Positions 1-64,000 of a stretch of DNA of 64,000 bases are shown here, piece by piece. The notes beneath the pieces are model-generated. The model was not told the origin of the DNA and did not search any database. It saw only the letters and a program-made list of their open reading frames with translations. Positions within the stretch are counted from its first letter, which is position 1. Every line of letters starts with the position of its first letter. Origin of the DNA: Pedinophyceae sp. YPF-701 (taxonomy: Eukaryota > Chlorophyta > Pedinophyceae); NCBI GenBank assembly GCA_916048055.1, contig CAJZHL010000027.1, forward strand, positions 58,034-122,033. The letters are read 5' to 3'. Position numbers and translations under genes: made by a program.

Positions 1-633
1 TATCGGAGCCTATTGGCAGCGTGCGAGCCTGCCGCTGCCCGGGGGCAACAGCCGCGACCCTCCCTGCTCCCCTACGCGCCGATCAGAGCGTCTCAGGGGC
101 GTCAGGGAGCAAGAACGCGGAAGTTTCGACGGGATGACGCACGCTGATGCGCCTGGTTTGCCGAACGCGCCGCGCGCGAACTGACAACCACCGCGCGCGT
201 CTCTGGCCGTCACCCTCGCTGCGAGGTCACGCTGTCCGGAGCCGCTGCGCCCGTCAGGGAATGTGACTAGTACGGCGTCGCCCGCGGGCCAATGAAGCGG
301 ACGCAAGTGTCCCCTCGCTCCCATGGACGGGGGGGGTCTACCTGCGTCAGTCAATCATGCCAGTCGTACGCGGGCCGAGGCCACGAGAGGGCGCGCGAGC
401 GCGGGGACCGCAATGCGACTGCTTCGCCGGGACGCGGGAACTGCCTGCGGGGGCCGTCTCGCGCGTCACAAGAACCACATAGGCCTATGTACACAGTAGT
501 GGTGTTGCATGCTCGCGACCGCCAGGGTCGCACCGCCCCGCTGCGCAGGAGCGCGCGCGGGGCAGGTCTGTAGGTGGGCGCGCGCCGGTCACGTGCGTCG
601 CGGCGGTCCCGTCCAAGCAGCGTCGCAGACGGA
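1..633. other. Intergenic / window edge, no gene recognised
   Basis: Several frames are open on both strands here, but none carries a recognisable domain and all are arginine/proline-rich, as expected of GC-rich non-coding DNA. The stretch lies downstream of the SLC35F-type gene on the minus strand, so its right-hand end should hold that gene's 3' UTR. I see no RNA gene or clear repeat. Confidence 0.5.
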
Positions 634-2142
634 TCACGGATGTTCCGGGCTGCTGGACGTGCCAGAGGGTTGTGCGACGAGAGCTTGAGACTCGTTACCG
701 TCTTCTCGCGCGAAAGAGGCGGGCCCTTCTTCGGCGTCGTGTCGCTGCCCCTGGGCGCCGCGTCCCGCGGGCAGCGCAGGTCTGGGGTCCCCGGCGGTGG
801 CGTAGATGGCCTGTCCTGCGCCGACGAACGCCAACGCGGTGGCGAACGCTGCGGCGGCGCCCCGGGAGAACCCGCCCGGCAGCGTGATCCTCACGAGCGC
901 CGCCCAGACGTCTGACGAGAGCAGCGACAGGTTCATGGCTGCGGGGGCGGACACGCGACGGCGAGGGGTCAGGGCCGCGGCGGGACCGAAGCGCGTGGGA
1001 GGGCGGGGGCTGCGTGCGAAGCTGCGACGGTCGGGCCGCGTGCGCGACGGGCGGCGGCCAGCGGGCAGGGGAGGTGCGTGCCTGCGGCGCCGGCCTCGAC
1101 GAGCATGAGAGGCGCGAGAGAGTAGAAGGAGAGCATCGAGAGCGCGAAGCACGCGAGGGGCGGGAGCGACGCCCAGGAGAGCGAGTCGAGCGCCGCCCTG
1201 TCGACGACGAAGCTTTGTGCCGCAGCAAACGTCAGCCCGAAAAAGCCCACCATGCCGAGCAGCTCCGACGTCGCCGGCTTGCCATCCGTCAGCAGCATCT
1301 CCTGCGAGGCTACGTGCGCGCGGACGACCCCGTCAGGACGCGCCAGCCCGCGCGCCGGCCGTTGATGCGCAACGACAGTTGTCGGGGCCCGGCGTGGGCG
1401 CCGACGCGGCCCGTGGGGCAACGCACCTCCAGGACGTTCGCGGCCGCGTAGGTCGTCGCTGCCGCGAGCACGAGTGCGTTGCCGAAGGTGTGGCTGTCGC
1501 CCTCCGTTGCGTCAGAGAGCGCGAGCAGGCAGAAACCCAGGACGCTGACGGCCGCGCCGAGGAAGTGCCTCGGCACGTACGAGGCTCGCCGCAGCGCCCA
1601 GGAGAGGAAGATGGCCGCCGGAATCGCCCAGCAGTCGAGCAGCGTGACGCTCGTGATTGACGTGTACCTGCGCAGGAGAGTGCCGTGAGACTGCGCCACG
1701 CGTCGGCGGTATGCGGTGGAAACAGACGCAAAGGACGCGCTCGAGGGCATGATTGAATGGCGTGGGTCGCCGCGTTGAATGTCTGGCGGCGGAACGCCGC
1801 CACAGCGGGAGTCATCAGGCATGGCGCTCACCTGTATGCTAGGACGATGAGCGTGTTCGCCTCCAAATCCATGAGCGCGAGAAGCGCGTACTTCCACCAT
1901 GCATTCGCGAGGCAGCGCTTCCTGACCACAGTGTGCCCGTAGACGAGCACGAGCAGGCCGTAGGAGAGGGCGGCTTGAAACGTGGGCAGACTCGTGCCGT
2001 GGGAAGCCAGCCATGCGCTCGACGCGCCCGTCCCGACCAGACAGAGGCTGAGCAGCTGCCCCAGGCCGACTTTCTGCCACGGATTCCAGGCCGCCCGCCT
2101 CCCCTCGGTGCCCATCTCCGCACTGAGGGGACGCTCGCGCAC
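634..2142 (-). CDS. SLC35F1/F2-type solute carrier (drug/metabolite transporter superfamily)
   Basis: Probable multi-pass membrane transporter of the SLC35F family, whose substrates are poorly known. Four exons join in phase: 1832-2142, 1427-1667, 1082-1301 and 634-938, giving 358 aa, a normal length for the family. The N-terminal part has a WWKYALLALMDLEAN segment like the WWKY-LG-ADVEAN of animal SLC35F, followed by YTSITSVTLLDCW, matching the family's YTTLTSVQLLDC block. Exon 3 carries the helix-rich ELLGMVGFFGLTFA stretch and exon 4 the MNLSLLSSDVW block. Alternating hydrophobic segments fit about ten transmembrane helices. Intron 3 (939-1081) has a GC donor (CAG|GCACGC); this is the choice that keeps phase. 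The C-terminal tail after the last helix is hydrophilic. The gene runs in the same direction as its upstream neighbour. Family assignment is firm; substrate is unknown. Confidence 0.85.
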
Positions 2143-2461
2143 GCCTCAGAGCGGGAAGCGGGGCCGCATGAGCGAGTGTTGGTTGGGCATGCAAGTGTCA
2201 AACCCAAACGCCGGTCGGGCCACAAATAGCGCTCCGCATCGAAGGAATCCTGACCTGGCCTTCTAACGCCGTCAGACGGCAGCCACAATCCCCCCCTCCC
2301 CCGGCCCAATACTCCGCACGACGCGACGGCAGGTGTCGCCCACAGCGAGGCGCATCCCACGCCAGCACTGTCCGCCGAGGCCAGCGGCGGGTCGGCCCCG
2401 CACGGCGCCTTGCACCACACACGTGACGCGATCACACGCACGACAGGGCAGCAGCGCCCCG
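2143..2461. other. Intergenic spacer between two minus-strand genes
   Basis: This 319-bp spacer holds the promoter side of the SLC35F-type gene and the 3' end of the SAC3/GANP gene. It contains short C-runs (about 2288-2302). I see no gene or repeat in it. Confidence 0.4.
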
Positions 2462-4034
2462 TCACGAGGGCGGCAGCAGCGGCCGGGCGGCCTTCACGTC
2501 CAGGACGGGCCCGTCCTCGCTTTCCGACACGGCCTTCCCCAGCCCCTCCTGCCTCAAGTACACCACCGCGTCCGCCTCCGTCTCGAACGCCAGATGGTCT
2601 GCGGCCGCCAGGGACGCCGGCGCGCCGCCGCTGAGAGCGCGCGATCACCAGGCATTGCGCGTCGCGGGCGCGTGCGACCGGGGCAGCGGCGGCCACGCCA
2701 CGTGCAGCGTTGCGCGTGAGAGGGGTACCTGAAATGTCCACCGCGGGCACCGTCCCCATGAGCGCCATGCAGAGCGCCTTGAGGGCGCGCCGCCGCACGC
2801 CGGGCACGAGCCGGTCCATCAGGTACGCCGACATGCGCGGCGGGTCGGCGTACAGGCGGAAGAAGCCGGCGTGGTCGCGCGTGACCACCGCGCGACACAC
2901 CCCCACCGCGTGCTTCACGTACGGGTGCGCGAGCTGCCCCTTGGGCACGTTCCGCAGAGCAGCCAGCGCCTCCCGGTTGCTGCGTTCCAGCGCGTACAGC
3001 ACCCTGCGTACACAAAAACACCAACGTCCCGGTGGGGCGCTGCACCGCGACGCGCTGGACCGTGCCCGGGCCGCACGCTCGAGCGCCGAGCGCACCTGTA
3101 CGCGGCGAACTCTTCCTGGTTCCCCGGGGACCCGTTGCGGTACAGGTCGCGCAGGATGGTGGCGCACTGGCCGACCTCGTGCCAGTCCCCGCACTCGATC
3201 GCGAACCGCGCGTGCGTCTCGTACGCCCGCACCACGAGCGCGCCCTGGTGTCCGTGCATCGTCAGCTCCTGTCGGATCGCCTTGAGGTTCGAGCACGCCC
3301 AGTCGTACGTGGCGCCGGTCTTCCACCGCTCCCTGACGTGGTCGAGCGCCTTCCGGAGCACCGGCACCGGCCGCAGGTCGCCGTGCCCCTGCGGACGACG
3401 CGCGCGGGACCGCGGCGCCCGTCGAGCGCGGAACAACGCGACCGCTGCGCAGCTGACGGATGCAGGGCGGCACGCGTGCGCGGGGGGGGGTCGGGGGACT
3501 CACGTCGCCGGCGCTCCTGACGTACTCGCGGTCGAGGTCGCCCCGCTTGAAGTCGACCGTCACAGAGCCCTCGCCGCCGCCCGCCTGGAACCGCCTGGCG
3601 CGTTTCTGCTTCTCGGCCGGCGTCGTGCGCACGTTGCGGCGGATGCTGCCGTCCGACGACGTGGGCGGAAGCGCCCGCTTGTGCCCGGCGAGGCCGCCGA
3701 AGAGCGTGCCCTGCCCGCCGTCGTCCGCGCTGTCGGAGACGCAGAACCGCCCGACGACGCGCCCGGCGACGGGCGGGGCGCCGCCGTCGCTGACGAGCCG
3801 CACCACGCGGCCCGAGGACAGCCGCTGCTGCTTGCCGACGAGCGCGAAGGCGTCCTGGAACTCGTGCGCGATCCCGATCTTCTGTGCCACGTTGAGGCAC
3901 TTCTGTAACTTGTCCTGGCAGGTTTCGAGCTTGCCGTCGTCCCCGGCCTGTTTCGCCTTCGCGATCTTGTTCTTTAGCGCGGATACCTTCGTGCGGACAT
4001 CGTTGGCGACGTCCTGCTTCTTCTTCGGCGCCAT
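2462..4034 (-). CDS. SAC3/GANP-domain protein, LENG8/THP3-type
   Basis: Nuclear protein of the SAC3/GANP/THP3 family, which couples transcription with mRNA maturation and export; the yeast relative is THP3 and the animal one LENG8. Exons 3504-4034, 3096-3388, 2729-3003 and 2462-2598 join in phase to 411 aa. The N-terminal 175 residues are basic and low-complexity, beginning with a lysine-rich MAPKKKQ. The SAC3 core starts in exon 2: PVPVLRKALDHVRERW, then TYDWACSNLKAIRQELT, VRAYETHARFAIECGDWHE and NQEEFAAYR, then the helical VLYALERSNREAL block. These are diagnostic of the family. The chosen ATG sits in GCCATGGCG; an in-frame ATG twelve codons upstream (4070) is possible. The SAC3 core dominates this short protein, so it resembles the THP3/LENG8 group more than large SAC3/GANP scaffolds. 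Confidence 0.85.
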
Positions 4035-4744
4035 GGCGACGCGAATGCCGAGGTGAGACACCCTATGCACACCGCGCAGCCTCGGAACCTGGCTCAGAAC
4101 GAGCCAACATCCTTCCTAGCGAATGCGCTGTTCTCTCCAGTTCAGTGGCGATCAGAACGGGCCCGAGCCATGGGCACGAGAGAGCCTGGCGGCAGGGAGT
4201 TGCTGCACCGAGATAACGCGCACTCAGCGCCTAACCCTGCAGCCTGCAGTCCGGAACGGACGTGAGGTTCCCTGCGTGGATCACGACCGTCCTGTCCCTG
4301 CGCGCTCCAGTCTCTATCTCCGCGTTGCGTGATGTTCGGAAGGAGAGCAGGACTGCAGGCAAGTCTCTCGCCCGGCGGGCCGAAACAGCGCGAACGCTTG
4401 ATTTCGTGCTGCTCCTTTCTCGGGCGAGCTCCATGCGTCGTGACGGTCCCGTCGCGCCGCAACGAGGGGCCGCGAGCCCGCCAAATTGGACCCCCGGAGC
4501 CTCTCGCGGCACGTCCCACGCAGCGGCGCCCTGCTTGGCCCCGCGAGGCGGCGCCGCGACGCCACCGGTGGCGTCCGGCGTCGAGCGGGGGCTCAGCCGG
4601 CTTCCAGCGCTACGTGCTGTCGTCGCGACGGCGAGGCCGGGCCCGCCACGCGAGGCAATCATTGATGGGCGGGAGGGCGGAGGAGCGCTCCGCGGGGTGC
4701 ACGGAGTGACGCGCGTCGTGCTTCACCGTAGAAAGACTAGGAAG
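4035..4744. other. Divergent intergenic region SAC3-like / exportin-4
   Basis: A 710-bp region between two divergently transcribed genes, so it should contain both promoters. Open frames on both strands look like GC-rich shadow frames with no domain. No repeat or RNA gene was recognised. Confidence 0.5.
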
Positions 4745-7700
4745 ATGGACCTGCCGGCGGCTTGCAAGCACGTCGAGGAGGCGTGCGCTCTGCTCGGCTC
4801 CCCGACGGGCCATGCTGAGGGAGAGCGGCGCCTCCTGGAGTTCCGCCGATCGGCTGCTCCGCACGAAGCCTGCAGGTCGGCTCCCTCTCGCTCCGTAATC
4901 GCCTCTGGTCGCGCTTCGCGGCCTCGCGGCGGCCGTTCGTGGGCGCACGGCGCGCCCTGCCTCCTCTGCCCACGCAACACGCTGTCGTCCGTGGCGCAGG
5001 TACATCGTCGAGAACTCGCAGAGCGTCCAAGCGAAGTTCCAGGCCCTGGTCACGCTCCGCGAGGCAGCGATCCGCGAGTGGGCCGTCACCCCGGCGGAGC
5101 AGGTCGTTGGCATCCGCCGCTGGGCGCTGACGCTGCTCCTGGGCCACGCGGCCTCGCTGGACCGCCTGGTCGCCGCGCAGCTCTCGGCGCTCTTCGCGAC
5201 GCTGCTCAAGCGCGGGTGGGAGGACACCTCCGACGACCAGCGGCGCGCGACCTTCCACGAGGTGGAGGCTGCGGTGGCGCAGGCGGGGTCGCCGCACGCG
5301 CGCCGCGCGGGGATGCAGGTGCTCGAGGCCGTGGTGATCGAGTTCTCGCCCGGCACCGCGTCCGAGATCGGCCTGCCCTGGGAACACCACCACCGCTGCA
5401 AGGTACCGGCCCCGCGCCGCCCCGTGTGTGTGCTCCCAGGTGGTTGTGCGCGTTCGGGCGGGGCCGCGGCGCCCTCGGAGGCGGGCGCGCCGATCCGCTG
5501 GCTCGCTCCGTGTGCGTCGCAGTCGTCGCTGGAGGAGCTGTACCTGCGCGACTTCTTCGCGCACGCGTGCGCGATCGGGCAGCAGGCGGCGCCGGCGGCA
5601 GTCGCCCGGCAGGACGGCGGGACGCTGGCGGCGTGCCTGGCGCTGGTGTCGTCGATCCTGCACTGGGACTTCGGCAAGCTGATGTCGTCCGACGGCGCCA
5701 TCGGCTCGTCCGCGGCGTGGGGCGCGCGCGGGAACCTCACCGACACCATCCTGGTCAAACCCGGGGCCGCCTGGCGGGACCTGCTCGTCGGACCGGGCGC
5801 CATGCAGTGGCTGTACGACATCGTTCCAGTCTCCAGACAGGTGAGCACCTCACGCAACCGCGCCTCACGCCCGTGCACGGCTAGCAGCCTGCCGGCGTCG
5901 GCAATCGGCGCGGGCAGCCCCGACCTGCGTGCAGGGATCGCTGCCGCCGGACGCGGCGGGGAAGGCGCGCGACGTCCTGGTGCAGCTGTGCGGGGTCTGC
6001 GGCGACGTGTTTCCGAACCCTCAGCACGAGGACCCCTCGCAGCAACCGACGCTGGTCAAGCACCTGTCTTCGACGCTCCATGCCGCGCTCGCGCTCGTGC
6101 ACCCGCTGGACGCCGCCATCGAGGCTGCGCGGGCGGGCACGGGCGAGGAGGAGGTCGTCACGGCGTGTCGCTGCCTCAACGCGCTGGCGTCGTTCCACCG
6201 CGCCCAGCGCTTCGAGCAAGCGATGCCGGAGCTGCAGGGCCAGGGCGGCGTGCTCGCCGTCATCTGTCAGCTGACCCAGGGAGTCTACGCGCAGGGCGGC
6301 CTCTCGGAGGACGCGGAGGGCACGTGGGTGCACGTGTGCGCGGAGCTGCTGCTGGAGACGTGGAGCTCGCTGCTGGCGTCCGTGCACTACGAAGGCGGCG
6401 TCACGTCGCTGCACGAGACCGTGCAGGTAGCCGCCGCACAGGTACGTGCCCGGACCGCCCCCGAAACGCGTCCGGGGGGGGGGTCCACCTGCCTCCCTGA
6501 CCGTCGTCGCGCTTCGTCCGCCGCTGCGGCGCAGGCGTTCGAGGCGATCGTGTCCTCCGAGCTCGCGAACGTATCGCGCGGCGCGCTGGAGGAGGCGGAC
6601 GCTGCCGAGGAGCTCGGCCAGGCGCGGGCGGAGGAGCGCATCACCGACCTGGCCGCAATGGGGCGCGCGGTCCCCGCGCAGTCGATGGCGCGGCTGTCCA
6701 GCGCGATCCACGCGAGCATCGACGAGCTGCGCGCGTGCTTGCAGTCGCACTCGGACCCCAGCGAGCCCCTCGAGCGGCTGTGCTTCGTGGTGGAGACCGC
6801 CGGGGCTGTTTTGGCCGACCCCGGCGAGGGAGAGATCCCCATGGTCCCCGTGCCGATCTCGCAGGCGTTCAGGGCCGCGGACCAGGGCCTGCTGGGCCAC
6901 TGCCCCGTCGAGCGCCTCGCCAAGTCGGTCCTGGGGGTGTTTTGCCTCCCCCTGGACCCCGCCCTGCGCCCCGCCGCCTCGCCGCGCCTCATGGAGGTCG
7001 CGGGCGCCGCGGTGGCGCGCATCGCCGACACCTACATTCTCACGAACGAGGAGGAGCATTCCCAGGCGTTCCGGCAGTCCTTCGGCGCGGCGCCGGGCCA
7101 CGGCGCGCAGGCGGTGGAGCAGATCCTCAACGCGTGCCTGGCGTGCCTCGGCTCGTACCCCGGGGAGGGCGCGCTGCACAGGGTGGTCGCGAAGAAGGTG
7201 CTCTTCTCGCTCGTGAAGCACCGGCCGGAGATCTGCCGCGCGTGCCTCTCGCTCCCGAGCTGGGAGACCCTCACCGACGCGTTCGCGAGGAGCCAGCCGC
7301 CGTTCCCGTCGATCGACTCGAAGCACCACCGCGCCGTCGCGGTGGCCCTCGCGCAGGTAGGCCGCGCCCCGGACCCGCTCAGGGCGGCCTGCGCTCTACC
7401 GCGCTCGCACGCGGGGGCGGGCCCGTGTTTGAGGCGCCCTGCTTCGGGGCTTTGTTTCCGCGATGCAGGTCACGCAGGTGTGCCAGTCCTCGGAGCAAGC
7501 AGGCGCGTACATGGAGCGCCTCGTCCACCAGCCGCTCGAGGACCTCACGCACCTCGCAGCGCAGGCCAACCTGCGCCAACTGGCGCAGCAGGGCAACGTG
7601 GAGTTCAAGGTGCGCCCCGCGGCCCGCCGTGCCACAGCACGCACGTCGCGTGCCGTGCCGTGCCGTGCGAGCGAGAGCGCGCCGTCCCAGCTGACGGCTC

Positions 7701-8932
7701 GTCCCCCCGCGCTGCTCTGCCCGCAGACGCTGTGCCACCTGGAGCGTCTACGTGGGCTGAACGACGGCCTCACGCCCAAGTGCCAGCGCGCGCTGTGGTC
7801 GGCCATGATGCGGTGCTTCGACCCGATGCTGGCCATCATGCCGGCGTTCGTCGACTCCCCCCTGGTCACCGGCGCCATCCTCAAGCTGGCGTCCTCGGCG
7901 GTCTCCGGCCACGTCGCCTTCCTCTCAGCGTCCGACTTCGACGCGGTCTGCAGCTTCGTGATGCGCCTGATCAAGCAGTTCTCCTCGCTCAACCTCCAGC
8001 AGGTGCACCTGGCGCAGGCGGGGCCCGAGGCCATCCGCGAGGGCCGCGCCGAGGACCGCACGCGCGCCCTGACCTCCCTGCTGAAGCTCCTCACCAAGGT
8101 CATGGACAGGGACTTCGTCGAGCTGCTGTCCGAGGAGGGCGCGAGCGCGTACGGCGCCCACGAGGCCCCCGGCACCATCGCGCTGGCCGGGCTCGACCTC
8201 CTGCTGCCCGTCATGGACCCGGAGCTCCTCCGCTTCCCGCGCCTGTGCAAGTCGTACTTCGCGCTCGTCGGGCTCCTCGCGGAGGCGCACGCGGACCGCG
8301 TCGGGCTCCTCCCGGAGGACCTGTTCCTGCGGCTCCTGCGCACCATCGAGTTCGGGGCCGCGCAGCCGGACGCCGCCGTCGCGCAGGAGTCCATCGACTC
8401 CCTCGCGCACCTCGCGACGTACCACTTCAAGTGCGCGCCCGCCCGCTGCCGCGTGCAGACCTCGCGCCGCGCCGCGCTTTCTGTTGCGCCGACGGCTCGC
8501 CCCGTGGCTGATGGCGTGGCGTTCGCCCGCCCGCGTCGCAGGGAGACCGCGGTGGCGAACAACGCGGGCCTCGGTCGTCTGGCCACGGAGCCGCTCGCGG
8601 GCCTCGACGGCCTCACGGTGTTCACGCACTTCCAGCACACGCTGCTGCGCCACCTGATCTTCGAGGACAACACCGCCGAGATCACCGACAGCGCCGCGGA
8701 CGCCCTCCTCCCGATGATCCTGTGCGACCAGGCGGGCTTCCGGTCCTTCGGGGAGGGCCTCGTGTCCAACGCGAGCGACCCCGCCGTGCAGCAGGTGCTG
8801 GCGGGCGCCCTGAACGCGCTCATGGCGCCGGAGAACACGCGCCCGACGCTCGAGCTCAAGCAGCGGCGCCTGTTCCGCAAGGTCCTGCGGAGTTTTCTGA
8901 TCACCGTCCGCGGGGTGCTGCGGCGGCGGTGA
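4745..8932 (+). CDS. XPO4: Exportin-4 (importin-beta family)
   Basis: Karyopherin that, in studied organisms, exports eIF5A and some other cargo from the nucleus in a Ran-GTP-dependent way. About eight exons; intron 1 is 4875-4999 (EACR|YIVENSQSVQAKF). The N-terminal region matches exportin-4 HEAT repeats: ALVTLREAAIREW, then a block with EFSPGTASEIGLPWE like the EFSSSSKTSNIGL of the animal protein. The C-terminal half is the clearest: LLTKVMDRDFVELL, GLDLLLPVMDPELLRFPRLC, LPEDLFLRLLRTIEFG and PTLELKQRRLFRKVL each have direct counterparts in animal XPO4. Length is slightly below the roughly 1,150 aa of animal XPO4. Introns are short with GTGCG or GTGAG donors, several inside repeat helices. 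Start ATG 4745 is the first in frame with the HEAT region (MDLPAACKHVEEACALL). Exact boundaries of inner exons are by eye. Confidence 0.9.
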
Positions 8933-9203
8933 CGCGCGCGGAGCACGCGCGCTGCTCCGCGCCGTGGACGAAGACCGCCGCAGCCTGGGCGCGGGCCGTC
9001 GCGCTCCGTTGCTGTCCCTGACGGGACCTGACACCAGTGTGCATGACGTGGGTGTGACTGACCATTGCTGAGCACTGTGTTTTGAAGTCAACAGCCGGGC
9101 CGGCGGCCCCGGCGCGTGAGCCTGCACGGCACTGGCCGTGGCGTGCCGGAGGCAGCGCGCGACCGTCACCGCGGGCGCGGCTGCGTGACCGCTCGTAGGC
9201 CCG

Positions 9204-11791
9204 ATGGCGAACCGCTCCGGGAGCAGCTCCGACGAGGGCGAGCGGGATGGTTTGCCGGCCCCGAAGCGTCCTCGCCATCAGCACAACGGGCCCAGACTGG
9301 GCATGGACCGTCGCAAGGAGCGCTGGCCTTCGGAGAGGTTCGAGCTGATGCCTGCGACGCGCATGGCTGAAGGGGCCCGCATTGCCATCCGTGGCGTGAT
9401 GGAGGCCCTGATTCAGGCGGTGAGGCCCAGCTGCCTGGTCTGCGAACACTGCAGAGTGAGAACCATGATGATTGGAACCGCGCGCCGGCCCTGCGGAGGG
9501 CACGAGTGTGCGCGAGGGCCTTCGCCGCCCTGCCCACGTCGCGCGCCGTGCTCTTCTGGCTGTCCGCAGGGCCCGGCGGGGAATCCATCGCTTTGCGAAG
9601 CAGCGGCGGTCGGAATTCGCTCCAAAGAGAAGCACCAGGTCTCCGTGGAGCATCTCGACGTTCCTGCGTTCCGCCAGAGGCCTCCCTGGCACGTCCAGGA
9701 CCTGCTCGCTTCCCTCTACGCGGCGGCGGAAGCCCTTCGCCGCATCAACGGCGACAGTGGCGCAGCCCTAGCCAACGAGAGCGACCCGCAAGGTGCGTGG
9801 CCACCCAGCGCAACACGCCGTCTCTCTTTCGCGCGTCGTGTTTCTCAGACCGGCCCGGCCCTCCCCGCTCGCAGGCACCCAGACGCTCCGCTCGTCGCAG
9901 CCCGCGCGCTCCCTCGCAGGCAGGGCCGCGGACGCCTTCCGTCTGGCGGAGCAATACGAGCTCTCCCACGAACGCAAGTTCGCCTGCGTCCTCGAAGGAG
10001 CGCTGTGCCTCGTCGAGGAGGTGCGCGCCCACGGCGAGGCGCACCCTCGCCTGCCCGCGCACGCGTCGCCGACCGCCAGGCTTGATTCAAGCCCGACTCC
10101 TCCGACGCCGCGCTCGACCGCATGCGTCCCCGCTTGCAGGGCGACCTCGACGGCGCGTACGACCGCCTGCACGCGATGGTCGTGAAGCAGCGGCGGCGCG
10201 GCCACCACGGCACGCACGACGGCCGCCTCGGGCTCCTGATTCCGGACCCGCCTAGCTTGGATGTCTTGGCACGCGAACAGTACGCGCTGATGGGCGCGGT
10301 GCGGTACGCGCAGGTGCGGGCGGGCCGGCGCGGGGTTGGTTGGTGACGCGGAGCTGGTGTGTGCGGTGCGGTGCGTTGTTGTTCGGGCGGACGCGTCCCT
10401 GACTGCCGCTGACGTGGGTGCTTGCAGTGGCTGGCGCTGTATCTGGCAGAGGGCGGCGCGGCGCGGCACGCTGCGGAGGGACCGGGCGTGCTCAAGATCA
10501 CGCACGAGCACAAGTGGAAGAAGGCGGCCGACGGTGCGCGCTCCCCGCAGCCTCTGCCATGTGGCAGCAAGAGCCTTTTCTTTCCCGCACCGAGGCCGCG
10601 CAAACCGCCGCGACGGATCGAATCATCGTCTTCCGAATGATCATGTGCGGGCGGTGCTTCCGCAGGTCGCCTGAAGGACCTGCACCGCGAGGCCACGGCG
10701 GCTCTGCGGCGCGCGCTTGAGAGCGCGCCCGCGGATTTCACGAGCCTCTTCGCCCTCGTGCACCTTCTGCTCGTGGCGGGCCACAGCCAGGAGGCCGCGC
10801 AGCACGTGGGGAAGGGCGTGGGGGCGGCTCCGCGCGATCCGGACCTGCTGGCGCTGCGGAGCATGGTGGAGGTGTATTGCGGGGGGACTCTGGACGAGGA
10901 TGACGAGCGGGGCGTGAAGGAGGCGACGGAGAAGCAGCTGAGAGTCAGGCACCTGAGAACGGTGAGCGCGCTTCCGTGGAGCGCCCCGGCGCGCCCGATC
11001 TCAGCTGTCTTGTTTGTTCGCGTGGCCTGACGTCGTGGACGCGCGAACCTGTGTTGCAGTGGACGGAGGTCGTCCAGCTCGACCCGTCCAATGCGTCGGC
11101 GGCCCTGGCGCTCCTGAATCTGTGGCGCGATCGCGGCTGCAGCGAGAACATCGTCGATGACGGCGCGGGGCGGAAACAGACCGCGGCCGACGCGCGGGCG
11201 GCGCTCGCTGCCGCGCTTCTCTTCCTCGACGTCCACGGCTGTGTGGCAGGTCCCGCTGCCGGCGCGTCCCCGCAGTCCGCCGGCGCGGTCGCGGACGAGT
11301 GGTGGCGGGAGCTTGGTGCGCTGGTTCGAGCCGCCGCCGGGGGGCTCTCGGAGGACCTCCGCGACAGACAGGGCGGCGCCGCGAGCCCCGCGGAGGCCGC
11401 GGACGCCCTCGTGCGCGCGCACATGGGCCCCGCGGCCGGCGCGACGGGCCCCGTCGCGCCCCTGCTGCGCCTGCGGGAGGCGTTCCGGCCACGCGTGTCC
11501 TGGTGGCCGTCGGCCGCGCTGTGCCCCGCGACGCAGCGTGCGCAGGGGGCCGCGGACGTGGGCGGCGCCGGCAGCGCGGTCGAGCGGCGTGAGGTTGCGC
11601 TGTTCCTGTCGGCGGTGTTTGGCGACGGGGCGGTCGGGCCGCTGTCGGAGGCGCCGCAGCTGAGCAGACGCGCGCAGCAGCGCCTCGTGGAGATGGAGCG
11701 GTACTGCGGCGACGTCGCGCACGTGAGGGAGGCGACGAGGCGGCTCAGTGACGGAGGGGACTCCTGGCAACACCCCCTCGGGGTGCGCTGA
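9204..11791 (+). CDS. TPR-like protein, possible RNA polymerase I factor TAF1A
   Basis: At least six short exons share one phase. A basic, serine-rich N-terminus (MANRSGSSSDEGERDGLPAP, then KRPRH, a possible nuclear signal) precedes helical segments. Joined blocks include DAFRLAEQYELSHERKFACV, GDLDGAYDRLHAMVV, WLALYLAEGG, then LKDLHREATAALRRAL and DFTSLFALVHLLLVAGHSQE, and WTEVVQLDPSNASAALALLN. Paired helices with A/G-L spacing suggest TPR-type repeats. The segment FRPRVSWWPS near 11495 recalls the NWWPGFHFS stretch near the C-terminus of animal TAF1A, the TPR subunit of the Pol I selectivity factor SL1, and the position is similar. This is a family-level resemblance from memory, not an alignment. 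The gene could be another nuclear TPR protein. The stop TGA at 11789-11791 is clear; the start is the first ATG giving an uninterrupted exon. Confidence 0.5.
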
Positions 11792-12089
11792 CGCGGGGCA
11801 CGGGACTGTGATACCGCGCCTGGCGTGTGGGCGGTGGGGCCCTGGCGCTGTCGAGCGCGCTGCGCCTTCCTGACCCGCGGGGTGGCGAGGGGGGGGGGAC
11901 TTGCATCACTCCCCTTCTGCGGTAGAACACCAGCTGCACGGCGCCCGGGCCATTGGCGCGCGGCCTCGCTGCCTAGTGCCTAGCCTGCATGCACCGCGTT
12001 GTTGTCCTCTGAGAAGCCCGTTGGACGTGGCAGCGGACAATGGCGCTGCGCCAGTAGTAGCCGTTCGCTGCGCAGCGAAGAAGCGCTTG

Positions 12090-13485
12090 ATGGGAACCGA
12101 TGCGCCCGAGGACGAGGACGCGATTCTCGCCGCTTTCGCGACGCTCGAGAAGGCGGTGGAGCGCGCGCCGAGAGCAGGCGCAAATGCCAAGTACCATCTT
12201 GTCAACCACGCCGCGCGGATACACCACGCCGCAGCTCAGCCGGACGCCGCACGACCATCTGCAACACCCTTCAGGTTGGTCACGGGCATGTCGAGGCGCC
12301 CTCGTGCTGCAATGGGCGCCGCAACCGCACGAGAGAGAGCGCGCTGTGCTCCTCCTGCAGGCCTCGCGACGCGCCCGGCCAGCCGTGCGAAGACGAGTAT
12401 CCGGAGCTTCCGAACGTGGACACGTCGATCTCGTTCGATGCAAAAGCCCTCGCGAAGGTGGTTCCGCCAGGCAGGAGGGGCTTCGTCAAGTTCCACCCCC
12501 GCGCCACAATCGCGGTCAAGATCCGGCAGCCGGTCGTGGACCAGCTCTTCGGGCGGTACCTCGTGATGCTGGCCCGGAAAGCATCGCTTCCGGGGCAACA
12601 GGCAGCGGAGGACCGGTGCCAAGGCAAGCGCACGCAGGACGTCCACCGCGTGCGCTGCGGCTCCTATCAGCGCTCTGTCCGGGACATGGAACGGAGACGA
12701 AGCAGCAGTCCCACTGACTCCTTCGCACTGAGCCGTGCGTTTCCCCGCAGAGGACAAGGTGTGGGCGAGGGTCGCTGCAAAGGCCGCAGTGCAGACTGAG
12801 CTCGCGCAGGTGTACCGCGCCGACGGAGTGACGACGTCCGGCGCGTACATCGCGCAGTCCAAGCAGGCCAAGGCGTCGTGGGACTTCGTGCAGGTGCGCA
12901 CGTGATGTGGCGTTGGAGCTGCGTGTGTTGGGTGCGGGGGTGTGTTGTTTGGCGCCGAGGTCCGCGGTGCTGCGCCGCCTGCCCACGCAGAAGGCTGCGG
13001 ACGCTCTGGGGCTGTCGATGATGCAAGTGGTCGGCACCTCGATGCGCGGCGCCGCGACGATAGCGCAGCCTGTGCCGACGCAGCCACCGCCGCCGCCCAA
13101 GCAGCCCGCGATCACAGCGGCGCGAAGGGAGGCGGACCGTGGCAAGGGGGACCGCGCCGGTCCGCGCGGCGCGGCGTCCGGGTCGAAGCGGCCGCGCGCA
13201 GAGCCTGAGGCGGGCCCGCACCCGAGTCCCCCCCGGCCGGCTCCGGGGGCGGTGAAGGACAGCATCAGGACGTTCGTGAGCGGCGCGGTGCAGGCGCAGG
13301 TGGTCGCGGGCGCGCTGCCCGCGGCGGCGGCGGACGACGTCGTCGAGCGAGCGACGCGCAAGGTGCTTGCCGCGCACGCCGACGACACGGACGCCACCTT
13401 CCTGGCGCGCGAAGGGCCCCGCGTGCTGGCGCTGGTCAAGGGCTACGTCGACGTGCACGCGCGGAAGAAGGCGAAGCGTCAGTAG
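12090..13485 (+). CDS. Unrecognised protein with C-terminal SRI-like domain
   Basis: About four exons. The first (from ATG 12090, MGTDAPEDEDAILAAF) is acidic and helical. The second carries DEYPELPNVDTSISFDAKAL and FVKFHPRATIAVKIRQPVVD; I do not recognise this part. After a spliced segment KVWARVAAKAAVQTEL, the last exon (about 12990-13485) has a proline run PTQPPPPPKQP and a basic stretch SGSKRPRAEP. It ends with a roughly 70-residue helical domain, VKDSIRTFVSGAVQAQVV... ...RATRKVLAAH...RVLALVKGYVDVHA, then KKAKRQ. That pattern (basic helix, hydrophobic helix, closing LV-x-YV) resembles the SRI-type domain at the end of SETD2, PHRF1 and SCAF proteins, which bind the phosphorylated Pol II C-terminal domain. 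A Pol II-linked nuclear role is therefore inferred, not shown. Inner exon limits are uncertain. Confidence 0.5.
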
Positions 13486-13925
13486 AGGGCGGCGGCGACG
13501 ACGCCTCGCACCCGGTGGCGGCTGACACTAAGGAGAGACGGGGGAGGAGAGACATGCCGTGCCCGCACGGCGTCTGCGGTCGCGCGCGGCGCGATGCGGG
13601 CGCGTGCCGCGCGATGCGGGCGCGTGCCGCGACGCGCAGGAGAGAGAGTTTCCGGGCGCCCGCAGTCGGCGTTATTGCCATTGCACACACGCACAGCAGC
13701 CCCGCCCCCGCCCGAAGCGAGCGCTCTTTTTTCGGTACAAAGTAGTCAAGTAATTGACCACCCGCGCACGAAACGGCATGCGGGTGCGCTATCGTCCTGA
13801 CCAATGCGGCAGCGTGCTAGGAGTTCTCGCGCGACATGCCACGTGTGCCTGCCAAGGCACGCGCCCGGGCTGTGATCGCGGCGGCTCCCGCGCGGGTTCG
13901 GGGCTCACAGGCGCTCGTGCGCTGT
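13486..13925. other. Convergent 3' intergenic region with short GC repeat
   Basis: A 440-bp spacer between the convergent SRI-like and eL34 genes. It holds a short tandem repeat (about 13586-13635) in which GCGCGATGCGGGCGCGTGCC recurs two to three times, and an AT-richer patch (about 13725-13760) that could be a polyadenylation region. No gene is supported. Confidence 0.45.
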
Positions 13926-14890
13926 TCACTTGGCGAGCTTGGCCTGCTCCCGGAGCACCTTCTTGACGATCTTCTGCTCCTCAATAAGGAAGGCCCGCAC
14001 GATGCGCTCCCGCACGGCGCTGGCGGCGAGGTGGCCGCCGTACACCCGGCTCACGTTCTTCTTCGACCGCGACTGCGTGCTGCCCTCCTTCGGGCGCTGC
14101 GCCTTGAACTGCGGGGCCAGAGGGGCGCGCGGCAGGTCGGTGCGGGCGCGCGGGGCCGCCGCGGGGGGTGCGGCGCGGTGCGGGCGCGAACGAGACGTTG
14201 AGGGTGGGCTAGAGGCGCTGGAATGCGAGCGGGCGCGCGCTGAGGGCGCGGCGCGCCGCGCGGGCGAAGGCGGCAGCGGAGCGCGTGCCGAGACAGGTTG
14301 CCGGCCAGCTGCGGGCGGGCCTGGCCGCGGGCGCGGCGCAGGTGCTGCAGGTGGGCATCGTGCTCGGTTGCAGGGCCGGTGGCATCGCGCGGGCGCCCGC
14401 GCGGGCCGCGTGGGCCCGGGTGGAGCACTGGCGGCAGAGGAGGCGCGCCCACGCACGGGCCAGCCGCTTCCAGGCTGCCGCATGCGGCGCCCGGGGCGGG
14501 TGTTGTCTGGCAGCGTGGTTCAGGAGGCCGAACTCACCCCGTTGAGCTTCTGGCCAGTGATGGGGCACACACGGTGGCTCGCAGGCTTCTTCACGTACTG
14601 CACCACCAGCCGCCCGCCTGCGCGTTCGCAAATTTCGAATGGAGCGTAATACTGAGACGGCGGGGTGGGAGCGAGACGCGTCGTTCGCGCCGCTGGGGCG
14701 CGCAAGCGTACGCTCGACACCTTGAGCAGGCATTCGCGCGCGTCGTGCGCGGCCAGAGCGGCTGTGGGACACGCGTGCGCGCGCTCGGTTCAGGCTTTCG
14801 CCGGCACGTACCCGGCGTCTTCACCATCTTGGTCTTGTTCGACCGAGTGGCATAGCTGTGCCTCCGCCTGTAGGTCACGCGCTGCGCCAT
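13926..14890 (-). CDS. RPL34: 60S ribosomal protein eL34
   Basis: Large-subunit ribosomal protein eL34. Exon 1 (14812-14890) encodes [20 protein letters not shown], matching the [20 protein letters not shown] start of the family. Exon 2 continues [15 protein letters not shown] and a C-x-x-T version of the usual zinc-type knuckle ([11 protein letters not shown] in place of VCPGRLRG). Exon 3, ending at 13926, gives [20 protein letters not shown] and [14 protein letters not shown], which match the family's HVSRAYGG and FLIEEQKIV blocks. Total length is near the normal 115-120 aa. All junctions keep phase (CCG G|GC GGG; AAC GGG|TTC). The two introns are each about 200-400 nt, long relative to this small gene. 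It is divergent from the uS14 gene, 483 bp away. Identification is secure. Confidence 0.95.
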
Positions 14891-15373
14891 CGCTCTGTCC
14901 GCTGCCCGTCGACCTCAGGGGGTTCCCGAAACTAAGAGGAAGGGGCAGGCGCGCCCCGCGGGCAATGAGGCGCGCTCGGCCGCCGCTGCGGCCCGTCCGA
15001 CGCTCGAGGGGGGGGCGGCAGACTCAAGCGCGGCTACATGAGGGGGGCTGCGGCGCCGCCGTCGCCCTCTTCCTTCGCGGTTGAAGGCAATTCGCCTGTG
15101 GTCAAATCGCAAGGTGCGGCGCGCCCCGCTCGGGCTCGCTACGGCGGACCCTGTTGCTGCGCGCCCGTCCGAACGTCTCCGTGATGGCTCGAACGCTTGC
15201 GTCGCCGCACATTCGCTTGGCTCGATCGATTTTCACTGCCGCAGGCTGCTTGCCGCATCCGTTACGCGCTCCCCGCCGCCGCTCAGGGCCCGAACGCTTT
15301 GCTGCCAAGTTGCCTCCGTCTCCCCGTCACCTGCCGCGGCGCCTGTGCCCCCTCCGTCCTCGCAGTAGCCAAC
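14891..15373. promoter_or_regulatory. Divergent promoter region shared by eL34 and uS14 genes
   Basis: 483 bp separates the start codons of two ribosomal protein genes transcribed away from each other, so it should carry both promoters. I see CT-rich tracts on either strand (for example near 15260-15360, CCTCCGTCTCCCC...), which is common upstream of ribosomal protein genes, but no motif I can name with certainty. Confidence 0.5.
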
Positions 15374-16091
15374 ATGGGTCACCACGAGATCTGGAACTCG
15401 TAAGTTCCCCGCCTCCGCAACCCGCCGCGGGAATCCCAGCACCGCCGCGCAGGCGGCCGCTCCCTCCGGGCGCGCGCTCGCCGGCCCGCGACGGTTCAGC
15501 CGCCACCTGCGCGGCCCCGCACAGCTCCCGCGTTCAGTGCCCGAATGAACGCCACGTCGCTGACCTCCCGCCCCCGCCCGCCGTGCGCTGCAGCCACCCC
15601 AAGAACCAGTCCCGCGGCGGACGTGCGTGCCGGGTGTGCGGCAACCGTCACGGTCTGATCCGGTGCGTTTCCCCTCCTGCGTGCCACCCCCGCTTCGAGC
15701 GCGCGGGTGCCGCCAGCGTGGCCGCCCGCTCCGAGGGTGGCGCAGGCAGCGTTAGAGTCGATGCCGCGTGGTGCACCGGGTGGTCCCGGTGCCAAGCTTC
15801 TCCTTCGTTCCGCTCTATCCTCTTGCCGCGTCTGAGAGGATAGATCGCGGACCAGGAGGAATTCTTGGCATGGGGACCACCACCTGGTGCACCACAGCTG
15901 CACTGATCGACGCCTCCTGCGCCGCCCTCTCGGCGCACGAGATGCCCCCGCGCCCACGCCGTCCCGGCGCCGCTGCCCCGCCTCGGTCCAACCCCCCCCC
16001 CCGCCCCCCGCGCAGGAAGTACGGCCTCAACATCTGCCGCCAGTGCTTCCGTGACTACGCGGGCCAGATCGGCTTCAACAAGTACAGGTGA
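15374..16091 (+). CDS. RPS29: 40S ribosomal protein uS14 (S29)
   Basis: Small-subunit ribosomal protein. Three exons, 15374-15399, 15594-15662 and 16016-16091, join exactly to 56 aa, the normal length. Exon 1 gives MGHHEIWNS, exon 2 [20 protein letters not shown], exon 3 [20 protein letters not shown] then NKYR and the stop. The zinc-binding Cys-x2-Cys pairs (CRVC and CRQC) are present. WNSHP and the closing F-x-KYR resemble land-plant and green-algal versions rather than animal ones. Intron 1 has a canonical GTAAGT donor. Intron 2 (15663-16015) contains a long fold-back described separately. Identification is secure. Confidence 0.97.
15768..15895. repeat. Long intronic hairpin (imperfect inverted repeat) in uS14 intron 2
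   Basis: The left arm (about 15768-15823) begins GTGGTGCACCGGGTGG and ends TCTATCCTCT. The right arm (15835-15895), read in reverse complement, begins GTGGTGCACCAGGTGG and ends TCTATCCTCT. The arms pair over nearly 57 nt with a few bulges (near CCCGGTGCCAAG versus CCCCATGCCAAG) around an 11-nt loop (15824-15834). It lies wholly inside intron 2, so it would be transcribed with the pre-mRNA of a very highly expressed gene. Such an element could be a miRNA-like precursor or a small inverted-repeat transposon remnant; no flanking target-site duplication was obvious. Confidence 0.8.
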
Positions 16092-16312
16092 AGCGCCTGG
16101 CCGACGGGGCTTGCGCCGACGACAACGGTCTCATTAGCCCGCGTCGCCGGCGCCCGCACTCCGCCGCCCGCAGCGACAGGCCCACGCTGTGAGACTGTCC
16201 TGCGTCCGCCGCCCCAACGTGCCCCCCCCGCCGCCGCGCGTCCGCGCTCTCACACGCACGCGTCGCTGCAGCCCCGGCGCAACGGCCCCGCCCCACCGCT
16301 GCCTGCGCCGCG

Positions 16313-17395
16313 TCACCAGCTGTCCTCGTCCGAGGCCTTCGCCGCGTCCTCCTTGTACTTCCGCGCGAGCGCGGCCTTCCCCGCGCTCGGCCCGAACTTC
16401 GCGCGCGTCCTCCGCGCCGCGCGCCCCCCCGGGATGATGTCCCGCGTGTCCAGCTCGTCCCCCGACAGCCCCTTCACCATCTCGGCGTCGCCCTCCGAGT
16501 ACGACCCGGAGTCGTCCCCGGAGTCGTCCCGCTTCTTGCGCTTCTTCTCCTTCTTCTCCGCGCCCTTGTCGCCGCCCGCGCCCCTCTTGCTGGGGCCCGC
16601 GCCGCCCGCCGAGGGCTTGCGGCGCACGACGATCTCGTCCGAGTCCGACCCGCTGTCCGAGCTGCCCTGCGCGCGCGGAGGCGGCGCTGCGGCGCGCGTC
16701 GCGCACGGGCGCGGCGCGGGCGGCGTGCAAGCGGCCGCGCGTGTGCACGCAGGCTCCGTTCGCGCTCCGTGGGCCGCGGGCGCGGCGGGACGGCCGCCAA
16801 CGCGCTCCGCGGCGCACGAGGAGCGGGCCTGCGGCGGCGGGGCGGTGCCGGCGGCCGTGCGCGTCGTGCAGGTGCGCACCTCGGAGCCGGTGTCGTCGGA
16901 CCCGCTGTCGTCTGAGTCCGACTCCGACTCGATCTTCTTCTTGGGCTTGGCCGCGGCCGCGGGCTTCTTCAGCTCCTCGGCCTTCTTCTCGTCCGTGGCC
17001 TGCGGCGTTCGGCGCGCGGCGGGCGGGCAACATGGTGTGGGGGGCTGCAGACCTCCGTGCGAGCTGTCGTCGGCGACGGCCTGCGCGAGCTGCTCGCGAC
17101 GGCGTGGGGCAGTGCGACGCCCGCGTTCTGCGCACAGATCCGCGCATCAAGCCCCCGGCGCGCGCGTGGCCGTGGCACGAGTGCCGCTGGTGGTGGGCGT
17201 GCGCCGCCCACGCGCGCACGTGCGCTGCGACGGGCCGCCGCGTCGCGGCGAGGATGCTCCGTGCGAAATGGCCGTCGTGGCCAGCGTTGCGCGGCTCCAG
17301 CGTCCGCGGCACGGCGCCACTGCCGCTCCCGCTCTGGGCACAAGTGCACGCACCTTCCCAACCTCCTTCTTGGCTGCGTCCGCTTTCTCCGACAT
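16313..17395 (-). CDS. CHZ1-like histone chaperone (H2A.Z-H2B chaperone motif)
   Basis: Small acidic nuclear protein. Three exons join in phase: MSEKADAAKKEVGK, then ATDEKKAEELKKP... with the acidic run IESESDSDDSGSDDTGSE, then GSSDSGSDSDEIVVRRKPSA through the end DEDSW. The diagnostic part is near the C-terminus: GDELDTRDIIPGGRAARRTR. This matches the CHZ motif (DLDTSNII-GGRRTRGK) found in yeast Chz1 and in HIRIP3, which binds H2A.Z-H2B dimers and helps the SWR1 remodeller. Here an extra Ala-Ala lies inside the GGR-RTR core, a small departure from the consensus. Lysine-rich blocks (KKEKKRKKR) look like nuclear localisation signals. Total length is about 160 aa. It converges with uS14 (221 bp between stops). 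Confidence 0.7.
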
Positions 17396-18414
17396 GGTGG
17401 CTACCGCTGTTGCGTGCACAGTCGCGATCGCACTCCGCTTTCACGGCCCTCCCGCGGCGCGACCGCCCGCTGCGTGCTTGCCGCTGCAGGCCTCGGCGGC
17501 TCTCCCGCGCGATACGCGGTAGCTATCAACGGGTGCGAACGGTCGTGGGCGCTGGCCAGGTTCGTGATGCGCGCGGTACTGGCGCGGAGGGCCTCGCGCA
17601 GCGCCTCATGTGGTGTGAAACCACTCCTGCTTGTACCTGACACCACAGAAAGACGGCACGCGCGCGCGGGCGCGGCGACCTCGTGTCGCGCTCCCGGCGG
17701 GGGGCGCCAGTCCATTGCAGCGAGGCCGCCCTGGCCGGACACGGCCGCACCATAGTTGGTTCCGAGCGCCTCAACGTGCGGAGAGCAGAGTGCAGCTCGC
17801 AGGGGGCTGGGAGTCGCCCTTCGTCCGCCTTGGAGCAAAGAGTGCGTCGAGTCGTGGACAGCGGGCACACGCGGGTGCAGTAGGCGGGAGGGGCTGCAGC
17901 CCAGGCGCGCCGGCCCCCTGCCGCGATGTCTGGGCCGGCCAGCCCGCGCGAGGCAGCGAGCCCCGCACAACAGCGCGTCTCGGGGCACGCCTCGGATAGA
18001 TCTCAGGAGGTCAGTCCCCCGGCGCCGCTGTTCCCCACTGTTTCATCAGCCCAGAGGCAGGGCGGAGAGGCCAGCAGTGCACCTCCCAAAGAACGGGCCC
18101 CTGCTCCGGGCGACGCGGCGATGGTGGGGCAACCACTGCCGGAACGGATTCTTCGAGTCTGTCCCTTGATGTCACTGCCTAGGCAGAGGCCAGCTGGGAC
18201 GCACGACGCGTCACCAACCCCCCCCCAGCCCGACGCAACGTGCCCGGGAACGCTGCCCCGCGACGCGCCCACACCAGTGCATGCCTCGTCCGTGGCTGCG
18301 AAGCCGCGTCGTGTCGCAACGGCGTCCCCCTCGCACCCGCGGTCGCCGCAGGAGGAGCTCCATGTCGCTGCGCAGGCGTCGCGGGCCTCGAACGGGTCCG
18401 GCGGAGACGGCGAC
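17396..18414. other. Divergent intergenic region CHZ1-like / VPS53
   Basis: About 1 kb between two divergent starts. A frame in phase with VPS53 is open upstream to 17926, but that extension (Ser/Pro/Ala-rich) has no family counterpart, so I did not include it in VPS53. No repeat, RNA gene or other coding signal was recognised. Confidence 0.45.
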
Positions 18415-21244
18415 ATGGCGCCGTTCGAACGAGACACGTTCTCCGCCGTCGACTACGTCAACCGGCTGTTCCCCACGACCGACTCCCTGACAGGTGCGCG
18501 CGCGCGCGTTGCCGCGTCACCTGCGAGGCCCGTGCACGCCGCGCGCCGCGCGACCGCCGCCCGCCGCCGGCGCCGCGTCTCGCAGGGCTGGACGGCACGA
18601 TCGCGGCGCTCCGCCGTCGCATCGGCGCCCTGGACGCGGAGATCCTGGCCGCGGTGCGGTCGCACCCCCCCGGAGCACAACGCACGCACGAGGGCGTCGC
18701 GGCGGTCGAGGGCGCGATCCGCGACATGACGGAGCACATCGCGGGCGTCCGCACGCGCGCCGAGGCCGCCCAGAAGTCGGTCCAATCCATCTGCTCGGGT
18801 ATACGCCGCCTCGACCTCGCCAAGCGCCACCTCACCAGCAGCATCACCGTCCTGCGCCGGCTCGGGATGCTCGTGGGCGCGGTGGACCGCCTCGAGGGCG
18901 TGGCGAGCACGCGGCAGTACGGCGAGGCCGCGCGGCTGATGAGCGCCGCCACGGACCTGATGGCGCACTTTGAGCCGTACGTCGCGGTGCCGCGCGTGGC
19001 CGAGGTGTCGGCGCGGTTCGAGCGGCTCCGGGAGTCGATGCGGCAGCGGGCGACGCAGGAGTTCCACGACCTGCTCCCGAGCGGGTCCGCGGGCGCCGGC
19101 GCGGAGGGCGGCGTGGCGCCGGCGGCGGCGGGCGTGCTGAGCGAGGCGTGCCAGGTGATCAACGCGATCGGCGGGGGCGCGCGCGACGACCTCGTGGCGC
19201 AGGTGTGCTCGCGCGAGACGACGGCGTTCAGCGCGATCTTCGCGACCACGGGGCCGACGGGCAAGTTGGAGAAGGTCGAGGGCCGGCTGTCGTTCGTGCG
19301 CAAGGCCGTCACGGGGCGCCCGGACGTGTGGGAGATCTTTCCGCGAGAGTGGTGCGTGCCGCGGCCCCCGGACGTGGCGCGCGTGGCGTGCGAGGTGCTG
19401 ACCGTGCATGCGGGGCGCGGCGCGACGTGACGTGCGCGGTGTTGTGCCCGGCGCGCACTTGCAGGCGCGTGCAGGAGCTGCTGGCGATGACGCTGTGCAA
19501 GCTGGTCCGCGCGCAGCTCGCGGAGATCCTGGACGCCGCTGCGCCGCAGGGCCTGGACGTGACGGCGCTGCTGCAGGGTCTTCAGAAGACGATCGAGTTC
19601 GAGGAGGGCATGCAGGCGCGGTTCGGAAGCAGCGAGGGGGGCGGGGGCAGGGAGGCGGCGGGTACGGACGCGCTGGGGCAGGTCAAGGCGAAGTGGGAGC
19701 GCGTGCGGGAGGAGCGGCGGCGGGAGCGCGCGAGCCTCGAGGCGGGGGGCGCGGGGGACGACGAGGGCGAGGAGCGCGAGGCGGGGGCGGGCGGCGTGGA
19801 GTTCAACTTCCGCGGCGCGATCTCCGGGGTGTTCGAGAAGCACATGGGGTCGTACGTGGAGCTGGAGGAGCGGGCGCTGCGGGAGGCGGTGGACAAGCTG
19901 CTGCTGGAGGAGACGTGGCAGATGGTGGGCGGGGCGTCCGGGCCGTCGGTGCTGCAGAGCTCGACGCAGGTGTTCATGCACATCAAGCGCTCGCTGAAGC
20001 GCGGGTCGTCGCTCTCGCGCGGCGCGGCGCTGCTGCTGCTGTACCAGGCCTTCCAGCGCGGGCTGGTCGCGTACGCGGGGAAGCTGGCGGCGCGGCTGCC
20101 GCGCACGGCGTCGGGGCAGCCGGCGGCAAAGGCGGCCGCGGGCGACAAGAGCTGGCACGTGCCGCTGAGCGAGCACGAGGAGTTGGTGGTGGTGCTCATC
20201 GTCAACACCGCGGGGTACTGCCACGACACCTGCCAGGGCCTGGCCGAGTCCGTGGCGAAGCTGCTCGAGGACGAGGACCTCCGCGCGGGCGTGGACCCCA
20301 GCGGGGAGCAGGACGAGTTCCACGCTCTGAAGAGCCGCGCGCTGCAGGCGCTGGTGCTCGGCGTGGACACGCGCCTCGAGCAGCACCTGCACGCCATGTC
20401 GCGCGTGGCCTGGAGCTCCGTGGACATGGTCGGCGACGCGTCCGCGCACGTGGCGGGCATCCAGAAGGAGCTCGCCGCCGCCGCGCCGCGCCTGGGCCGG
20501 CTCCTGGACGCGACGCACTTCGGGTACTTCTGCGACAAGCTCGTCGCGTCGCTCGTCCCGCGCTACCAGGAGTACCTGTACCGCTGCCAGCGCGTGTCGG
20601 ACGCCGGGGCGCAGCAGCTCCTGCTCGACAGCCAGGTGGTGCGCGCGACGCTGCTGGAGCTCCCGACGCTCGGCGGGCACGCGGCCTCGCCGTCGTTCGG
20701 GCGGTACGTGGCGCGCGAGATGGGCCGCGTGGAGGCCTTCATCAAGGTCGTGCTCTCGCCGCCCGAGGCCCTCGTGGACACGTTTGCGGAACTCCTCCCG
20801 GGGGCGTCCGCGACGGACTTCCGCCGCGTCCTGGAGGTCAAGTCGCTGTCGCGCCAGGAGCAGCAGCAGCTCGTCGAGGCGTACGAGAAGCAGAGCGGCA
20901 CCGCGGTCCCGCTCGCGCAGCAGCCGCAGGCGTCGGCGGCGACGGGGTTCGCCGCGCGGATGCGCCTCGCGAGCGGGCCCGCGACGGCGCCGCGGACGTC
21001 GGAGTCGGAGACGACGCAGCCCGTGGGGTTCATGTCGAAGCTCGTGGGGCACCGGCGGACGGGGTCGACGGGCGCGGCACTGGCGAGCAAGGACGGGACG
21101 CCGCAGCGCGGGTCGAAGGCCACGGAGAACCTGCGGAGGTTCTTCGCGAACGCTGGACAGCTGTCCTTCCGCGCAGGGCAGAGCGAACAGGGGCCGGGAC
21201 CCGCGGGGGGGTCGGGGGCGGGCACGTGCCCCGCGCAGCTGTGA
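18415..21244 (+). CDS. VPS53: VPS53, subunit of the GARP/EARP tethering complexes
   Basis: Subunit of the GARP complex (VPS51-54), which tethers endosome-derived vesicles at the trans-Golgi. Three exons; exon 1 (18415-18493) gives MAPFERDTFSAVDYVNRLFP, matching the family's N-terminal AVEYIN-LFPTE. Exon 2 opens with GLDGTIAALRRRIGALDAEI and has SICSGIRRLDLAKRHLTSSI then TVLRRLGMLVGAVDRL and RQYGEAARL, almost residue-for-residue the VPS53 signature. Exon 3 (about 19465-21244) carries the helical body including VEFNFRGAISGVFEKHM and FRRVLEVKSLSRQEQQ, which matches the FHKILELKGL region of relatives. Length is roughly 880 aa. The last about 110 residues are Ser/Gly-rich. An in-frame N-terminal extension to 17926 is possible but not supported. 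It converges with gamma-SNAP, with only 92 bp between stops. Confidence 0.92.
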
Positions 21245-21336
21245 CGACGAGCGATTGGCCGCGCAGCGCCGGGAGAACCACACCGGCCGCACTAGACCTC
21301 ACATCGCGCCGCGGCTCCGAGTGCCGATTCGCGCTC

Positions 21337-22939
21337 TCACGTGAGGTCGTCCTCCTCCAAGTCCCCCATGCCACCGGCGCCGAGCCCCGACCCCGGGACG
21401 CCGAGCGCGTTGGCAGCGAACGCCGCCATCGACGGCAGGTCCCCTTGCGGCAGCTGCCGCGCGAGCCGCGCCGCCGCCGTCTCTATATACTGGAAGCACA
21501 TCTTGTCCTTCACCACGCCCTTGATCCTGCACTCACCAGCCACACAACACAACACAACACGGCACGTCGCGCCGCGCAGTCCATCGCGCGCAGGCATCGG
21601 CGGCCGCGGCGCCCCGGAGCACGTGGCGGGGCGTTAAACGGACCTGCCCGCGTCCCCGGACGCATACGCCTGGAAGAGGTCGTCCGCCGCGAACGCCTCG
21701 TCGCTCCTCGCGAAGTCGTCGACGGTCATGGCGTTCTGGTACATCTGCCACGCCTCCGCCACGTCCCCGCTGTGCAGCAGCACCACCACGCCCGCCAGGT
21801 ACGCCTTGCACTGCTGGTTGCTGGCGCCGGTGCGCGAGCAGGCCAGCGCGTACTTCATCAGCAGGTCCGCGGCCTCCCGCGGCCGCTGGGCGCGCAGGCA
21901 GCTCCCCACCGCCTCGCGGTACAGGTCCAGCGACAGGTGGTCCTTCCCGTCCTCCATGGCAGTCGACACCGCCTCCTGCCACATGCGCGCCGCGACGTCG
22001 CCCGCGGAGCCCTCGAGGAACTTCGCGCCCTTCGACAGGGCCTGCGCCGCCGCCGTCGCGCGGTCTGCGGCGGGGGCGGGCGCGCGGAGGGCGCGTGTGG
22101 CGCGCGGCGTGGGCGGTGGGTGCGTGTGCGAGGCGCGGGGCGGTGGCGGGCGCACCGGCGAGCTGGAGCTGCTCGAAGGCCTCCCGCGAGAGGACGGCCA
22201 CGTCGTCCATGAGGCCCGCCTGCGCGGCCATGCTCGCTGCCGCCTCGAAGTCGCGCCCCGCGTGCCAGTTGCTCCCCGCCTTCTCCTGCGCTCCAGCGAA
22301 GCCCGGTCCGCGTCAAAGCGCCGTTCGGCGTCCCGGCGATGATTTCGACCTCCGTTCATGCGAACGCGCGGAAGGAACGCGGATCAGAACGCGGGAGCGC
22401 GCTGCGCGAGCCTGCGGAAAGCTGGGCGTGCCTGTGCAGTCGCGGCCTTCTCGAACGCCTCACGCGCCTTCGCCCACTCCGACCGGCGCTTGTACAGCGC
22501 CGCTGCCTGCTCGAAAGACTGCACGCGATCGAAACGGCCAGTCGCGTTGTGTGCGCGGTCGGCGAGGACGGAGGAACGGTGTGTCTTCTCCTTCCACTGC
22601 CACGTACGCATCCCCGAGGTGCGTCTCGAACGCACTGCAGTGTCTCCCGCGAACACACGGCCTCAGTTCTCGCCGCCCGGAATCCAAACGTGTTCGCGGA
22701 GCGGCAGGGATCGCAGAGGACGGGCAGCGAGTGCGCTAGGGTGTGCACGAGGCGCCCGGGTCGCGGGCCCGGCGCGAAGGGAGGCGCTTTCGCGCTCCCG
22801 ACCCGCACGGGGGCCGTGGACCGACCTGCGCGGCGCCCTCCCAGTCCGGCTTGAGGCGCAACTGCGCGATGGAGGGCGATATGTACTTTTGGCCCTGCTT
22901 CATGAGCCAGTCCGGGTCATTGTCCTTGTCCCTGCCCAT
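21337..22939 (-). CDS. NAPG: Gamma-SNAP (NSF attachment protein)
   Basis: Adaptor of the SNAP family that links NSF to SNARE complexes for disassembly after membrane fusion. About five exons. The start MGRDKDNDPDWLMKQGQKYI is followed by KPDWEGAAQ, matching the KWKPDYDSAASEY region of gamma-SNAP, then FEQAAALYKRRSEWAKAREA, then FEAAASMAAQAGLMDDVAVL. A long exon encodes SLDLYREAVGSCLRAQRPRE, ACSRTGASNQQCKAYLAGVV and VAEAWQMYQNAM, typical SNAP TPR-like helical pairs. The last exon begins RIKGVVKDKMCFQYI and ends in a glycine-rich, acidic tail LGAGGMGDLEEDDLT, comparable to the acidic end of animal gamma-SNAP. Start ATG 22939 is chosen for the match; frames upstream lack similarity. It belongs to the same trafficking class as VPS53, its convergent neighbour. 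Confidence 0.85.
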
Positions 22940-23425
22940 GGTGACCAGCCTCCCGCGTCGCCACGCAGCCGCGCGCAAGTCCCCGCGGGCCACGAGGCCG
23001 CGCGGTCCTGTGGCTGCGCAGGGCAGGCGGTGGCGCAAGTCTGACCGACGCGGGTGTTTCAGGTCGGACCACCCGCGCAGGACACGAACCGTGACACGCA
23101 AGCTCGGCGCGGCAAGAAGGGCTGCACCGGGTTGCGGCGCTGCGACTGCCGCCCGCTGACGCGGGGGCGCCGACCACGGATCGCACGCATCATCCTTTGG
23201 ACCACAGTGGAGGGAAGCACCACGTGACGCTGGTGCGCGAGCATCCGAGAACGTAGTCTCGCAGCCGGTGGCAGGTCACATGGTGCCAGTGCTGCCGACG
23301 TCGTCTCGCACACTCCTCCGGCTGCGGCGTCAGCCGTGCCCAACATCCCTATACAAACACACGTGTTCGCCTCTCGGAGCGCACACGCCGCTCCCTGTCG
23401 TCCACCCGCAGCGTCGAGCGGGCCC
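22940..23425. other. Intergenic spacer upstream of gamma-SNAP
   Basis: 486 bp between the gamma-SNAP start and the FES1 stop, both on the minus strand. It should hold the gamma-SNAP promoter and the FES1 3' UTR. I see no gene or repeat. Confidence 0.45.
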
Positions 23426-24919
23426 TCACGCTTGCGCTGCGCGCTCCATGGCCCGCAGGAGCAGCTGGCACAGCACCGCCTCCTCCCTCGCCGCCTCCCT
23501 GTCCTCGCCGTCCAGCCCCTTGATGTGGTCGTGCACCGCCTCCACGCGCCCCTTGAGCCCCGGCAGCCCGAGCACCGCGCCGCGCACCTCCGGCACCTTG
23601 ACCAGCGCAAACAGCGCCTCCAGCGCCATCCGCAGCAGGCCCCAGTCGTCGTGCTCGTCGTCGCCCGTGAGCTCCACGAGCCCCGCGAGCGTCTGGTGCA
23701 CGCCGAGCTCCACCGCCAGCGGGCCGTCCTCCGCCCCCGCCGCCTGCAGCACGTGGTGCACCAGCCCCACCGCCTTCCGCCGCACCCGCGCGTCCGACGC
23801 GTGCGTGAGCTTGTGCAGCCGCTGCAGCCCGCCCGCGCGCCGGAACACCACGAGCGCGGCGGGGTGCCCGCGCACGACGGACCCCACGCACAGCAGCGCC
23901 TTGGCCACCACGCCCTGGTCGGCGTCGCCCAGGGCCGCGATGGCGCGGTCGAGTCCCCCGGCGTCGAGCACCTCCTGCTGTGCGGGGAGGAGGTTCTGCG
24001 TGGACGCGCCGATGACCTCCAGCGCGCGCCCGCGGACGCCCGCGTGCGTGGCCTGCGCCAGCCGCAGCAGCACCGGCAGCCCCCCCATCTTGTTGTAGTC
24101 CCGCGCGAAGTCCAGGTTCTCCACGATCTCCAGCAGCTCGTCCAGCAGCCGCTCCGCCTCCTCCGGCGTCGGCGCCGCGGCCGCGGACCCCTCCGCGGGG
24201 GGCGCGGGGGGCGCGGGCGCCGCAGACGCGCCGCCGTCGTGTCCGGGCGGCGCGCCGAGGAGCAGCGGGAGGTCCTTGCCGGGCGCGAGAACGTCCGCGC
24301 ACTCCTCGAGGCGCCCCCGGATGCCCTTCATCTTGTTCGGAATGTCGACGGTGTAGTGCGTCATGGCGTCCTGCAGCCACTTCATCTTCTCCGGGTCCAC
24401 GGGCGCCGTCGGGAGCGTGCCGTCGGAGTGCCGCATGGACCAGTCGAACAGCCCTGCGGGGGAACACAGAGCGCGGGCGCGCGGCGGTGAGACGCGCGGC
24501 GAGCGCGCCCAGCGCAGCGCGCCAGGTCGGGCGGCTGCTGCGCGCCGCGTGGCGGGCGTGGCAGCGCCGCGTCTCCTGCGCGTGAGACTCTCTTCTCACG
24601 CGGCGTTGCGGTGACCACAGGTTCCGTGCATGTCACGCGCGCCCCGCGCTCCCGGCGGCCGTTGTCGTCCAGAAAGTGCTGGAGCGCGCTAGGCCGCGGC
24701 CCGCCCCGCAGCCCCGCCGCCTGGGCGGCTGTGCGCCGGGGGGCGGCCGCTCGTGGCGCCTCGCGGTCGCTCGAAGCGGCTGCGCGCGCGCGGCGGGCTC
24801 CGGGCGCGCGGTGCGTCGCAGTGCCTGCTGTGGCGGCGCCTCTGCAGCGCAGGGTGCGCACCTCGCCACATGGGCAGCTGCCCGCCCATTCCGTCGCCAC
24901 CTCCTCCCGCGTCAGCCAT
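23426..24919 (-). CDS. FES1: FES1/HspBP1-type Hsp70 nucleotide exchange factor
   Basis: Cytosolic co-chaperone with armadillo repeats that strips ADP from Hsp70. Two exons, 24862-24919 and 23426-24453, join in phase to 361 aa. Across the junction the reading is MWRGLFDWSMRHSDGT, matching the LLKWS-AHGDGT start of plant and yeast Fes1; then WLQDAMTHYTVDIPNKMKGI matches the EAMQSQTVDVVKRMK region. An Ala/Pro linker (about residues 80-110) is followed by armadillo repeats: LLDELLEIVENLDFARDYNK, GGLPVLLRLAQATHAGVRGR, ALEVIGASTQNLLPAQQEVL and the family-typical KALLCVGSVVRGHPAALVVF. Length equals plant Fes1A (about 360 aa). The intron (24454-24861) has a GTGCGC donor. Identification is firm. Confidence 0.92.
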
Positions 24920-25521
24920 CCTTCCTGCTCAAAGAATCGGTCCTAGCCAAGAATTCTCTATGTCGCGATCGCTCAACGTTGCCTCGCAGGAATGCAGGGG
25001 CCAGCCGCTTTGTCTCGCTCACGAGTGCGTTCAACCTATCAGAAAACTGCAGCGTTCGCGTTTGTGCACCTGTTGTCGCGCGGACTTGCGCAATGAGCCC
25101 GCGTGCTGCGCTGACAGCGCGTCTGCCAGTCTGCCTGGGGCGTGAATTTCAGCGAGTCAGGCCCGCGACACCATGGCTTGCGCTGAGCGCGCAGCGCGCT
25201 CAGTCCCGGAACATCCCCTGTTCGACACCGGGGTAGCAAGAACGACGGCCTCTGTCCCCTCTCCTGCACGGCAGCCGGTTGGACAGCGCCAGGTGATCCA
25301 GCAGCTCTTCTTGGTGTCTGTGAGGCGGGCTTGGACCATACTCCGCGACGAGCAGAGCAACGTCGCAGCGAGGAAGACACCAGCTCAGTAGAAATTCGTT
25401 GGGAATCGGGGGCGCGTCAGAGGCCCGCTCAGACACTACCAGCGCCCCTGTGCGCGGCACCTGCGGGCCGCAGGGCTGGTCTCTGTCCCGGAAAGGGTCA
25501 ATATTAGAGTCGGAACTTCGG
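24920..25521. other. Divergent intergenic region FES1 / inner membrane protease
   Basis: 602 bp between divergent start codons, slightly AT-richer than its surroundings (for example 24935-24980). It should hold both promoters. No heat-shock element array that I could define with confidence, and no coding signal. Confidence 0.45.
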
Positions 25522-26447
25522 ATGGTATGGCGTAAGTGGGCAGAGGGGACGGCGAAGACCGCGGGCGTCGTGTACTGCTTCCACAAATGGGTTGGGTGGT
25601 TCACTTTCACCAAGGGCGACAGCATGAAGGCACGACGACGGCGCCCGCCACCGCCACTCGCACTACACGCCCGCCGCGCAGCCCGCCCGCCCTGCCGCGC
25701 TCGCGAGGACTCGGGTCTTGAGTTGATGCGCTTCTTGGTGACTCAAGGTTCCACAACCCCCCCCCTCCCCGCGCCACTGAACGCGCGGCTACGCGCGCCC
25801 CCGTCCGTCTGTCGCAGCCCACGTTGCACGGCGGCGAGATCCTGTTTGCGTGCCACCCCCCCGTGGCGCTGGGCAAGCTGTCTGTGGGCGACCTGGTCGT
25901 GTACCGCGTGCCAGTGGAGTCGGAGCGCATGTACGGGCTGAAGCGCGTCATGGGCCTCGGCGGGGACGAGGTCTTCGTGAAGGGTGTGCACGAGCGCGGC
26001 CACGCCGTCCCGACACTGCTGCTAACACACGCGTGGTGTTTGCCAGGGCGCCGGTCGTGCGCGAACGTCTCGGTCGCGGCGCCGCGCGTCGCAGGTCGTT
26101 CGAAGCACGAGGAGGACCGCTGGGAGATCGTGCCCCAGGGGCGGGTGTGGCTGCAAGGCGACAACGTGGACGCGTCGAGGGACTCGCGGGCGTTCGGGGC
26201 GGTGCCCATCCGGCTGGTGGAGAGCAAGGTCGTGTTCCAGGTGCGCCGCCACCCTCGCGCCGTCGCTCTGCAGGCGTGGGGTGGTTGCGCGGGCACGCGC
26301 GGGCCAGTCTCACCCGGGCCTGCTGAGTGCTTGGCCCTGCAGGTGGCGCCCTTCGCTGGGGCGGGGCGGATACCTCGCGGCATTCCGGACAGCCTGGCGC
26401 ACGTGCGCCCGGACCTCGTGCCGCCCCCGCCCGCGGCAGGCTGGTGA
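25522..26447 (+). CDS. Mitochondrial inner membrane protease subunit (IMP1/IMP2-like, peptidase S26)
   Basis: Signal-peptidase-type serine protease that removes sorting peptides in the mitochondrial intermembrane space. Four exons, 25522-25629, 25818-25983, 26047-26240 and 26343-26447, join exactly to 190 aa. The N-terminus has one hydrophobic segment, then TKGDSMKPTLHGGE with the catalytic Ser in GDSM-PTL. Exon 2 carries GDLVVYRVPVE and YGLKRVMGLGGDEV with the general-base Lys. Exon 3 gives VPQGRVWLQGDNVDASRDSR then FGAVPIRLVESKVV, the box D/E region. The Ser/Lys dyad is therefore intact. Intron 1 uses a GC donor (AAG|GCACGA), needed to keep GDSMK|PTL in phase. The C-terminal tail RIPRGIPDSLAHVRPDLVPP looks more like IMP2 than IMP1. 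The gene abuts or overlaps the following cyclotransferase gene. Confidence 0.88.
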
Positions 26448-27100
26448 CGCGGCGGGCACGGCCCGCGCACCACGTGTACTTCTCGTTCGGCGCGAACATG
26501 GCCCCCGCGGTGCTGCGACGGCGTGGCATCACCCCCGTCGAAGGTCCAGTGCCTGCCGTGCTCGTCCCGGAGGATGGCTGGCAGCTTGAGTTCCGCCACC
26601 GTGCCGGGTACGCCACCGTCGTTCGGACGGCGCAGGGGCGCGCCACCGCGGACGAAGTGTGCCTGCGACCGGTGCGTGGCGCCGCGTACGTGCTGACCGT
26701 GGACGACTTCGATGCGCTGGCGCGGGCGGAGCGAGGATACGAGGTGCGAGAGGCGGAGGTGCGGCTGAGCGACGCACACGACTACGTCAAGTCGGGGGGG
26801 AGCGAGCTGGCGCCCGGGGCTGCGGTCAGCGCCAGGATCTTCGTCTCCCAGCCGGACAACATGCTTCCGCGCGGCCTGCCCCCGCCGTCGCGGTACAAGC
26901 GGGTGCTGGTGGAGGGTGCGCGGTCCTGCAAACTCGAGGCCGGCTACGTCGCCGCGCTCGAGGCGCTGCCGGAGACCTCGCCGCAGGGATACGGGCTGCC
27001 TGACGAGTACTACGACACGCCGGCGCTCAGGCGCAGCAAGGCCGTGGCCGTCGCTGCGCTCCTGACAGCTGTTGCTGCCTTTGTTCTGACGCGGGCTTGA
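26393..27100 (+). CDS. Gamma-glutamylcyclotransferase-like protein with C-terminal membrane anchor (5' end uncertain)
   Basis: AIG2/GGCT-fold protein; enzymes of this fold release 5-oxoproline from gamma-glutamyl peptides. The fold's first strand and loop are seen as HHVYFSFGANMAP (cf. YFAYGSNM), then GWQLEFRHRAGYATV, AAYVLTVDDFDALARAERGY (an acidic residue sits where the catalytic Glu is expected) and YKRVLVEGARSC. The last 20 residues (AVAVAALLTAVAAFVLTRA) form a hydrophobic tail anchor. The first ATG in this frame (26498) lies inside the FGANM loop and would remove the first strand. No ATG lies between the protease stop (26447) and the domain. The frame is open upstream, and an acceptor at 26392 (GGACAG|CC) is in the right phase to be spliced from protease exon 3. 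So the 5' end is unresolved: a hidden upstream exon, or a fused transcript. Confidence 0.7.
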   Translation, partial: PGARAPGPRAAPARGRLVTRRARPAHHVYFSFGANMAPAVLRRRGITPVEGPVPAVLVPEDGWQLEFRHRAGYATVVRTAQGRATADEVCLRPVRGAAYVLTVDDFDALARAERGYEVREAEVRLSDAHDYVKSGGSELAPGAAVSARIFVSQPDNMLPRGLPPPSRYKRVLVEGARSCKLEAGYVAALEALPETSPQGYGLPDEYYDTPALRRSKAVAVAALLTAVAAFVLTRA

Positions 27101-27149
27101 GCTGACTCAGCAGGGACGCGCCACGCGGCCAGCGTCGCTGCGGCGCTGG

Positions 27150-28404
27150 TCACAGTTCGTGCCAGTTGACAGACAGGTCCTTGAACGGCACGCTGTCCAG
27201 CGGGATCGGTTCGCCCACGTCGCCGCTGCGCAGGCCGTCGAGGGATGTGACGCCGTCCTTGCTCGTGTCGCGCCCCTGGATGTGCGTCGTGAGCATGCCT
27301 GTGTCCGAGAGGAACTTCGCGAAGGAGTAGAACAGGTCGTGCTGCATGGTGCCGAACTTGCCGTCAGGCCCTAACAAGAACTTGTTCAAATACGCCTGGG
27401 AGCGCTTCGTCATCTCCAGCGACAGCTCTGCGGGCGCGCGGACAACCGAGAGACTCGCGTCCCGACCAGCAACACCGCGGGACACCCGCGGCCTGGCTCC
27501 GTCGCTGGTTCATGTGCGTCGCGCACCTGTCCCGTCCTTGGCCGCCTCGGCCACGAGGATCTCCGCGGCGCTGTCCGGGTGCGCCGCGGCGTACTCGAAC
27601 CCTCGCGCGGCCGCCCTCATGCACGCGCGGATCAGCTCCCTCTGGGCGCCGTCCGCGAGGCTCGCGGCGGACGCGAGCACCACGGGACCGCCGCCGTACG
27701 GGATCCCGTAGTCCTGCAGCATGAACACGTTCAGGTCCACGCCGCGCATCTCCGCGTCGACCCCCTCGTGCCCCATGAAGACCCATGCGGCGTCAAACGA
27801 GCCGTCGCCCAGCCTGTCCCAGATGTCCAGCATCGGGTGCGGCTGCTCCGTGTACTCGCCCCTGCCGCCGTCGTTCCTGATGAGCTGCTGCACGATGCGC
27901 CCCTCGTACCGCGCGGCGTAGGACGCGTAGACCTTGCCGTCGAGCTTGGCGGGGCGGTCGATGCCCGACTCCTTCCGCGTGACGATCGCGCTCGTGTTCT
28001 CCTGCAGGATCGTCGCCACGGCCACCAGCGGCGGGTGCGACTCCCGCTTCGCCTCGGGCGCCGTGACGTAGCTCAGCACCGTCTCCTTGGGCGCGATCGC
28101 CAACAGCGCCTCTCCCGCCGCGACGCGCTGGGCCGGAGTCCGCTTGTAGCCGTCGACGGAGGGAGACACGAGCTCGATGTCGACGCCCTCTTCCTCGAAC
28201 CATCCCTGCACGCGTCCGCGACGGCGCGTGTGAGTGCGCGGTGCAACAGCAACTCTGCGGCGTCTCGCGGCGCTGGGTTGCTGGCGTACGCGGGCCGCGA
28301 CGCGCGGCTGGGACGGAGAACGTGCGTACCTTCGCGCGGCTAACGTAGAATCCTGTGTGATTCGTGTTCGGCGTCCAGTCGAGAGCGACTGCCACCTTTT
28401 TCAT
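27150..28404 (-). CDS. NMT1/THI5-like (SsuA-type) periplasmic-binding-fold protein
   Basis: Three exons, 28330-28404, 27527-28205 and 27150-27427, join in phase to 343 aa. The N-terminus reads VAVALDWTPNTNHTGFYVSR then AKGWFEEEGVDIELVSP, the typical opening of NMT1/THI5-like and ABC nitrate/sulfonate-binding proteins. Later blocks are IAPKETVLSYVTAP, LQENTSAIVTRKESGIDRPA, then KLDGKVYASYAARYEGRIVQ and FDAAWVFMGHEGVDAE. The Cys-rich CCCFC motif and the active histidine context of yeast THI5 pyrimidine synthase are not present, so thiamine-pyrimidine synthesis is not implied. The sequence reads like a bacterial or fungal two-lobe binding protein, and no transporter genes lie nearby. I see no signal peptide; the frame starts directly with MKKVAVALDW. 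Its role is unknown: a metabolite-binding protein or enzyme. Possibly acquired by transfer, with introns gained since. Confidence 0.8.
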
Positions 28405-28803
28405 CTCGCCCTCCTCCCCGCTTCCCGCGCGCGCGCGATGTGTGTTGCACGGTACGTGTCTGATGTCTCATAGGTACTGGGTCTGCCGCGATGTTATCCG
28501 CTGGGTTTGTGTGCCGGACGGAGCCACCGGCGGGGGGGAGATGTGGGCAGTGCTCGGTGGGCAGTTCGTCGCCCCTCGAGGGCCGCGGGGACGCGTGGGC
28601 GCGGCACTCGATGCGCTCCTGATGGCCATAGCGCTCATCGTTCTGTGGGAGGTAGAATAGATCCACGAGGTCGCGTCGAGGCCCCGAGAGCACGACTGGA
28701 ACTGCCTAGGTTGCAGGGGGGAGCCTGCACGGCCGTTGTGCGCGGGAACGTGCCCATCGCAACCATACTGGGCGAGAGCTACGCAACTGCGAGGCGCGGC
28801 GGG
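28405..28803. other. Divergent intergenic region NMT1-like / BET1
   Basis: 399 bp between divergent start codons; it should contain both promoters. Locally AT-richer patches occur around 28450-28500 and 28630-28665. No further gene or repeat was recognised. Confidence 0.45.
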
Positions 28804-29596
28804 ATGAGCGGCGCCCGCGGCAGGGAGCGGTCGCCGCTGTTTGGGGGCGCGAATGACCGCCAGGTGCGCGAGAGGCCGCGCACACGCTCCCAGCCGCGTG
28901 CCCCGGGGCCGGGGCCGGTCGCATACACGTGAATACGACTGCGCTTTCACCCATCCCCCGCCGATGCGTGATCTGCGCTCGTGGCCCGGTCGCAGCCAGG
29001 CTCCTCGCACATGCGCTCCTGCGGGCTGTCCGCACTGGTCGCCGCTCGGCACGCCCGCCGCGCCGAGCGGCGACCTGGGCGCTGGGCGGCGGCCTGGACA
29101 TGCGCGAGGCCGCATGGTCTCTGCTTCCGCGTCTGACAGAGCGCCCCCTGCGTTGCCACCATGTTGTTGCAGGGGGGTCTCTCGGCGGTCGGCACGGACC
29201 CCGAGTCGCTGGAGCGGAACAACGACGCGCAGATCGCGCAGCTCGAGGATCGCGTGGGGATGCTGAAGGACATCACGTCGGGCATCCACGGGGAGGTTGG
29301 GAGGCACAACCGCGTGCTGGACGGCGTGGTGAGTGGGCGCGCGGGCGGGGGCGGGCGGGCCCTCCGCGGACGCGCCGACGCGTGCGCTGTGCCGGCCGGT
29401 GATCGACGCGGGCGCCCCGCCGTGCGCGTGCGCTGTGCAGGACGGGGCGTTCAACGTGTCGCGGGCGCAGCTGGGCGGCACGGTGGACCGGTTCAGCCGC
29501 GTGATGGTGAGCCAGGTCAAGTCGAAGCCGCTGGTGACCGTGGGCATCATGGTCGCGGCCCTCTGGGTGCTGTACTACGTGGTATTTAAACGATGA
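28804..29596 (+). CDS. BET1: BET1-type SNARE (Qc, ER-Golgi)
   Basis: Tail-anchored SNARE acting in ER-to-Golgi vesicle fusion. Three exons, 28804-28863, 29173-29328 and 29441-29596, all in phase 0, give 123 aa, close to the 118-120 aa of BET1. Exon 1 is MSGARGRERSPLFGGANDRQ. Exon 2 begins the SNARE helix: SLERNNDAQIAQLEDRVGML then KDITSGIHGEVGRHNRVLDG, matching the [20 protein letters not shown] region of BET1. Exon 3 completes it (FNVSRAQLGGTVDRFSRVM) and ends with a membrane anchor TVGIMVAALWVLYYVVFKR. Start ATG 28804 is chosen because its exon has a clean CAG|GTGCGC donor and joins in phase. The stop is followed at once by a GC-rich hairpin. BET1 versus SFT1/GOS relatives was judged on length and anchor. 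Confidence 0.85.
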
Positions 29597-29598
29597 CT

Positions 29599-29621
29599 CC
29601 GGTCCCCCAAATGGGGACCGG
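29599..29621 (+). other. Perfect 9-bp stem hairpin just after the BET1 stop
   Basis: CCGGTCCCC (29599-29607) and GGGGACCGG (29613-29621) pair perfectly around a 5-nt loop, starting two bases after the stop codon. This could stabilise or end the BET1 transcript, or pause ribosomes. No known element matches it. Confidence 0.6.
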
Positions 29622-29741
29622 GGCGCGTGCGAGGCGGCGGGCGGGCGCCGGCGGCGGGGCGCTGCCGGTCCGTGTGAGCGAGTCACAAGTCCGACGTCGT
29701 CGGCCATGCAGGCATTGTCACGCACTGTGCAACTAGACGCC

Positions 29742-32700
29742 CTAGAGCCCTGCGAGGTCCGACCCGCTGTCGCTGTGGTCCGAGATGGAGAACGCGGCCT
29801 CCCGGTCCGACCCCTCGTCGATCGCGTCCTCCAAGAAGTCGATCTCGTGGCACGGCAGCGACGGGACCGTGGTCTGCAGAGGTCGGCAGCGCGCGCAAGC
29901 GTCTCGGCACATCATGCGCACCCTTCGCGGCTGCGCGACCGCAGCGGCGAGCGCAGCGCGCGCGCACGAGCGCCAGCGCTGCTCGCGCATGCGTGCAGCG
30001 CGGGGCGGGGCGCACCATTTGGGGCAGCTGCGGCAGCGGGAGGTTCCTGAGCTCCTCGGCGGTGGCGCGCGGCGAGGGGCCCATCATCGGCACCGTGCTG
30101 CCGTCCGTCATCACGACCGTGCCGTCCTTCGTCAAGACGCGCCCGTCGCCGGCCTTGGCCGGCATCACCATCACGCTCAGCGTCTTGGCGCGCGCCCGCA
30201 GCGCGTGGATGCGCACCTCCCGCTCCGAGTGCGTCTTCGGGACCGGCACCGGGAGCGCGCTCGCGGCCTTCTTCGGGCGCCACGGCGCTGCCTCCTCCGA
30301 GGGCCCGCCGGGCGCGGACGTGCGCGTCGCCGCGGCCCTGGTGGCCCTGGAGCTCATGTGCGCCGCCAGGGCCTGCCGGCGGTCCTCGGAGATCGCGGGC
30401 GGGACGGAGAACGACGTCTCGAGGGGCCCGCCGTGCTCGGCGTCCGCCGCGGCCAGCTGCGTCTGCGCGCACTCCACCGCGACCACGCCGTAGCCCTTCC
30501 ACGCCAGGAGGGTGCTGCGCAGCCACTCGAAGTCGTACCAGTAGCACGGGCGCTGGCCCGGCCGCGCGACGAGCAGCTGCGGTGTGCGAGGGGGCGGGGG
30601 CGGGTGGGCGAAGGGGGCGCGGCGGCGCGGGGGGCGGCGGGACGCGCGCGTCGCTGATGCGGGGGGTGTCACCTGTCGGACGGTGCGTCGGCCGCCGTAG
30701 CCCGCGTCCGCCTGCCACTCGCGCGCGGCGTGGATCAGCGAGTAGTGGTTCTCGAGGTGGAAGACCAGCGCCGCGCCCGTCCGCTGCAGCAGCTCCACGC
30801 ACCGCAGCCACTGCCGCGCCACGTCCGTCGTGGTGTCCTTCTCCGACAGGGACATCTCCCACCGGCCCCTGCCCGCACCGAGCAGCCTCCACACGTTCAG
30901 CCCGACCTGCGCGCGCGATGCGCACCCGGGCAGCGTCAGACGCCCGCACGACGGACGGAGGGCGGCGCCAGGGCAGGACGCATAGCTGGTCCCAGCCGCG
31001 TCGGCATGGGTGCCGCTCTGGGACGAAATCACGGACAAGATCCACAGCCACGCATCCACTGCGGCAAGAGGCGCGCCCAAGTTGACATTCCCCTTGTTTG
31101 TGGGTTGCGTTGAGGACTGGACGCTTCTTCTTCTTCAAAGGCTGCCCCGAAGGCGGTACACATGCGCACTTCGGGGCAGCCTTTGAAGTAGGAGAAGTCC
31201 CAGTCCTCAACGCAAACCATGAACGCGGGGAATGTCAACTTGCAAATGGTGGGCCGCGCATCGCATGTTGGGTTCCGTGCTGGAACAGGCGCACGGCCGT
31301 GGGCCTCGTCCGTGATCTCGTTCCCAGAACGGCATGCCAGCTCGACGCGCGCGAATTCCTCGGCGGCCTTCAGGCAGCACCCGGGCGCACCTGGTTGCGG
31401 TTCCCCAGCGTGCTGAGTGCCCACAGGACGCGGTCCGTGCCCACCGGCGCAGTGCTCGGCTGCGGCGGACTCAGCTTCTCCAGGGCGTTACTCTTCGTCG
31501 CCCACGTCGCCACGCGCGCCACCAGCGTCGCCCGGGCGCCGCCCAGCAGCGCCGCCGCCACCGCGGGCTTCAGCTGGCCCTCGGGGTCCCGCACGCCGCG
31601 GCCCGGCGCCGCGCTCGCGGGCCGCGACCGCACCGACGTCCGCTGCTGCCGCCCCTCCACCACCAGGCTGGAGATGTCGGACGAGTCAGCCCCGGACTCC
31701 CCCCCCGAGGCCCCGTCCGGCTGCTCCTCGCCCTGCCCGGCCTCCTCGACAGGCACGGCGCCGCTCGACGGCCCGGCCTGCGGCGGCCGCGCCCCCTCAA
31801 AGATCTCCACGGGCACGTCGGTGCGGCCGCGCGCCTTCTTCTTCGTCGCGCGCTTCTTTCCTGCGTGGCGACGCACCGGGACGGAGCACACGGTCGGCGG
31901 AGCGCGTCCGCGCGGACCTGCGGGGCAGGGTGGAGCGCTGCGCGTGCGCGCGCGCACCTGAGGGCTTCCGGGCAGAGCCCGGCCTGCGGGCGCTCGCGGG
32001 CTTCTCCTTTGGCGGCGCGGCCTGCTCCTGCTGCTCTGCGGCTTGAACCTGCGCCCTGTCGACGTCCGCGAACTTGCACAGCGACCTGCGGGCAGGCAGC
32101 GACGCGGAGCCGTTGCATCGCGACCTGCGGCGTGTGGTGTGCGGTTGGGTGGGTCATGCGTGTGTGTGTGTGTGCAAGGGCGAGGACGCACGCTTCGACG
32201 GCGTTCCGGCCGGGCTTGGTGCCGCGCTTGAGGATACCGTCGTTGCGGAAGTGCGCCGCGAGCTGGTCGAGCGACGCCAGCCCCGGCGGCGGCGCGGGCA
32301 CGAGGTGCCCCGACGCGTCGGCCTCTGCAGCGTCGAGCGCGCCGAGCTGCGCGGCGAGCAAGTTCAGCACCTGCTTCTCCGCGCTCGCCACCTCCTGGCC
32401 CCAGTGCTCGCGGTACAGCTCCAGCACGTCCTCCTGCCCCAGCTTGGGCGTCCCGTCTGCAACGCACACACAACAACGCCGACGCAGCGCGTCTCGCACG
32501 GCCGCACGCACGCGCGCGCGCACGCGCACGCCAGCCCTCCGCGCGTCCGGGCCGGGCGGGCGGCGCGCCTGGGAAGAGCATCGTCGCGGCGGGCTTGACG
32601 GCGTTCCACGCGCCCGCCACCGCCGCGGCCGCGCAGCACGGGCTGCTCTGCTCCACCCAGCCCGCGAGCGCGCCGTGGTCGAAGTACAGCTTGAGCCCCT

Positions 32701-33964
32701 GCTGCCCGACCGGCCCCACCATCGTCGCCCCGCAGTCGTCGTACGGCGTCACCAGATCCTTGTCTGGCACGGGCAGCGGGCTGGCGCGGCCGCCGCCCGC
32801 CTGCGACGCCGACAGGCCGAGCCGCGGGCCCCAGAACGGGTGCGGCGCGAAGTCCGTCGGCGCCAGCGGGTTCGACCGCTTCAGGTTGGCCAGCTGCCGC
32901 GCCATCTTGGTCTGCGCGGACGTCAGGGCGCGCTGCGGGGCACGCGGGGGCGGGGCGCGGGTGGGCGGCGACGCGCGGCGCCGAGCAGAGGTCCGCGCGG
33001 GGCGGCCGGCGCGGCGCGGCGGGGCGCGCGCGCGCGCCGGGCGCACCTGGAGGCGTTCGAGTCGCGCGTCTGTTGCCTCGCTGGCGTCCGCGCCGCTCTC
33101 GCCTGGCACCGGCGCGACGACGTCCCAGCAGTCCACCGCTCCGTCGGGATCGTCGAGCGCGTCGTCTGCGCGGGGCGGCGCGCGCGGGCGGCGGCGTGAG
33201 CGGGAGCGCGGGAGGGGGGCGCGGCGGTGCAGCGTGGCGCGCCGGGGGCAGGCGAGGGCCGCTCACCCGCGTCGGGATCGCGCCCGCTGCCAGTCGCGTC
33301 CTGTTCGTCCGCCGCGGCGACGTCCGGCAGGGCACCGGAGGCGCGTCGGGGCTGCAGGGCCTGCGCCAGGGACTTGATGGGCACCTCGACCAGTTGCGCC
33401 TTGCTCTCCGCGTTTGGAGGGGCTCTCCAGGCCCTCACGGCCTTCACAGTCTGCATCGCGCAGGCAGAGAACATCAGGGGAGAAAATCAGTCACCCGCTG
33501 CGACGTGCCGGCCTCGCCCTGTGCAGCGTCTGGCAACTGCCTGGTGCACGGCCACGCGACGGCGTTTCCGCGCGCGCCAGGGGGGCCGTGCTGGCGTCAG
33601 AGCAACGTCGCACCCCCTCACGCGACAGCCGGGCTCGCAGGCGCGGCCCGCGCCACGCATTGCGCACCTGCCCAGACCCATACGGGTCGCGCAGGTCGAC
33701 GTGCGGCTGAATGATGGCCAAAAGCTCGTTCCGCCGCGCGTCTACGTCGTCGCCAGCGCCGCCCTTCGTCGGCGCGAGGTGCAGCAGCACGAGCGGGCGC
33801 TGCTTTGCGTTCACGTTGAGGGCGGCAACATGGACATCGGCGGCCCCGTCGCCCGCGTCCGCGTTCTCCTGCCTGCTGATGCGACCGCACAGCTCCTCTA
33901 CGTTTCGCGCTGGCGCGCTGGGGAGCAGCGTCGCGCCGACCAGCGCGAACGCGGGCGCTGGCAT
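29742..33964 (-). CDS. Papain-fold-like protein with CC and NHY motifs (BIVM-like superfamily)
   Basis: About nine exons, several checked for phase: 33668-33964, 33267-33450, 33047-33165, 32569-32932, then one starting at 32456. Exon 4 holds YDDCGATMVGPVGQQGLKLY and GWVEQSSPCCAAAAVAGAWN, where the second Cys of CC before a helix looks like the nucleophile of a papain-like fold. After a 484-nt intron (30907-31390) the protein continues GLNVWRLLGAGRGRWE and then ALVFHLENHYSLIHAAREW, whose His follows a strand as a catalytic His would. Next is ARPGQRPCYWYDFEWLRSTL. FH-x-x-NHY followed by the RPGQRP block is a conserved pair I associate with BIVM-like and protist/algal flagellate proteins. Basic, Ser/Pro-rich linkers separate these blocks and an acidic tail (ISDHSDSGSDLAGL) closes it. 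Intron 4 (32457-32568) has a GC donor. Substrate is unknown; activity is inferred. Confidence 0.6.
30984..31345. repeat. Large intronic inverted repeat (~360 bp) in the papain-like gene
   Basis: The two arms, about 30984-31152 and 31169-31345, pair around a 16-nt loop. The inner 20 bp is perfect: CTTCAAAGGCTGCCCCGAAG (31133-31152) against its complement (31169-31188). The next ~40 bp, around GCGTTGAGGACTGG, is about 85% matched. Further out, AAGTTGACATTCCCC, then ATCACGGAC, then GCTCTGGGA/TTCTGGGA still align with decreasing similarity. It sits wholly inside the 484-nt intron 30907-31390. Both arms read as protein fragments with shared residues (EITD...H..., KLTFP-F, CVEDW), so it looks like an inverted duplication of a coding sequence. 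Confidence 0.85.
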
Positions 33965-34389
33965 ACTGGAACAGAAGATGCTCTTTGCACGTCCGCAATG
34001 CCGCGCTGGCTGTCGCCGACCGGTCGGCTACGCCCTCGACGTCATCGGAGTGCGCCCCAAGATTCGCTTTGTCGCGCAGAGATCCGTCCCAGGTGACGAC
34101 GCGGGCGCAGGCGGGGGACGGAGCCAGGCGCGGATGATCGCGTGCGGCCACCGCCGCTCTGGCAATGTAATGCTGCGCAGCCTCGACGCACAGATGCTTC
34201 GCGGAGTGGTCGCTCGCGCCGCCCCGCCGGCCCCATCAGCCGCCGCGGCGGCCTGCACGGCGCGCGTTGCACCTGGGGGCGGGGGAGGAATCCTGGGGGC
34301 CGCCGGGTGGGCGCCACGGGCGGCCTAGGGGCTGCGCGGCGGGCGGCGCGCGTCGCTTTGCATGAGTGGACATCGCGGGGGTGCCTATC
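33965..34389. other. Divergent intergenic region papain-like gene / cytochrome c1
   Basis: 425 bp between divergent starts. It may include an additional upstream exon of the papain-like gene, because a minus-strand frame is open to about 34151, but no similarity supports this. It should hold the two promoters. Confidence 0.4.
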
Positions 34390-36344
34390 ATGCTGAGGAA
34401 GGCAGGAGGTAACGTGTTGAAGGCCGCCCTGCGCGGGGGCCTGGCCTCGAGTGCGTCCGTTCAGCAGGTGAGCGCGCACCGTTCGCACAGTGCCGCCGAG
34501 GGAATGTGAGCGCGTTCGAGGCGGGGCGCGGAGGGCGGCCTGCCCCCCTCACGACCGGGAACGGGACGTCCTCGGACGCTGTTGCGCTCCCACCGACGCG
34601 CCGACCGTCGAGCGCCGCGAACTGCACGCTGCAAGGGCGGGAATGCACAGCACCATGTCCTTTCCGCGGCTCGCTCCGGCGTAACGTCCCCACCGAGGCC
34701 GCCTCAACGACTGTTTGTTGCTGTGATGCAGACTGCTGCTGGAGGGGCCTCCGGGACGGCCCTGCGGCTGGCCGCCACCCAGGCCAACGAGGGCGCTGAG
34801 GCTGCCGCTCAGGCGCGGCACAGGTGCGCCCCGTAGCCCCGCCCGGCATGCGATGTCTGGCACTGGGGCTGTTGGCTTGCGTGCCCGGCCACCGCCGGCG
34901 CCTGCCGACGAGCTGTTGCGCGGGGTCCGCGGAAGACATTCAGAACGTGCAGGTCCGCGGGCGTTTTGCCCGCGCGCACCTCTCGTCGGCGCGCTGGGCC
35001 CGCTCCAGCCCTCGCCTCCCAACGCCAGGCGGCCCGCTAGGCGGTCCCGCGCCCTGCGCGGGCCGTCCGCGCAGCCGCGAGCGACCTCCAGTCCTTGTCC
35101 GTCGCCGCGGCAGCCCGTGCGGCCGCGTTCCGCCCCCCCGGGGCCCGCGCTGCGCCCGCCGCTGGGAAACCCTGGTCGCGCCCCCTGGTCGCCTCCACGC
35201 GGCCCCGCGCTGTGTGTTTGCCCCCGCCCGAGCCCCCCCGCGCCGCACACCGACGCGCAGGTGGGGCGAGACGCTCGGCGTGGCCGCCGCGGCGACGGCG
35301 GCGGGCGTCGCGGTCCTGGCGGGCCCCGCGGTGTTCGCGGACGAGGCCGAGCACGGGCTGGAGTCCCCCCCGTACGCGTGGAGCCACGCGGGCCTCTGGG
35401 ACTCGTACGACGTCGCGGCGATCCGCCGCGGGCACCAGGTGTACCAGCAGGTGTGCGCGGCCTGCCACAGCATGGAGTACATCCACTGGCGCGACCTGGT
35501 GGGCGTCGCGTACACCGAGGAGGAGGCCAAGGCGCTCGCGCAGGACGTCGAGGTCGAAGACGGACCCAACGACCAGGGTGAGCCGCCCCCCCGCGCCGCG
35601 CCGCGCCCTGCAACCGCCGCGGCGCCCCGCCTCCGCGCACGTGCGCGGGCGCCCGCGGGCCGCCTCCTGACCCCCGCGCGCGCCGCGACCGTGCAGGCGA
35701 GAACTACTTCCGTCCGGGGCGTCTGTCGGACCCGCTCCCGAAGCCGTACAAGAACGAGGAGCACGCGCGCTACGCCAACGGCGGCGCGTACCCGCCGGAC
35801 CTGTCCCTCATCACCAAGGCCCGCCACGACGGCCAGAACTACGTCTTCTCGCTCCTCCTCGGCTACAGGTGCGCCGCCGCCCGCCACGATGCACGCGCAC
35901 ACACGCACATGCGCACCGGGCCCTCCCGCCCGGGCGGCCGCCGCTGGTCGCCGGGCGGCTCCGTCACGCGGCGGTGTCCCTGCTTCGCCTCACTGCTGTG
36001 CGCGGCGCGCGGTGTGTCGCAGGGAGCCGCCCGAGGGCATCTCGATCCGGGAGGGTCTGTACTACAACCCGTACTTCCCGGGGGGCGCGATCGCGATGCC
36101 GAAGATGCTGAACGACGAGGGCGTGGAGTACGACGACGGCACGCCCGCGACGGAGAGCCAGCAGGCCAAGGACGTGACGACGTTCCTGCAGTGGGCCGCG
36201 GAGCCGGAGCAGGACGAGCGGAAGCTGATGGGGATCAAGTGGATGGTGGCCTTCAGCGTGGCGCTCGTGACGGCCGTGTACTACCGCCGGTGGATGTGGG
36301 CGCCCATCAAGACGCAGAAGGTCGTGCTCGACGTCGTGCGCTAG
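34390..36344 (+). CDS. CYT1: Cytochrome c1, mitochondrial complex III
   Basis: Haem-carrying subunit of the cytochrome bc1 complex, facing the intermembrane space. Five exons, 34390-34467, 34732-34823, 35261-35577, 35697-35868 and 36023-36344, join exactly to 326 aa. Exons 1-2 encode a basic, Ala-rich presequence ([20 protein letters not shown]). Exon 3 has a hydrophobic sorting segment, then [19 protein letters not shown] and the haem site [19 protein letters not shown] (Cys-x-x-Cys-His). Exon 4 gives [19 protein letters not shown], and exon 5 [20 protein letters not shown] with the axial Met, then [20 protein letters not shown] and a C-terminal membrane anchor with YYRR. The presequence plus hydrophobic stretch is the class of precursor normally matured in two steps. 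The C-terminal part is especially close to plant and green algal cytochrome c1. Identification is secure. Confidence 0.97.
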
Positions 36345-36805
36345 GCGGGCCGTGGGGGGCGCGCGGCGGGGGGCAGCGCCGCAGACTCGAAAAAGAAACG
36401 AACAGACTCTTTTGTGATCGGCCGAGCCGAACGTGCGCGTGCCCGCATCACGCGTCACGCACAGTGCGCCCCCAGCGCGGCAGCTCGGACCAAGCAGGCA
36501 GGTGGCCCCCGCGTAGCCCTTCGCGGACGTAGCGACCGCTTTGGCGACGCGGGCGCGTCGTACGCGGCGCCCGGCCAGCGCACCGGCAGCAACGCCCGCA
36601 GAGCAGTGACCCAGTTGCACCACATAAACTGCCTGTGCGGCGGCACAAGGGTTGCTCGCTATGTGCGCGGCGACGCGCGGGGCGCCTGCGCGCACGGCGG
36701 CGTGCCCGGGTCGACCATCGCGGCGTCGGGTGGGGGGTTGGCGTTACACATGCACCAGCCCTTGCGGCAGGTGCGGGCGGCCGGGCCACGCGCCGGCCCG
36801 CGCGC
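36345..36805. other. Convergent spacer cytochrome c1 / DIP13
   Basis: 461 bp between two convergent stop codons. Only the 3' UTRs are expected. Open frames on the plus strand here look like shadow frames with no domain. Confidence 0.4.
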
Positions 36806-38158
36806 TCAGCTGCTGGCCTGCTTGCTCTTCGTCATGTTGACCGTCTCGCGCTTGAGCACCGTGAGCAGCGTCTGCGAGCTCTCCAGAATCTTCATGTAGG
36901 CCGCCTCCGTCTCCGCAATCACCTTGTCGTACTCGTTGCGCGACGCAACCTTGCGCGCCAGCGCCTCGTTCAGCTGCGCCAAGCGACGTGAAAGCACCTG
37001 CGCGCGCGAGCCGGGGGCGGGGTCTGCGGAGTCGGCGGCCGTGCGCGTCCTGGGGGTGCGCGCGTGCAAGGACCGTGCGCGCACGCCGCGGCCGGCGCGC
37101 GAGGCGGGGCGGACGCGGGTCGGGCGGCGCCTCCCGGACATACGGTCGAGCTGCGGCGCGCGAACGCGCGCGAGGGCGCCGTTGCGATGCGCAGCGGGAG
37201 GGCGACAGCGTTGGTGAGGGGTGCGGGGGGCGAGCGGCGCACACGATACGGCGCACACAAGCGGCGCGGGCGGCGGAAGCTGCGAAACAGCGCACGAGGC
37301 GTCGCTCCGGCGCACGGCGGCCCTCGCGGGCCGCTCCGTCGGCGCGGAAAGCCGGACGGCAAGCGCTGGCGCTCGTGCCCGGCCCCTGCGAGGCCGCGGC
37401 TCCCGGGGTGCGCGCGGGCCGCCGGGCGCGTGCGCTGCCGCGCGCGAGCGCCGGGCACCGGGACGGGCGGCCCCGGCGCCCCGGGGCGGGCGGGCCGCCG
37501 CGGGCGGTGGCGGGGGCGGAGGCGGAGGCTGGGCGGTCCGCAGCAGGCATGGCTGGGCCGCCGTGCGGGGGTGGGCGGCCCAGCGTGGGGCGGCGCCGAG
37601 GCACGGGGCAGGGAGGCTCGTTCTCCGTTGTTTCGGGCGCAGTTTCGGCGCCGTGCCGCGGCCGCGGCCGCGGGCTGCCGGCCCGTTGGCACCCGAGGGC
37701 CTACCTGGATGTCATTCTGAATCTTGCCCTTCTCCTGCTCGTCCTCGCGCACCTGCGGGCGGGTGGAGGGCGTCGGGTGTCGGCGCGGGCGTTCGGTCGC
37801 GGTGCGCGGCGCCCACGTTCGAACGGCAGCGCGCGTCCACCACAGGGCATCTGGGACCGCGCCTGCCGGTCAATCTCCCCGCGCTTCTCCCGGAGGTCCT
37901 CGATGCACCTCACGAGCTCATTGTTGTGGTTTTGGAGCTGCGCAGCACGCGGGCGGGGGTGCGCGGGGGGCGCGTCAGCGACGGCACGCGTGTTTCAGTG
38001 CTTGGCCGACCCGCACCGCGCCCGTTGCGCGGCGGGCGGGCGGGCAGGGGGGCCGGCGGGCGCCGCTCGACGGCGGACCGTCGCGCATGCGGTGGGCGGC
38101 GCGCGGGGGCGCCGTGCGCGCGGGGGGGGCGCCGCACCGCTGCGCCCTGGGCAGCCAT
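36806..38158 (-). CDS. DIP13: DIP13/SSNA1, microtubule and basal-body coiled-coil protein
   Basis: Small coiled-coil protein that binds microtubules at centrioles, basal bodies and axonemes; DIP13 was named for its induction at deflagellation in Chlamydomonas, and SSNA1 is the animal form. Four exons: MAAQGAA, then [20 protein letters not shown] then EIDRQAR, then [16 protein letters not shown], then [20 protein letters not shown] and [20 protein letters not shown], then [20 protein letters not shown]. This lines up along the whole of animal SSNA1 ([20 protein letters not shown] and [20 protein letters not shown]). Length about 115 aa, normal. The introns are G-rich, and the largest (about 37000-37700) is much longer than the exons. 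It is followed on the same strand by a coiled-coil EF-hand gene that may share a ciliary role. Confidence 0.92.
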
Positions 38159-38670
38159 GATGGGGTGCTCGCGTCGCTCCCTGTGGGCCTCGCCTGGCTG
38201 AGTGAGGGTGACGCAAGAGCTCTATATCGTTCAAAGAATGCGTGGGGCGCGCGCGGGGCCGGCCCCAGGTCGCCGGGGCGGGCCACGGGGGCCTCGAGGG
38301 AGCCAGGTCGAGGCCAGACGGCCCTGGAGGTCTCAACGAGACTCGCAGGCTCTATCCTAGCTCACACGTGCGGCACACACACTAAGCCGCGCGGCGTGTT
38401 CGCAGCCGCGCCGCCCAGCGCACCTCCACGCCGCCCCCCTCCCCCTGCGTCCGCTCGCGGGCGTCCGTCCGGCGCCGCGGCCGCGGTCACGACCGCTGCA
38501 GGCGCGACAACGTGGGCTGGCAAGCATGCGGCACGGAGCGCGCGTCGGAGGGCGCGAGGCGCGCGTCCGGCGTGGCTGGTTCTTCGCGACACGGCAGAGG
38601 CACGGCGGCGGCGTTTCCGCGATCACACGCCCGCCGGCGCGGGACGGCGCAGCAGCGGCGGCGGGCCCCG
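38159..38670. other. Intergenic spacer between DIP13 and the EF-hand coiled-coil gene
   Basis: 512 bp between two minus-strand genes, expected to hold the DIP13 promoter and the 3' UTR of the other gene. No repeat or gene recognised. Confidence 0.4.
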
Positions 38671-40160
38671 TCACCCGCGCCACCAGAGCAGGAACTCCCC
38701 GAAGGATATCTCCCCCGCGCTGGAGCGATCGAGCTGCGCGACGGCTTGCGAGAGCTGGTGCGCGTTGAGCGGCACGCCCAGGTCGCGCATGAGTGCGTCG
38801 AGGCTGGTGGTGGGGATGGAGCCCGACCCCTCGGGGTCGTACTGCGAGAATGCGACGGCGATGTTCTCGTCCGTGGGCTCCTCCGGCGGCGCGGCGCCCC
38901 CCGGCTGCGCGGCCTGCTGCTCCGAGGGCTCCGCGCTGGGCAGCGGCGACCCCTGCGCCGACCCGCCGGCAGCGCTCTTGGCGCGGCGCGACTTCCGCGC
39001 GGCCTCGGAGATGCCGAGCACGCTCTCGAGCTGCGCGTACGCGTCCTTCTGCTCGCGCTGCTTCCGCTTGAGGCGCTCGATGAGCTCCAGCTCCAGCGCG
39101 GCCATCTTGGCCAGCTCGCGCTCCTTGTTCTCGCGCGCCTTGATCTCCGCGAGGAGGCGCTGCTCGTACTCGCTCGCGGTCTGCTCCATCTCCTTGAGCT
39201 TGCGCTCCTCCATCCCGCGCGCCGCCTTCTCGCGCTCCTGCTTGATGCGCTGCCGCTGCTCGACCGCCGCCTTCCGCGCCTTGAGCCGCTCCTTCTCCAG
39301 CAGCACGAGCAGCTCCTCGCGCTCCGCCTTGACGCTCGCCGCCAGCTCCTGCCGCTCCGCCACCACGCGCGCCTCCTTCTCCTCCTTGGCCTGCTGCGAC
39401 TCCAGCTTGGCCCGCGCGTTCACGTCGCGCTGCTTCGCCACCTCCAGCGCCACCTCGCGCCGGTGCACCTCCTTCTCCAACAACTTCCGCTCGTTCCGCT
39501 GCCGCTGCCGCAATATCTCCTTCGCGCGCGACTTGGTCTCCGCAATGCGCTTCTGCGCCCGCGCCTCCTCCCGCTCCAACTGCCTGCGGGCGGGGGGGGG
39601 TTGGGGGGCGCGGGAGGGTGGGCGCGCCGGACCGGGCGACGGGCGGCGCGGGCGGGCGCGCCGCGGACGCACGCTGGGCGGGCGGGGCGGTGCGGGCGCG
39701 ACCGGGGCATGCGACCCGTGCGAGACGTGGGGCGGGGCGGCGGGGGCGGGGCGCGCGGGTGCGGGCGCGGGGAGAGGACGGAGGGTCGCGCGGGGGCGCG
39801 CGGGGGGCGCGCTGCCGCCCGGTGCCGCGAGGGAACGCGCGGGAGGCAGGGGCGGTGCCGCGGGGGCGTGGCGGAGGCGCCTCGCCGGCCGAGGGGCGCG
39901 GGCGTCGCCGCAGCCGGCGGCGGGGGCCGTGCGGCGCCGCGGGCCGTCGCGGGCGGCGCGGCGGTGCTGGGGCGGGCGGGCGCGGGGGCGGGATGGCGGC
40001 GCGGGCACTGTGCGCACCTGACGCGGTTGTACAGCCGCACAGCGTCATCCTCGGCCGCCTTCCTTAGCCGCTTCTCGTACAGCACGGTCGTCTGCCGCCC
40101 CGTGGAGGTCGACATCCCGTCCAGGCTGCGGGACAGCCCGTCCACGCCCTTGGTGCCCAT
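38671..40160 (-). CDS. Coiled-coil protein with C-terminal EF-hand, possible ciliary protein
   Basis: Two exons, 40018-40160 and 38671-39583, join in phase (CAG|GTGCGC to GCAG) to 351 aa. The first ~45 residues (MGTKGVDGLSRSLDGMSTST, then VLYEKRLRKAAEDDAVRLYN) are followed by about 200 residues of strongly charged coiled coil (LEREEARAQKRIAETKSRAK onward, with many Glu/Arg/Lys heptads). A Pro/Gly/Ser linker follows (about residues 245-280). The C-terminus reads VAFSQYDPEGSGSIPTTSLD, ALMRDLGVPLNAHQLSQAVA, QLDRSSAGEISFGEFLLWWR. The D-x-D/E-G-S-G loop gives one recognisable EF-hand (DPEGSGSIPTTS), and DRSSAGEISFGE looks like a weaker second one. This layout is seen in flagellar and basal-body proteins, and DIP13 lies next to it, but I cannot assign a specific family. 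A role in cilia is inference. Confidence 0.65.
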
Positions 40161-41310
40161 GGCCGGTGCACCCAGCGCCGCGCTGGCACCGCCGACGCGC
40201 CCCCCACCTCAGACGCTCCGGCGCGACGTCCTCCTAGGGGGCCTCCTGGCCGCACGCCTGCGTGCACGGCGCGAGGGCGCCGTTGTGGGCGAGGACGGCC
40301 CGCCACACCAGCGCGAGCCCGGGGGGAGACGAGGGCGGGGACCGCGCGCTGCGGGGGCACCCGCGGCGCCCGCGAGGCGGCCCGCTCGCGAGCGCGGGCG
40401 ACTGGCTCGCGGCCGCGGCCGGGCGCGGGCGCCCGGGTCGCGTGTGGGCCGCCTCGCGGGCCCACGACGGAGCAGGCTCGCAGTGGCAATTTTGCCGGGT
40501 CGACGCAGGCGGTCGACACGGCGCACGGACCGGGCGCAGGCCATGGAAACATTGCGGTTCGGGGGGCGTGACGTTGCACCGCCGCGCGGGCCGTCCGTCG
40601 CGGGCCCGGGCGCCGTTCCTCGCTCCGCACCTCTAGCACGCCTCGGGGCAACGCGCTCGCCTCCTCAGCGCCGCTCGCGACCGTCGCCGCGCCTCGCTGA
40701 ATCACACAGACTGGCAATTCGCGGCGCGCGCCCGCCCATTCCCCCCCGCCGGTGCGTACGGGTGCCCGGACTCCCCCCAGGTGGCCCGAACCGGCCTCCG
40801 CCGGCAGCCCCGGGCTCTAGGGGAGCGGCTGGCGCGCGGCGGACGACCAGCAGGAGCCCGGGGTCGCGGTCGCAGCGGATCGTCCAGGTATTCGCCCCGT
40901 GCGCGCAGCCCTGCCCCTGCGTGTCACCTGTCACAACCTCGGCACCGCACAGGCGCCGCGTGCTGCCCCGGTGCTGCGGCCCGCGGACCAGCGCGACCGC
41001 GAGCGGACGCGTCCCGGCCCGACCTCGCGCCCCCGCCGCGCGCCGTGGCCGCGCTGTCCCTGCGTGGCCGTCGCGCCGCGGTCTCTGCGCTGGCGAGAGC
41101 GCGGGGCCCTGGCCGTGGCCCGTGCGCGCGGCGCGCTGCACGGAGCACGCCGACCTGCGTCCTCAGACCACAGCCCCTGGTCGAGGACGCCCGTGCGATC
41201 GCGTGGCGGCGCCTCCGCGCAGCAACGCACCGGGCCGCGCGTGAGGTCCCGCGGCCCCTCCGAGCTGCCTGTGCAGGTCACCCGCCGCCGAATAGCCACC
41301 GCTGCCCACC
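40161..41310. other. Divergent intergenic region EF-hand gene / USP14
   Basis: 1,150 bp between divergent starts, very GC-rich. Frames on both strands are Arg/Pro/Ala-rich shadows. No convincing gene, repeat or RNA element. It should contain the two promoters. Confidence 0.45.
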
Positions 41311-43443
41311 ATGGCCGGGGAGGTGTTGAAAGGTGCGCCGCTGGGGATTGCCGCGGGCGCGCGCGACGCCGCGTGCTTCCCGGGAGACGCGACTGTTCGC
41401 CTGCAGCAGCACCCGCCACGCGCCCCGCGATCGCCCCGGGCCGCCGATGCCGCGCCCGACGCCGCGGAGTCGATCGCCGCACACGCCCTCCACGCAGCGC
41501 CGCCGCCCGCCCGCGCGATCCCCGCCCCCCCGCGTCGCCGCGCCGTCCGGCCCCGCGCGCTGCCGCCGCGGAGCGAGGCGCGCCGCCGCACCGGCCGCCC
41601 ACGGTCGCCGCCGCCCCCGCCCCCGGTGCCCGCAGTGTCGGTGAAGTGGGGGAAGCAGTCGTACGATGTCGAGATCGACACGTCCCTGCCCGCCTCGGCG
41701 TTCAAGGCACAGCTCATGTCCCTCACAGGTGCGACGCGACGCGACGCGACGCGCGCCCCGGCCCGCCCGCGCGCGTGCCGCCTGCCCGCGCGCTCCGTCC
41801 CGACGGGCTCCTCGGCGCGCGCGCCCCGCAGGCGTGCCGGTGGAGCGGCAGAAGGTGATGGTGAAGGGCGGGATGCTGAAGGACGACGCCGAGTGGGCGA
41901 AGACGGGGGTGAAGCAGGGCTCGCGGGTGAGAGCGCGCGCCCCTGTCTTGCGGGGGGGTCCGGGGCGTTGGCCGACGGCGACCGGCGGTGGTGGGTGATT
42001 GCTGACCTGCGTTGTTGTCGCGTTGGTGGGCGTGCGCGGTGCAGCTGATGATGATGGGGACGGCGGACAAGGTGGTGGAGGCGCCGAAGGAGGAGATGGT
42101 GTTTCTGGAGGACCTCCCCCCCGAGCAGGCGGCGCACAGCGCGGTGAAGAAGTACGGCATGGGGCTGACGAACCTGGGCAACACGTGCTACATGAACTCG
42201 TGCCTGCAGTGCCTGTACAGCGCCAAGGGTCTGCGCGCGGCGCTGGCGTCGTACGAGCCCGCGGGCGGCGGCCTGGACCACCAGCTCACGAGCCACCTCA
42301 AGGGCCTGTTCCGGCAGATCGAGGGGGCGAGCGCGCCGGTGCAGCCGATGGCCTTCCTGAGCACGCTGCGGCAGAGCTTCCCGCAGTTCGCGGAGATGCA
42401 GCAGGGCATGCCGATGCAGCACGACGCCGAGGAGTGCTGGAGCGTGGTGGTCAACACGCTCACGGGGAAGCTCAAGGGCGACGCGGCGTCGATCGACGCG
42501 CTCCTCGGCGTGGGCCTCAAGACGGAGCTCGTGAGCGAGGAGACGGGGGAGTCGATCGTGACGGAGAAGCTCGAGCACAAGCTGATCTGCAACATCACCT
42601 CGGAGGTCAACCACCTGCACGAGGGCATCCGCCTGGGCCTCAAGGACGACCGCCAGCAGACGTCCGCGAAGACCGGCGCGATGACCACCTTCCGCGGCTC
42701 CTCGCGCATCACGCGGCTCCCGCAGTACCTCACCGTGCAGGAGCTGCGCTTCTTCTTCAAGGCCGAGGCGCAGCAGAAGGCCAAGATCCTGCGCAAGGTC
42801 GCGCTCTCCGTGTCGCTCGACCTGCACGAGTTCTGCACGCCCGAGCTCCAGGCCGAGCTCGCCGCGCCGCGCGACGCGTACAAGGCCGTGCTCGACGCGC
42901 GCGTGGCGCAGAAGAAGGGCGCGAAGGGCGACGAGGGCGCGAAGGGCGAGGGCGCGGGCGAGGGGCACGACGCGAAGCGGGCCAAGGGCGACGAGGGGGC
43001 CGCGGGGAGCGGGATGGACGTGGACGGCGACAAGGGCGACAAGGGCGACAAGGGCGACGGCGCAGGTACGGGGCCGCGCGAGGCGGTGCGGCGCTGCCTG
43101 CCCGCGGGCGCAGGTGGTGCGCGCTGTGCTGCGCCGGCGCCGAGCCGCGGTCGCGCGTTGCGTGCGGGCGTGCGTTGCAGGGCCGTCGAAGAGCTGGGAG
43201 AGCCACGTGGGCAAGATGACGGGGCGGTTCGACCTGACGGCGGTGCTGACGCACAAGGGGCGGAGCGCGGACTCGGGGCACTACGTTGCGTGGGTCAAGC
43301 AGGACGACGGCACGTGGGTCGAGTTCGACGACGACAACATGATCCTGCGCAAGGACGAGGACATCGTCAACCTGTCGGGCGGGGGCGACTGGCACATGGC
43401 CTACATGCTGCTGTACACCGCGCAGACGGTGCCCGCGGAGTGA
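41311..43443 (+). CDS. UBP6: Proteasome-associated ubiquitin hydrolase, USP14/UBP6 type
   Basis: Cysteine deubiquitinase that binds the 26S proteasome through its ubiquitin-like domain and trims ubiquitin chains. Exon 1 is tiny (ATG 41311, MAGEVLK); it joins in phase to VSVKWGKQSYDVEIDTSLP, the ubiquitin-like domain start, then GVPVERQKVMVKGG and a Leu-rich exon. The catalytic domain starts GMGLTNLGNTCYMNSCLQCL with the active Cys in NTCYMN. Further blocks: QHDAEECWSVVVNTLTGKL, SRITRLPQYLTVQELRFFF. The His box is SADSGHYVAWVKQDDGTWVE, then FDDD-NM. Between about residues 405 and 470 there is a repetitive, charged stretch with several KGDEGAKGEG and DKGDKGDKGD units, probably disordered. It ends DWHMAYMLLYTAQTVPAE. 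Identification is firm; inner exon limits are partly by eye. Confidence 0.92.
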
Positions 43444-43529
43444 CGCCGGTGTGACCCGCGAGCGCCGTGCGCACGCACGCACGCAGCCGTCGAGAATCAC
43501 AGCTGCCTGCAGACCCCCCCCCTGTCGTC

Positions 43530-45379
43530 CTACGACGACGCTTCGAACGTGCGCCGCGCTCCGTCGACGGTGTTCTTGAGCAGCATCGCGATGGTCATCG
43601 GCCCCACGCCGCCGGGCACGGGTGTGATCGCGGCGGCAACCTGCGCACCGCGACACGGGGCACGCATCGTCATCGCCGCGGGCGAGGGCGAGCCCGCATG
43701 CGGACGCGGCCGCGCGCTTGAGCACGAGCGGCTCGCACCTCGGACGCCTCCTTGAAGTTCACGTCGCCCACCAGCCGGTACCCGCGCTTGGCGCTCGGGT
43801 CGTCCACAGCGTTGATGCCCACGTCAATCACCACGCACCCGGGCTTCAGCCACTCCCCCTTGACGAACTCTGCAACGCACGCACGCACGCACGCACGCAA
43901 CAGGTGAGCGCCACGCGAGCGCCAGGTGAGCGCCACGCGGCCTCGCCCGCGCGTGTGCACGTGCCCTGTCCCCAGCCCCCACCTGCGATGCCGCACGCGG
44001 CGATGACGATGTCGGCGTCCTTGATGAACTTCTCCGGGTCCGGCGTCCGCGAGTGCACGACCGACACGGTGGCGTCGCGGCGCTGCAGGAGCATCGCGGC
44101 GGGCGTCCCCACGATGTTGGACCGCCCCACCACCACCGCCTTCTTGCCCGCGACCTGGAACCCCCCGCGCTCGAGCAGCTCGATGCACCCGCGCGGCGTG
44201 CACGGCACGTACAGCGGGTCCCGCCCGCGCATCGCCAGCATCCCGATGTTGAGCGGGTGGAACCCGTCCACGTCCTTGTCGATCGAGATCTCGTCCAGCA
44301 CGCGCGCCTCGTTGATGCCCTTCGGCAGCGGGAGCTGCGGCGCGGCGGGGGGGGAGACGGCGGTGGGGGTGCTGGCGGGGGGCGGGCGCGGGCGCGGGCG
44401 CTGTGCGCGAGTGGTGCGCGGCGCACCTGGACGAGGATGCCGTGGACGTTGGGGTTGGAGTTGTAGTCGCGCACGACGTTGAGGATCTCCTCCTCCGTGG
44501 CGGTGTCCGGCATGTCGGTGCCGTAGCTCACGATCCCGACCTCCTCGCAGGCCTTCTTCTTGTTGCGCACGTACGTCTCCGAGTCCTTCCGGTCCCCCAC
44601 CAGGACCACCGCCAGCCCAGGAACCTTGCCGTGCTTCTCCTTGAGCTCCGCGACCTCGGCTGCGAGAGAGGGCGGTGCGCGCGCCGCGCTGAGCAGGCTG
44701 CGGGGCCACGCGAACACCGCAACGTGGTGTGCCACGGGGGAGGAAACGCCGCCGCGGGGCCACGACGGCGGGCGCCGGAGGCGGCGGGGGAGAGCCTCTG
44801 TGGTCGTGACTGAATGCGGCGCCGGCGCATCGCGAGCATCTCGCCACGCGCGCGGCGGGAGCGTCGTCAGAGGGGGACGCCGCGCTGCTGGCGGGCGGTG
44901 GCGCCGTGGGGACGACGGCGCCGTGGGGCCGCGCCGACGATGGCGTGGGCGTATCGGCTGTGCGCGGCATGCGCGGCTCGCTCCCTGGCCGCGTCTGTGC
45001 GGGCGCGAACGCCCGGCCGGCAGCAGCGCAGAGCTGGTGGCACCGCCGCCCGCGCCGCTGCGGCCCGACATCACCGGCTGGTCGCTCGCGCGGGACCCTC
45101 TTGGCAGTCTCGGGCCATCGTCGGCGCGTGTCGCTGCGAGGGCGGCGGCGTCGCGGGCTGCTTGCCTGCGAGCTCCTGGCGGATCTGTGCCGCCGTCCCC
45201 TTCCCGTCAATCAGCTTCGCGCTCATCTTCGCGGAGACCAGGCGCTTGGCTGCAGCCTTCTGCGGCGAGCAGGACGTGTTCGCGCGGACGAAAGCGACGC
45301 GGCAAGCGGTGCGGACGAGGGGCTGGACTGCTGGGTGGGACTTAGCAGCCAGGTGGGCGGTGAAGTGCGCCAGAGCCAT
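43530..45379 (-). CDS. FOLD: Methylenetetrahydrofolate dehydrogenase/cyclohydrolase with organelle presequence
   Basis: Bifunctional FolD enzyme interconverting methylene-, methenyl- and formyl-tetrahydrofolate. Exon 1 (45166-45379) encodes a basic, hydroxylated leader ([20 protein letters not shown], then [13 protein letters not shown]), typical of mitochondrial or plastid targeting, then [17 protein letters not shown]. Intron 1 uses a GC donor (CAG|GCAAGC) and the acceptor before 44659, with phase kept: [15 protein letters not shown]. The core follows: [20 protein letters not shown] with the YVxxK catalytic Lys, then [52 protein letters not shown] (Rossmann NAD(P) site) and VIAACGIAG. The final exons give [14 protein letters not shown] and [20 protein letters not shown]. 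All signatures are present. It is 187 bp from the divergent MCM4 gene. Confidence 0.93.
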
Positions 45380-45566
45380 GTTCACCGGGCGGGGGCAGTG
45401 GCGCGCGCGTCCGACATCCCGGTGCAACGAAGTGCGCGGCCAGCGCTCGCAGCGGGGCGGTGCACGTTCAGGCAGACTGACGTGTGTGGCTCGGCCCCGC
45501 GACCGACGCGACCGGCGTTCGATGGGCGGTCGCGCGCCCGTCCCAGAGCAAAACTCGATTGCAGGG
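45380..45566. promoter_or_regulatory. Short divergent promoter between FolD and MCM4
   Basis: Only 187 bp separates the start codons of these divergent genes, so both promoters must share it. It is GC-rich. I could not point to a certain E2F or MCB site. Confidence 0.5.
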
Positions 45567-48500
45567 ATGAGTCAAGCCGACGAGGAGATCGGGGCGAACT
45601 CGCCCGGGCCCGGCAATGGTGCGTGCCCGCCACTCGCGCGCAAAACGCTCCTGCGGCCCGTTGGCGGCCAAGGGGCGCCGGCCGCTGGTCTGCGGGCCGG
45701 GCACCGCCTGCACGACACCGCCGCGCCACCGCATTCCGCGCAGTAGCCGCGTCGAGCCGCGCACAGCTGCCCGCTCTCCCCCGCACAACCGAGAGCTGTT
45801 GCTGCCGGCGCGCGCCTCCGCCCCGATCCCGCGCCGCACCGCAGCGCCCCGAGCGTGCGCTCGACGCACCCACGCGCCCCCCCGCCGCGCACCCGCCGCC
45901 TCTGGGTCGCTCGCGGGCCCCTCGCCGCTGCCCGCGTCGCAATCGCAGCGGCCTCAGCACGAGGGCGTCCCCCGGGCCGCGGGCGGGCGCGCAGCCTCGC
46001 CAAGCCGCCGGACGGTCTTCTCCGTCGCTGTCTGAGCGCGGGGGTCCTGCGTTTCGATTGCGTGCAGGCCTGGACGAGTCGGCTCCCCTGCAGTTTGGCA
46101 CGGCGGACCTGGGCACGGCCCCGAGCCCGGACCGGTTCGCGACGCAGGGAGCCGCGCAGCCCTCGCAGCCGGCGGGCTCCGTCGCGTCGCCGCGGGGGTC
46201 CGCGTTCGCCACGCCGTCGCGCGGCGGCACCGGCCAGGAGCTGTCGCAGCCGGGCACGGGGGGGCGCACCTACCTGACGCCCTCGCGCGCGTCGCGCCCG
46301 GCGTCCTCGATGAACGACATGTCGCAGGGGGGCGCGCCGGTGTCCTCGCTGCGGACGCCGTCGCGCGGGGCGTTCTCGCGCCCGGAGTCCGCGGACGTGC
46401 GCGAGATAGGCACTCCGGGCAGCGTGCGGCGCCCGCAGCACCGCTCCGAGCCGTGGAGGCAGACGATGCAGGTGAGCCGCCCCGCGACGCGCGTGGGGCG
46501 GCCGCGGGCGGCGGCGCGGGCCGTCGCGCGCCGCACCGAGCTTGGTTCCGCGGCGACACCCCCCCCCGACTGCGTGTGCGTGCGTGCGTGCGTGTGCGGG
46601 ACGGACCGCTCACCGCTCCCACGGCGACGTGCGTGCAGACGCCGGCCAGCCAAGGCGCGAGGTCGTCGCAAGGAGCACAGACCCCGGCGGGCGCTGCGTC
46701 GGCAGGCCGTTCCGCGGGGCGCGCCGACAGCGGTGCCTTCACGCCGGCGGCCGAGACGGAGGACGACGTGGCGACGCACGTGATCTGGGGCACAACCATC
46801 GACCTGGAGACCTCGGAGCGCGACTTCAGGTGCCGCGCCCAGCTCGGCACACCCGCCCACGTCGCAGGGCCCGCTGTCGTGCCGCTGGCGTTCCGTCACG
46901 ACGCCCGGCCCCCGCCACGCGCGCGCGCAGGAGCTTCGTGATGGGGTTCCACGAGGACGGCGAGCTGGAGCCGCGGTACCTGACGCTGGTGCGGGAGGCG
47001 GTGGTCAACGAGGAGTCGACCATCAACATCGACTGCCAGCACCTCGCGTCCTGGAACCCGAAGCTCTACGACAACCTCGTCGCGTACCCCAGGTGAGCAG
47101 CTCGGCCAGGCTGCCTCCGGCGGCGCGCGGGCGCAGCGCCGTGCTGCGTGCTGCGTGTCGCAGGCGAGAAGTGGCTGCGACCCGCGTGTTTGCGTGTGTG
47201 CGGTGCCCCGCAGGGAGATGGTCCCGCTGTTCGACCTGGTCGTGCAGCAGGTGGCCGCGCAGGCGCACGGCGAGCTGCAGGAGGAGATGGGCGAGGACTT
47301 CGTGGGCAACGAGCCCCCCTCCCTGCCGGTGCGGCTGTTCAACATGAAGGAGACGCGCGCGATGCGGGACCTGAACCCGTCCGACATCGACCAGCTGGTG
47401 TCGATCCGCGGGATGATCACGCGGTGCTCGGGGATCATCCCGGACATGCGGCTGGCGTACTTCGAGTGCACGGTGTGCAACAACAAGATCATGGTCTACA
47501 ACGACAACGGGCGGGTCGACGAGCCCGTCGAGTGCCAGGACGACCAGGGCAACGGGTGCCACAACCGCTTCACCATGCGCCTCGTGCACAACCGCTCCGA
47601 GTTCGCCAACAAGCAGCTCATCAAGATGCAGGAGACCCCCGACGCCATCCCAGGTGCGCCCGGGGGGGTCGCTCGCGCGCGCCGCCAGCGCCGTCGGCGC
47701 CCCGCGCCCCCTCACCGCCGCCGCCCCCCGCCGCGCCCCGCAGAGGGCGAGACGCCGCACACGGTGACGCTGTACAGCTACGGCGACATGGTGGACGTGT
47801 GCAAGCCGGGCGACCGCGTGGAGATCGTGGGGGTGTTCCGCGCGCAGCCGACGCGCATCTCGCCGAAGCTGCGCACCCAGCGCGCGGTGTTCAAGACGTA
47901 CGTGGACGTGATGCACGTGCGGCAGGAGTCGCAGTCGGTCATGGCGCAGTCGCGGCTCCCGGAGGCCGAGGAGCCCGACGACGCGCAGCGCGCGCTGCTC
48001 GAGGCCGTGCGCCGCGAGGGGTCGAACATCACCTCGGAGGCGCTCCTGGCGAAGGAGGCCGAGATGGTGGCTCTGTCGCGCGACCCCGACATCTACCAGC
48101 GGCTCGTGGCGTCGGTGGCGCCCTCGGTGTGGGAGATGGACGACGTCAAGCGCGGCATCCTCTGCCAGCTGTTCGGCGGCGAGGTCAAGACGTTCACGGG
48201 CGGGCGCGTGCGCGGGGAGATCAACGTGCTCCTGGTCGGGGACCCGGGGGTGTCCAAGTCGCAGCTCCTGACCTTCGTGCACAAGATCGCCCCGCGCGGC
48301 ATGTACACGTCCGGTGCGCCGCCCGCCACACCGCGCACCGCCCGCGCCCGCCGCCGCCGCGTCGTGCCGTGACGAGGAGCCTCGCTCTCGCTGCAGGTCG
48401 CGGGTCGTCCGCGGTGGGGCTCACGGCGTACGTGACGAAGGACCCCGAGACGCGCGAGATGGTGCTGGAGTCGGGCGCGCTGGTCCTGTCGGACCTGGGC

Positions 48501-49511
48501 ATCTGCTGCATCGACGAGTTCGACAAGATGTCGGACGCGGCGCGGTCGATGCTGCACGAGGTGATGGAGCAGCAGACGGTGTCCGTGGCCAAGGCGGGCA
48601 TCATCTGCACGCTCAACGCGCGGTCGTCCGTCCTGGCGTCGGCCAACCCCATCCACTCCAAGTACGACCGCGGCAAGTCCATCGTGGAGAACATCAACCT
48701 CCCGCCCACGCTCCTCTCCCGCTTCGACCTCATCTACCTCATCCTCGACACCGCCTCGCCCGAGAAGGACGCCCGCCTCGCCCGCCACCTCGTCTCGCTC
48801 TTCCACGAAGAGGCCCCCGCCAACCTGCAGCCCCCCATCCCGCAGGCGAGACCCGCGCCGCACGACGCGCACGCCGCTCTGCCGCGCTGCGCCCGAGGGC
48901 ACGACGCGCACGCCGCGCCGACCCACAGCGACGACCGCCCTCGTGCCCCGCAGAGCGTCCTGCGGGACTACATCGCGTTCGCGCGCGCCCGGTGCCACCC
49001 GCGGATCGGCGCGGCGGCCAAGGCGCGGCTGATCAAGGAGTACGTCGAGCTGCGCGCGATCGGCGGGCGCAACAGCATCTCCGCGACGCCCCGGCAGCTG
49101 GAGTCGCTGGTGCGTCTGTCCGAGGCGCTGGCCAAGATGCGGCTGGCGGAGGAGGTGGCGGAGACGGACGTGGAAGAGGCGGTGCGGCTGCTGAAGGCGG
49201 GTCTGCTCGCGGCGGTGACGAACGCGGCGACGGGCCTGATCGACCTGGATAAGATCATGACGGGCACGTCGGTGGAGGAGCGCGCGCTGATGGAGGACGT
49301 GGGCGGGCTGGTGCTGGCGGCGGTGGGCGACAGCCGCGTGACGCACACGAACCTGGGCGAGGTGCTGCGCCGCGTGAACGAGCAGCTCAAGGCCGACGGG
49401 CGCGAGGAGGTGACCATCGAGCTGCTGCGCCGCGTGGCGCAGTCCCTGCACACCGCGGGCGACGTGGACTTCTCGTCGACGCGCGGGATCCGACTCGTGC
49501 GGTACGGGTGA
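45567..49511 (+). CDS. MCM4: MCM4, subunit of the replicative MCM2-7 helicase
   Basis: Core component of the CMG replicative helicase. Exon 1 is 45567-45618 (MSQADEEIGANSPGPGN), joining in phase to GLDESAPLQFGTADLGTAPS in exon 2. The N-terminal ~180 residues are Ser/Thr/Pro-rich with many SP/TP sites, typical of MCM4 and its CDK/DDK control. Then come IWGTTIDLETSERDFR, SFVMGFHEDGELEPRYL, and the zinc-binding CTVCNNK...CQDDQGNGCHNRF. The AAA+ domain has Walker A GDPGVSKSQLL, then GRGSSAVGLTAYVTKDPETR, Walker B LGICCIDEFDKMSDAARSML and the arginine finger SRFDLIYLILDTASPEKDAR. The winged-helix end includes VTIELLRRVAQSLHTAGD. Intron 1 is long (45619-46067). The zinc site and all ATPase motifs look intact. 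Identification is firm. Confidence 0.95.
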
Positions 49512-49586
49512 ACGCGATGTGATGCGGCGACGAACGGCCCCGCTGCGTCACACCGCGCGGTGCGCTGCCTGTCTCTGTGCGCGGCC

Positions 49587-51731
49587 CTAGATGTCGTCCA
49601 CCAGGTCGCGGTACGACTGCTCCTGCTTGTGCTGCCGCTGGGCCAGCATGTCGAACATCTTCGCCTCGAACCCGTTGCTGCGGTCCACGCCGTCCCAGTG
49701 CCGCCCGGGGCGGATGCCTGCACGCCACTCCACACGACCCCACCGCGCGGGTGAGGGGCGCGCGAACGAGGACCGCACCACCGGCGCGCGACGCGGGCGC
49801 GTGCGAGCAGCGAGCGCGCGGGTCCGCGGCGCACCGTATCTGTTGAGCGGCGGCACGGCCTTGCGCTTGATCCACGAGTGCGGGGGCACCTCCTGCGGGA
49901 TGCGGAACCCCTTCGACTGGAAGAACCCCAGCGCGTCCTGCGCGATCACCGGCGCAGGGTCCTCCTCGCCGCCGCGGCGCCCGACCAGGTGCGCCATCGG
50001 GTCCCCCCAGCGCGTGCGCCGCCGCTGCGTGTCGTTCAGGTCGCGGTCCTCCTTCGTGACGATGAACTGCTTGCTCAGCTCGCGCCCTGCGTCCTCCCGC
50101 CGCGCGGCCACCTGCGCCTGCTGCGCGAGGCCCTGCGCCCACTCCGGGCGCTCCCCGCGCCGCTCGTCCCTGCTCAGCCCCTTGCGCTCCGCCTCGAAGT
50201 GCGACTTGTCCACCTGCGCGCGGGGCGGGCGCCGGCGGAGCTCGGGACGGACGCGCGACGCGGAGCAGCGCCCGCGCCGCTCGGGGTTGCGCGACGGAGC
50301 AGCTCCGAGGTCGAGAGGCGCGTCGGGGTGGGGGCGCACCTTGCGCCCGTGCTTGTCGCGGTACACCGTCTCCGCCGCGCGCCCCGTCTGCTCCTCCCCG
50401 AGCGCCTCGAACCTGCGCCGCTCCATGTCCGCCTTCTTCTGCAGCTCGTGCTTCAGCTCCTGGCCCTTGATCATGCCTGCGGGGGGCGGACGAGCGAACG
50501 GATGCAGCATGGGAGGCCCGCATGCACCCCGTGGAGGGGGCAGCAGGGCGGGTCAGCCAGGGAGGGCCGCGCAGGCGCCGGCGCGCACCTGCTTTGCTGC
50601 CGTCCGACATCTTGTTGATGTCCTTCGACGGAGGGGCCGCGGCGGGGCGACGCGGGGGCGACAGGTCGCCGTCGTCGGAGCGGGCGCCGCGCCGCGGGGG
50701 CGACAGATCGGCGGATCCCCTCCGCGGGCGTCGCGGCGGGGACGCGTCCGGGGAGTCGTGTCGAGCACGGCGCGGGGGCGACGCGTCCGGGGAGTCGTGT
50801 CGAGCACGGCGCGGGGGCGACGCGTCCGGGGAGTCGTGTCGAGCACGGCGCGGGGGCGACGCGTCCGGCGTGTCGTGTCGAGCACGGCGCGGGGGCGACG
50901 CGTCCGGGGAGTCGTGTCGAGCACGGCGCGGGGGCGACGCGTCCGGCGTGTCGTGTCGAGCACGGCGCGGGGGCGAAGCGTCGGGCGTGTCATGTCGAGC
51001 GCGCCGGGGCGGGGACGCGTCGGGCGTGTCGTGGCGCGCTCGCTTTTGTGCCGGGGGGGAGCCTGCCGCCGCCATCGACTTCTGCGCCTGCTCCTGGCGG
51101 CGCATCTGGAACTTGAACTCGTCGAGGTTGGCGATCGCGGGCGCGTCTTCCCCCTGCAGCGCAGCGCCAGGCGGACGCAGGTGCATACATCAGACAAGTC
51201 GGCGCCAGGTCATTCCGCGACGCAGCACGCGCCATCACGCGCACGCGCGGACCCCTTGCCGCCTCGGGGCCGCGCAGATCCCGGGGCCCTGCGCCGCTGC
51301 GCCACGCGGAGAAGACGACCCGCGGCCAGAGCGCCGCACACAGCTCTCACCGCGTTCAGGGGGTCCAGCTCGGCGTCGTCAGGCTCCGCGTCTGCGCGCG
51401 ACGGGGCCTTCGGGAGCGCTGCGTCCTCGTCCACGATGGAGATGGTCCCCGGCGGCGCGACCTTGCGCTTCCTCTTCTTCTTCTTCTTGGCGTCCTCCGC
51501 GCCCCCGCCGGTGTACTTCTTCAGGTAGTCCTGCGGCAGGGGGGCGGGCGGGAGGGCGGTGTGCGGCGCCGGACCCGACGGAGGCCGTGCCGCCTGCGTG
51601 AGCGGCCCGCGGGAGGGGGCGGGGGGCGCGCTCTGTGCGGGTCGCACCTGCATCTTCTTCTGCTGCTCGGACAGCTCGACAGGCTTCGCGTCCTTCTCCT
51701 CCTTGCGGAGGGATGACATTCCAGAGAACAT
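49587..51731 (-). CDS. BUD13: BUD13/CWC26 pre-mRNA splicing factor (RES complex)
   Basis: Subunit of the spliceosomal RES complex (BUD13, PML1, SNU17). About six exons; starts include ATG 51731 and ATG 51719. The start exon MFSGMSSLRKEEKDAKPVEL leads to DYLKKYTGGG, then a Lys-rich stretch, and VDEDAALPK, matching the EYLKRY...IVDDD start of relatives. A long central exon holds a 13-residue repeat RHD(T/S)PDASPPRRA in eight copies; human BUD13 has a similar RHD-SPPRR series, so the repeat is a family trait. The C-terminal Bud13 domain is clear: GMIKGQELKHELQKKADMER, DKSHFEAERKGLSRDERRGE, KGFRIPQEVPPHSWIKRKAV, and GIRPGRHWDGVDRSNGFEAK, whose IRPG-WDGVDRSNGFE is diagnostic. It converges with MCM4 (75 bp between stops). 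Confidence 0.93.
50733..51045. repeat. 39-bp minisatellite inside the BUD13 coding sequence
   Basis: About eight head-to-tail 39-bp units, based on GTCGAGCACGGCGCGGGGGC plus its flank, fall within one BUD13 exon and keep the reading frame (13 codons each). Unit variants differ at one codon (Thr or Ser before PDASPP). The DNA copies are nearly identical, suggesting recent expansion or homogenisation. Two more degenerate units follow toward 50650. Confidence 0.85.
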
Positions 51732-52483
51732 CGCTCGCAGTTACGCCGGCGGCAGTGCGCCCGGGGGCGGAGACTGCCGCGAGCGCCCTGGACGCGCGTG
51801 CCGGGCCAGGCTCCGCGCGCGCGACGACCGTCTGAGGCCGGCCCGGCGCGTCGTGAGATTGTCGCGTGCCGAGGAGCTCCAGCGCGCCAGCAATGGCCCG
51901 TGGACGCGCTGGGCGGGCCCTCGTTCAACAGCGCAGGTCTTCTTGCCCGCCTGCGCTGGCTGTGCTGGCCCGCTCAGCCCCAGTTCAACGCGCGCGTCAA
52001 AGTATGTTGGGCGGGGATTCTCGTGAGCGATGGAACACTCAAAGTTGCGACGTGCAGCCGTGCGTGCGGCCGGTTTGGGCGGCAACAGAGGCACCACGCG
52101 GCCGGGTGCGCTTCGAATCAGACGCGGTGGTGCCAGATGTGCAGGCCAACGCTCAAGTGACGCGCCACCGACCTGGCGCAGCGCCGAAAGGCCCTGGTGA
52201 CGTCGATCGGAGAGCCCCCCAGGAACAGTCAGGTGCGACTGGGCCGCGAGGCCGCGAGCGCGGGCCCTTGGCCGCTGGGGCAGCAGCGCTGGCGACCACT
52301 TGCTCTGTTGCGTCGCGGACGCTGCACGCTGGCAGGTCCCGAGCTCGTTCCGCGTCCCTTTCGGCCGCGCGCGCCCCTGGCGAAGTAGTCTGGCTCCATT
52401 CACGCCATCGCGGGTGACATCTGCGAGCAACCAGCAGCTCGTGCTGATCAAGCGATCACCCCCGCGTGGGCGGAGCGACCAGG
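51732..52483. other. Divergent intergenic region BUD13 / p24
   Basis: 752 bp between divergent starts. Long open frames exist on both strands, but their composition is that of GC-rich shadow frames. No gene, repeat or RNA element was recognised. It should hold both promoters. Confidence 0.4.
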
Positions 52484-54239
52484 ATGGCGGGGCCGGGCGC
52501 CAGGGGTCGGCTGGGCGCGGGCCTTGTGCAGGTCCTCTATGTGGTCGTGGCGCTCCTAGCACTCGCCCCGAGCACGCAGGGAATAGTGCTGAAAGTAGTT
52601 GGGCGAGAGTGCGTCTACAAGCACGCCGACGCGGGGCAGCAGGTGCGTCTGCGCTCCCCAAACGCCCGCAAGCTAGCGCTCCCCGGCTGCTCGTACCTCC
52701 GTGGCTCCCCCGCCGCGCCCGCGAGGCCGTTGCCGCCCTCGGCCCTGCTGCATGCTTGCATCTTCCGGGGCGCCCGGTCCGCCGCCCTCCCGGCCGATCG
52801 CGTGCGTCGCGCACGCCACGCGACGGAGCTCCGTGCCGAGCCCGCACCGGCCGGTCCGTGCGGCCGCGGCACGGGCCGAATTCAATCGCATCGCCGGCAC
52901 TGCGCCGCTGCCCTCCCGCATGCTTTCGTCCGGTGCGCGGGCCGGCCTCCGCGCCGGCTCGCCTGCCCCGAGGCGCGTCAGTCTCCCGCGAGTGTGTGTG
53001 TGTGGGCGACGCCGCGTCGCCGCCCCGCGTCGGGGCCTGTTCTCGGCGCCTCCGGCGTCTTCTCTCCGCGGCCGGTCGTCCCCGCCCGACCTCCCGCGCC
53101 CGTGCGCCCGCCCGCGCAGGTGTCGGGCACGTTCGTGTCGATGTCCCGCGTGGGCGCGCGGCAGCAGGTCCCGGCGCTGATCGTCACGGCGACGGGCCCG
53201 CAGGGCGAGGCGGTGTTTAGCGCGCTGGAGCGCGAGGGCGAGTTCCAGTTCCTGGCCCCGCAGCGGGGCAAGTTCCGCGTGTGCGTGGGGCCGCAGGACA
53301 AGGCCCTGCAAGCCCGCGAGATCGACGTGGCCGTGGAGGTCTTCGTGGGCCACCTGCACCACGCGGTGTCCGGCGCGGACAAGGCCGGCGTCGAGGACAC
53401 GCAGGCGCTGCGCCAGGTGGTCGACGAGCTGTCCAACACGCTCAGCACGGTGCGCGCCGAGCAGCGCTACGTGCTGCGGCGGAAGGAGCGGCAGTACAAG
53501 ACGCTGCAGGTGTGCCGCGCCCGCGTGCGTGCGCCGCCGCAGCCGGGGGCGCCCGCGGCCGCCTGCGCGCCGGCCGCTGCGCCGTGCGTCACGTGCCTGG
53601 GCTGCCCGTGTTCGCTGTGCTGCGCAGAGCACGCACCGCCGGGCGCTGATCGGGGCGTGCGGGAAGCTGGCGGTGATGGTGGCGGTGTTCGTGTTGCAGA
53701 TCCTCGTCGTGCGGTGGATGTTCACCACCAAGTTCGGCATGCCCACCACCCGGACCCCGCTAGGTGCGTGCCCCGCCGCCACGTCCCCGCGCCTCATCAA
53801 CGCGCGCACCGGACCTAATCGGTGCCGCGGCTCCGACCGCGACGTGACCCCTGCAGGCGGTTTCGGGGGCCTGTCGGGGCTGGGGTCGTCGCTCACCAGC
53901 CGGACGGGCAGCATGGGGCGCCTCCTGCCCGGCATGGGCGGCGCCGGCGGTGGCATGGTGACGAGCTCGGGGGCGCCGCCGCCCGCCAGGGGCGGCGGCG
54001 GGTGGGGTGCCGGGGGCGGGCGGACGTACGGGATGTCGGCCACGGGCCCGCCGCCGCCGATGCTGCGGACCTCGCCGCGCACGTCGCTGGGCGGCATGTC
54101 GGCAGCAGCGCAGCCGCCGCCCATGCAGCCGCCCATGCAGCCGCAGCCGCCGTCTTCCAGGCCGGCGGGCGCACCACCGCCCACGTTTGGAAACCCGAGC
54201 GCCTACTCGTACGGGGGGCAGGCCCGGATGCGGGCGTAG
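52484..54239 (+). CDS. p24/EMP24 cargo-receptor family protein with Gly/Pro-rich cytosolic tail
   Basis: Type I membrane protein of the TMED/p24 family that cycles between ER and Golgi in COPI/COPII vesicles. Four exons, 52484-52642, 53120-53509, 53628-53763 and 53857-54239, join in phase to 355 aa. A signal peptide precedes IVLKVVGRECVYKHADAGQQ. The GOLD domain continues VSGTFVSMSRVG, GEFQFLAPQRGKFRVCVG and a coiled-coil-like helix ALRQVVDELSNTLSTVRAEQ then RYVLRRKERQYKTLQ; one luminal cysteine lies in RECVYKH and another in RVCVG, as in the family's disulphide. The transmembrane segment is LAVMVAVFVLQILVVRWMF (about residues 197-215). The usual p24 tail is 10-20 residues with a diphenylalanine and dilysine motif; here it is replaced by about 140 residues rich in Gly, Pro, Met and Ser. 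This tail is unusual; transcript data would show whether exon 4 is constitutive. Confidence 0.8.
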
Positions 54240-54397
54240 GGCGAGCCACGGGCCGCGCCGTTGCGGAAGTCTCGCGGGGTCCGCTGCTTCCAGAACGCGG
54301 CGAGGGGCGCAGTTTGCGGCCGCGCAACGGTCGGTGCGACGCGGGACGGTCGACGCCGTGCGCGCCGCGCGGATGGGAGCGGTGAGCGTCGCTCTCT

Positions 54398-55507
54398 GTG
54401 GACATGCACCAGCAACCGCTCGTACTGGTCGCAGGTGTCGACCAACCGCTCGCTGTCGGCGCTGGGGCACTTCGTGGTGCTCGCCGGGTCGCTCTCGGTC
54501 CTCCTCCTCGACGCGAGAACTCGTCGATCGTCGGCCTGACCATCTCGGCCGCGCTGCAGCTCACGGGCATCCTCTCGTGGCTCATCCGCGTGGCCACGGA
54601 GATGGAGGTCAACATGAACGCCGCGGAGCGCCTCCTCGAGTACAACGCCGCCGAGACCGAGGCCGCGCAGATCGTCGAGTCCAACCGCCCGGGCGACGCG
54701 TGGCCCGACCGCGGCGAGGTCGTGGCGACCAACCTGCAGGTGCGCTACCGCAAGGAGCTCGGGCTGGTGCTCAAGGGGATCTCGTTCCGCGTGGCGCCGA
54801 GCGAGAAGGTGGGCGTGTGCGGGCGGACCGGGTGCGGGAAGTCGACGCTCATGCTCGCGCTGTTCCGCATCGTGGAGCCGTGCGGGGGCAGCGTGACGCT
54901 CGAAGGCGTGGACATCCAGGCCATCGGGCTGAACGACCTGCCCAGCAAGATGGCGCCGGTGCCGCAGGACCCGGTCATCTTCAGCGGGACGTTCCGGTCG
55001 AACCTGGACCCGTTCGACGCCGCGGGGGGCGACGACAAGATCTGGGAGGCGCTGCGGCGCGTCAACCTGGACACGGTGGTGCGCGAGGCCGAGGGGGGGC
55101 TCGACGCGCCCGTGAGCGAGAGCGGCGCGAACCTGAGCGTGGGCGAGCGGCAGCTGCTGTGCATGGCGCGCGCGCTCCTCCGCAGCGCGCGGCTGCTGCT
55201 CCTGCACGAGGCCACCTCCAACGTGGACAACCAGACGGACGCCATCATCCAGCAGACCATCCGGAGCGCGTTCGGGCACTGCATCGTGCTCACCATCGCG
55301 CACCGCCTGCACACGGTCATCGAATACGACAAGGTGCTGGTCCTCGACGACGGCAACATCCTCGAGCACGACACGCCCGCCAACCTGCTCGCCAGGGAGG
55401 GCAGCGCGTTCGGGAAGCTCGTCGACGGGACCAGCGCCAACGAGAGCGCCGCGCCGCGCCAGATGGCCGCGGAGGGCGCGCAGCAGCGCGCTGCCAGGGG
55501 GGAGTAG
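54398..55507 (+). pseudogene. Truncated ABCC (MRP-type) transporter remnant: last helices plus NBD2
   Basis: Only the C-terminal third of an ABCC transporter is present. Upstream, a different frame (about 54411-54520) reads RSYWSQVSTNRSLSALGHFV, the loop-helix usually written SQVSNRWLAVRLEFVG. A one-base shift near 54520 moves to the frame NSSIVGLTISAALQLTGILS, EMEVNMNAAERLLEY, so the helix region is frameshifted. The NBD2 is then open to the stop: Walker A GRTGCGKSTLM, Q-loop QDPVIFSGTFRSNLDPFD, signature NLSVGERQLLCMARALL, and LTIAHRLHTV. Walker B reads LLLLHEATSNVD where families have LDEATASVD, so the Mg-binding Asp is His. No first half (about 1,000 aa) lies upstream; the p24 gene ends 159 bp before. 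The truncation, frameshift and lost Asp together indicate a decaying copy. The NBD-only frame could still be translated. Confidence 0.75.
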
Positions 55508-56274
55508 AGCAGCTGTTGAGGGGAGGAGTCTCTTGCATGTGAGCACTAGAATGGCGGACGACGGACGCGCGCTGGGCTCACCGGGGCGGGCCGCTGAACA
55601 AGTGATTGCGACGACGTGCGCTGTCGGGCGGGAGAAGGGTCCACCCCCCCCCTGTCGTCATGCACCCACAGTCACGCCGCGCCGGCCGCCGTTGGCGGTG
55701 CACGCCGCAGGCCGTCGGCAGATTCGGGAACAGCTGGACTTGTTCGCCAGCGTGGTGTCATTCACGGTGGCAACGGCGACCAGGGAGCGTCGTCTGAGGG
55801 GGCAACCACCACCGCCTGGATTGCTCCTCCCGTGTGACGGGTCAGCGCGGTCGAGCGAACTGCCCCAACGGTGCTCCTCGCAGCGTCCACGTACCGAGCG
55901 TGCCGCCTGCGCCGGAGCGACGGCAGGCGAGGTTCTCACGACGAGGTGCGCTTTCCTTCCCTCGGTGGTGGTGGCGGGAAATGCAGCGGGCCTGTGCTCG
56001 CTGGGCGGAGGTGTCGCGCCGAGTCCCGCCTGACGCATTCAGCGCTCGCACAGGAAGACATTTCCGCGCGATGATCAATCTACGCCGCTGTCTCTGCGCC
56101 CGCAGGCTGCAAGGCACGCTTCAGAGTGGTGAGCCCCACGCCGCGGTGCGAGAAGCCCTCGTCCTCGACGTCCGCAGCGGGCCACGCGGTCCTCACCTAC
56201 TGCCTGTTGAGGGTTCGCGGTAACGGCGCGGGCGCGACCGCCCAGCGAGACGAGAGACGGCACCAGAGGCCACG
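55508..56274. other. Intergenic region ABCC remnant / LRR gene
   Basis: 767 bp with no gene I can support. Composition is less extremely GC-rich than upstream. It probably holds the promoter of the LRR gene. Confidence 0.4.
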
Positions 56275-58437
56275 ATGCAGGCCCAGGGCCGCGAGGCCGA
56301 CGTGGTGGGCGGGAGCGCGGTCGAGCGCGAGTCGGCAACGGTGAGACATCCCCAGAACTGCTCAATGTGCGTTGCAGGCACGTTGCTTAGCGCGAGGGCT
56401 TGCCCACGCGCTGCTTAGCACATCAGCAGCTGATCCCGCGGCTCACAGTCGGCGCGCTCGATCCGTGGTGTGCAGAGACGTCGTGAGCGGTCTGGGGACT
56501 CCTTCGCGCGCGTCCTCTCGACGGTGCCCTCCATCCTCGACCTGCTCTCGGACGACGACAAGGCCAGCCTGGCGGCGACGTCGTGGAGCGTGCTCGAGGC
56601 GGTGCTGCGCGGATGCCGGGCGGTGCTCATAGTGAGCCCGCGCGACCCGGTCCTGCACGTTCTCGCGCGGCGGATGGACGACGGGCCCTGCGCGGGGGAG
56701 CTCCTCTTCTGCGGGCTGCGCGTGCCCGCGACGCACGCCGAGGCGCTGTTGGACGTGATGCGGGAGCTCGGCGAGGACCTGCCGGCGCGAGGCGACAAGA
56801 GCGACGCGCGGCACCGGAAGTGGTTCATGCTGGCGCGGAGGGTGACGACGTGGACCGACGAGGGGGGCGGCCCGCTGCGTTTGACCGGCATCGATGCCCC
56901 GGACGTCCACGGCTTCGCTTTCGACCGGAGTGCTCACAAGCGGTTGTTGCGTGAGATCCTCCTGTCGACTCCGGCGAGGGGATACCTGCGGTTCCTGCGC
57001 CTCGACTTTTGGGAGTGCCGCACATTTGAGCGCGAGGACCCAAGCACCGGCGAGGACATGGTCGCGGCGCTGCGGGACGCCGTGCGCGGCCTGACGGCCC
57101 TCGAACATCTGGACGTATCGCTGGACACCGAGGGCGGCAGGGTATGGGCTCGTGTGTTCGGCGAGCTCGGTTCCCTGACGCGGCTCACCATGAGTGGCGG
57201 CGACGACGACGTGTGGGACGCGGAGGAGACGCGGGCTTTCTGGAGCTGGATACAGCGGACTACGAAGCTGCGACAGCTCGAGATCCACGTCGAGTTCGAC
57301 ACGGGCACGCTGGCGGAGTTCAACATCGCCCCGCCGCGGTGCTTGGAGACCGTCGACGTGCGCAACTGTCTCAACGGCCATGGCTTCAGATGGCGCGACG
57401 CCGTGCACGTCCGCTCCCTGCGCGTGGCGCCGTGGGACGACGACCCGGCAAGCACGCAGGCGGAGATTGCCGACATGATGCGGTCAAGCAAAGCTCTGCG
57501 AGAGCTGCGCCTGGACTACTTCGACGCCCGGGACGTGACACATGCAGAGGTTGCAGCTCTGCCGCACAGCACGGTGGAGGTGTTCGAGCTCTCCATCTCC
57601 CGGGAAGCAGCGGCGAACCTCGAACGGATGTCGACAATGTCGGCGGCCCTGGTGGCAGCGCTCAGAGGCTGCAGCGCACTGCGAGAGCTGCGTATCTTTG
57701 GCCATGCTTATTCTGGGCCATGCGTGTTCAACGCGGCGGATGTTGCCACGGCTCTGGAAGGCAACACGCTGCTGCGCAAGCTCCGGTTGGACGCATGTGG
57801 GATTGGCGACGACGACGCCGCGCATTTTGGACGGGTGCTGGAACGCAACAGCTCTCTCGTTGCGTTGTCGCTGCGATATACCTGCCTGACGGTGCAGGGC
57901 GTGCGCGAGATCGCGTCAGGTCTCCGTCGCAACCGCACGCTGCAGCGGTTCGAGCTCGCCTCGAGCGGCGGGTGCGGCGCGAGCGGCGCGAAGGAGGTGA
58001 CGGATGCACTCGTTGGGGAGGACTCGGTGTGTCAGCTGCGGTGCCTGGGCCTCGTGGGTTGCGACGTCGGCGACGAGGGCGCTGTGCACCTTGCGACATG
58101 TCTGAAGGATCCGCGCTGCACGCTGCGCAGGCTCAGCTTGTACGGCAATGGAGTCGGCGACGCGGGTGCAGCGGCCCTGGCCACGGCGCTGGAGAAGAAC
58201 TCCACGCTGGAGTGGCTGTCTCTGGGCGGGACTCGCGTGGGGGAAAGCAGGACATACCGCATCTCCGACGGCGGCCTCAACGCTCTGGCAGCGGCGCTAG
58301 TGAAGAACCACACGCTGCGGACCCTGCGGGTCCAGGACTTCGTCCTACGCTCGTGGCATGGCGCGGCGACCGAGACAATGGACAGGCTGCTTGCGTGTGC
58401 GCAGAAGTACGCGAACGCGAGGCGTCGGCTGAATTGA
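56275..58437 (+). CDS. Leucine-rich-repeat protein (RNI-like) with F-box-like N-terminus
   Basis: Two exons: 56275-56340 (MQAQGREADVVGGSAVERES, AT) and 56476-58437. They join in phase across a 135-nt intron (ACG|GTGAGA...GTGTGCAG|AGA), giving about 675 aa; without exon 1 the long frame has no early ATG. The start of exon 2, VPSILDLLSDDDKASLAATS then WSVLEAVLRGC, has the LP-x-L--LS-D---L-----W layout of an F-box. The rest holds leucine-rich repeats of the RNI (ribonuclease-inhibitor) type: LRELRLDYFDARDVT, LRKLRLDACGIGDDDAAHFG, LVALSLRYTCLTVQGVREIA, LRRLSLYGNGVGDAGAAALA and LEWLSLGGTRVG. Such proteins can be substrate adaptors of ubiquitin ligases or large algal LRR families; I cannot tell which. 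It is nearly intronless, unlike its neighbours, and lies beside the repeat-rich end of the window. Confidence 0.75.
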
Positions 58438-58740
58438 CGCGCACGCCGGCGCGCGAGAACCTGCGGGCGGGGCGGGGGCGCGCGGCTCGCGGAGGATCCG
58501 TCGCTGGAGAAAGCGTCCTTAAGGGCAGCGGGGGGGCGCGCAGGGCGTGGGCACACTCGCAAGCTGGTGGGCGCGCTGCGAAGCTTGGAGGGGTTCCTGA
58601 CGGTGAGCGCCCGAGCCACGACGCATGCTCGGGCGATCGACCTTTCGCGCGACCAACGCGTCGCGTGCGGCGCCCGCTGCGTTTGAGTGCGACGGTGCGC
58701 GCACACGGCTCGTGCCTTGCAGGGGCTGTTCAGGGCGCGG
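58438..58740. other. Spacer that may contain an upstream exon of the next gene
   Basis: In one frame, 58490-58600 reads DPSLEKASLRAAGGR and continues to KLVGALRSLEGFLT, ending at a possible GTGAGC donor (ACG|GTGAGC). A possible acceptor lies just before 58727 (CTTGCAG|GGGCTG), near the start of the next gene. The coding look is modest and no ATG was found for it, so this is only a candidate exon. Confidence 0.3.
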
Positions 58741-59409
58741 ATGGCCAGCCTCGCGGAGCACAACGTCGCTATCGCGGCAGAGTCCGCGCTGCGATGTGCC
58801 ATGTTCCGCCTGCACGTGCCGCGGCACCCCAAGCACGATGCAAGCACGACGACGCAGGTGCTTGTCTCGTTCGACGACAGCGATCGGGAGGTCCTGATCG
58901 CCCGCGGCCGCAAACACCTCACCCTGGACCTGGGAGCGGCGACGATCGCGTGGGAGGGCGGCGCTGCGGCGGGCGCGGAGATCTACAAGGCGGGCACGGT
59001 GTGCCTCGCGACCGTCGACGGAGACCGGGGGGCGCTACAGGTGATCGCGGTGCCGGAGGCGTGTCTCGTCGAACACCCGCAGCCGGGGGCGTTGTTCGAG
59101 GAGAGCTGCAGGTGGCAGGGGGCCCTTCAGCTGGGAGACGTCGACGTCGCGTCGCAAGGTGCGCCGGCACGGGCCACTGTGACGCGCTGCGTGCGGCTGC
59201 ATGCGCGCGTCTGCTTGGACGCTGACCCTGCGACTGCTGACGTGCGGCTGCCTCCGCAGAATCGGGCGCTGCGCTGTCGCGATCGAGCGTGTGGCATCCG
59301 TAGCGCGCGGGGGGGCCTGTGTCTCGTGAGCGCCGCGCCCCGCCGCCTGTCGGTCCTCGACCTGGAGGACGACGAGGATGGCGATGCGTCGGACGCGGAC
59401 GAGAGCTGA
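58741..59409 (+). CDS. Unrecognised protein with acidic C-terminus
   Basis: From ATG 58741 the frame reads MASLAEHNVAIAAESALRCA then MFRLHVPRHPKHDASTTTQV and LVSFDDSDREVLIARGRKHL, TLDLGAATIAWEGGAAAGAE and later VIAVPEACLVEHPQPG. This looks like one compact, mostly beta-rich domain, with no family I can name. It ends LSVLDLEDDEDGDASDADES, an acidic tail. The frame is open from 58741 to 59409. A GTGCGC donor at 59159 and a GCAG acceptor before 59260 are present, but removing that piece would shift the frame to an early stop, so I did not use them. An upstream exon (near 58490-58600) is possible. Real expression is likely because of the structured, ordered composition, but function is unknown. 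Confidence 0.5.
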   Translation: MASLAEHNVAIAAESALRCAMFRLHVPRHPKHDASTTTQVLVSFDDSDREVLIARGRKHLTLDLGAATIAWEGGAAAGAEIYKAGTVCLATVDGDRGALQVIAVPEACLVEHPQPGALFEESCRWQGALQLGDVDVASQGAPARATVTRCVRLHARVCLDADPATADVRLPPQNRALRCRDRACGIRSARGGLCLVSAAPRRLSVLDLEDDEDGDASDADES

Positions 59410-59784
59410 TCGGCGGCAGTTCTTGCCTGGAGCGGCGCCATCGCCAGGCGGGCCGTCTTGCTGCTCCCGGGGCCGGCTGTCGAGCTGCGGCGGCCTCGAC
59501 CCCGCGGCAGCTGGTGGACAACCATTCGTCTGCGTCTGCGGCGATCCATCACGCGAACATCTCAACGACGGGAGCACGTGGCTCTTGGTCGCGGGCGCTT
59601 GCGACAACAGGTCGGTCTGGTGTGCGACGGGGTGGTGGTGGTCGTTGCGCGGCTGGTGCGCTTGGGCGACACGAGCGTCGTCGCCGGCGGAGGCGGCGCG
59701 GGGCTCGACCCGGCGCGGTCCTGCGCGGCGGAGGCGTCCGCACAACCATGGCGAGAGGCGCAGGGCGACAAGAGGCCGCGCGCG

Positions 59785-61370
59785 CGCCGGGCGGCGGCTG
59801 TGCGGCGGTGCGCGTGCGGGCCAATGCAGTGGGACTCGCTGGGCGCGTCGAGTGCTCACGCTCGAGCCGCCCTGTCCATGCGCGCCTGCGTCCCTGCCAC
59901 ATACATGGGCATGCGCTGGTGCGCGGCGAGGGGGTCCCTGCGGCGTGACTTGTGCGCTTCGACCGTGCACGCGGACCGGCGGCCTCGATGCCTGCGCTGG
60001 CAGTGGGCGAAACGTCACAGCGCGGCGGCACGACGCGGAGGCACCTGTGCATTTGGCGCGCTGTTTACGGCACGGCAGGAGCGCCGTGCACGCGCTGGCA
60101 GCTGGCCCGTGGATGGACACATCGTTACTACAAGCGGCGAGGTGAGCTGCGGAGGAAGCGCCGACGATCGCAGCGGGCAGCGGGCAGCGACGCGTGTCGC
60201 GACGCATCATCGCGGCGCGAGGCGCACGCGGCGGCGACGCCAAGCTCAGGCGACGAAGCTTCGCGCACAGAGCCTCCATCATCTGCACTGCACGGAGCCG
60301 ACGACGCGCCTGCATGGGCGCTGCTCGCGCCGGCGCTGGCGGGCGTGCTAGGTGATGACATTGCAGGAGGCGCATGAGCACGGTGCTGGCCGCGGGACGA
60401 GGGCGGCACGCCCCGGCAGCGAGCGTCCAGACGGGGGCCGGGCTGCGAGTGGCGCGCGCGTCCACTGCGTGCCGCGAACGTGGTGGGGAGCGGAAGCGCC
60501 TGCGGCGTCAACGCGGCGGGGAGTGCGGCTGTTGGGGGGAGCACGAGGGGCTCGCTCGGACGCCCATCGCGCCGTGCGAGATGCGCATGGCGTGTGCGAG
60601 GCTGAGCTCGGCGAAGATCGTGGTGCGCCCGCGGTGCGGCGGGCAACGGGCGTGACGCAAGGATGCACGCAACGGCGAGTCGCGCGCGGCGGCGACGTCG
60701 ACCCCGGTCGATCAATGCCCGCGCGGGGATCGCCCGTCGTGAGTGCCACGCGGGCGCGGCGACGCGTTCCCACGGAGGCTGCCTGCGCCGGCGCTGCGGG
60801 GCGCGCGAGGTGGTGACGTTGAAGGGGGCCGCTTGCGCACGGCGCTGGCCGGGGCCGGAGAGCGGCATGCGTCGGCGACGAGCGGCGAGGCGAGGGCTCG
60901 CAGATGATCGGCGTGCGTGGCGCCTGCGACCCATCAACGTGGCATGGACCCAGGGGGGCGAGTGCGACGTCAATGAGCATGGAGTCGCCGCAGGGGGGGG
61001 GCGCGGAGTGGCCCGCTTGCGCCGTGGCAGTTGCGTGCGGCGAGTGCGAGGCTCGTGCTTGTCGGCGACCGTGGTGTGCGGGCCGTCAAGCTGGAGGTCG
61101 GCGTTCCGCGATGTACGCGACAACGTGCGCAACTGGCGATGTGCGCGAGGGGGCGACGATGCCAAGTCCGGGCGATCAACGCCCGTGCACGGAGCCATCG
61201 TCATCTTTGCTGCGCGTGGTCGACGACACGCGCCCGGGGGTGCTGCCAGCAGCGGTGCTGCGAGGCCTGCGGGGAACGATGCTGCGGGAGGCGCTTGAGC
61301 GCGGCGCTGGCCGCGGGATCGGAGCAGCACGCCTCGGCAACGAGCTAGGAGACGGGCTAGGTGGTGGACG
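59785..61370. repeat. Degenerate tandem repeat, period about 460 bp, at least three copies
   Basis: The marker GACG(C/AT)GCCAAG...GGCGA, followed by GATCAA(T/C)GCCCG(C/T)GC(A)CGG or a degenerate version, appears near 60240, 60700 and 61165 (spacing about 460 bp). Following blocks also correspond, for example GCGCCGGCGCTG-GGGC and GCGCTGGCCGCGGGA (about 60380, 60841, 61306). Copies are strongly diverged, so the array is old. No copy keeps a clear reading frame. A fourth, weaker copy may begin near 59785. Confidence 0.6.
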
Positions 61371-61409
61371 GCGTGCACGGCGTCTGCGACTCGTCAGGGC
61401 GGCAGGGAC

Positions 61410-61665
61410 CGAGAGATTGGGCAGTACAGCGCGGAAACGCTGCCGCGCTGGAAAGCGCTGTAGGACGTCCTCGCAGCGCTCCTCGAGCACCACCACATCG
61501 GGGTGGTTGGCGCGGAACGTTGCGGCCGCGGCCGCGTCGCTCTCGATGGCCCACCGCATCGAGACTGCCTGCCCCCGACGTTACGAGGCCCGTGGAGAGC
61601 CCCCCCGGCGCCGTAGCATACGTCCATCGCCCGCAGCCGGGCTCCTGTTGCGTCGTTGTTTTTCT
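61410..61665 (-). pseudogene. Fragment of a cytosine-5 DNA methyltransferase (DNMT1/CMT-like)
   Basis: On the minus strand, motif I of C5-methyltransferases (DVF-GAGGLS-GL) is readable as DVCYGAGG followed, after a one-base shift in a run of Gs, by GLSTGLVTSGAG. A second shift then gives MRWAIESDAAAAATFRANHP and DVVVLEERCEDVLQRF, which matches the next part of the DNMT1/chromomethylase catalytic domain (KWAIEYDEPAAEAF-LNHPEA-VF-DC). The sequence ends soon after; the PCQ catalytic motif IV and the rest are absent. Two frameshifts and loss of most of the domain make it a pseudogene fragment. The part carrying motif I is also one arm of the inverted repeat at 61570-61824. Confidence 0.7.
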
Positions 61666-61824
61666 TGCCATTGGTCGTCCGAGGCGGCGATCGCGGCGTC
61701 GCGGACCGCGGCGTCGGACGACACCGGCAACAAAAACAACGACGCAGCGGGAGCCCGGCTGCGGGCGACGGACGTCTGCTCCGACGCCGGGGGGCTCTCT
61801 ACGGGCCTCGTCGCGTCGGGGGCG
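61570..61824. repeat. Inverted repeat built from DNA methyltransferase sequence
   Basis: The left arm (about 61570-61690) and right arm (about 61703-61824) are reverse complements, about 89% matched over the outer 100 nt by eye. Key shared stretches: GCCCCCGACG...GAGGCCCGT, ACGTCC(A/G)TCGCCCGCAGCC and GCGTCGTTGTTTTT. The centre is a GC-rich short spacer (around 61691-61702), so transcripts could fold into a nearly continuous double-stranded stem. The right arm, read on the plus strand, gives an intact DVCSDAGGLSTGLVASG (motif I of C5-methyltransferases), while the left arm carries the frameshifted copy. Confidence 0.85.
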
Positions 61825-62011
61825 GTTTTTCCACCGTCGGGGGCGGGTTTTCTACCGTTGACGCCGCTCCTTTTGGCGTCGTCGGTGCCCTGCTGGATGC
61901 CACCTTGATTGGAGGCGTGCTATAGGCCGAGCAGTGTAACTGTTTCTGTTTCTGAGGTGCGAATAATCGTCGCCACCCGTATGCGTCGTGAACTCGTTCG
62001 CCCATGACTGG
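61825..62011. other. Spacer between the inverted repeat and the tandem duplication
   Basis: Short AT-richer stretch. I see no gene. GC content drops here and stays lower to the window end. Confidence 0.4.
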
Positions 62012-63540
62012 CCTTAGCGACTAATGGGTCTTAGATGTATTACGGAAGCAGTGGTAGTCAGGGTGGAGTACCTGGGTGGGGGTTCTAGTTGAGTCCGGTA
62101 CCTGCTGGGGGGGGGAGGGTGGAGGTGCTACCACTGCTACGGATGCCTCTACTGCCTCTACTTTGACTTTGGCGCGCCTAAGACGACGCGCGCCGGGTGT
62201 TTCGCGCCTGCCCGCAGTAATCCGCGTCACGGACCACCGTAACATGCGCGCGGCGCACCCTACGACGGCCGGACCGCGGAGGTACGGGCCGCCGGAGTGG
62301 GATTTTTCGGAAAAGCTCTGGACGGGAGGGTACATTTCGGGCGCTGGCGTCGTGGTGCGGGCGCCGGTGGTGCTGGATCGCGTGCCCCCAGCGCAGTGGG
62401 TCGCGGGACGCCCTCTGCGGGGGCGAGCGCGGGCGGCACGCGCGGTGTCGCGACGGGAGCGCGGTCTGAAGTTGGTAAATCTCCAACTAGGGGGGCCGGA
62501 GTATATCTGATTGGGTGACTCGGCAGTCACGAAACACAGTCTAGTCGTGACTCGGCACATATATATCTGATCAAATATGCCTCGTGACTCCTAAGATACC
62601 CGTCAAATAGGCATATCTGCGCCTATTTGTCGGTGCGCACTTTCAAATATAGACCAGGACGGGCGCGAGACGGGTCGAGATGGTGACCGTGTGCGGTGAC
62701 CGGAGTCAGACCACAGGCGAGTGCGCCACAACGGCGACCCGGGGTCGGCTGCGGGGTGACGTCGTGCAGATGTCACCCATCGAGCCGGAACAGCACGAGC
62801 AGCGGTAGACCTGCCGGAACGACCTTAGCGACTAACAATTAGGACTAAGATTTATTAGAGGTGGGTTGTATGGGTTACACACCACTTTGGCGCGCGATTG
62901 CGTTTGTTCTGGTCTTAGATGTATAGGTGCACAATAGGGGATGCCTCTACTGCCTCTACTTTGACTTCCGCGGGCCGTGGCGCGCGTAAGACGGCCCGCG
63001 CCGGGTGCTTTGCGCGTGCCCGCAGTAGTCCGCGTCACGGACCACCGTAAGACGGGCGCGGCGCACCCTACGACGGCCGGACCGCGGAGGTACGGGCCGC
63101 CGGAGTGGGATTTTTCGGAAAAGCTCTGGACGGGAGGGTACATTTCGGGCGCTGGCGTCGCGGTGCGGGCGCCGGTGGTGCTGGATCGCGTGCCCCCAGC
63201 GCAGCGGGTCGCGGGACGCCCTCCGCGGGGGCGAGCGTGGGCGGCACGCGCGGTGTCGCGACGGGAGCGCGGTCTAAAGTTGGTAAAACTCCAACTAGGG
63301 GGGGCAGAGAATATGCGATTGGGTGACTCGGAAGTCATGAAATCGTGTCTACTTATGACTCCGACCAATCATATATCTGCCAGATATGCCAAGCGTGACT
63401 CGATCAAACATAAGATTGACGACTCTCGTGAAATACACATATCTGTGGACACGCCGAGCGTGACTGGGGAGACCACAGCAGCTGCCAGAGACCACAGCAG
63501 CAGCAGCAGTAGACCTGCCGGAACGACCTTAGCGACTAAC
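62012..63540. repeat. Tandem duplication of ~0.7-0.8 kb, recent and highly similar
   Basis: The marker CCTTAGCGACTAA occurs at 62012, 62823 and 63527. Between the markers, a block at about 62142-62535 recurs at 62941-63340. Within roughly 245 bp of it (about 62263-62507 versus 63059-63303) I count only about seven substitutions. Open frames in this block exist on both strands (plus RYGPPEWDFSEKLWTGGYIS; minus EMYPPVQSFSEKSHSGGPYL), but the differences are mostly amino-acid changing in either reading, so coding constraint is not shown. This looks like a subtelomere-like or satellite-like segment. Confidence 0.75.
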
Positions 63541-64000
63541 AATTAGGACTTAAAATGTTAGGTTTTAGCGACGTACTACGGATGCGGCACCAGCTGTCCA
63601 GCGCGGTGTCGCGTGTGCGGTGTCGTGCACATTGATGGTCGAGTGAAAAAATCAGTCTTCGATTCTCGACTGAAGGTTCACACCACAGACATAAGACAAC
63701 CACTTGGGGTTCTTTCAGACTGACCAGTGGCGCGTGCACATGGGAGCTCGCTCTGCGCCATACGTAAGATAGGGGCGACGAGATGTCGAGGTGTCCGTCA
63801 ATCATGTCTGCTCGAGCGGCCCGCAAAGCCTCCCGGAGGTTTGCCGGCGGGTCGGTTGCGGCCGAGCACGTAAGATGAATGCATAAGACTGATGTTTGAG
63901 ACGAGCACGTAAGACGAAGCGTTGGAGAGACTGTGACTGGGAAACCAGGGTTCGATTCTTGATTGAACCATCCGCATATATCTGCGTAGTCATTGTCGAC
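63541..64000. other. AT-richer tail of the window with GTAAGA repeats
   Basis: Contains a near-repeat GAGCACGTAAGA(T/C)GAA (63867-63879 and 63904-63918) and a B-box-like GGTTCGATTC at 63949-63958. No gene is supported. Confidence 0.4.

What the first reader, a model, noticed from the sequence alone, without database searches (positions are those of the whole stretch)
61570..61824. DNA methyltransferase fragment arranged as an inverted repeat
A cytosine-5 methyltransferase motif I fragment is present in both orientations, with arms about 89% matched over about 100 nt by eye and a short GC-rich centre. Transcribed in either direction, it would fold into a long double-stranded RNA homologous to the motif I coding region of a C5-methyltransferase. 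If the parent gene exists elsewhere, this could be a trans-acting hairpin that silences it, giving feedback between small RNAs and DNA methylation. It may equally be an inert duplication product. The methyltransferase reading outside the arm (WAIESDAAAAATFRANHP) shows the fragment came from a real gene.
Basis: partly seen in the sequence, partly recalled or inferred. Interest (0 to 1): 0.78.

Follow-up and report, generated by a model that had tools for sequence, protein, structure and literature searches.

The report
Decayed inverted copy of methyltransferase fragment
A broken piece of a DNA-methylating enzyme gene sits in this eukaryotic genome as two mirror-image copies that could fold into a long hairpin; it looks like the scar of an old copying accident, and nothing here shows that it silences anything.

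Summary
The inverted repeat is real and slightly larger than described. Arms 61571-61697 and 61698-61823 match at 109 of 128 aligned columns, with a core loop of 11 nt. Either strand folds better than all 200 shuffles (z -20 and -23), and no other short-range inverted repeat in the window scores higher. The left copy, minus strand, is a DNMT1-like C5-methyltransferase fragment: read with X at two frame joints, phmmer gives 26 hits, all named DNMT1, best E 1.4e-5. The right copy stops at the arm's end. Both are decayed: two frame breaks left, a motif I Gly-to-Asp right. Arm differences show neither coding constraint nor G:U bias. No target-site duplication and no further copy in the window were found. 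The element lies between tandem repeats. Two more short-loop fold-backs stand clearly above chance in the window, one inside an RPS29 intron. Best reading: an aged, inert fold-back duplication of a pseudogene fragment. A silencing hairpin is possible but untested: no parent gene, transcript or small RNA could be examined.

The parts
61571..61697 (-). left arm: 5' part of the DNMT1-like fragment (sense on the minus strand), from upstream linker through motif I
   Evidence: alignment with right arm; DNMT1 match of the joined reading; codon comparison
61698..61823 (+). right arm: the same fragment inverted (sense on the plus strand); reads TDVCSDAGGLSTGLVASGA, with Asp where DNMT1 has the first Gly of its GCGG
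   Evidence: DNMT1 residues from the alignment; no protein hit of its own
61693..61703 (.). 11-nt loop at the centre of the core stem
   Evidence: arms 61571-61692 / 61704-61823
61455..61556 (-). left copy continues outside the arm: RWAIESDAAAAATFRANHPDVVVLEERCEDVLQR, aligned with DNMT1 just after motif I
   Evidence: ORF; alignments
61814..61858 (+). outer end of the right arm falls in a 21-nt unit repeated 2.1 times (CGTCGGGGGC recurs 21 nt on), a possible microhomology or slippage mark at the breakpoint
   Evidence: (91% matches), junction printed
60173..61413 (.). flank: diverged tandem repeat (60173-60953 against 60631-61413, 66%)
62141..63401 (.). flank: tandem repeat (62141-62590 against 62939-63401, 89%)

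Best explanation
An aged fold-back (inverted) duplication of a fragment of a DNMT1-like gene, now inert. Inferred course: a truncated methyltransferase copy lay in repeat-rich DNA; a broken or stalled strand folded back on a short palindrome near the present centre and copied itself outwards, giving a head-to-head inverted repeat with almost no spacer; synthesis ended at a CGTCGGGGGC stretch, where it joined the flank. The arms then drifted apart by about 13% at ungapped sites. Shown: the inverted repeat, its tiny loop, the DNMT1-like origin, the damage in both copies, the repeat-rich flanks. Inferred: the fold-back mechanism and the lack of function.
For: Near-continuous palindrome with an 11-nt loop. 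Both copies broken: the left copy needs three frames in about 60 codons, and the right lacks a motif I Gly seen in DNMT1. Arm differences: codon positions 2/3/5, pS 0.147 against pN 0.087, Fisher p 0.46, so no purifying selection is detectable in 32 codons. G:U-preserving changes are equal for the two strands in A, 4 and 4, with 7 transversions. Arm end marked by a 21-nt tandem repeat. Two other fold-backs with loops of 20 and 11 nt stand above 30 null windows (scores 93 and 59, null maximum 42), which suggests a recurrent local process. Flanks are tandem repeats and no Pfam domain is found in six frames of 59001-64000 at E<=0.1. Fold-back priming at breaks near short inverted repeats is described in yeast (PMC10622511, passages seen).
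Against: With 10 to 16 differences the tests for selection have little power. The arms still pair strongly, as a working hairpin would. The fold-back step is not observed, and no unduplicated relative was found to compare. Three fold-backs in 64 kb could also mean that hairpins are useful to this organism.
Confidence: 0.68

Rival explanations
1. A natural hairpin-RNA locus (proto-microRNA or hpRNA). Transcription through the palindrome gives a long hairpin, a Dicer-like enzyme cuts it, and the small RNAs repress the parental DNMT1-like gene or guide methylation.
For: Very stable fold on both strands. In Arabidopsis 16 young MIRNA loci arose by inverted duplication of coding sequence, and miR773 targets a C5-methyltransferase (PMC1790633, passages seen); miR823 cleaves CMT3 (PMC8352596, passages seen). 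A second fold-back lies in an RPS29 intron, and in Chlamydomonas many microRNAs come from introns (PMC4817775, passages seen). In fold-back B the inner arms show 5 G:U-preserving changes for the + strand and 0 for the - strand.
Against: No wobble bias in A (4 to 4), and the outer arms of B lean the other way (2 to 5). No promoter, transcript, small RNA or parent gene is in evidence. The arms have diverged about 13% from each other, and their likeness to any live gene is unknown.
Confidence: 0.15
2. A fold-back or miniature inverted-repeat transposon that carries a captured methyltransferase fragment.
For: Inverted-repeat shape; three fold-backs in one window; methyltransferase genes are known inside retrotransposons of dinoflagellates and charophytes (PMC5890265, passages seen).
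Against: No target-site duplication of 4-12 nt within 6 nt of the ends. No second copy in the window: the other matches to 61400-61900 are at most 43 nt with E>=0.026. The arm is coding sequence to its end and the copy runs on past it on one side only. No transposon domain in six frames of 59001-64000.
Confidence: 0.07
3. An assembly or sequencing artefact, such as a long read that turned back on itself at a missed hairpin adapter (mechanism recalled, from no call).
For: Artefacts of that kind give palindromes with almost no spacer.
Against: The arms differ by 16 substitutions and only 3 gap columns, unlike two readings of one molecule; the right copy is joined to other sequence at 61824 while the left runs on in coding sequence.
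Confidence: 0.04

Closest known systems
Young Arabidopsis MIRNA loci formed by inverted duplication of coding sequence (PMC1790633, passages seen; Allen et al. 2004 only as cited there)
   Same: Inverted duplication of a protein-coding fragment; both arms resemble the gene; diverged but still paired
   Different: Those have sequenced small RNAs and targets; here none could be examined
miR823-CMT3 and miR773-methyltransferase regulation in Arabidopsis (PMC8352596 and PMC1790633, passages seen)
   Same: Would be a hairpin RNA acting on a DNMT1/CMT-type methyltransferase
   Different: Those loci make a defined mature microRNA with shown cleavage or validated targets; this locus has no shown product
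Mu killer, an inverted duplication that silences MuDR in maize (PMC2563033, listing only; Slotkin 2005 as cited in PMC1790633)
   Same: Partial inverted duplication able to give a long hairpin
   Different: Mu killer derives from a transposon and its silencing is shown genetically
Fold-back inversions / replicative inverted duplications in yeast (PMC10622511, passages seen; PMC11724301, abstract start in a listing)
   Same: Inverted duplication round a very short spacer
   Different: Those are observed events in mutants and many are far longer; here the process is inferred from the scar
Retrotransposon-borne DNMTs of Symbiodinium and Klebsormidium (PMC5890265, passages seen)
   Same: Methyltransferase sequence in repeat-rich DNA
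   Different: No retrotransposon domain found round this fragment

Membership tests
DNMT1-type C5-methyltransferase (origin of the fragment) | Sequence similarity over motif I and the following WAIE region, DNMT1 best | tested here: met
   26 of 26 hits at E<=1 named DNMT1, best 1.4e-5, joined reading with X; one search reversed control, best 0.051, no methyltransferase. Subtype against CMT or DNMT5 not resolved
DNMT1-type C5-methyltransferase (origin of the fragment) | Intact catalytic domain (motifs IV, VI, VIII and others) | tested here: not met
   no convincing motif in six frames of the window (3 matches, none in a methyltransferase context); no PF00145 at E<=0.1 in 59001-64000. Both tests also miss the decayed fragment itself, so they only exclude an intact domain
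hpRNA / MIRNA locus by inverted duplication | Self-complementary foldback of gene-derived arms | tested here: met
hpRNA / MIRNA locus by inverted duplication | Transcription and discrete or phased small RNAs | not testable with these tools
   No RNA data held
hpRNA / MIRNA locus by inverted duplication | A target gene with extended similarity to the arms | not testable with these tools
   No genome held; one search found no relative in viral contigs (83 pattern matches, none confirmed)
hpRNA / MIRNA locus by inverted duplication | Arm changes that keep pairing on the transcribed strand | tested here: inconclusive
   A 4 against 4, 7 transversions; numbers too small
MITE / fold-back transposon | Target-site duplication | tested here: not met
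   none of 4-12 nt for A
MITE / fold-back transposon | Several copies with shared ends | tested here: inconclusive
   none in the 64-kb window; rest of the genome not held
Fold-back (replicative) inverted duplication | Inverted copies round a very short spacer | tested here: met
   loop 11 nt
Fold-back (replicative) inverted duplication | Short inverted repeat in the unduplicated parent at the turning point | not testable with these tools
   No unduplicated parent sequence found

The most novel reading that the evidence does not exclude
A hairpin-RNA locus born from a DNMT1-like pseudogene that feeds back on DNA methylation in a microalga, one of many gene-fragment fold-backs (three clear ones in 64 kb, one in a ribosomal-protein intron) that supply this genome with small-RNA precursors.
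Probability: 0.1. Interest if true: 0.65.

Novelty: new member of a known kind. Interest (0 to 1): 0.27.

Why it matters
As an inert scar it is ordinary: a partial inverted duplication of a gene fragment, useful mainly as a marker that such fold-backs accumulate here. If small RNAs were found, it would extend the link between inverted duplications and control of DNA methyltransferases, shown in Arabidopsis (miR823-CMT3, miR773), to another lineage, and would make the birth of regulatory hairpins directly observable in a small genome.

Tried and rejected
Parent gene: the genome is not held, and no relative was confirmed in viral contigs (83 pattern matches, none confirmed by tblastn at E<=1e-3).

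A complete methyltransferase gene in or near the window: rejected after the motif scan and six-frame Pfam scan of 59001-64000; both are blind to fragments as decayed as this one.

Rfam: no match in the window at gathering scores. tRNAs: none.

Transposon: no target-site duplication (fold-back B outer arms and C have 4-nt matches that 63-64% of random positions reach), no second copy in the window. Of ten ORFs of 56-64 kb given to Pfam, only the LRR gene at 56470-58434 matched.

Coding constraint on the arms: not detectable. Pairing constraint: no overall bias; B inner arms 5 to 0 for the + strand taken alone would lean towards pairing, but B outer arms are 2 to 5 and C 3 to 2.

Coding origin of fold-back B: two typed readings gave no Pfam family at E<=0.1, so its origin is open.

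Organism: not identified. GC of 68-78% in 31 of 32 two-kb blocks (59.6% in the last) fits Diacronema lutheri (73.25%, PMC8379373, passages seen) but was not tested further.

Full report
The observation. Between 61571 and 61823 the window holds a near-continuous palindrome. Aligned end to end, the left half (reverse-complemented) and the right half share 109 of 128 columns, with 16 substitutions and 3 gap columns. The repeat finder splits it into ungapped blocks at 90% and 91%. The core stem leaves an 11-nt loop. Folded as RNA the plus strand reaches -236.9 and the minus strand -233.5 kcal/mol, z -20.3 and -23.3, with 0 of 200 shuffles as good in each case. In a scan for inverted repeats within 200 nt of a centre it scores 153; in 30 windows resampled from local dinucleotide frequencies the best score was 42. 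It is not chance.

What the arms are. The left copy is read on the minus strand. It begins in a linker (NGKKNNDATGARLRA), passes motif I (MDVCYGAGG), shifts frame, goes on as LSTGLVTSGAGSL, shifts frame again, and continues outside the arm as RWAIESDAAAAATFRANHPDVVVLEERCEDVLQR. With X at the two joints, phmmer against PDB sequences gives 26 hits at E<=1, all named DNA (cytosine-5)-methyltransferase 1, best 1.4e-5, aligned across motif I and WAIE. The reversed query gives three hits, none a methyltransferase, best 0.051. Evidence from single pieces is weak: WAIESD alone E 0.1, with 16 of 17 hits DNMT1; the right-arm peptide no hit; Pfam PF00145 at 12.1 bits against a cut-off of 22. The frames of the joined reading were chosen by eye for likeness to methyltransferases, which makes its E-value somewhat generous. 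The right copy, on the plus strand, reads AASDDTGNKNNDAAGARLRATDVCSDAGGLSTGLVASGA and then loses similarity at 61824. It is open in frame but has Asp where DNMT1 has the first Gly of GCGG in the alignment. So the two copies face away from each other (head to head), and both are damaged in different ways.

Selection. Over 32 comparable codons there are 10 differences at codon positions 1, 2 and 3 in numbers 2, 3 and 5; pS is 0.147, pN 0.087, Fisher p 0.46. There is no detectable protein constraint since duplication. If RNA pairing on one strand were maintained, changes of the G:U-preserving kind for that strand should be in excess; they are 4 and 4, with 7 transversions. With so few changes neither test is strong.

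Surroundings. On the left lies a diverged tandem repeat (60173-60953 against 60631-61413, 66%), on the right another (62141-62590 against 62939-63401, 89%). Six frames of 59001-64000 gave no Pfam family at E<=0.1. The nearest recognised gene is an LRR protein at 56470-58434. The right outer end falls in a 21-nt unit repeated 2.1 times, so that CGTCGGGGGC, the arm's last ten bases, recurs 21 nt further on. No target-site duplication flanks the element, and no further copy lies in the window.

Not alone. The same scan finds two more clear fold-backs: B at 31078-31242 (score 93, loop 20; outer arms 30997-31049 / 31295-31349 found by blastn) and C at 15733-15929 (score 59, loop 11). Alone, they fold with z -18.0 and -8.2. 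C lies inside an intron (about 15663-16015) of a ribosomal protein S29 gene, recognised by its two exons (PF00253, E 7.9e-11). A fourth peak, at 40368-40461 (score 43), is barely above the null maximum of 42. Short-loop inverted repeats thus recur in this window, which weakens the case that this one was kept for its methyltransferase content. It also leaves open the bolder reading that such hairpins have a use.

Organism. The window holds eukaryotic genes (MCM, UCH-type deubiquitinase, VPS53, emp24 family, S29) at 68-78% GC in 31 of 32 blocks. No genome is held for it. The pavlophyte haptophyte Diacronema lutheri has 73.25% GC (PMC8379373, passages seen), which makes it a candidate, not an identification. 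Haptophytes have DNMT1-related enzymes, reported in three of four species examined (PMC9998398, passages seen). In Emiliania huxleyi Dicer and Argonaute homologues and 18 candidate microRNA precursors are reported, with doubts stated about the Dicers (PMC4839659, passages seen). So, if the guess is right, both a parent gene and a silencing pathway are plausible.

Mechanism. The best-supported account is a fold-back duplication: an end folds on a short palindrome and copies itself, leaving inverted copies with almost no spacer. Such events are described in yeast near short inverted repeats (PMC10622511, passages seen). The near-absent loop, the one-sided extension of the left copy and the repeat at the right junction fit; the event itself is inferred. 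Since then both copies have decayed. The rival, a hairpin-RNA locus acting on the parent gene, has good precedents in Arabidopsis (PMC1790633; PMC8352596; passages seen) and intron-derived microRNAs in Chlamydomonas (PMC4817775, passages seen), but has no evidence here beyond the shape. A transposon and an assembly artefact are less likely, for the reasons given in their entries.

Literature. Eight text searches were made. None listed a methyltransferase-derived inverted repeat in an alga, but they were not aimed narrowly at that, and I do not claim that none is in print.

Verdict. Observation confirmed; origin of the fragment confirmed as DNMT1-like for the left copy; function as a silencing hairpin untested and not favoured. 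New member of a known kind, low to modest interest.

Noticed in passing
30997-31349: Second long fold-back: inner arms 31078-31152 / 31169-31242 (87%), outer arms 30997-31049 / 31295-31349 (80%); folds with z -18.0 (31060-31260). Its arms are poorer in GC (0.52) than the window; two possible coding readings gave no Pfam family.
   Followed up: partly
15733-15929: Third fold-back (77% arms, loop 11 nt, z -8.2) inside an intron, about 15663-16015, of a ribosomal protein S29 gene.
   Followed up: partly
62141-63550: Tandem repeat unit (62141-62590 against 62939-63401, 89%; 62790-62846 against 63494-63550, 95%); no Pfam domain. The last 2 kb of the window drop to 59.6% GC.
   Followed up: partly
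60173-61413: Strongly diverged tandem duplication (66% over about 800 nt) that ends where the methyltransferase fragment begins to be recognisable.
   Followed up: no
50693-51033: Tandem array of a 39-nt unit (7.7 copies, 93% matches) in open frames on both strands; one frame reads repeated RARHDTPDASPPR.
   Followed up: no
40368-40461: A very GC-rich inverted repeat, score 43, barely above the null maximum of 42.
   Followed up: no
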